Shown: positions 1 through 64,000 of the stretch, piece after piece
Layout: the number at the start of each line of letters is the position of its first letter
Position numbering within the stretch: the first letter of the stretch is position 1
Assembly (NCBI RefSeq): GCF_028583425.1
Contig: NC_072793.1
Span: 101,541,689-101,605,688 of the forward strand
DNA from: Eublepharis macularius
Taxonomy: Eukaryota; Chordata; Lepidosauria; Squamata; Eublepharidae
DNA length: 64,000 nt
Direction of reading: 5' to 3'
Made by a program: the position numbers and the translations under genes
The notes under the pieces: model-generated
Seen by the model: the letters and a program-made list of their open reading frames with translations, nothing else
What the model was told of the DNA's origin: nothing
The model's database searches: none

Positions 1-159
1 TCTGCCAAGGCAGCTGACCCCCGAGAGAAGCCTGGCCCAGTACTTACATTGCCCGTCCTGCTCCCACAGCAAGTGCTCTGCGTGCATGCGCGCCCCAGCA
101 GCCACCTCACTGCTGCTTGCTCTCGGCGCCTCCCCAAGATCCAGCTCAGGCTGTGAGAG

Positions 160-222
160 AGAGGATGCTGGGCTAGATAGACCTTTGGCCTGATTCAGCT
201 GGGCTCTTATGTTCTTAAGGTG
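160..222 (+). repeat. SINE/LINE tail fragment
   Basis: Contains GATGCTGGGCTAGATAGACC then CTGATTCAGCTGGGCTCTTA and TATGTTCTTA, a tail often seen at reptile retroposons. The family is not certain. Confidence 0.4.
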
Positions 223-1114
223 CTCAGGATGAAAGACCCCTGCCAATGTGATTTTTGCATTTCTTCAGCTGGCAAGATTTCAGCTCATTTAAGAAGAATG
301 CCTGCTGTTCCCTGCTGAGGGCTTATTTTCCTTTTCTCAGAAATCTGGTCTCAGTTGTCCAGTAACTGGGCTTCTAACAGGCCAAAGCAAAGCTGTACCT
401 ATTACACTTTCTCTGATTTTATTATAGCATCAGTTTGCTGGAAGAGAATATATAAATGAGTCTTATGAAGGAAATTGTGCATATCTGTATGTTGGGTTTG
501 GATCATATGTTTTAAAAGTTATTAAGAGAGCAAAATTTTTATCTACCACTGTAAGAAACACCAAAGGAACGCTATTAAGATGGCAGTCAGTAGTGGTGAG
601 AATATACCAGCTGAGACCTGTGATGCTCCTTGGCTGTGAATAAGCCTGCTGTAGCTCCTTTTTGCAAATAAGGAAAGACCCATACTCTATTTATACAATC
701 ATTAGGTAGAGACATAATATACCAGAATCTTGCCAAAGGCTTTGCTCCAGAAAAGGAGCAGGCCTGTCCTCAGACACATTTGGGCAAGTGTATATTATCA
801 ATGTTCATGAACATGCATGATCTCACATGCAAAAAATGAACCCAAGATACCCAGTGGGAGGTTGTGAAAAAGCAAGGTTATCATAGAAATCTATACAACT
901 AACAAATTTATTCTATATATAAGTGCAGACTGAAAACATCATACAATACTTCTTTTAATAGTAGATGTGCCTTTAGATTAGATAGCACTTGTGATTCATG
1001 ATCTGCATTCTTATTATAGCCACAAAGGGAGGGTGGCAATGGAAAATAGCTACTATCTCCTCACTACTTGACTGAGTGCACAGTCAAGTTCTGGGCTGCA
1101 GACCTTACTTCTGC
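223..1114. other. No gene seen
   Basis: AT-rich single-copy-looking sequence with no open exon-like segment flanked by splice signals. Confidence 0.4.
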
Positions 1115-2413
1115 CAGAGCTTTTTTTCTGGGGAAAGAGGTGGGGGAACTCTCACCTGGTGCAACTCCCGGGAGGAGGTGGCATGCTTCTCATTATATGT
1201 GCTCCTGGGACTGCATGATGACGACACTTCCGGGAAGCGACATCTTCACGCAGGCCGTGGCCACCCCAGGAGCACTCCCATGCTCCATGATGAGGCCTGA
1301 TTCAGCACGGATAAGGCTAAAATCGGCCTGGAATGGGCCGCTCCACTGGGGGGGATAGGGTTGCCAGGCCCCCTCAACCTCACGGAGGGGGATAGGGGCC
1401 TGGCACTTACCTTGGGGGAGAGGGGGTGCATGCGTGCAAAGTGCACGTGCCCCCCCCCACAACCATGATGACATCACTTCAGGAGTTGATGACATCACTT
1501 CAGGCTGGAACCTGAAATGATAATATCACTTCAGGCTGGAACCTAGTCATTTAGGGCCCAATACGGGCCATTTGGGGCCAAAATAGGCCCCAAATGGCCC
1601 GAATTGGCCTGGAACAGGCTGCTGCCACACAGGAGATCACTCCCCCACTCAGCAGCAGCCCTAACCTGACCACTGAGGGCCCGATTCTGGCCATTTAGGG
1701 CCCAAATTGGGCCCAAAATGGCCAAAAGAGGCCCAAAATTGCCAAGATCGAGCCTGAAACGGCCAGGATCGAGCCGCTGCTGGGCAGGGGAAGTGTTCCC
1801 CCCGCCTGGCAGAGGTCCTATCCTGGCCATTTTGGCCTAATCCTGGCAGTTTTGGGCCTGATCCTGGACATTTTGGGCCCAAATGGCCAGGATTGGGCCG
1901 CTGCCGTGCGGGAGAGTGTTCCTTCATCCAGCAGAGGCCTGATCCCAGCTGTTTCGGGTTGGATTCTGTTCCCCCACCTGGCAGCGGCCCAATCCTGGCG
2001 GTTTCACCCCCGATCTAGGCCGTTTCGGGCCATAAATGGACCGCAAATGGCCAAAATGGCCCCGCAACAACCTGGATCGGGGCCAAAACAGCCTAGAATG
2101 GACTGCTGCCAGGCAGGGGAACCCTCCTCCTCTTGGCAGTAGCCCCTTCCTGGCTGTTTTGGCCCTGATCCAGGCCGTTTTGGGCCCTGCAACGGCCTGG
2201 ATCAAGGCTCGAATGGCCTGGAACGGGCCACTGCCGGGCGGGGGAACCCTCCTTTGCCTGGCAGTGGCCAATTTGGGCCATTTGGGGGCTGATCTGGGCC
2301 CAAAATGGCCAAAATAAGCCATTTTAAAAATACCCATGTGACACCAGTCAGGTGGGTATTTTATAGAGGTGCCAAAACGCTGTTCCAGGGTGTTCTGGCT
2401 CAAAAAAGCCCTG
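1115..2413. mobile_element. hAT-like non-autonomous element with GC-rich internal repeats
   Basis: Left end CAGAGCTTTTTTTCTGG and right end AAAAAAGCCCTG resemble the ends of the MITEs at 44700 and 52675. Early sequence (AGAGGTGGGGGAACTC, CAACTCCCGGGAGGAGGTGG) also matches 44700. The 8-bp flanks do not match, so the copy is old or rearranged. The interior (about 1550-2330) is built of degenerate units with GGCCAAAATGGCC/GGGCCCAAA and CTGCTGCC(GG)GCAGGGGAA. Confidence 0.6.
1464..1545 (+). repeat. Short tandem repeat (about 17-28 bp unit)
   Basis: Three imperfect copies of GATGACATCACTTCAGG, the last two with GCTGGAACCTGA inserted. Confidence 0.6.
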
Positions 2414-2734
2414 ACACAATGTTCAGTGATGTGGCCTCTTTACAGTGAGCAGAGTTACACAATTATTTAAATCTTCTTTAAACAATATCTTAACTAAAAG
2501 TTAAATATATGTGTACATCCCCACAACACTTTTATCTTTGTAGCCACCAATGTGAGCACCCCTTTCTTTTGCAGTGCACAATTCCTGTCTAAATTTTCCG
2601 GTCTGAATAATCTGAGGCTCAGCACACATCTGCAAACAGGCTGTGCACGTCCTCCCTTCTACAGATAGCTGGGATGAAGGATGTTGCCTAACAGATGACA
2701 TGACCAATAGTGCACTGCCTCATCAGAACCATCC

Positions 2735-3575
2735 CCGTGAACTACAACTTAAGTTGGATGCCATCTGTTTGGAGATGACAGCCAGCTCTGCATCTTGCTA
2801 TCCAAATCACCGCAGGATGCAGTAGGGATCTTGGGTTCCTCCCTGCTGGCTGTGGCCAAATGGCTGAAAGCAAACAAATTGAAACTGAGCAGAAGTGATG
2901 CTGGTTGGGAAGGCAGAGATCTTGAAGGACTCCACACTCCTCACTTTCAGTGGAGTTCATCTGACCCTTGCAGACTCAGTTAAGAGCCTAGGGGTTATAC
3001 TGGATCCAGTGCTACTACTAGTAAAGCAAGTTAAGGAAGCTGCAAAAACCACTTTCTCCAAATTCAGACTAGCCTAGAAGATGGCCCCCCTCCTTGACAT
3101 GGCCGATCTGGCCACCTGGATCCATGCCATGATAATATTGAAACTTGAGTACTGTAATTAACTGAACATAGGTCTCCCCTCTAAGTTAACTTGGAGATTT
3201 CAGTTAGTGGAGAAAGCTGCACTTTGGCTATTAACTGGAACTAGGAAGAGCATGAATATTACAGGTAAGGAACAGGGACTATAGACTAGGCTATTTGGTA
3301 CCATCTGCTGATGTAGATATACTCCTGCTGGGTACTTCTACGTTGTTAATGTTAATTAACTATAATTCAGAAAGGTTTCATCTCTGCGTTCAGCTTTATG
3401 TTACCATACTCTATTGTATCTGTTTTCACTGAATGTCCTGTGGGCCATATTGTCTTTTTGCTCTGTGAATATCCTAGCTATTGATTATATTGTATGCACT
3501 TGCAGCATGTAATCTGCCTTGGATCTCAGTGAGAAAGGCGGACTATAAATAAACCACAATAACAATAATATAATA
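2735..3575 (+). mobile_element. L2-type LINE fragment (3' part)
   Basis: Broken reading frames encode the L2/CR1 reverse transcriptase tail (VHLTLADSVKSLGVILDP, then a KTTFSKFRLA-like stretch). The 3' end has CTTGGATCTCAGTGAG, then GGCGGACTATAAATAAA and an A/CAATAA-rich tail. It is 5' truncated and decayed. Confidence 0.75.
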
Positions 3576-5900
3576 AAGCAACAGCACCATGAGCTACAGA
3601 AGGATGGATTAAATAAAATGAAGCTTTTCCTGATGGATGAAATGTAAAAACTTTTCACAGCTGTTAGAAATAGGATTCCAGCCAGAGAAACAAGTAAGCA
3701 ACCTCATGAATGAGTATTCACAAGGCTTTCCAAGTCCAAATTTGAGAAGATGTAAGCATCTCTCAAAGATGCATCTAGTATCTAGTAGATAATCCTACTT
3801 GGTATGGCTACCTCATTCAGAACAACACGTGTGAAATTCTTCTGTCCTGATTAGAGGGGGAACCTTCCCAACTCCATTAGATCGGGCAGTTGTAGTACAC
3901 ATGCCTGTTTCCTGTGGCCTAATAACTTATGTGTGAAGCTGGAGAAATGAACAGTCCAGTCTTGTGCAGCCCAAGTTTCCATATTAGTTGCTCAATGGAA
4001 CGTCCCAAAACTGGGAGCTTCCTGTCAAAATGGAAACTGTAAACAATGCTCAAGCTCTGTTGGCTTGGTACAAAGGAGACTACATGCTTTACAAGATAAG
4101 GATAAATAGCATAGGAAGTCAGTTCATGGCTAATTAACAGCTGTAATTACCTCAAAGAGACTGTAGTGTTCTTACTATCAAGGGCCTTGATCCATCTTCC
4201 CCATGACGTTAATGCCAGCTATGATCCCTCCACACCCAGCCCAGCTGTAATGGGAGCTAAACTGTGCCTTTCATCAGCACAATAAAATGCTTTGCCAGGA
4301 ATTATCTCCACGGAGAAAACAAATGTAGCCAAGCAACTCCATGGAATCTTACAGCTTATTAGAGTGGGCAAACACAGTGAAAATGCTACCAGGAGGCCTG
4401 TTTATATACTATTTAATTAAATGGAGTTAAGCTAATGTTTGCTGCAGGAAGGACACCAGGGGAAAATACTATTTATAAATGTATTTGTTGCCTTCCATTA
4501 TCTAAAAAAAATGCCAAGAGCGGGCACATAAAAGCAAAACAATCCCCTTTACAAAGTAAACAAAAAGAACAAACCAAAGTCCAATAAAAAACTTATCAGG
4601 CTTGCCATGATATCTTTACAAAAAGTAAAAAACAAAGATAAAGATACTAACTTGGCTGCAAAACAAAGAAATAAGTAAAATGGACCAATGGATTTATCAT
4701 ATGACTTTGGGGGAAAACTGCACTGAGTCAATGAGCCAGCTGTGAAAGTCTTGCTGTATGCCTTCATGGGTCTAACTCTGGTGAATAAGGGAGCACAGAG
4801 TATGTCCTCCCATACTGATCTATAGAAACAAAGAGTATGTAACACGTGTATCAGCCAGATTCAGAACTGGTCCACCCTAGAGATACCAACACTTGGAAGT
4901 CACAGATCTGGCAAGCGGCAGGGCTACCCACCATGTCCTCAATGCAAAGCTGAGGAAGAAGGAAGGGAAAAGAGCAGGAAGGCTGAGCTGGGACAAAGAC
5001 TTTTAAAAAGTCAGCTCATGTCCTCACTCTGTTTGTCTCTGTCTTAATTGCAACATCTTGGATCAGAAGATCGCCAATCTCACCTGAAGTCGCCTGAGCC
5101 ATTCTAGTCACGAGGCAAACGATAACAAACATTCAATTAATTAAACATCCTTTCTCCTACTTCCTCCACTATAAGAAAAAAAAATCTGGCACCTGAACAT
5201 AAAGGGAACAACTAATCATCTCCATGGAAACCTTGTACCTCCCTCTGGTCAGTTCACAAATTTCATCCATGTTGCTTTCCAAGGGTCTCTTCTATAATGC
5301 TGAAACATTCTAAACCATAGGAGTGAAGCTGAGAGGAATGGAGTAGCAGATTGCCTGGCGCAACCCAAACCCTGCTAAAAACTCTGCTGAAACAGCCTAT
5401 GAAATCCAAAGCACAAAACACAGAGCATACTTCAGGTAGAAAGCAAGCGCAATACAAAATATACTTTACAGAACAACAGGGTCTAAGTCCCAACACCATG
5501 AACCAAAAGTCTCTTTTATATATAACGGTTACTGACCCGTGTCATCTTTTGTATCTAGTCGCCCATAATTTGGTCACTCTCATGTTCTGTGGCTCTAGTT
5601 CAACAGGGATAGTCCTTTGTAAAAATGCCATTAATCAGTTGTTTGGCAGAAAGAAGGGAAGGAGTGAGAATTCAGACCTCTGCTTCCCCTTCTGAACAGT
5701 CAATCAGCAGGATTTCAACTTTGTTTTGAGAGCATTGCACAACCATTCCCCGCTGATGGATCAGGAAAGGGTAATACAATTACTGCTTATGTGTATTTTC
5801 CTACATTGTGTGGGGGTAATATAGTTACTCCTGCCCCATTTCTCTGAGCCATGGTAGGTTCTAAGGGCTAGTGCTTACAGGAGTTGGTTCCCTTTGAAGG
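3576..5900. other. Gene-free stretch; 3930-4500 looks like a conserved non-coding element
   Basis: No exon seen. 3930-4500 has low repeat content and dense homeodomain-like TAATTA/ATTAAT sites, E-boxes (CAGCTG) and a CRE half site (TGACGTTAAT). This is the texture of a developmental enhancer. It is only an impression from composition. Confidence 0.3.
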
Positions 5901-5948
5901 AAAGAGCACTGGGGCCTTATGGTATCTTTGTATTGTTTGTGTTATTTA

Positions 5949-5980
5949 CACCTGTGATTTACACAGGTAAATCACAGGTG
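5949..5980. repeat. Perfect 14-bp inverted repeat with 4-nt loop
   Basis: CACCTGTGATTTAC, spacer ACAG, then GTAAATCACAGGTG. No terminator role is expected in this genome; it could extrude as a cruciform or mark a small insertion. Confidence 0.8.
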
Positions 5981-6292
5981 AAGACGAAGAACCAACAATT
6001 CTGCAGAGGTTCCAATTTTAGAAACCTTGATGTTTTGTTTTTAGCTTCATCAATGGTGTGTTATATGGAAAGTTTTTCTTGGAAGAAGGAAATAAAGTGG
6101 TGAAGATGAAGAATAGGCTTTCTTTCAGAATTGCCTCCAGATCTTAAGACCGAGCAGTGGTAGTATTGAATAATGTGGCTCTGAAAAATGTCTCACCTTT
6201 TATTCATTGTAGGAAAAATGCTCTGAACTCTTGAGAAGAATGAGGGAATAAAAATACGACTGATTAAAATGCAGTGTGACTACAAAGCAGAA

Positions 6293-6358
6293 GTTGGTTC
6301 CTAGTTCTCGGTTGGTTCCTAGTTCTCGGTTCCTTATTCGCGGTTCCCAGTTCTTTAT
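6293..6358 (+). repeat. Short tandem repeat, about 20-bp unit
   Basis: Repeats of GTTGGTTCCTAGTTCTCG followed by decayed copies (TTCCTTATTCGCGG, TTCCCAGTTCTTTATTC). Confidence 0.7.
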
Positions 6359-7462
6359 TCACAAATCCAAACACAAATATTGGGGAAAATTGAAATAAAG
6401 TTTGGAGGAGCATGTATCATATACTTCCATGTTCAGGGGACTTTGCCCTCTAAGTGGACCTATTCTGGGTCCCTCCCAAAAGCCCAGTTCTTGAGTTGAC
6501 TGCTTCGAAATAGGGTGCTCATTGTACAAATACACAGTCAGAAGGGGGAGAGCTGCACCCCCAAACAATCTTTGGATTGCCCCAAATCACACAGCCCTGC
6601 ACATAGCCTGTCCCCTACAAGAAGATATGTGTTGGTGCCGATCCAAACACTGGTTCTGATGCAAAGAGCTTCTATGTGAGCTGCCTCCAAAAGACTTGTA
6701 TTGGAACAAGATGTGAATAAGGAACTGGAATAGCCATATGCTCTCTGCACCCCAGAATAAGGGGTATTGCACCACATGTAATACAACCCACACTCTGAGG
6801 ACTCTGCCTTTCAAGTGGATCTATGTTGGATCCTGCTACATATATGTATACGTATATTCATAAAAACATATAGACAAATAAACAAACACAAAAAAACAAG
6901 GAGGAGGCCAATAAGAATTTACTGGAAGTATGCTGAAAGAAACAACAACAAATTAAGCCACAGGCAAAGGCAATAACACAAGGAGACAGGGGAATCATTC
7001 TGGGGAGGGAGTTCCAAAGTTTTAGTGCCACGTTCAAGTAGGCCTTTCTTGGTCTGCCACCAATTTAGTCTCAGATGGCAAAGGCACCTGAAGCAAGACC
7101 TCTGAAGATGACTGGAGTGGACGGGTAGGTTCATATGGGAGAAGGTAGTCCTCAAGGTATGCTGGTCCCAAGCTGTATGTAGCCTCTTAAACTGGAGTCA
7201 AACTCTAGCTTGCAGAGGACTATCTTATTTTCTTCTTTCCCACTATTTACTCTTTCTCTTCCCTGAAAATCCCCACAGCCTCTACCCTTTTCCTGCTTCC
7301 TTCTCTCCTTCCTATCCACCAACCTACCTTTATTGACCGCCCTGTCTCCAGCTTTTCCTCCTTCCCTGCCCCAGCAGTCTCTCTATGGGAAAACTATGGT
7401 CCAGTTCTTCTTCTTCTCCTTCCTTCCACCCCCTCCCTTTTATTTGCCGCTCTCCTTCAGCT

Positions 7463-7545
7463 ATATTATTTATTTACTTCATTTATACCCCACCGTTCTC
7501 CATAATAGGGACCCAAAGTGACCCCCCACACACACACACAGAGGC
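7463..7545 (-). repeat. LINE 3'-tail fragment and CA microsatellite
   Basis: TTATTTACTTCATTTATACC then CTCCATAATAGGGACCCAAA is the reverse of a common reptile LINE 3' end; a short (CA)n run follows at about 7529-7541. Confidence 0.5.
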
Positions 7546-7744
7546 CACTGCAGAGGGTATTAATTTCTTGAAGCTGCAGGTGCGGTTCTATCATGGGGAC
7601 GGGGGGGATTACCACTTTTATAAAAACAATTTTAAGACTTTTTTTCCACACTGAAGGCTTAAACTAGGATAATACCGCTACGTTTTGATACCATGGTTAC
7701 ATGGACACAATATTTATATGCAAAATGTATGTCACTTAAACATA

Positions 7745-8914
7745 TAGTGCTTCTCAAACAGTGGGTTGATCTTTACCATAGAGATTGGGGAAATTACTAG
7801 ACTTTCATTTCTGGATACCTGGAAGTGACATCATGGCACCAGTGACTAGAGATGGGCACGATCCACATTACGATCGGAAAAAACTCATGGTAATGGCGAT
7901 CACTCGATCATGACCTGGCGGATCGTGATCATCCACGGCCAATGATCCAGCGATCGGGAGAGGCCTGGATCATTGCGTTCGGGCTCGGATCGGGGATCCA
8001 GACACTCAGGTGCCAGCAATCTATTCCCCTGGCAATGGAGCCAGGGGAAAGCCTGAGCTCTGTTTGCCCTCCTTCTGTCGCCCTGGAAACCCGAATGGAA
8101 GCCCAGCTTTCCTTGATCAGCAGGGCTTCCTTCCAACCATGAAGCAGCAAAGCAGTCACAAGTTGGGAGAAGACACCCAGGGGAGGAAGGGGGAAGGGGG
8201 TGTTCTGTAGCCATGGGCACTCCAATCTCATCCCTGCAAACCCTGATAGGCAGCTCTGGCGGCCAAACACAGACCTCCTGTGTTGCTAAATGGGACCTGA
8301 GGGGAGGCGGATCGTCGCCACCTCCCCGTGCCCACCAGGTCTGGCGGCCGCCGCCACCACCCACCTTCCCACATAGCTGGGAATAGCAGCGCGGCCCGCT
8401 TTGGCCTCCATGATCCACGGCTCGGGAACGGGAGATGATCGGTGTGGATCGTTAATTCGGGATCGTCGCCGGCACCAATCCATGATCAGCTGGATCGTTA
8501 ATTTTTTGGGGATCGTGCCCATCTCTACCAGTGACATTCCTCTTCCTTAGGCTCTGCCCCCAAGTGCTTCTGAGAGGTAACCAGTGTAAGCCTGGCAACC
8601 CTCATCTCAGGCTCAAATTTCTAAGCTGGGAAGACTCTCTGCCTCCATCCCAGAGATGAGAAAAGCAGGGCAACTGTAGTGCACTCTTTCCTTCCCCCTC
8701 CTTTGCCCTGCACCTATATTCATCCCCAGTCATCACTGGTGGCTGTCTTGCTCCCAGCCAGAGCCACCTGCTGCGTGTGAGGTGACAGGCATAGTCTGTG
8801 CCTATTGTCCACAGGACCTGCACTTATGAATCTGAACTGAGATGAGGTAATAGGTCCCAAAAGGTAGTGTAAATTTAAAAATGGGTCCCACTCCATAACA
8901 TTTGAGAACCACTG
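7745..8914. mobile_element. Outer hAT MITE, interrupted by a second hAT element
   Basis: Ends TAGTGCTTCTCAAACAGTGG and TTTGAGAACCACTG are hAT-type inverted repeats. Flanks TAAACATA (7737-7744) and TAATAATA (8915-8922) agree at 6 of 8 sites. The younger element at 7847-8527 sits inside. Confidence 0.72.
7847..8527. mobile_element. Inner hAT MITE with 8-bp target duplication
   Basis: Terminal inverted repeats TAGAGATGGGCACGATC / GATCGTGCCCATCTCTA, flanked by perfect CCAGTGAC copies (7839-7846, 8528-8535). The interior is rich in CGATC/GATCG and has no transposase. Confidence 0.88.
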
Positions 8915-9039
8915 TAATAATATAGGTAGAACATAGAATGCTGATGTATTGATGCAGCAATAATGTTGAAGCACTAATTTCATGAAGATAAAATACACTT
9001 TATTAGAACATTCCATACAAAGAAACAGAATTCACAAAT

Positions 9040-9320
9040 CAGAGAAGTAAAATTGAGATTTGGATTTGGTGGCTGAACTGCAGGGATGACAAATTTGAAA
9101 TCCTGCAGAAGCCTTTCAAGTAAGGTAGCACAATTCCTGGAGATCTGAGGGTAGAGCCTGGGAAGGGCAGAATTTGGAAAAGGAAGGAAGGTCAGTAGGG
9201 ATATGATGCCATTTAGTCCATCCTCTGAAACTGCCATTTTCTCTAGTAAGACCGGTCTCTGTAGTCTGAAGATCAGGTGTAATTCATGGGCCTGGAGGTT
9301 GACAACCCTACCTTGGGGAT
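9040..9320 (-). repeat. Dispersed repeat, 'GTTGCCAACCTCCAGG' family
   Basis: Minus-strand copy of an abundant reptile repeat: TAGGGTTGTCAACCTCCAGG, then GATCTTCAGACTACAGAGAC and AATGGCAGTTTCAGAGG. Two more copies lie at 9478-9665 and 38915-39350. Class not known to me. Confidence 0.6.
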
Positions 9321-9477
9321 AGATCGGATAGCAAAAACTATTGAGTTGCCATTTTTTCATCCAGCCATAACAAGCAACCTAGGTCTATTTTTTACATGGT
9401 CAGTTGGCAGCCCTCTGTAATAACAGAGTATTCAGAGGCTATGAAAACACAGGGTTATGTTCTATGTTGATGATTAT

Positions 9478-9665
9478 GGCGTCCATGCTGAGGTAGGTAG
9501 ACTTTGGGGAGAGGAGGGAAGGGAGATTAACTGGGATGTGATGCCATAACGTCCAGCCTCTGAATCTGTCCTTTCCTCTGGAAGAACTGATCTCCATAGG
9601 CTGAAGATCAGTTGAAATTCTGGGAGAACTCCAGGTCCCACCTGGAGGTTGGCAACCATGTTGCT
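9478..9665 (-). repeat. Dispersed repeat, 'GTTGCCAACCTCCAGG' family, second copy
   Basis: Minus-strand GGTTGCCAACCTCCAGGTGG followed by GAGATCAGTTCTTCCAGAGG and ATGGCATCACATCCC. Same family as 9040-9320. Confidence 0.6.
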
Positions 9666-11957
9666 ATGAGCGAGTCCATCAAGCAAAATTTGAATGGATA
9701 GTACATAGACAGATCCTTTCTTCTAAACCACAACAGGACCGTGAAGCACTGGCAACCCTCCCCATGTGCCTATAAAATAAAATTAATCACTGTGACAGCT
9801 CTTGCCCTAATACTCTGCCCTGCTCCTTCTGAGATAAAAGACAGTCAGGAGTGAAGGGGAAATAGGATGGAGGAAATTATTCAAACAGTATAGAAAAAAC
9901 GTTTGAAATTTTTTTCCGTGTGTCTCACTGGATTGGTCTAATAGTCCATCTAGCGGCCTGCTGTGGATATTGCAGGAACAAACATTCCGAAGGAATTAAA
10001 AGTGAGAACTTTTACTGATCAGTCTTCATTCTGCTTCTTCAAGTTCTTCCATTTGGATGTTAGATCCCAGCTAGTCTAGGGATCTAGTACTCTCTAGACC
10101 CCTGGGTAGGAGTTCCCACCAGGATGGACCCACCTTAAGGGTCAGATATAGTCTCTTCTATATGGACCTCAGTTCACATAGCACTTGCAGATCACTAGAC
10201 ATTAACTCTCAGTATGCTGTCTTGAAAAACACCTAGTAGCCTGTCTTAAAGCAGGTGCAGGAGAGCACAGAGTACTTTAATCTCTGTTGATCCATTCCGG
10301 CTACAAAAAGCCCGAGTGTATTCTGAAAGCTGACTGCTGGCTTTTCAAGGAAGCTAGAAACTTTGGAGCCCCTGAAACTTCATTCCATTTTCTCCTCCCA
10401 CACTGAAAGTTTCGATAAGCATACTCAAGATAAATGTATATGAATGTGGTTACTCATTAAAACTCTTCTCCCTCAATTAACAGGGAATACAAGGTTATGA
10501 TCTTGTGAAATTGATTTAGCTATCATATACTTATTTTCCTTTAATTTTTCTAGCCCTTTTTCTCTTTAAAGGCAATGTCATTTGGGAGGAGGTTGTATTT
10601 GTGGTGAAGAATTTACTCTTCCTGATTCCAAACAGTATGTTTCATGTACTAAGTCAACAGCAGTTTGAACAAATAATAAAAATGCAAATTAGACATATAA
10701 AATTAGTGTATTGTATCTTGTCTATATAATATTTTTACAATCTTGTGTGAACTAAAGATTTTTAACAAGATAGCTGAAAGAAATAGAAGGGAAATGGACA
10801 GTACTTCTCAGGAGAAATGGGAGAAGGGAAAGAAATCTAGCAGTTAATGAAACTGTAGATTTGTAATTGTAGTACAATTCAGATCTGGATTCTGCTTTAG
10901 GATCTGCTATTAAGAAGCATGGGATGCCCTTATCACCCTCCATTCTCTAATTTGGTTCTTGGTGAACTATTTCTAGAGCTCATGACTATTCGGAACTCAG
11001 ATCTTTTGATCTATGAATCCTATGCTTAATCCCAGGGGACTGAGGGAACGCACACAAGAACAGGCACTCCAGCAGATGTAAACTCTCCTGACACGAGTCA
11101 CGACAGGTTTCTGGTGCTAAAATTTCCCATCTATGCAACTCTTAAATATACAAGGACCACATAACCAGTAAACCTACCTATCAATCTTGAACTTACTTCA
11201 TTAGGTGGACAAAAAGGTGATCTGTGCGAGCAAAAAGGTTTAAGAGTAACAAATCCACAATCTGTTGTGTACATGCTCCGTCTGGTAAGATTACACTACA
11301 AGAATGTTGTATAGTAGCTTCTGTTCTGGTCCGCCACACATCCTTGAGTATGTTGCTTATAAGGACCTCATAACATCTGGCTTTTCAGGCTCTTCAGATA
11401 ATTCCTCTGGGACATCCTTTAGCAGCTGTTTCATTGAAAAGATTTGGTTCAGAACAGTCCTGGCAGCTGTTAGCCCCATGTGAGGTTTCCGCTCACTTGG
11501 ATAGAAAGATCACTGCACATTACTAGTGCCAAGATGTGGAGACTAAGACTGGTCCCCCCTCCCAGCTAAGCAACTGCTTATTTGTGTCACAATAGAAATG
11601 TGTGTAATTCTTGGCACATTGTCCAAAACATCATGATTGCACAAATAATATATTTACTTATGTGGAAACATTCCAGTTGTGGTATTAGGGAGATTTAACG
11701 GATATCTGTAAAGAACACTGAGGAAAAACAGAACCTAAGTCAGATATTGAATTGCTCTTGCCAAGTCTTGTTGCAATGCTACATGACTCAATTGTGGTGC
11801 TATTCAGATAGATGGATTCTCCATGCTTAATGGTTAGCAAGGTTTTCTTCTTTGTTAAAGAGATAACCTGTATTTTGACTTGCAGTGGGAACTGGGAACA
11901 AATCACTTAAATAAAACATATTTCATAGCAGGTCCTGTTTGTGGTGAATGAAATGTT
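9666..11957. other. No gene seen
   Basis: AT-rich, no exon-like open segment with splice signals and no clear transposon ends. Some parts (10380-10640) could be single-copy conserved DNA. Confidence 0.4.
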
Positions 11958-12060
11958 TACGGGGTGGAGCTGTGACTCAGTGGCAGAGCCCCTGCTTCAC
12001 ATGCACAAGGTCCCACATTCAGTCTCTGGTTGAAAGGATCAGAGAGTAGGTGTTGTGAAA
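11958..12060 (+). repeat. tRNA-derived SINE head
   Basis: GGGTGGAGCTGTGACTCAGT then GGCAGAGCCCCTGCTTCACA gives an A-box-like start. CATTCAGTCTC stands in for the B box. GAAAGGATCAGAGAGTAGGT and GTGAAAGACC follow. This is a widespread reptile SINE; the 3' half is missing. Confidence 0.65.
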
Positions 12061-12394
12061 GACCCAGAAAACTTGACTTTAAACTGGTATTTTTCAATAA
12101 GCATCTGCCTTATAACCAATTTTTGCCACAGATTTTTTCTTTACACCTCTTTTACCTCTAAGAATAGTAAATGAAGAGCTAGCTGACATTCTTTGCAGAC
12201 CTGGTTTCTTTGCAGGCTTCGTTTCTGACCCATGTATTCTTGGCATCTTTGCTTTGAAGTGTACATATATATCAGAAACTGATGAAATAAATGGAACATT
12301 ATTCTTTGGAAGAAAAAACCCAAACTCTAACAATAACAATTAAAAAAATACAAACCCTGATGATTTTAAGTCAATTAGGAACAGCGGTTGAACT

Positions 12395-12570
12395 AGGACC
12401 GAGGAGCTCTGATTACCCATCTCTGCTCAGCCATGTAGCTCATAGGAAGACTTTGGGCCAGTCATTCTCTCCTACCTTATGGGGATAGCGTGAGGATAAA
12501 ATGGAGGGGAGATTCCCCCCATTAGACAACCTGAGCTCCATTAAGGATGGGTGGGATAAAAATGTGTGAG
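12395..12570 (+). repeat. tRNA-derived SINE, decayed
   Basis: Contains GACTTTGGGCCAGTCA, GTGAGGATAAAATGGAGG and GGGTGGGATAAAAATG, the body and tail of the SINE also seen at 60751. Confidence 0.55.
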
Positions 12571-12760
12571 ATAATTTTTTTTGAGTTCCCTGTATGTTTC
12601 TTCCAGTGGGGCAAATATTAGTATTGGAGATCCACTGAGAAAATAGCAGGGGGGAAAAGTAAAACCCTTTCTTCTATGTCACAGCTGAACTGAGGCCTTC
12701 AACAGCTGCTGTTTTATAATGCAAAAATAATGCTGGAAATCTGATCATGGATTTATTGTC

Positions 12761-14437
12761 TTTTTTTTTAATAAAATTTTTATTGGAATTAGAATAATAT
12801 AATTTCACATTACAATCAATTCCCGTTTCCCAATTTCTAACCCCCTCCCTTTCCCCCCTTTTCTTTTGACTTCCAACAGTTTTCCAACCCTTTGTCCCTT
12901 TTCTCTTACTCATTTTAAATTCATCTATCTAACAAACATATACTTTCCCTTTAATCTAAGCAATAATTCTTTAACTATTTTTTATTACTCTAAACCTTAT
13001 CTTGGAGTCCTTTCTTCCATATTAGACAAACAATTTGTCACTTTTTAACATAATTTCATAATTTCCTGGTTTCAAATATTTCTATAAGCCATATACCATA
13101 TATACCCTATAACCCATGCATTTATATAAGTCAACCAATTTAACTTATATTCCGTATATTACTTTGTATAACTATCCTCAAAGGTTATCAATCAATTTGA
13201 TCCATATATTTCTTCAGGTAGGCTCATTCAATTTAACATATTACACGCTTATACCAGAAACAATATTAATTAGTCGGTCCTTATAATTATTTTCTCTCCA
13301 TTTTCTATATATGTATATTTTTCTGTATATAACACTCTAACAAAATAGCTGCTTAGACATTTTCATTTCTCTCTCTACCTTCCGGTAAAGTCACCCCCCT
13401 CTACATTTTGTCATATTTCAGTAGTTCTCAAACTGCCACAGTTCTCTTCCCACCTCCCATTTCTTCAACACATATTGCTTCAGCTTCTCCCAATCTGTGT
13501 TGAACTGTCCTGGGTCCAGATTTCTCAGTTTTCTTGTCATTTTGTCCATTTCGGCCATATACAGCAATTTGTAAGTCCAGTCCTCAATAGTTGGCACTTC
13601 TTGTACTTTCCATTTTTGCGCATACAAAAGTCTGGCCGCTGCTGTCATGTAAAATAGCAATGTTCTATGTTGGGCTGGAATGTTCTCCATTCCCAAGTTC
13701 AGTAGCAGGAGTTCTGGGTTCTTATTGATTTGAAATTGTAAAATCTCACTTATTACTTTTATTATTTCTCCCCAGTACTGCCTAGCTACCTCACACGTCC
13801 ACCACATATGATACAGAGAGCCCTCATGTTTTTTACATTTCCAGCATTTATTAGAAGTGTTCAGATTCCCTAGCGCAATCTTCTTTGGTGTCATGTACCA
13901 ACGATAGATCATTTTGTAAATGTTCTCTTTAATATTAGTACACGTTGTAATCTTCATTGTGTTTTTCCACAAGTGTTCCCATGCCTCCATTGTTATTTCT
14001 TTATTAAAGTTTATGGCCCACTTCACCATTTGTACTTTAACTATTTCATCTTCAGTATACCATTTCAACAGTACTTGGTATACCTTGGAAATTTCCTTCT
14101 TATCCTCTTTTAAAAGCGTCTGCTCTAGTTCCGAATTCTCTGTTCTTATGCCTCCCTTTGCACAGTCCGAGTTGTAAAGATCTCTGATCTGCCTATACTG
14201 GAACCAATCATAGTTGGGTGATAACTCGTCCTGTGTCTTTATTTTAAGTTTGAAAGATTCTATTTGGGTTATCTCCTTGTATGTTAAACACTGTTGCTCA
14301 GTATAGACAGCTCTCGGATCTATTACTTCATACGGAACTACCCACATGGGGGTTCCTTCTTGTAGGAAGTCTCTATACTTCTTCCAGGTTGCATATAGGC
14401 TTTTCCGTATGTAATGATGTAGGAACATAGAGTTCAT
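12761..14437 (-). mobile_element. L1 LINE, 5'-truncated, with poly(A) and target duplication
   Basis: Minus-strand L1 3' end: ORF2 tail, about 650 bp of 3' UTR, then an AATAAAAATTTTATT-type end and poly(A), read as T's from 12761. It is flanked by an 18-bp direct repeat GATCATGGATTTATTGTC at 12743-12760 and 14438-14455. The right copy includes TATTGTC, the first bases of the Penelope-like element, so the L1 came second. Confidence 0.9.
13418..14437 (-). CDS. L1 ORF2 C-terminal region (truncated)
   Basis: About 340 residues of the carboxy end of L1 ORF2 in one open frame ending at 13418. The family hallmarks are KMIYRWYMTPKKIALGN followed by the cysteine motif CWKCKKHEGSLYHMWWTC. The reverse transcriptase and endonuclease are absent because of 5' truncation. 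The frame runs by chance through the target duplication into the Penelope end, which adds a few non-L1 residues at the N-terminus. Confidence 0.88.
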   Translation of the reverse strand: MNSMFLHHYIRKSLYATWKKYRDFLQEGTPMWVVPYEVIDPRAVYTEQQCLTYKEITQIESFKLKIKTQDELSPNYDWFQYRQIRDLYNSDCAKGGIRTENSELEQTLLKEDKKEISKVYQVLLKWYTEDEIVKVQMVKWAINFNKEITMEAWEHLWKNTMKITTCTNIKENIYKMIYRWYMTPKKIALGNLNTSNKCWKCKKHEGSLYHMWWTCEVARQYWGEIIKVISEILQFQINKNPELLLLNLGMENIPAQHRTLLFYMTAAARLLYAQKWKVQEVPTIEDWTYKLLYMAEMDKMTRKLRNLDPGQFNTDWEKLKQYVLKKWEVGRELWQFENY

Positions 14438-14481
14438 GATCATGGATTTATTGTCGAAGGCTTTCACGGCCGGAGAACGAT

Positions 14482-14858
14482 GGTTGTTGGGGGTTTTCCG
14501 GGCTGTATTGCCGTGGTCTTGGCATTGTAGTTCCTGACGTTTCGCCAGCAGCTGTGGCTGGCATCTTCAGAGGTGTAGCACCAAAAGACAGAGATCTCTC
14601 AGTGTCACAGTGTGGAAAAGATGTAGGTCATTTGTATCTACTCAGGAGGGGTGGGGTTGAGCTGAGTCATTCTGTAAGGGTTTCCCAGGGTGTGGAATGC
14701 TAATGGTGGGAGGCTTCACTGTATCCTGAGGAGGTTCTTTTGCATATGGATTGGTGCTTGATGTGCTAATCTTCTCTGCAGGGCTATTGTCGGGTGTGGA
14801 GTGTTTTGTTGGCCTGGTGTTTTTCAGAACTGGAGCCCATGCTCTGTTCATTCTTAAG
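14482..14858 (-). repeat. Left inverted arm of the Penelope-like element
   Basis: Exact-length partner (377 bp) of the arm at 16576-16952 in the opposite orientation. It covers the C-terminal end of the ORF and the 3' non-coding end with the hammerhead-like motif. By eye the only difference is one T/C site near 14707, which changes PPTISIP to PPAISIP. Confidence 0.9.
14515..14587 (-). ncRNA. Hammerhead-like ribozyme motif, left arm
   Basis: Same fold as the copy at 16846-16918, on the minus strand and in sense with the Penelope ORF, downstream of it. Predicted scissile bond lies between 14536 and 14535. Confidence 0.6.
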
Positions 14859-16576
14859 GTTTCTTCTTTCCTGTTGAAGTTTTGCTTATGCTTGTGAATT
14901 TCAATGGCTTCCCTGTGCAGTCTGACAAAGTAGTTGGAAGTGTTGTCCAGTATTTTGGTGTCCTGGAATAAGATACTGTGCCCTGTTTGAGTTAGGCTAT
15001 GTTCAGCCACTGCTGATTTTTCAGGCTGTCCAAGTCTGCAGTGTCTTTCATGTTCTTTTATTCTTGTCTGGATGCTACGCTTTGTGGTCCCGATGTAAAC
15101 TTGTCCACAGCTGCAGGGTATACGGTATACTCCTGCAGAGGTGAGGGGGTCTCTGCTGTCTTTTGCTGATCGTAGCATCTGTTGTATTTTTCGGGTGGGT
15201 CTGAATACTGCTTGAAGGTTATGCTTTTCCATAAGCTTTCCCATCTGATCAGTAATTCCTTTGATATATGGCAAAAACACTTTTCCTGTAGGTGACTGTT
15301 TTTCCTTGGTTGTTTGATTCATCCTGGGTTTGATTGCTCTTCGGATTTCATTTCTGGAGTAGCCATTTGCCTGAAGTGCGTGGTTTAGATGATTAATTTC
15401 CTCATTGAGAAAGCGCGGCTCACATATCCGTCTTGCACGATCCACTAATGTTTTCATTATGCCTCTTTTCTGTCGGGGGTGGTGATTGGAGTTTTTGTGT
15501 AAGTACCGATCAGTGTGAGTTGGTTTCCTGTAGACCTTGTGACCTAACTGAAAGTTAGCTTTGCGGATGACCAAGGTATCCAGGAATGAGAGTTTTCCCT
15601 CACTTTCTTTCTCCATTGTGAATTGTATGTTCAGGTGGATGTTGTTGAGATGATTCAAAAACTCCCTCAATTCTTCCTCCCCATGGCTCCAAATGATGAA
15701 TGTATCATCCACAAACCGGAACCATACACTGGGTTTGTGGGGTGCTGATTCTAGAGCTGTTTTTTCAAAATGTTCCATGTAGAAGTTTGCTATAACTGGG
15801 CTGAGTGGGCTCCCCATGGCCACCCCATCCATCTGTTCATAGAATTCGTTGTCCCATTGGAAGTAACTGGTTGTCAGACAATGATGGAATAAGGCTGTTA
15901 CATCCTCTGGGAAAATCTGATTAATCAGTGCAATAGTGTCTTTTACTGGAACCTTGGTAAACAGGGATACAACATCAAAACTGACAAGTATGTCTTGTGG
16001 ATTGAGTTTCAGAGAACCGATTTTGTTGATGAAATCTGCTGAATCTTTGATGTAAGACGAGGTTTTCCCGATGTGGTCCTGCAGGAGATCTGCCAGATGT
16101 CTAGCTAATTCATATGTCGGTGAACCAATGGCACTCACAATGGGTCGGAGTGGGACTGAATCTTTATGTATTTTGGGGAGTCCATATAGTCTAGGTGGCT
16201 GTGCTTCAGTCTTGCATAGTTTTCTGTGCGTGTTGGGATGTAGTGAGGAATTCTTGATCATCGCATTTGTTAGCCTGGTGATTTTGCAAGTGGGATCTCG
16301 TTTTAGTTTTTTGTAGGTGGAGGGGTCCAGGAGTTCCTTAATCTTCTTTTTGTATTCCTCCGTTTTCATGATCACTGTAGCATTGCCTTTATCAGCTGGT
16401 AGAATGATGATGTCTGGATCTGCATTGAGGGTCTTGATGGCATTTCTCTCCTTGCGTGTTATATTGCTGGTGGGAAGCTTTGCCTTTCGTAGAATCCTGG
16501 CTGTCTCTCCTCTTATTTCCTCAGCTTCCTCTTCAGGTAGATGATGGATGGCAGCTTCTACATTTGCAATGATGTC
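14642..16576 (-). CDS. Penelope-type ORF: reverse transcriptase plus GIY-YIG endonuclease, 5'-truncated
   Basis: The frame is open from the fold-back junction at 16576 to the stop at 14642, about 644 residues. The first ATG inside it (16375) would give 577 residues. Counting from that Met: RLYGLPKIHK at 62-71, RT motif A (VSFDVVSLFTKVP, D134), motif B (GVAMGSPLSPVIANFYME, from 184) and motif C with FVDD at 221-224. Upstream of the Met the frame reads ILPADKGNATVIM, a typical Penelope segment. A GIY-YIG nuclease follows ([20 protein letters not shown], 415-434). The true N-terminus is missing, replaced by the inverted arm, so activity is unlikely even though this stretch is uninterrupted. Penelope elements use these two enzymes for target-primed reverse transcription. 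Confidence 0.88.
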   Translation of the reverse strand, partial: DIIANVEAAIHHLPEEEAEEIRGETARILRKAKLPTSNITRKERNAIKTLNADPDIIILPADKGNATVIMKTEEYKKKIKELLDPSTYKKLKRDPTCKITRLTNAMIKNSSLHPNTHRKLCKTEAQPPRLYGLPKIHKDSVPLRPIVSAIGSPTYELARHLADLLQDHIGKTSSYIKDSADFINKIGSLKLNPQDILVSFDVVSLFTKVPVKDTIALINQIFPEDVTALFHHCLTTSYFQWDNEFYEQMDGVAMGSPLSPVIANFYMEHFEKTALESAPHKPSVWFRFVDDTFIIWSHGEEELREFLNHLNNIHLNIQFTMEKESEGKLSFLDTLVIRKANFQLGHKVYRKPTHTDRYLHKNSNHHPRQKRGIMKTLVDRARRICEPRFLNEEINHLNHALQANGYSRNEIRRAIKPRMNQTTKEKQSPTGKVFLPYIKGITDQMGKLMEKHNLQAVFRPTRKIQQMLRSAKDSRDPLTSAGVYRIPCSCGQVYIGTTKRSIQTRIKEHERHCRLGQPEKSAVAEHSLTQTGHSILFQDTKILDNTSNYFVRLHREAIEIHKHKQNFNRKEETLRMNRAWAPVLKNTRPTKHSTPDNSPAEKISTSSTNPYAKEPPQDTVKPPTISIPHPGKPLQNDSAQPHPS

Positions 16577-16952
16577 TTAAGAATGAACAGAGCATGGGCT
16601 CCAGTTCTGAAAAACACCAGGCCAACAAAACACTCCACACCCGACAATAGCCCTGCAGAGAAGATTAGCACATCAAGCACCAATCCATATGCAAAAGAAC
16701 CTCCTCAGGATACAGTGAAGCCTCCCGCCATTAGCATTCCACACCCTGGGAAACCCTTACAGAATGACTCAGCTCAACCCCACCCCTCCTGAGTAGATAC
16801 AAATGACCTACATCTTTTCCACACTGTGACACTGAGAGATCTCTGTCTTTTGGTGCTACACCTCTGAAGATGCCAGCCACAGCTGCTGGCGAAACGTCAG
16901 GAACTACAATGCCAAGACCACGGCAATACAGCCCGGAAAACCCCCAACAACC
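16576..16952 (+). repeat. Right inverted arm of the Penelope-like element
   Basis: Reverse complement of 14482-14858. It starts abruptly at the shared CTTAAG and ends in CAACAACC next to the target duplication. It lacks the extra 33-nt tail carried by the left end. Confidence 0.9.
16846..16918 (+). ncRNA. Hammerhead-like ribozyme motif (type I), right arm
   Basis: The conserved boxes appear in order: CUGAAGA (16864-16870), stem II GCCAGC/GCUGGC closing a short loop, then GAAAC-GUC (16891-16898). Stem III is only the self-complementary ACGU. Stem I forms from CCU/AGG next to the core, then an internal loop, then UUUUGGUG paired with UGCCAAGA. Cleavage would fall after C16898. Position 10.1 is U rather than the usual G. 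Hammerheads with very short stem III are known in Penelope-like elements and may act as dimers. Activity is not shown. Confidence 0.6.
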
Positions 16953-16966
16953 ATTGATCATGGATT

Positions 16967-19129
16967 GCCCAGTGTCTTTTCTGGTTTGGTCCTGAATTTG
17001 GAACTTGTTTCATACTTTTGGACTCTGAAACTCACATGTATTTTACTTTTCTCTTACACGGTGAGTGAACCAAAATACACTATATTGTTTTCCGTAGAAA
17101 CCAAGCAGATGATCCAAGAATATCTCACAACCTTTAACTCCCTTGGGAAGTCATAGGAGATGGCTTTTCCTCATGATTAGGTATAGTCAACAGGCCATGG
17201 AATACTAAACCCTGTATATGTTATTTACTTGCTTGAGCCATTTATACTATTGTAGTAGATTTGTTGAGTTTCGATTTTGGAGTTCTATGAAATATGATTT
17301 GACGCATAGCATTTCATATGATTAACAGGCAGGGGGATCACACTAGCCACTAGGTGGATTTTTTTATGCTTCCTGCTCTGATGCTATGATTTTTCCCTTT
17401 CCCTTTCCACAAGAAGCAGGTGCTATATTGCAAGGTATATGGATGGGTAATCTTGGAGTATAAGCAGGGTAAAATGCAGCAGTATTTAAAGCCTATGGAA
17501 GCCTATGAAACGTCAGGAACTACAATGCCAAGACCACGGCAATGCAGCCCGGAAAACCCACAACAACCTATGGAAGTCCTTGGATAAACTGGCTTAATTT
17601 CTCTATTTGGTGATGCTGCCATTACATTCTCAACCTGATATTCTGTTTCTTACAATATTTTCTTCCACTGCCTGTGTATCTTCCAGTCCTTTCTAGGAAA
17701 AATCCTCCTGATTACCCTGTTCTCAGATGGAGCAGAAAAGTATTTCGTTCACACAATTTTTTTCAAGATCCAGGACAGGGCAGAAGTTTAGGGCTGAGCC
17801 AGACGTTCAGGGCTAAATAATTATTTCAGTTTTTTAAAAACTTCTAATTTCAATGTAGGCACAGGAGTTTTCAGCTTCAACTTAAAGACACCAATGTGGA
17901 TGAAATAACTGAACTATGGACTGGAAGAAGTGGAGAAATAGTTTATATCCACATGGTATGTTCTTTGACTTTGGGGATATGCTTATTAAATACTTCTGAT
18001 TCTTAAAAAATTAAATGGCCGCAATGCATGCTCTGTGTGTGGATAGTACAATCCACAGAACGGAAGGAAGCTCCATATTGTGTTGTATTTTCCTGTCAGA
18101 AATCCTGGTTTTCACACATCGTTTGTTGTTGTTATTGTTAGAAGTACTGAATTTGGGGCCCTGGAAAGCATAAGCTTGTATAGACATACCCTTAAGAGAA
18201 TCATTATGTGGTTTCTTTCTGATATTAAAAATAGACAGGAGGAGGATGGAATTATCACCATTTGTCTTATTATTATCCTTGTCTTGTACTGTCACCCATT
18301 AAGCACTATTGGGCAGGGCAGTCGGCTCAGTCCACTGGTTTCAGCAGAGACAGGTGCTTTTAATTAACACTCCCCTTCAGGTCCTCAATTGTACCTTTGT
18401 GTTTCCTTTTTACCATAATACCCTAATTGAATACTCTTCCTGGTAAAAAGGCACCTGACCTGACATCTCAATTGAAGCTTTTCAGAAAAATGGTAATTGC
18501 TCATTTAAATTGATTTTTATAAACCCAAAGGAGCAGACTCAGCTCTAATTTTAGTATAGTTTATATTCAAAATTGGAGTTTTAATTTTTTTTGTTCAATC
18601 CTTAACATTAGTTTATATACAGTGCATCACTGTTTTACAACACATTTTTAAAAGATTAAGTTAAACATAACATTAAACTCAATCTCCATTAATCAAAATA
18701 AAATGTATTACTTAGAAGGAATACAAAATATATCATCACTATTATTCCTTGCTAGCTTTTACCACCTCCAAAGAGAAGGAAAGCTGTAGCATTTTTCTTT
18801 CCCTGCCTTAAAGTGGGGCCCAAGCCAATTCATATTTACTCAGAAATAAAGCCCTCTTGTTTTAATGGGACTTACTCCCAAGTAAGTGTGGACAAGTTGC
18901 AAATTTACAGAGCAATGCTAAAGACACTTTTCCAGGATTACGACTTCAAGGGGACCTGTTTGAGAGTACACTGTTAATTCTTGAGATCGTAGATATTAAT
19001 TAGGAACGCTAGAATGCCTTGGGGTTGGAGGCCGGAACACCCTTAAGACCAACCTGCAAGACAACGAATGAAAACTAGTCTCATACCATAGACTAGTGGC
19101 TAGACAAGCTATGCGCGAAGGACACGTTC
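16967..19129. other. Upstream flank of BAP1, no gene seen
   Basis: No PHF7-like exon on the minus strand. A short dispersed repeat at about 18800-18910 contains AATGGGACTTACTCCCAAGT. Around 18380-18540 the sequence is compact and could be conserved non-coding DNA. Confidence 0.4.
17507..17568 (+). mobile_element. Short solo piece of the Penelope-like 3' end
   Basis: 62 bp matching the last part of the Penelope arm, from GAAACGTCAGG to CAACAACC. It sits between copies of CCTATG(GAAG), a likely short target duplication. It begins inside the hammerhead core, so only the second half of the motif is present. Confidence 0.75.
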
Positions 19130-19368
19130 CATCCGCCCTGTCACAGACCCGTCACCGCACTCTGCTTTCTGCGCAAGCGTCAGGTCTAATGGCTAATTCT
19201 AAGGGCCGTCGCGCTGATGTGACGTGATACAGTGGGCGGTGTTACGAAGCCCGAAGGGTTCTGTTGTTCAAATGGGATGGGGGGCCTGCTGGTGTTTTTA
19301 ACGGAGGGCAGGTGGCGAAGGAGGTAAACCGAGGCCGGTCATGGCGCTGAGGCCTGACCCGGGGGAAG
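19130..19368 (+). promoter_or_regulatory. BAP1: BAP1 promoter and 5' UTR, GC-rich
   Basis: This stretch is richer in CpG than its AT-rich surroundings and lies directly before the BAP1 start. It contains a CRE/ATF-like TGACGTGA at 19220-19227 and a GC box (GGGCGG) near 19233, with no TATA box, as expected for a housekeeping CpG promoter. The transcription start was not determined. In mammals the equivalent promoter also drives PHF7 on the other strand; no PHF7 exon was seen here. Confidence 0.6.

Positions 19369-19376
<8 letters not shown>
19341..19376 (+). CDS. Upstream ORF overlapping the BAP1 start codon
   Basis: An ATG with G at -3 and G at +4 (strong Kozak context) opens an 11-residue reading frame, MALRPDPGEDE, whose TAA lies inside the first codons of BAP1 (the BAP1 ATG is 19369-19371, the uORF stop is 19374-19376). 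The frames differ. If the mRNA starts upstream of 19341, scanning ribosomes would meet this ATG first and stop 5 nt past the BAP1 ATG, an arrangement that can lower translation or allow local reinitiation. Whether the real mRNA includes it is unknown. Confidence 0.45.
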
Positions 19377-42498
<23,122 letters not shown>

Positions 42499-44520
42499 CA
42501 TCAGTCTTTGGACAGTACTCTTATGTGTACTGCTTGCTGCTGTTGATCGTGTGGTGAAAATTCCAGGCCAGGCAGTTGGGCTGTGCTGAGGAGTGGGGGC
42601 TCTGCACTGGACTCCTCTGCTCAAACCATCAGTGTTAGTGTAATGTTACACATGAATCCATTGCATACAGTGGGGCTTTAGATGTCTCTCTCCCCCATGG
42701 TGGCTGCCACGTGGGAATCCCGCCTTTTCCCCAAAGAAGATGACTGCAGTGTAAGGACTGGCCTGTTTGAAGGATCTACTGACATAGCCCTTGAATTTGC
42801 TACTCAGTGTCCTCAACCCATCTGCAGTATATTTTGCCACAGCTAGTGGCACTCTTCAGCGGCTCTGTACCAGTTAAAGGGATAAGCCAATTTCTCTGGT
42901 TTCCTGGAAGGGCATTGTTGTTGGTGTTGATGCACTGGTAAGTTCAATCCCAGAAAGTTGGAATTAGCAAGGTACTGTTCACAGCCAGTGTTTTTTCTCT
43001 GTGCTCCATTGGGAAGCCGATACCTGTGTTCTGCATTAAATCGCATATTTTTGTTCTGAACTGTATGCTCACATCACTATTGCGGAATACAGGTAGTTGC
43101 TGATTTTTTTTGTGGCCCTGCCCCATTCCAGGATTCTCCTGTTTACTATTCATTTTAGTCATTCTGTTCTTGCATTTCTTCTCCAAGTGGCTTCTTCTGT
43201 TTGAGGTGAGCGTACGCTCTGTAATGAGTAAGTATGAAGTCTGTATGATAGGAGGTGGGGAGCCTTAGCAGCATAAGTGTTGCTAGATTCTGGACTTTTG
43301 TACATGTGGGATGTTCAGAGTGCTAAAAGGTCTTTAGGCTGGTAAATTTGAGCCTTTGCTTCCAATAATGCTGCATATAATCATATGTTTAACCCAACCA
43401 CACTCCCTGCAATGCCCTAACTATGCTAGAAATATGAGAGAATAAGGAGCCATTTCTGTTTCCATCCTGTAATAAGAACGATCAGTCTGGAGGCATGTTA
43501 AATGGGTAGGAAACACGGTTCTGTGCATGCAATTTCTCAACTATACATTTCAGGTGTGTTGTGGCAAAAGCCATGTGAAAACAGCTTCTTCACTGCTGCT
43601 GTTAATAAGCCCCTACTTTTTGGTTTCTAAGGCCAAAGCACATTTTTGAGACTTTATTATGTTGTGAGTATTGAGGTCACCACTCAAGGGTGATCAGTTA
43701 ATGCCCCAACCTTAGCTTGTTGGAAGCTGGCAGGTGGATTAATACAGTGTGGTATCCAGCTTGGAGTACTGACATCACCAGCTGTTGGCCAAGCAGCAGC
43801 TATACACTAGCCTCATGCTAACTTCACAGCTGTACTATCTTCTCCTACCTCACTGTCTGTTGTCTCTTGTTGCAACAAAGGACTTAAAGGTGAAATCAGT
43901 TCTTGCATCTGATACCCTTACTATCATTACAGCCCTCATGTTTTCCTTGTTACTCAGTTGCCTTATGCAGATTAGTTTTCTTTTTGTCTTGGGAAAAGGT
44001 ACCTTGTGTTGAAAACAAATATATGCAGTGTGTGTCCATTACAGCAACATTTGTACCAGTGTGTTAAGACTAAAGAGAAATAGTGGGCTGTAATAAGAAG
44101 TCTGATTTTACCTTACCCAAATTGGTATTCAAAAAACAATGGTTTACTCCCCCCACCCCCCTTTGTAACTTTTATTCCTTGACTGAGAATAGTTGAATAT
44201 TTTTTTATTCCTTGAACTGAGGAATATTTTTTTTATTCCTTGAACTGAGAATAGTCCTCTTGCACACCAAGGTAAAAAGAGGCATTACTCTAGCTGGAAA
44301 ATACTAAGCAGTGGAATTCAAATGAGCACAAGATGCAGAGGCCAGTTTTTGAGAAGATGGTAATGCAGCCACAAGCAGAACTGCATTTGCTTTCCCTCGT
44401 GTACAGGTGCTGACAATAGAAGTTCTTTTTAATATGTTGACAGAATGATCTGTCCTTTGCTTTGCTGGTTTCAAGTGCTGTAAATACAAGTTCAAAAAAT
44501 AAAATGTATACCTGTTGCAC
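42499..44520 (+). other. BAP1: BAP1 3' UTR with poly(A) signal
   Basis: About 2 kb follow the BAP1 stop before the first canonical AATAAA on this strand (44498-44503). No other gene or obvious interspersed repeat is seen, which fits a long 3' UTR. Near 44165-44256 there are about three imperfect tandem copies of a unit containing TTTATTCCTTGACTGAG. The cleavage site is assumed 15-25 nt after the signal. Confidence 0.55.
44498..44503 (+). terminator. BAP1: Candidate BAP1 polyadenylation signal AATAAA
   Basis: Canonical hexamer about 2.0 kb after the stop codon, followed by GT-rich sequence (ATGTATACCTGTTG). It precedes the hAT MITE at 44700, so the convergent DNAH1 transcript ends on the other side. 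Confidence 0.5.
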
Positions 44521-45873
44521 CTGTAGATGGATCTAACTGGAACTACCGAAGTGGTACCAAATAGCTACATTTTAGACTGGATCTTTGGAAAGTGCTTATC
44601 TCTAGACCTCAGCAAGGCCCAAATCAAGGTGTGATGCTTGAATTACAGAAAGAAAAAGGGTATCGAACACCACCTTGAGATTTATAACATGGTTAACATC
44701 AGGGCTTTTTTTCTGGGAAAAGAGGTGGTGGACCTCAGTGGGTTGCCAGCACAGGGGGCAACTCCTGGCAGGAGGTGGTGCCCCTGGTACCACATGCGCA
44801 CACGCAAAGTGTGTGGATGCTTCTGGGACCACGCAATAATGTCACTTTGGGTCAGCTGGAACAAGGGTGGTCACATGGCCGATGGCCCTGCCCCCTGATC
44901 TCCAGACAGAGGGGAGTTTAGATTGCCTTCCGTGCCGCTCCAGCAGTGTGTAGGGCGATCTAAACTCCCCTCTGTCTGGAGATCAGGAGGCGGAGCCACT
45001 GGCCATGTGATCATTTACAAGAGGTGTTGGAACTCTGTTCCACCGCGTTCCAGCTGAAAAAAAGCCCTGGTTAACATATAGTAAATGCTTTTGGTTTCTC
45101 TAGAGAAATGCTTACACAGTTATTTATTGTTTTAAGCCTTGATATTCACTTTACACTCCCGCAGTAGACCTGGTACCCTTGAAGGCTCACCAGCATAGCA
45201 TCTTAACAGCTGACATGGTTCAGACAATAGAAGCATAGTGAGGTAATACTAATTTTAATATTCATGTTACCTTAAATAAATTTGATTCACCCAGTCAGTC
45301 CACCATTATTCCCTGTGAAGGACTGGGAGTGGGGTGGCTGGAGTATTTTTTTTCAACCTAAGGTCACTAAAATTACAGTGGAGCTTATTTTGCAAGTCCA
45401 ACCAAGAACCCATTGGGATTGGCTGGGAGTACTCTGTACTCCTTCCTTATAAGGATATGATTGGAAAGGAGATATACTATTGTCCAGGAAATCAGAAGAG
45501 TCAGAGGGAAGGCGGTTGTGATTCCCAAGCACCCAGACTAGCATTACCATTTCTGAGTATCACACAGTAACCTCAAAACATTTAATTTTGTGTTTTCTTT
45601 CCAGTTTAGGAATTTCATAATGCACACCTCTATTATATAGAGCTGAGAAACTGGATGTCACCTTGTAGCACAGTCCATAGGATCAGTCAAGAACACTCAT
45701 TAACAGCACTTCACAGTCATCTGTGCAATTAAAATTGTTAGTGTAGTAAAAAGTCTGTTTCATAAAACAAAATAGTGTTATTCTAATCAACTGAGCTTCT
45801 TTTTGGGTAAAAATTCATCGGAGGTTTGCAGAGGTTCATAGCTGCAGGAACAAGTTCATGTCTGTTTTAGTAC
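44521..45873. other. BAP1-DNAH1 convergent intergenic interval and DNAH1 3' UTR
   Basis: About 1.35 kb separate the BAP1 poly(A) signal from the DNAH1 stop. It holds one hAT MITE (44700-45069). A stretch around 45400-45560 shares a pattern (GGGAGTACTC then GATTGAAAGG) with 51490-51560, so it is likely part of another dispersed repeat. A minus-strand ATTAAA lies near 45573-45578 and could serve DNAH1. No further gene seen. Confidence 0.5.
44700..45069. mobile_element. hAT MITE with 8-bp target duplication, between BAP1 and DNAH1
   Basis: Ends CAGGGCTTTTTTTCTGGG and CTGAAAAAAAGCCCTG; perfect GTTAACAT at 44692-44699 and 45070-45077. The interior contains a strong palindrome (GATCTCCAGACAGAGGGGAG with its complement), shared with 52675. 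Confidence 0.9.
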
Positions 45874-48800
45874 CTAGAAGTCCAAGGCACAGATCAAGGC
45901 AACACCTCGTTTGATCCAGTGCCTCTGAGGTTTGGAAGTAGGAATTTCAACAGCAATCACATAATTGGTAGAATGACCGGTTGTTGACAGCGTCCCTATG
46001 ATGGAAACAAAACCACAGTAGAGGGTGCCACATTACAGGAAAAATAAATCTACCAGTCTTTCTCTTGCATCTCAAAACAAGCATTTTTATACTGCTTTTT
46101 TTTTTTTTTTGCAAATGTTAGTTACAGTGAAAACAAAACCTCTCGTAAGAAAGTCAGGCAGTGGCTCCTGGGGTGTAGAAAGTAACAGTAGTTGCAGCAG
46201 ATTGGAGCTAAATAATGGCAAGCAGGAAGAGGCTGGTTTTGGAAGCATCTAAAGAATAACCAGAAAGTGGACATGGCCCAGTATGAGGCTTAATCATGTC
46301 ATATCACAGCTGCTCAAGTAACAAAATAAAGGGGCTGCAAACAGGAGGTAGCTGGGTTTTTATCAAACGTACAATGTCTGAGATGCCATTCTTAGTCCTA
46401 AGTACACTACTGTTAAATGTGGCTCAGTCAAAGTGAGTATTCTATGCAAAGAAAATAGAGTGGGAGCGTAATAGTTTTCAATCCAGTGACATCAAGGCCA
46501 GAAAAGGCTTCTGCTGAATAGGGGTCCAGCTACAGTATCCTGTAATGCTCACTTTCCTTCGTCATATACAGTAAAGTAGTTAAGCAAAATGAAGAGAAAT
46601 GTCACAGACTTGTGGCTTTTAGGAGTGCAGAATATGGGATGACGCTGAACCACAGCATACAAAATACTTGTATCATCTCCCTTGCAAGAAAGAGGTAGCC
46701 CCTAGTGGTTCTGGAACAAGGTTTGCTTTTTATCTTGTGCTTCATGCTAAAATTAGGTCAAAGATGCAAAGAAAAAATTCTAATAACCAAACCCACCTAT
46801 GGAACAATGGGGAAAAGTTCTATGAGTGCCCTGGTCAAGTTTTGGGAGGTATAGTGAAGGTTTCAATTAAATAAATGTTTACCTGCACGAGTGAGTGTCT
46901 TATAGATGGGACACAGATAGATGCCCTTGCTTGGAGGCTTGCGGTTGGGTACAGGAACCAACCAAATGACTGCCATTTCTGTGTATAGCTCCTTAGGACG
47001 TGACTCTGTGAGCTGAAAGTACAAAGGGTCCCACCGAGCCCCCTCCAGAAATAAGCCATAGATGTAACATCCCTCAGCAGGGCGTGCGGTTATTTCATGC
47101 ACAGACTCATTCATTACCTAAATTGAGAGGGGGAAAGAGTTGGCTTTCATGAAAAACAAACCATGGTTTGGAGCAATATTAAAAACTACAGGATTGTACT
47201 GTATTCATTAAGTTACACCTGTGTGAAATGCATGCTAGTGGTGGTGGGTAGCAACAGTTCAGGTTAACACAGGACCGGCATCCGGTAACCTCAAGACATG
47301 GTATATACATTCTTCTTTACAACGGTTAGAGCTTATAGAGAACATTAGTTGCTTTAGCTGTCAATATAAGCTGTCTCACTAACCTTAAAATCAAAAGAGA
47401 TGGTATCTATGGATATGACAGACTTCCTGGCAAAATTCTGTAAGGTCCCTGTTAAAAAGGCCTGGGGGAAGAAAAAGCCACTGATCCAAAACACGGGAGG
47501 AATCCCTTTATCAATCCACTTCTTCAGGAAATCGATGCGTAGCAACAGGTCACTTACCCAAGAAGCCAAGGGCTTTAGGGAGGGGTATGCCTATGAGAGA
47601 GGACAAACACGACGGCACTCTTGAGAGACTGGCCTTAAAAAAGGTAAAAGTAATACAAAGGATGATTCTAATGCAAACTGAAACTAACTTTAGCTGCTAA
47701 GTGAGTGCATAGCTCAGAATTCACAACCACAGATTTCTAAAACACAGCCAAGAGCCAGTCATTCTAGGTTGACTGTACTGCCATTGTACCACTGAGGAGT
47801 TTCAGTATGACTTGATGCTATTCCAGAAAGGACTGATCAGCCACAATAGCCAGCTTAAGTATCTCTGTATGTAAAAACAGACCAAGCCTATATTATCCTT
47901 GCAATATAGCTTGATAAACACCTCAACTTTGAAATGAATTGCTCCTGAAACAGTAGTACCTTGCTATTCCACATCTCTGGGACAATGTTGTTGTACAAGC
48001 TATTGGCCATCAACTCCAGCTGTGATGACATCACCACTAGTCCTTTCAGCGCCTTCAGAAGATCTTTCAAGGACTCGGCAATTACTTCTAGCAAACGATT
48101 GTACCTATGCAAAAAGAATGCCAAAGTAGACTGACATTAATTTTGACAGCTTCCCATAAATTCCTTTTAAGTCTTCGTACACCGGAACAGCTGTTAAAAC
48201 CTAGAGATATTTTACTCACTTTTGCTGAAGGCTGCTTGATAACAGCTCAAGTAATGTATGTGGTCTTAATATGGAAGTCACACTACGTCTGAATCTTTGG
48301 ACTGCTATTCACCTGTAACTAAGTATGTATGTTGATAACTAAATATTAGATACCTTTGAAACAAAACTCCATACTGCAGATATGCATTATGGTTTTCAGA
48401 AAAGTTTTAAGTAATTCCATTGGATCACTTCATTTTTTTTTAGTACTGTCCAAACCAATTCAACCCTCTGCAGAGTTAATCGATGCGTTTAGACTGGAGT
48501 AACTGCAGACGATTGCACGGTTAGTGGAGCACTCCAAAAACAGGAGTTATAGGCAAGCCGAACTATCCACACTGTCTCATACATTCTGAAGTATATCTAT
48601 CACTATACGGTTGTGAGAGCAAGATTCAGGTCCAGTGGCACCTTAAAGACCAACTAGATTACCAGGGTATGAGCTTTCATGAGTCAGCGTTCACTTTGTA
48701 TGCTGTTAACCTTCAGACTGGATTGAAAGATTAAAATCTTCGTCATGTGTTGTTTTAGTACATGAGAGTGGTGGTGGAGAGTGCCCTCAAGTCAAAGCTG

Positions 48801-51800
48801 ACTAATAGTGACCTTTGGTGGGGTTTTAATGGAAAGAGACTAACAGAAGTGGTTTGCCAGTGCCTCTCTCTGCAACCGTGGTCTTTGTTGGAGGTCTCCC
48901 ATCCAATCACTAACCAAGGCTGACCCTGCTTAGCTTCTGAGATCTGATGAGATCAGGGTCACCTAACCTAATGTTAATACCAGGCCTTAACAAAGAATGT
49001 TGTCCTTTTTGCATCTTTGCATCTTCTTGAATTGCAGCCAAAGCTGTAAGTGTTGTGTGTGTGTCTGTGGGAGGGGGGGGTCCATTGCTGTAGGACAAAT
49101 TTCTTCAGTTAAGAAAGGGTTTGATCTTCCAGAAAACTTGTGTTACCATAAAGGAGGGTGACTTGATTATTTCCTCTTCAGGCTGTTGGGAGGGGGGGTT
49201 TGACCCTCCCCAAGGGGGCAACATATATGTGTATGGAAATTTGGGGCTGCAGTAGAAGTGGGGGGAGTGAGGAATTTGCACTCTGTTAATGGGAATCCCT
49301 TCTGCCAGTGGAGATTTTCCATGGGACCCAAGCCCCTGGATTCTTATAAATAGCATACTCCTTTATGAAGGACTTGTTTCTAATATCTCATACAAACTGT
49401 ATATTTGATAGAAACTAGGTGACTAACAAAATCAGAAGCTCCTAAGAGTATCCATGCACTGCAAGAGGCTCAGGGCCTTCTTGAATGGCAAAAGAGATGT
49501 GGATCAGCAGTGCCCTTCTTAGTCAACAAAAATACTGGCTTAACGGTTCATTGTGCCCAGTTCCTTTCCCTGGCAGTTGATGCTTTATTGGTATTAATGT
49601 ACTAGTTTGGAGAATGTGACAGGCAGAGATATAACCGGTATTAAGAGCTGGGGCAAAGTAAAATAAAACGAGTCCAGTGGCACCTGATAGTCTTTAGCAA
49701 AATTTATTCCAGCAAAAATGATGTATGTCAGAGCTCACTTCATCAGATATGATGAAGTCATGTTAATCCATGTTTTATTTTGCTGCTGTGGATTAACATG
49801 GCTACCCATCTGGAATTATCATCCAAGTTAAAGTAACCACTATACCTGATCACCTCCTGTATTAAAACTGTATTCATGGACTCCTCATACAGCACAGGGT
49901 ATTTCAGCATCACTTCCTGTAAGTTGATGGGTTGAGGTACCTTCTCCAATATGTCTTTTGAGGATTCCTCCACAAGCTACAAAATGGATGGAAAGGAGAA
50001 AAAAAAAGCTGTTTGGAGGTAGAGAGGTTCAGAGATGGCTTATTATTTAATTGGATGACAGAAGAGAGACCTTTGTCCAAGTGGAAGTTAATTACTTTCT
50101 AGTATAAGCTCCCTACTTACTTTTAGAATTTAATTACAATTGTGCTTTGGGGCTTACTTGAAGGCTATTTTGCCTTCCCCTCACTCTCCAGCAATAACAC
50201 TTCAAGACATTTGGTATTTGAACTTGTTATAAGAAGCCTCATACAGTGGGAAAAATCTAGAGCCAGGGATATAAATACTCCACATTAAAAAAATAACACC
50301 ATAAATTCTGCTCCAAAAAAGGATGGATTCTGTCCTATGTATAAATTACGCTATGGTCAAATTTGCACAATTATCTGCAATTTAGTCATGACAAAGAGCT
50401 GCGCAGAAAGCATTGGAAACGTTTTCCCGCTGGTATCTGAAATTTTTTAGCAGGCATTGACTATGTGTTTTTGAGCATATTTTTATAGCCATAAGGGCTA
50501 GAAACATGTTTGCTTTAAATGACAACTGAATTCTGTATCCTATATCATATTATGTGCTCCCCTCTCCCCCATGTCTACATTCTTGAGGAACTGTGGCATA
50601 TACTAGGGGTGTGTGCCAAGAGAGATTTGGTTATTATTTCAGATCCATGACACAAGGGGAGAAACTTTATGGTGATTGCTGATTTTCAGGGAGGACAGTA
50701 CCAGTTCAGGAATCAAATCCACGTTTTAGGGGGAGGGGTCTGGTATTTTGGGACCATTATTTCCAATGGGGAACTAATTCAAGGATTTGGAACAGGTTTT
50801 TAAAGATAATGGCACAAAATTTGCATAGAACACAGCTCTCAGTGTAATCTAAAGACCTCTAGATTTCAAACAGAATGGACAAAGAATATTCTCTACACTG
50901 CTTCCTATAGGAGAAAAACAGCACTGGCCACCACCACATTTAAAAAATTCTGTCGGCATCCATTTTTAGAAAGCAATCTTACAATAATAATTTAAACAAA
51001 AATAGAGCACATGTTTTGTGATTGCCTGTGATGAATCAATCATAGGATTGCTATGAGATACATGTCTTCATACTGGGCATTCACTGTAAGGGTAGTAATT
51101 AGTACTGCTCCTATTTAAGGAATCCCTGGAGAAGGAGGAGGACAAGGCAGTGAAGGGCTGGAGCATGAGAGTCTGAGGGCTAAGCCACATATCTTTATGA
51201 GTTGTCTCCAGATTTACTGCTTTGATCAGGGTCACATATCAGCTCCAAGAACTTTGTTTAAAAGCCTATCATAGAAGTTGATTTTGCTGACAGGTGGCAT
51301 AGATGGAGGAGGGGGTTCTTCTTCCTGATCCTAGCCTTTTCCCTGATCTTAAAGAACTACCAGAAGAAAACGATTTGCATAAATTTGGAGCTGTACATGC
51401 AGTAGTCTCAGCACTCACAGCTTGGCACAGACTCTTTCACAGAAATTCCTTCTCTGAGGCTTGTGTCCAAAGGTGATTGATTGCCTGGGAGTACTCACTT
51501 CCCGATCCCTTGCAAGGATCTGATTGAAAGGGAGAAATGCCACTGCCTGGAAACTTCGGGAATCCAAGAAAAACAAGATGTTGATGGATTTTACGGGGTG
51601 TTTTACATAATTTCTAAGAATTCCAGATTTGTTTGGTGTTCTTGAAAATCATGGTAGCAAAACTGCAATTTTTGTATGTATTTTCAGCTTGGGAATTTCA
51701 GGCTGAACGTACATTGTTCCTGAATGTTTGACACTGAGAGATCTCTGTCTTTCGGTGCTACACCTCTGAAGATGCCCGTCACAGCTGCTGGCGAAACGTC

Positions 51801-54800
51801 AGGAACTACAATGCCAAGACCATGGCCATACAGCCCGGAAAATCCACAACAACCATTGAACGTACAGCCTTTTCAGCTTGGGAATTTCGAACCTAATATA
51901 CACACAACCCTGTCTAAAATGGAATATCTAGATAAAGAGAGAACTGATGTGGAAAAGCCATTCAAGCAATGGGTTTACAAACCTCTTCCCTGCTTCGCCC
52001 TCCTGCAGTTGATGTTTTGGGCTGAAGTTGAATAATGGCCCCAAGCAACGCAAAGGTCTCATTCTGAGCAAAGGTGATGTTAGCATTGTCATGCAAACCA
52101 AATATCTCAGGCATGTCATTGAGGGGGAGGCTCTTGATGTATTGAATGTATCCCTGCAGAAAAATCAACATGCAGCACAATGAGGAGGAGTATCTTTTAT
52201 AAAGACCCCAACTGTAGAGAAACGAGAAAGAAAAGGGAGAAAATCCAGTGACAGCACAGTACTCTTTCTAATTGGCTTCTTGACCTAACCTATCTCAGTA
52301 GTATTACCTGAGTTATATATTCACAAGCGGGGGACTTGTGGTGGGGAGCTCTCATCCTTTCTCCCCAGCATGGCAATATTGGCTCCCACTGTCCCAGTCC
52401 CTTGCCTGGCTGCTTACAGCACAGCTGCCTCTGCCTGCCCAGCACATGCAGTGGCTCCTGTGCCTCCTCTCCCACCCATCTTTTTCAAAATTGTGGCAGA
52501 GATCTCATGACTTGAGGTTACAAGGTCAGTCTTTCCTCCCAAACATTAAAAAAAAATTCTTTTGTTTTTTTCCTGCAAACCTAGGCTTTTCATTCCCTCC
52601 CCTCCCCCCAGGTCTATAGGAAAATACCTCTTTCAGAATTTTCTCCGAAATGGGGATGAAAAGTGTCTTACAACCAGGGCTTTTTTCTGGGAAAAGAGGT
52701 GGTGGAACTCAGTGGGTTGCCCTCGGAAAAAATGGTCACATGGCCAGTGGCCCCGCCCCCTCACCTCCAGACAGAGGGGAGTTTAGATTGGCGGTGCGGA
52801 GGGCAATCAAAACTCCCCTCTGTCTGGAGATCAGGGGGCAGGGCCACCGGCCATGTGATCATTTTCAAGAGGTTCTGGAACTCTGTTCCACCGCGTTCCT
52901 ACTGAAAAAAAGCCCTGCTTACAACATTGTTCTCCCTTCCTTCCTTTTTTCCTTACAGCAACAACTTTGTAAGGTGAGTTAGGCTGAGAGTGATTTGCCC
53001 AGGATCACCCAGTGAACTTCCATGAAAGAGTGGGGATTTGAACCCTGATCTCCTACGTAGTTTGACATGCTAATTTTAAACCAAAATTAGTATTTTATAG
53101 TAGTTTATTGTCACAATCTGTCATAACTTTTTTTCAAGAAGAGCTTCACTTGAGAGAGAAATTAATAATTCAGACAGACTTCCAGAAACACAATTCACTT
53201 TTTGACCAGTTTGCTGAATGAGGCAGAGAAAAGGACATACAGGGGGCTTACTAAATGTTACGTTCTGTCAATCAGACATGGACAGTAAGTTCTTTGCTCA
53301 CAACTCAGTTCCCAGGAGCACAGGGGCAGTGCATGTCTGATTGACATAACTTAGGGAGGTCACAAGAAAAATGTAGTATGGAGTAAAGTCCTAGGAGCCA
53401 AGGTTTTTCCTATGGGGCAGTATATTTGTCTTCTATTTTGTTCAACTTACATTAAGGTCATAAGTGGTATTAATCTGTTTATAGATACCAGATTCTGAAT
53501 AACAAAACTCTGGAATTAGAACATTTGGATTGTAGAAATCTTCTAAAATATTCATAATGCAGCGTCTATCCCAATCGTCTGTAACTCGACCTCCATAGTT
53601 AATCTCACCAGCTGTGTATTTCAGAACCTGCAATAGACCAGAAAGTAGAAATGACAGCAAAGATTTTGATTTGGATCCAAATATTTCTGTACATCCACAG
53701 AAGATTTTCTAGTTCCCAATTTTTGTTTGCAGCCCTCTGCACTCCCCATCCCAAAAAATTATGCACAATATGGTGGTGTGTGTGTGTGAGTAAAATCCAC
53801 CATCCTCATGCATGCAGAAGAACAAGGGTTTTGGGGTCCAAGCCCTTATCTCTATGTTGATCTCTACTTTCCACAACTCTTCCCTTTTTTTGGTCCAGAT
53901 ATGACAGAAAGGTGACAAACATAAACCCACATTGGTCCAACTCAGCTACTCCAAGATGCATTTCAAATGTTAGATCCTTTGACAGAGAATCAAGGGCAGA
54001 TCTCATTGAACTCAAGAAAACAACCACTGCATTTAAACAATTACAACAACAGGAACTCTTCTGAGGACAAAACTGTAATCACAAACTCTCCAATTCAACC
54101 GTCACATATATTTAAAGTGCAAGTGCTCAAAGCAAAAATAGTACTCTAAATATCATTTCATCATAAATATCAGTATCACTTGCAATTTAAATATATGACT
54201 GTTGGATTGGAGAGTTTGTGATTAGTTTTGTCCTCCGAAGACTTCCTGCTGTTGTAATTTCCATTTTGGAATCCAGGACAGCCTTGTTTGTATACAGGAT
54301 TTAAACAATTACAAGCAGGAAATCTACAAGGACTTGTCGGGGCATCTCATTTCCCCCTCCTCCACCATTTCTTCTTTCCCTTCCCTGAAAACCCTATTGC
54401 CTCTCCTTTTTTGCTTCTTTCTCTCCTTTCTGCCTACCAATCAATCTACTTTTTATTCTACTCTCACATCTGGGCTCCATCTTGATGGCAGCCATTACCA
54501 CATGGAGCTAACAAAGGGCTGGAAGCCCAGACAAAGGCTCAGGTAATGGGTGACTGGAAGAATGCTACAATTTTATAACAGTAAAGAGCCTACCCTAGAA
54601 TAACAATAGGGCATGTTTAGCCAAGGAACAGAGAATTGCGAGTAGGTACCTTTATTTTGTAACCTTGCTCGATCCATTGCTGTGATTATGTATGTGAACA
54701 TTTTATTTAAATACAGTTCTTATTATTTTAAATGCTGGAAGTTTGTTCTACCTAATCACAAAAAGCCCCATATGAACATGTTACTGAAAGGGCACCATGG

Positions 54801-57800
54801 GAATAGAGGCAGTTGATCTCTAGATCCCTAGTAGTGCACAGGTGCAGTAAGCAATCCCTGGAAAGGCTAGTTGGAGGGAAAGCAGGAGATGGGGCTAGGT
54901 GGAGCAAGTTAATGGCAATGCAAATGCAGCGCTGGCCCCCTTAATGGAAAATGGTCTGATCAACCCCCTAAGGGCAATGAAAATACTCAGAAAAAAAGGA
55001 CCCCTCCCCCAGGAGTTGGGTGGGATTGGGAATGCAGTGCGCTGCCAGACAGAGACCTAGGACAACCAGTGAGGATCTTGATCTCTCAGCAGATCCATTC
55101 AGTGGCATATACTGTAACAGTGTTTTAACCCCCAGAATATGTGTGCATTTAGATTTCCATTTTTTCCTGCAAACTGGAAAGGTTTGTCAAAAGATCTGTC
55201 TTCTCTGTACATGGCCCCTATCTCAGGATTTAAGTATCCACTAAAACGGTTATGTTGAGAATTAGAGCTCAAAAAATTCTCCCAAAAGTTTATGGCTAGA
55301 TGAAGGCCCTTTATTTAGACCAGTCCTAATTAATCTGGTTCAAACATTTAACTAGTTTAAACTGAAGACACCTATAGTTCTTGTGGCCAGATGATCCTGA
55401 ATCACAGAAGGAGAAAAGTGCAGTTGGTATGTATGTGTGTGTGTTATGTGCCATCAAGTCGTCTCCGACCTATGGCGACCCTATGAATGAAAGACCTCCA
55501 AAACATCCTATCATCAACAGACTTGCTCAGCTCTTGCAAACTGGAGGACGTGGCTTCTTTTATTGTCAAGCCATCTCATTTTAGGTCTTCCTCTCTTCTA
55601 CTGCCTTCCACATTTCCTAGCTTTGTTGACTTTTCCAGAGAATCTCGTCTTATGATGTAACCAAAGTACAATATGTATTGTCGAAGGCTTTCACGGCCGG
55701 AGAACGATGGTTGTTGGGGGTTTTCCGGGCTGTATTGCCGTGGTCTTGGCATTGTAGTTCCTGACGTTTCGCCAGCAGCTGTGGCTGGCATCTTCAGAGG
55801 TGTAGCACCAAAAGACAGAGATCTCTCAGTGTCACAGTGTGGAAAAGATGTAGGTCATTTGTATCTACTCAGGAGGGGTGGGGTTGAGCTGAGTCATTCT
55901 GTAAGAGTTTCCCAGGGTGTGGAATGCTAATGGCGGGAGGCTTCACTGAGTCATTCTGTAAGAGTTTCCCAGGGTGTGGAATGCTAATGGTGGGAGGCTT
56001 CACTGTATCCTGAGGAGGTTCTTTTGCATATGGATTGGTGCTTGATGTGCTAATCTTCTCTGCAGGGCTATTGTCGGGTGTGGAGTGTTTTGTTGGCCTG
56101 GTGTTTTTCAGAACTGGAGCCCATGCTCTGTTCATTCTTAAGGTTTCTTCTTTCCTGTTGAAGTTTTGCTTATGCTTGTGAATTTCAATGGCTTCCCTGT
56201 GCAGTCTGACAAAGTAGTTGGAAGTGTTGTCCAGTATTTTGGTGTCCTGGAATAAGATACTGTGCCCTGTTTGAGTTAGGCTATGTTCAGCCACTGCTGA
56301 TTTTTCAGGCTGTCCAAGTCTGCAGTGTCTTTCATGTTCTTTTATTCTTGTCTGGATGCTACGCTTTGTGGTCCCGATGTAAACTTGTCCACAGCTGCAG
56401 GGTATACGGTATACTCCTGCAGAGAACCTCCTCAGGATACAGTGAAGCCTCCCACCATTAGCATTCCACACCCTGGGAAACTCTTACAGAATGACTCAGT
56501 GAAGCCTCCCGCCATTAGCATTCCACACCCTGGGAAACTCTTACAGAATGACTCAGCTCAACCCCACCCCTCCTGAGTAGATACAAATGACCTACATCTT
56601 TTCCACACTGTGACACTGAGAGATCTCTGTCTTTTGGTGCTACACCTCTGAAGATGCCAGCCACAGCTGCTGGCGAAACGTCAGGAACTACAATGCCAAG
56701 ACCACGGCAATACAGCCCGGAAAACCCCCAACAACCAAAGTACAATAGCCTCAGTTTTGTCATTTTAGCTTCTAGGGAAAATTTAGGCTTGATTTAATCT
56801 AGAACCCACTTATTTGTCTTCTTATTTGTCTTTACAGTAAATGATAATTGGTTAAGGCAGCATAATGTAAAGGTTGTATGTCTCGGTAGAAAGCCCAGCA
56901 GGAATTCAGTCAAGCTTTCATGAAACCTACTATACAAAATAATTTTTCAATAACTGAAGTAGAGAAATTCTCTGGTTTAGGGGACTTTTATTAGCAGGAG
57001 AATATGGATAGCAAAATAAAACAGATAAGATCCATGAACTGGGCAAATAGGTAGTTTCCCACAACATAAAGGAGACTTTTAAAATGGTTGTGTAAAATGT
57101 CATAATGTCCTATCCAAGCATATCAAGTATGGCCTGGTTATATTTTGTTGCATTACCTGGGTTACAAGCTTCCACTGCTTCTCTACAGAATACAGAAGAA
57201 ATTAAGGCAAACGTTTTCATCCAAAGAGACTCAATTCCAAGCCATTTAAGAATGTACCAACTAAGATTGCAAGCATATTCTCACCACACCCCCAATATTA
57301 GGCCATTCCTTAGAGGCTCTATCTCTTTACACATATCTCCACAGTTCTCATTCCAACTATTCATCTTACTTTGTAGGGGATATCTTTATATTCATCCAGG
57401 AACATCTTCAGCTGGCTTATGCAAATGCGCAAATCTCCATCAGTGAACTCATAAGGAATATTGAAGCCCAATGGCCCAAACTTCCTCCTTTCCAGGGCAT
57501 TCCCATGGAAAAGGCAAAGGGAGAAGAGCAATGACTTGAACTCAGAAATCTGTAAGGTACAGAATGTATTAATACATACAGCATGTCTACTCAGGTGTAC
57601 CTGATCCCAAATATGTTCACGTTGGTTCTAAATATCACAAGCTAAAGTGTTAAAATAATGAGTTTAGGTTTAAATTTCATGCTTTCAGGACTGAAATGGT
57701 AAGTGAATCTTGCCTGCCTTCATCCCATGACTGAAAGCTGTTCATCAGGAAAAAGGAATATTTCTACTAACAATTACTTCTAAAAAGACTAAGGCACCCT

Positions 57801-60800
57801 CCCTACTTCTTGCATAAGTTAAAACCAGCAGATTTTCAATGATAATTGTGGTGATCCTGGTGAAGAAACACAGCTGGAGTCAAAGTCAAAGCAGGTGCAA
57901 GTTCGAGAAATCTGCTAAAGAGTTGGCTGACGCTCTTACCTTAGAGCAGGAGTTCAAGAAGTCATTGCTCAGACTAAGGTAAGACTTTAGCAGATTGGCC
58001 TTTACTCCGCGTGGGGGCTCAATAGTCATCTTGGATCCATTTTGGAGGATTGACACAGGAAACTTGTTACTAGGCAAACTGGTGAGCCAAAGGCGGAAGT
58101 CCCGGTGTACCTAGATAATTGACAGATAAAAACAAAATAATGCACCACTACAGGAAAAGAATTTCATTTATCCTTTGATGAATTCAATTTTCCATTGAAG
58201 AGTTCTTTTTGCCACCAGAAGAGAAGTGCTTTTCCATTAAAAGTAGACCAAATTAGTTTTTCCTAAAACAAATGTCTCTCAGAGGGAAAAATCTGGGAAA
58301 GGTTTTCTGCTTATCACTGTAGTCTTTCAAGAACCTCAAAACAGGGCTGGATTGAGGGGGGGCAGGGGGGGTAGCCTGCCCCCGGCACTGCCAAAGAGGG
58401 GGCGCCAGGCGCGGCTGCCAGCTGCCCAGGAGGCTGAACGCAGGGTTGGGAGACCCTCACCAGCCCCACCGATGGGGCGGCTGGCTGGCTTGCCGCGCGC
58501 ACAGGACCTCGCAGCCCTGCACTCAGCCACCAGTGTGGCAAGCCAGCTGCCCCAGCACACGCCTTCGCCGCCGCCAGCTCTGCGGCTCACCATGGACTGG
58601 GGCAGCCAGCTTGCCGCGCGGGCGGCACAGGGCAGTGGGGCACACTAACTGCGCGGAGGGCCTCCTAGCCCTGCGCTCAGCTGGCCATGCGGCAAGCCGG
58701 CCACCCCAGCACCTGGTGAGCCGCAGAGCTGTCGGCAGCGAGAGCGTGTGCTGGGGCAGCTAGCTTGCCGTGCGGGTGGCTGAGCACAGGGTTGGGAGGT
58801 CCTGTGCACGCGGCAAGCCAGCCAGCCGCCCCAGTGCACACCCGCGCCGCCGCCAGTTCCATGGCTCACTGGGCGCTGGAGCGGCCGGCTTGCCGCACAT
58901 GGCTCCTGCCCTGCGTGATGACGTCACAAAAGTGACATCATCACGCAGCGCCGGAAGCGAGCGCGCGCTGTGTGTGTGCAGAGCACCTGGGCAAGGTTTG
59001 CCCCGGGCGCCTGCACACCTGGATCCGGCACTGCCTCAAAAATGCTTTACTCAAGGGATCTTCAAACACAGGTTGTCCTAATTCAAGGACCACTACTATT
59101 GCTTTACTTTTGGAGTTTTTTAAAGGACCACTGTGACTACCTACAACTCCAGATAGCAATGAAACATTAACAATACACTATAAACTCCTAGAGATAGAAC
59201 AGTCAAAGGAGTGTCTGTTTCATCTTGCAATCATACTTCATTGTGGAACCGTTGCATTCTACAGCCTACCCAGCTTTTTACAACCACTCCTAGGTTTCAT
59301 TAAGGATCATATAAAACTTTGAAAAGGAAGTTGAGAACTCCAGAGACCGATTATGCCTATTACTCTCCAATCACACTGACTTTGTATACCCAAACATTTC
59401 CAAAGAGGGGGTTTGGTGATTCTTTAGAATTTCTGCTGAAGACTTAAACTATTCAGATTTCTAACGAGTAAAGGAATCATTGCTAGCTGTTGAAAAGCTC
59501 TTTCCCTTGAAAGTGGATAGCTTTGTGACTGAGTAGGCAAAACATGATTGGAGTTACTGTGACTAGGTAGAGGGCCTTTCCATTCAACATGTAAGACAGT
59601 CTTCAGATTTAAAAAGAAAATACCTACAGAAAGAAAGCACATGTGTAAGTCACCTTGTCTGGGTTAATACTTTCAATGAGTCTTTCCAAAGATGGCATCC
59701 AGCTTGGAGCCAAGTGGCAATTCTGGAAGAAGACCCACTTTCCACGTTCCATAGCACTGCGCATCATGGCTTCTGCACGGGGACCCTGAGAAGCAACATA
59801 GAATTGCTCAAAGCTGTGCCCATTCCTCAGCTGTATGATCACATTATGTAAGCATGCTATTAGTGGTGGAAGTAAAAATAAGTTCAGAATTTGTTTTCCT
59901 TTAAAACAAGCAACAGGACCTGAAAATGTGTGTGCAATATCTAATGAAAACCAAGGAGGTTAGACTGTTTAGGATGTAGAGCTCAGGCACCTGCTTAGCT
60001 CTCTAACCTTTTCAGTTTGCAGAAGTAGAATATGCAGATAAGCAAATAAATTTAATTTTCACTGATCTTCATGATTTATACAGGACATAGACTTTCTCCT
60101 GGGAATCTGAATGATCTTAGCATAGAATTTTTATTTTTGTATCTCAGGGTACATAGAAAAATGCTGGCTTGCATTAGAGACCCTGATTTCTGTCCCCATC
60201 TTAAAACACATTAGCTGCATCTATGCCTAAGAATTAAATGCCTACCCGATTATCCACAGGCACTGACTAGCTTATTCTATAAGCTACGCTGCACTTTTCC
60301 CTTCATCAGTATGAGTATTTGTGCTTTGCATTTTAGATCTTCATGAATTCATACTGAGTATTTATTCTAGTGATACTTGCAGGCCAAATTATTGGTTTTG
60401 TACCATCCCATTAGTGTGGAGCAGGTATAAACTGAATATGCAAAACCCCTGTATCTTATGAACATCGCTCTTGTTTGTACCTCCCCCACGTTATGACATA
60501 TATCTTTCTTATGCCACCAATCGGACCAGACGCTCACCTTTAAAATAATATGAGCCCCCTCACAAATCTGCTCCTGATTGCACATTAAGGTGCATCATTA
60601 TTCCCCCCCTTTCCACCCCGCATGCTTTCACTAGCACAAACAGACCGTAGGGGCAGGCTGTTTGTCTTACTGCTGGTTCCACATGTCTCCTGGGTTTTCC
60701 CCAACCCAACTTGCATTTAATTTATCATCTGATCATACTTTTGGATTACAGCCAGAAGGACCCAAGTTCAAATCACCAATCTGTCATGTAAGCTTGCTGG

Positions 60801-62559
60801 ATGACCTAGGGCCAGTCATGCCCTGGGGTTTTTGTTGTGAGGATAAAATGGAGGAGGGGAGAATGATGTTTTAAGCCACCTTCAGTCCCCACTGGAGAGA
60901 AAAGCAATGTACAAATATCTAAGTAAATAAACTCTTGGCAAATCAGAAACAGTAGAAAGGGCTTTATAAAAATAAGATTTGATTTAAGAGCATTGGGATA
61001 ATGGGAAAAGGAATAATGAATAATATTTACTTGTCCCTGGCCAAGAGAAATAGCAGAGAGCTTCTTGGAGAACTTCATTTCTTCAGCAAATTTGTAGAGA
61101 TCAGCAGCAGGATCAGTGCCTGGGGAGAGGACGAATATCAAGGGGGTGGTAGAAGCAGACTCCTTAAATACCAGTGTGAGATTTGCTGTCTGAAATGCAA
61201 AAAAAAAAATCTTCTAATTAATAACTGATAGCCAGTACTGGAAGGATGTGTTTGCTTAGTCAATGGACTTCTACTGCTGCTTGATTTTGTGTGTACTACA
61301 GGAAATAAATCTGTGGGAGTAGATGTCCTGTGGCATTACTCAAATTGGGCAGGAATCAGAAAAGACCACGGTAAGACTATGATGGCTTTACCCTATCACA
61401 CCTACATCCTCCTTCCCTTCTTCAACTGTAACTGGATACCTGTGGTTCAATAAAGTTCTGCCCCAAGTGTGCAGCCACAAAGTCCTGCATTGCATTCGTG
61501 ACTTTGTCCCCCCGTAAACAGCGAAGGACCAGCAACTTCTGAAAGGTATCCAGTTTGCTGTTCCAAATGCCAGGAAGCGGCTCTCTGCAAGAGAGGAACA
61601 GGCCATATCAGGGTTGCACATTATATAAAGAAAAATATACACATGTAACATGACAGGATAGATAATGGTAGTTTCCAGAAGAGGATGGGCTCATACAGTT
61701 TTCCCTGTAGCTGGTGTGGCTGCCAATAAAGTGGAGCAGTAACAGGATTTTCACCTGGCAGATTTCCATGCCCCACTCCCTAGCAGTGACCAGTCCCTTG
61801 GGCCACTGGGCTTCTACAATTTATAACAACAACAACAACATTTGATTTATATACTGCTCTTCAGGACATCTTAATATCCACTCAGAGTGGTTTACAATGT
61901 ATGTTATTATTATCTCCACAACAAACACCCTGTGAGGTAGGTGGGGCTGAGAGAGCTCCAGAGAGCTGTGACTAGCCCAAGGTCACCCAGCTGGCTTCAA
62001 GCGGAGGAGTGGGGAATCAAACCCTGCTCTCCAGATTAGAGTCCCACGCTCTTAACCACTACACCAAACTGGCTCCCTACAACTAGAATATCATTATATC
62101 AATATATCAATTATATCAATATCATTATATCAAAATCTGGTTCCCAACAGTGTAAAAACTGAAACAGATAATCCCTGAGGAAGTGGCCATTGTTGACCCT
62201 GAAAACATCTCTTGTAGCTTTTTTACAGAACTATTACTTACAAATAAATGTTACAGATAATATAATTTGAATACGTTGTAATGTACTATAATGGAGGGTA
62301 CCATCAGTTAAGCAAAAGCAAACATCAATATTGGTATCCATCCATATGGTAAGAAGAATCACCTGTGAGGTTCAACACTGTCAAAAATTGCTCGGAAAGC
62401 ATTCAGATTTGCCAAGAAGTCATCTGCAAATCTAGAAAAATGTTCCAGGTTATTTAAGGCCAAGATATCATTCCATGCCCTCTCATTTAACCATTCTGGA
62501 GCTGGATTCTCTCGCGAGGTCTTAACAGCACCACCAGACAGAAGGTATCGCCATTCCTC
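45874..62559 (-). CDS. DNAH1: DNAH1, axonemal dynein heavy chain 1, C-terminal 13 exons (partial)
   Basis: ATP-driven inner-arm dynein heavy chain of motile cilia and sperm tails. Exons on the minus strand, in coding order: 62363-62559, 61440-61584, 61031-61189, 59654-59785, 57940-58110, 57370-57549, 53451-53627, 51983-52153, 49846-49976, 47960-48104, 47384-47590, 46883-47117, 45874-45995. All are GT-AG with compatible phases: 2172 nt, 723 residues plus stop. The first four exons carry the AAA6/D6 P-loop region ([46 protein letters not shown]). Next come [13 protein letters not shown] and the AAA lid ([35 protein letters not shown]). The dynein C-terminal domain runs from [17 protein letters not shown] to [10 protein letters not shown]-stop. 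The protein matches human DNAH1 closely as recalled. The motor core and stalk lie beyond the window. Confidence 0.96.
48620..48720 (-). repeat. Retroelement tail, 'GGTGCCACTGGACTC' family
   Basis: Plus strand reads GGTCCAGTGGCACCTTAAAG then GGGTATGAGCTTTCATGAGT, the reverse of a tail with decayed hammerhead-like boxes (TCATGAAAGCTCATACC). Confidence 0.6.
48768..48970 (-). repeat. 5S-rRNA-derived SINE
   Basis: Minus-strand SINE whose head is a 5S rRNA piece (about 48890-48960). GGTCTCCCATCCAATCAC and GACCCTGCTTAGCTTCTGAG are the complement of the internal promoter part of 5S rRNA. The body (GTGCCCTCAAGTCAAAGCTG, AAGTGGTTTGCCAGTGCC) continues on its 3' side. Not a working 5S gene: incomplete and diverged. 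Confidence 0.8.
49665..49815. repeat. Inverted pair of 'GGTGCCACTGGACTC' family pieces
   Basis: Left piece (to about 49745) is reversed: GAGTCCAGTGGCACCTGATA ... GCTCACTTCATCAGATA. Right piece (from 49746) is forward: ATATGATGAAGTCATGTTAA ... TGGCTACCCATCTGGAA. The two meet head to head at CATCAGATATGATG, a fold-back layout like that of the Penelope copies. Confidence 0.55.
50585..51700. other. DNAH1 intron, dispersed-repeat-like, no exon
   Basis: 50608 (TAGGGGTGTGTGCC) looks like a hAT-type left end but no partner end was found. 51490-51560 resembles 45410-45500. Confidence 0.3.
51729..51854 (+). mobile_element. Solo Penelope-like 3' end with decayed hammerhead motif
   Basis: 126 bp matching the arm from TGACACTGAGAG to CAACAACC. 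CUGAAGA and GAAACGUC are kept, but stem II is altered (GCCCGUC in place of GCCAGC). Direct repeats TGAACGTACA (51704-51713, 51857-51866) flank it loosely. It lies in the DNAH1 intron next to the exon 51983-52153. Confidence 0.8.
52675..52917. mobile_element. hAT MITE with 8-bp target duplication, DNAH1 intron
   Basis: Same family as 44700: ends CAGGGCTTTTTTCTGGG and CTGAAAAAAAGCCCTG, perfect CTTACAAC at 52667-52674 and 52918-52925. Internal palindrome CTCCAGACAGAGGGGAG / CTCCCCTCTGTCTGGAG. Confidence 0.92.
52955..53070 (-). repeat. tRNA-SINE fragment
   Basis: Reverse SINE body: CTTTGTAAGGTGAGTTAGGC, GATTTGCCCAGGATCACCCA and GGGGATTTGAACCCTGATC (B box reversed). Confidence 0.6.
54039..54259. 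mobile_element. Palindromic fold-back repeat in DNAH1 intron
   Basis: Arms of about 85 bp: AATTACAACAACAGGAACTC ... CACAAACTCTCCAATTCAAC at the left, TTGGATTGGAGAGTTTGTG ... CCTGCTGTTGTAATT at the right. No coding content. Confidence 0.65.
55440..55662 (+). repeat. Dispersed amniote repeat, left half (split by Penelope-like insertion)
   Basis: GTGCCATCAAGTCGTCTCCG, ACCTATGGCGACCCTATGAA and CATCCTATCATCAACAG; continues after the insertion at 56748-56830 (CCTCAGTTTTGTCATTTTAG). Its head resembles the body of the 5S SINE at 48768. Confidence 0.6.
55742..55815 (-). ncRNA. Hammerhead-like ribozyme motif, second Penelope element, left arm
   Basis: Same core and stems as 14515-14587, unchanged by eye. 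Confidence 0.55.
55869..56424 (-). pseudogene. Penelope ORF remnant with GIY-YIG nuclease domain
   Basis: Minus-strand frame with [20 protein letters not shown] and the ORF end. The C-terminal unit (about [16 protein letters not shown]) is doubled by the 57-bp duplication. The reverse transcriptase is gone; the frame starts at the fold-back junction. Confidence 0.8.
56630..56703 (+). ncRNA. Hammerhead-like ribozyme motif, second Penelope element, right arm
   Basis: Same core and stems as 16846-16918, unchanged by eye. Confidence 0.55.
58342..59033. mobile_element. GC-rich, CpG-dense hAT MITE in DNAH1 intron
   Basis: Perfect 8-bp duplication CCTCAAAA (58334-58341, 59034-59041). Imperfect inverted ends CAGGGCTGGATTGAGG / CTGGATCCGGCACTG. 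The interior is several mutually inverted GC-rich units (GGCAAGCCAGCTGCCCCAGC and relatives) plus a 17-bp hairpin CTGCGTGATGACGTCAC at 58911-58948. No transposase; long chance frames here are compositional. Confidence 0.82.
60751..60932 (+). repeat. tRNA-derived SINE
   Basis: B-box-like CCAAGTTCAAATCACC, GACCTAGGGCCAGTCATGCC, GTTGTGAGGATAAAATGGAG and the tail CACTGGAGAGAAAAGCAATG with AAGTAAATAAA. Confidence 0.7.
61824..62077 (-). repeat. tRNA-derived SINE (Sauria/Squam type), minus strand
   Basis: Reverse copy with (AAC)n tail, GATTTATATACTGCTCTTCA, GGTGGGGCTGAGAGAGCTCC and ACCACTACACCAAACTGGCT. CTACAA on both sides may be part of the target duplication. Confidence 0.82.
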
Positions 62560-62884
62560 CTGCATATAGAATTCAGAGAGAGCATAGATTCAGCTACAAA
62601 ACAGAAAGATTAGGTCTTACCCCTTAATTTTCCTTCTGTGAATCTGCTGTGCCAACTGTGACCATGTAGAGATGCTCATCTTTCTGGCCCATAGATGGCA
62701 GGCTTACACATTTTTTTCTAACTGCCGTTTTTTTAATAACATAAAATCCAACCTGAATAAGAGTTCTAGTGAACTCTAAAAGCTCACACACTGTTATGTG
62801 TCATTGGGTTGCTCCTAATAAAAGATATTACATGGTTTGCGTTCTTGTCAAGATTCTGACAAGTTCATAGTAGAACCAGCCAGT

Positions 62885-63010
62885 GGAGCAGCCCTGTTAT
62901 CTGTTGCAGCAAAATACACAGGAATCCAGTGGCACTTTAAAAACTAGTCTAAGCTTTTCTGGAGTAGAACCCACTTTATCCGATGTATGTAAAAGGTACT
63001 CACATGAATT
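62885..63010 (-). repeat. Retroelement tail, 'GGTGCCACTGGACTC' family
   Basis: Plus strand GTTGCAGCAAAATACACAGG, AATCCAGTGGCACTTTAAAA and GTAGAACCCACTTTATCC. Reverse reads GGATAAAGTGGGTTCTACTC then CAGAAAAGC, a decayed hammerhead-like region. Confidence 0.6.
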
Positions 63011-63379
63011 TAAATAAGTGGGCTCTAGTCCACAAAATCTTTGACTAGAGCAAAACCCTTTTAGCTTACTTTTATACTGGTAGCAGAGGGATTTTAAGGA
63101 TATTTTTCTCTTACAGGAGGCTAACATTTAGAGCTCTTCTTAGTTCTGCAGTGCAAAAAACAGTACTGGGAATCTTGGAAGATGGAACAAACTTTACTCC
63201 AAAAGTTCATACAAGCAAACAGTACATAATTAGGGATTCATATTACCTTTTAAAGAGTTCATATTGCTGTTTATTCCTCTATTTTATAAAGTATTAAATA
63301 AGTAACTGTTCTTTCATATGTTCTTTACAATGATGGACACTAGTGTAAACTAAAAAAAAATGGAACTTTTTGGATTCAG

Positions 63380-63640
63380 GTATCATAAATCCGATAAATA
63401 TCAGTATTCCTGATATTCTAGTCCAAGAATACTGGTTTAGTATTCAAATTTGGCTTTTGGGGGGAATCTGAATATGCTCAACTCCGTTATTTCCTGTGGG
63501 GGAATCTTTTCAGGGGCCTGGAGGGACTATTTTTCATGCGGGCTACATAAAAAATTGCAGCATACTGAAGGCTACTTGTCCTATAAAGACCCCCCTTAAG
63601 TTTCAAGTGAATCAGGCCAAGAGGTCTCTAGGATAAAGAA
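63380..63640. repeat. Dispersed repeat of unknown class
   Basis: Contains GGGAATCTTTTCAGGGGCCT, GCGGGCTACATAAAAAATTG and AAGTTTCAAGTGAATCAGGC. I associate it with abundant lizard transposon debris but cannot name it. Confidence 0.4.
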
Positions 63641-63688
63641 GGCTCACTCAAGCACTGAAGAGCAAACACTGACTCACAGCCTTGCCAA

Positions 63689-64000
63689 AAGAACTAACAA
63701 AGCCCAACAGAAAAAGAGAATCCTAGCAGAACCTACCTGGCAAAACTCCTTGCTCTGAAAGTGCAGCTTGGGTTCCCCCCCCCCCGCCTTTTCTTTCCTT
63801 TCCAACAAAGGAGAAGGGGAAAGGGAGGGGGAGGGGGAGGGGCCTGGAGGGAGAGGGAGAGGTTCTCCCTCCTCCTGGCTGGGAAAGCAATGAAAAGGAA
63901 AGAAAAAGGAAGAAAAACCCAAGCTGCACTTTCAGGGTGAGGAGTTCTGCCAGGTGGATTCTGCTGGAATTCTCCAGTTCTGTTGGGAATTGTAAGTTCT
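63689..64000. mobile_element. Palindromic element cut by the window end
   Basis: Inverted repeat over the whole segment: AGAACTAACAAAGCCCAACA at the left mirrors the last bases of the window, and ACTCCTTGCTCTGAAAGTGC mirrors GCACTTTCAGGGTGAGGAGT. Purine-rich GAAAGGGAGGGGGAGGGGGA at the centre. Confidence 0.6.

What the first reader, a model, noticed from the sequence alone, without database searches (positions are those of the whole stretch)
14449..16966. Fold-back Penelope-like element: both ends are inverted copies of its own 3' end
A 377-bp arm at each end (14482-14858, 16576-16952) differs at one base by eye, while the 5' part of the ORF is missing and replaced by the inverted copy. One 12-bp target duplication surrounds the whole, so it entered as a unit. 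The simplest reading is that reverse transcription switched onto its own product during insertion. Inverted ends are known for Penelope in Drosophila; such a clean, young case in a squamate is worth a close look.
Basis: partly seen in the sequence, partly recalled or inferred. Interest (0 to 1): 0.8.

Follow-up and report, generated by a model that had tools for sequence, protein, structure and literature searches.

The report
Penelope retroelement copied from both ends
A young Penelope-type jumping gene in what looks like a reptile genome has mirror-image ends, and dozens of sister copies suggest that its enzyme copies RNA of one source twice, once from each end of the cut DNA and each time from a different fixed start point, which would explain a long-standing puzzle about these elements.

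Summary
The element (14449-16954) is a 5'-truncated Penelope-like element (Poseidon type) with ~378-bp inverted arms that differ at one CpG site, flanked by a 12-bp target duplication. The left copy of that duplication was later duplicated again by an L1-type insertion (12761-14436), so the true host flank ends at 12753.

The structure is common in this genome, not an oddity. All 82 independent inverted insertions whose two outer ends I could read have exactly one arm ending at an outer RNA start site (with a ~31-nt 'tail') and one ending at an inner site. The sites correspond to those that bound the tail of the anole element studied in vitro. Single-ended insertions use both sites. Arms within an element share source variants (36 concordant, 0 discordant, 51 pairs). 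In 20 of 55 insertions the tail-less arm reaches at least 100 nt farther, so neither arm can have been copied from the other. This contradicts 'switching onto its own product' as the general cause.

Best explanation: both 3' ends of the staggered cut prime reverse transcription on RNA of one source (probably one molecule), one at each start site, and the two cDNAs are joined, often through microhomology. The family is known; the one-of-each rule and its mechanism are the new part.

The parts
14449..16954 (-). Penelope-like element (Poseidon type), 5'-truncated, with an inverted copy of its 3' end at its 5' side
14449..14479 (-). 31-nt 'tail' between the inner and outer RNA start sites; present on the left arm only
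   Evidence: the sites lie at ORF +77-86 (inner) and +110-120 (outer) in sister copy L068
14480..14858 (-). left arm (tail arm): the part shared with the inverted right arm
16576..16954 (+). right arm (inverted, tail-less, ends at the inner start site); joined to the body with a 3-nt overlap CTT
14642..16375 (-). truncated ORF: reverse transcriptase and C-terminal GIY-YIG-like endonuclease
   Evidence: RVT_1 E 1.3e-12; T5orf172 E 0.0042 on the C-terminal piece, just below its cut-off
14437..14448 (.). target duplication copy next to the element, part of the second copy of the L1-type insertion's 19-bp duplication
16955..16966 (.). right copy of the 12-bp target duplication
12742..12753 (.). 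original left copy of the 12-bp target duplication, now separated by the L1-type insertion
12761..14436 (-). later L1-type insertion into the element's left edge (19-bp duplication 12742-12760 / 14437-14455, which includes 7 nt of the tail)
   Evidence: L1 identity by eye, no Pfam match to its ORF
14536..14570 (-). hammerhead-ribozyme-like core in the left arm (CTGAAGA ... GAAACGTC)
   Evidence: by eye and by comparison with the anole RNA printed in PMC11167929; Rfam found nothing at E<=1
16864..16898 (+). the same hammerhead-like core in the right arm
   Evidence: as above
55676..56737 (.). second inverted insertion of the same family in the window; tail on the left, 15-bp target duplication 55659-55673 / 56733-56747; both arms carry a 57-bp tandem duplication

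Best explanation
The inverted ends come from two target-primed reverse transcriptions in one insertion event. The endonuclease makes a staggered cut that gives a target duplication of mostly 12-15 bp (shown: the duplications). Each of the two 3' DNA ends primes reverse transcription on RNA from the same source element (shared source shown by shared variants; priming by both ends inferred from the structure and from the in vitro work on the anole enzyme), probably on the same RNA molecule (inferred). The RNA offers two start sites about 31-35 nt apart near the start of the ORF; one DNA end uses the outer site, giving the arm with the tail, and the other uses the inner site, giving the arm without it (the one-of-each pattern is shown: 82 of 82). 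Each reverse transcriptase stops somewhere along the RNA or runs off its 5' end (inferred). The two cDNAs, which have the same sense, are joined where short stretches are mutually complementary, or with a few filler bases (microhomology excess shown; joining enzyme unknown). The result is a unit with mirror-image ends and one target duplication.
For: One tail and one inner end in 82 of 82 independent inverted insertions with both ends read (78; L097; L114 with L127; L091+L137 and L140). Apart from L038-L040, no two share flanks on both sides (which did not include the two insertions read by their ends only, L062/L063 and L066/L067). Target duplications of 9-16 bp around the whole. Single-ended copies use both sites (6 with tail, 6 without), so mixing is not forced by a rare site. 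In 20 of 55 the tail-less arm reaches >=100 nt farther, in 11 the tail arm: neither can be a copy of the other in the 20. Shared source: 51 pairs, 36 concordant and 0 discordant minor alleles at 18 non-CpG sites; shuffled pairings average 35.7 discordances, never under 15 in 2000; within-pair differences 10/18319 against 3437/707988 between. A rare 57-bp duplication (264 places against 3921 for its boundary) sits in both arms of 28 outward pairs among the first 100 places listed (56 of 100 places; about 4% expected). Near-equal arm ends outside the 5'-end cluster: 5 of 34 against 0.74 expected, P 0.0003, as if both ran off one RNA end. Microhomology 0/1/2/3/4+ nt: 8/5/11/4/5 against 18.6/9.3/3.5/1.2/0.5 under a simple random model. 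In vitro, the anole enzyme cuts and extends both strands and starts at two sites that bound the tail (PMC11167929).
Against: One RNA molecule is not separated from two RNAs of one source by allele sharing. Three insertions (L077; L091/L137; L138/L139) have the 57-bp duplication in one arm only; all their arms keep the linked C variant, so I read this as slippage, but two RNAs would also fit. One of the five near-equal cases (L097) lies close to the recurrent q2052/2055 junction, and hotspots for stops could inflate that test. The in vitro study saw no difference in start site between strands and, in what I read, reports no coupling. The predicted hairpins at the two start sites are not clearly more stable than shuffles (z -1.7 and -0.4). 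Only one family in one genome was tested. Some copies are single-ended (3 of the 28 places read in the similarity sample), so pairing is not obligatory.
Confidence: 0.7

Rival explanations
1. Fold-back copying: the first cDNA folds back, or the enzyme switches onto its own cDNA and copies it, making the inverted arm.
For: Arms share source variants. Some junctions are exact palindromes, e.g. GTAC where both arms end in L017 and L023. In the window element, and in 11 of 55 insertions in all, the tail arm reaches >=100 nt farther.
Against: In 20 of 55 the tail-less arm reaches >=100 nt farther; the tail cannot have been copied from it, nor its extra sequence from the tail arm (in L030 and L083 the extra sequence is a segment reached by an internal jump). 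The copy would also have to stop at the inner RNA start site in every case. Of five near-symmetric insertions outside the 5'-end cluster (GTAC pair left out), four have the tail-less arm longer by 1-13 nt.
Confidence: 0.07
2. Paired initiation on two RNA molecules of one source: an asymmetric enzyme dimer, each subunit with its own RNA, in which one subunit can start only at the outer and the other only at the inner site.
For: Fits the one-of-each rule, and the shared alleles if both RNAs come from one source locus. Single-arm 57-bp duplication in three insertions. The anole protein is predicted to dimerise (PMC11167929).
Against: Needs an asymmetry that the in vitro data do not show. Does not predict near-equal arm ends at scattered positions (5 of 34).
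Confidence: 0.2
3. Self-priming on an antisense transcript, as proposed for rotifer Penelope elements (PMC3846280).
For: Palindromic junctions and oppositely oriented promoter motifs were cited there.
Against: Does not explain why the tail-less arm ends at the position of a sense-RNA start site in 82 of 82 insertions, nor the unlike reach of the arms.
Confidence: 0.03
4. DNA-level origin or assembly artefact (inverted duplication, fold-back DNA transposon, palindromic read chimaera).
For: Inverted terminal sequences with target duplications resemble fold-back transposons superficially.
Against: Target duplications of 9-16 bp surround the whole in 82 of 82; arm reach varies between insertions; the arms end at RNA start sites; the ORF is a reverse transcriptase.
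Confidence: 0.02

Closest known systems
Poseidon_Ac (PAc), Penelope-like element of Anolis carolinensis (PMC11167929; main text parts 1-3 of 4 read)
   Same: N-terminal 78 aa 65% identical to sister copy L068. Outer site at the same ORF position: +110-120 here, 111-118 in the paper's text; the inner site here (+77-86) lines up with ACAACAACCC at +75-84 in PAc, which I infer to be the paper's second site because the tail is said to lie between the two. Hammerhead-like core; tandem units.
   Different: Inverted insertions and the one-tail rule are not discussed in what I read ('inverted' occurs once in the main text, for a blocked 3' end).
Penelope of Drosophila and Pen families of the rotifer Adineta vaga (PMC3846280; passages and Discussion seen)
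   Same: Inverted pLTRs, target duplications of 8-10 bp in the passages seen, an optional 31-bp tail on one of the inverted pLTRs.
   Different: There the tail is called optional and inversion is explained by self-priming on antisense RNA; here exactly one tail per inverted insertion, in 82 of 82.
L1 twin priming (recalled, not read)
   Same: Both DNA ends of a cut prime reverse transcription and the products join, often with microhomology.
   Different: In L1 the second priming is internal and gives an inverted 5' part without duplicating the 3' end; here both start at fixed sites and the 3' end is copied twice.

Membership tests
Penelope-like element, endonuclease-containing (Penelope/Poseidon) | reverse transcriptase domain | tested here: met
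   RVT_1 E 1.3e-12
Penelope-like element, endonuclease-containing (Penelope/Poseidon) | C-terminal GIY-YIG endonuclease | tested here: inconclusive
   motif VYRIPC...VYIG by eye; T5orf172 (GIY-YIG relation recalled) E 0.0042, 18 bits against cut-off 20
Penelope-like element, endonuclease-containing (Penelope/Poseidon) | tandem units forming pLTRs | tested here: met
   three same-strand neighbours at 2668-2669 bp among the first 100 places, e.g. C1:22143753/22146422
Penelope-like element, endonuclease-containing (Penelope/Poseidon) | tail of about 30-40 nt, optional at the 3' end | tested here: met
Penelope-like element, endonuclease-containing (Penelope/Poseidon) | hammerhead ribozyme in the pLTR | tested here: inconclusive
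   core letters match the anole ribozyme by eye; no Rfam match at E<=1; activity not tested
Penelope-like element, endonuclease-containing (Penelope/Poseidon) | placement in the RT tree next to telomerase RT | not tested
   no tree was made; relation rests on the 65% identical N terminus
Fold-back DNA transposon | transposase-mobilised inverted repeats with fixed structure | tested here: not met
   RT ORF, variable inner ends, outer ends at RNA start sites

The most novel reading that the evidence does not exclude
Penelope-like elements insert by a coupled, paired target-primed reverse transcription: one RNA molecule carries two start sites and each is used exactly once, one from each 3' end of the staggered break, so the inverted, one-tailed structure is the normal product and not a repair accident.
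Probability: 0.5. Interest if true: 0.78.

Novelty: new member of a known kind. Interest (0 to 1): 0.6.

Why it matters
How Penelope-like elements insert is an open question (PMC11167929 and PMC3846280 both say so in what I read); their inverted ends and optional tail have been described without an agreed cause. A strict one-of-each rule in 82 independent insertions, with both arms from one source, ties the tail, the two in vitro start sites and the inverted ends into one testable mechanism. It would also be a natural example of an enzyme that copies RNA into both sides of one cut.

Tried and rejected
Considered and rejected: fold-back copying (see rivals); amplification of fold-back copies as fixed units. 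The 83-bp mini fold-back is present at 24 exact places; of 23 read, the tail is on the 2052 side in 15 (L114 included, through its far end) and on the 2055 side in 8, with different target duplications, so the same junction seems to have formed repeatedly. The 198-bp spacing seen three times is one insertion duplicated with its flanks (L038-L040).

An apparent double-tail pair (C1:77535827/77536072) was resolved as one-tailed: the left hit is internal. L094 first looked as if it began exactly at the hammerhead cut (q2041); the target duplication shows that it begins near q2053 with filler, so I drop that. The first tail-scoring script used too short a window and scored 38 rows as having no tail at either end; it was redone. 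A first flank-independence check was swamped by the tail and redone. With L077 included, the allele test has 40 differences in 18601 sites, 30 of them from misalignment at its duplication, and 36 concordant against 0 discordant alleles; CpG sites were left out (22/1029 within, 1737/46114 between). An empty-site search with joined flanks did not test it, because the left flank proved to be the L1-type insertion. A protein search for a second Penelope family in 326 kb of fetched and window sequence found none.

Rows set aside before the 82-count: L064/L065 with L088 (complex locus with internal pLTRs; its other outward pair, C1:15199194/15200474, was not fetched); L138/L139, L095, L099, L100, C1:5148100 and C1:8027900 (an outer end not read or not clear); L101/L102 with their extensions (no duplication found, two copies of one event); L029 (fetch too short); L087 (direct double pLTR); L039 and L040 (same event as L038).
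Full report
CHECK. The arms 14482-14858 and 16576-16952 are real and differ at one CpG site, 14707/16727. The repeat TGATCATGGATT flanks the whole at 14437-14448 and 16955-16966. The minus-strand ORF has a reverse transcriptase domain, and the N terminus of the family, read from sister copy L068, is 65% identical over 78 aa to the Poseidon element of the green anole. The same 12-mer also occurs at 12742-12753 (two further exact matches, at 8477 and 42196, have unrelated surroundings by eye), and 12742-12760 equals 14437-14455 over 19 bases. The 19-mer contains the first seven bases of the element, so an L1-type element (12761-14436) inserted into the element's left edge afterwards; the 38 other matches scored for the joined-flank probe all stop at exactly 14436. 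The original left flank therefore ends at 12753.

THE FAMILY. The window lies in a 2.24-Gb genome of 72 contigs (species not named; 'squamate' rests on the relation to the anole element). I count q along the sense strand of the window copy, with q2127 at 14449. A 31-base probe of the arm end (q2065-2095) has 7317 exact places, the control none. Among the first 100 places (C1, 1.6-42 Mb), neighbours within 6 kb are 35 pairs with ends pointing outward, 4 same-strand (three at 2668-2669 bp, the unit length, and one at 5539 bp) and 1 inward. A second sample was chosen by similarity to the 377-bp arm: one search lists 32 places (40 of 880 candidates scored), of which I read 28 (window plus 27 fetched): 24 inverted, 3 single-ended (L011, L016, L028), 1 too short to tell (L029). 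Two more inverted copies lay nearby (L013a and 55676-56737 of the window). So inverted ends are the common form.

ONE TAIL EACH. I read both outer ends of 82 independent inverted insertions: 78 by script (80 insertions, of which L038-L040 are one event duplicated with its flanks), L097 by reading (the script mis-scored it because its window overlapped the other end), L114 through its far end in L127 (target duplication read by eye from the print), and L091+L137 and L140. Of the 35 outward pairs in the first sample 34 were fetched; one of these (L064/L065) belongs to a complex locus and is set aside. In 82 of 82 one end lies at the outer site (ORF +110-120) and one at the inner site (ORF +77-86) (positions). 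The tail is left in 40 and right in 40 of the 80 scripted rows. If each end chose at random, the chance would be about 2e-25. Target duplications are 9-16 bp, mostly 12-15; the two of 9 bp (L019, L117) are the weakest. Single-ended copies use both sites: six with tail (L016, L028, C1:5240050, L090, L092, L094) and six without (L011, C1:1639220, C1:4672320, C1:5339195, and window 17507-17568 and 51729-51856); some may hide a very short second arm, and the target duplication is unclear in L092 and C1:5339195. Genome-wide, 3170 places have the arm end continued exactly through the tail, against 7317 arm ends, which fits about half carrying it, with some tails mutated. Among the 100 tail places listed there, three outward pairs had a tail at both hits: one is the complex locus set aside, one involves an internal pLTR of a tandem copy (C1:22141350/22143753, whose outer ends are one-tailed), and one was resolved as one-tailed.

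NOT A COPY OF ITSELF. For 55 insertions with full sequence, leaving out the mini class, the tail-less arm reaches at least 100 nt farther in 20 and the tail arm in 11 (difference not significant, P 0.15). A short arm with a tail cannot have been copied from a longer arm that lacks it, nor the reverse. In L030 and L083 the farther reach is by a segment beyond an internal jump; it is still absent from the other arm. The window element is of the other kind (tail arm longer), so it alone does not decide.

ONE SOURCE. In 51 arm pairs (L077 left out because of misalignment at a duplication), non-CpG differences are 10 of 18319 within pairs and 3437 of 707988 between. At 18 sites with variants found in two or more elements, 36 minor alleles are shared by both arms and none is discordant; shuffled pairings give 35.7 discordances on average and never fewer than 15 in 2000. 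Fifteen private variants are in both arms, ten in one. A 57-bp tandem duplication is present at 264 places against 3921 for its boundary, yet 28 outward pairs among the first 100 places have it in both arms, and so has the second window copy. Against this, three insertions have it in one arm only (L077, L091/L137, L138/L139). All their arms carry the linked C variant (GGGAAACTC), so slippage on one haplotype is the simpler reading, but two RNAs are not excluded. I did not read the other unpaired duplication places.

STOPS AND JOINS. Both arms end at q1940-2000 in 14 of 55, and several single or tandem copies begin at q1969-1971, which suggests an RNA 5' end there; an Inr-like CCACACT lies at q1961-1967 (consensus recalled). 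Outside that cluster, near-equal arm ends (within 15 nt) occur in 7 of 36 against 0.9 expected, or 5 of 34 against 0.74 without two that meet at a GTAC palindrome, as if both enzymes ran off the same RNA end; one of the five, L097, lies close to the recurrent q2052/2055 junction. Of 55 junctions 33 have no filler; their overlaps of 0/1/2/3/4+ nt number 8/5/11/4/5 against 18.6/9.3/3.5/1.2/0.5 under a simple equal-base model, and 22 have 1-36 filler bases. Because the two cDNAs have the same sense, overlap means mutual complementarity, which can also explain palindromic junctions without self-priming.

MECHANISM. Shown: unit insertion with one duplication, one end at each start site, common source, arms not copied from each other in at least 20 of 55, microhomology at joins. 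Established in vitro for the anole enzyme (PMC11167929, main text parts 1-3 of 4 read): cleavage and extension of both strands, two start sites that bound the tail. Inferred: both ends prime on one RNA molecule, each start site used once. If the inner site is used first, the outer one remains free for the second enzyme; the tendency of tail-less arms to reach farther (17 against 7 at >=300 nt, P 0.064) fits but is weak. Both start sites fall in predicted loops rich in A and C here and in the anole RNA, but the folds are not clearly better than shuffles.

KNOWN AND NEW. Inverted pLTRs and an optional tail on one of them are described for animal Penelope elements, with self-priming on antisense RNA proposed (PMC3846280, passages and Discussion section); a curation guide also mentions inverted pLTRs and short 3' extensions (PMC8969392, passages). 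Passages of PMC12910113 and PMC7599744 add nothing on this. I saw no statement of the one-of-each rule or of paired priming in the listings of eight full-text searches and in these papers; Craig 2021 is not held and Arkhipova 2006 was not looked up. The element is a new member of a known kind; the rule is the interesting part.

Noticed in passing
window 12761-14436: L1-type element, 5'-truncated, inserted into the left edge of the Penelope-like element after it; its 19-bp target duplication includes 7 nt of the element. Gives a relative date for both.
   Followed up: yes
window 51729-51856 and 17507-17568: Two older tail-less single fragments of the same family; the first has rearranged flanks in which CAGCTTGGGAATTTC and TGAACGTACA are both repeated (by eye).
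   Followed up: partly
L087 (C1:47677300-47677850) and L127 (C4:148819700-148822600): Direct double pLTRs with only about 150-180 nt of ORF between, as if the enzyme ran off one RNA 5' end and jumped into the ORF of another; a possible route to tandem pLTRs.
   Followed up: partly
L037, L052, L055, L106-L125: 83-bp mini fold-back with one exact junction (q2052/q2055, CA overlap) that seems to have formed repeatedly: 24 exact places, tail on either side.
   Followed up: partly
q1858-1914 of the element (e.g. window 55676-56737): 57-bp tandem duplication polymorphism, apparently with slippage between arms; usable as a marker of template identity.
   Followed up: partly
tail-less ends of the 78 oriented insertions: The second base of the target duplication on the tail-less side is A in 50 of 78 and the first C in 33; the duplications were extended to the longest match, so this overlaps the CCAT of the inner start site. 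Possible 1-3 nt primer-template pairing, though the in vitro study reports no homology.
   Followed up: no
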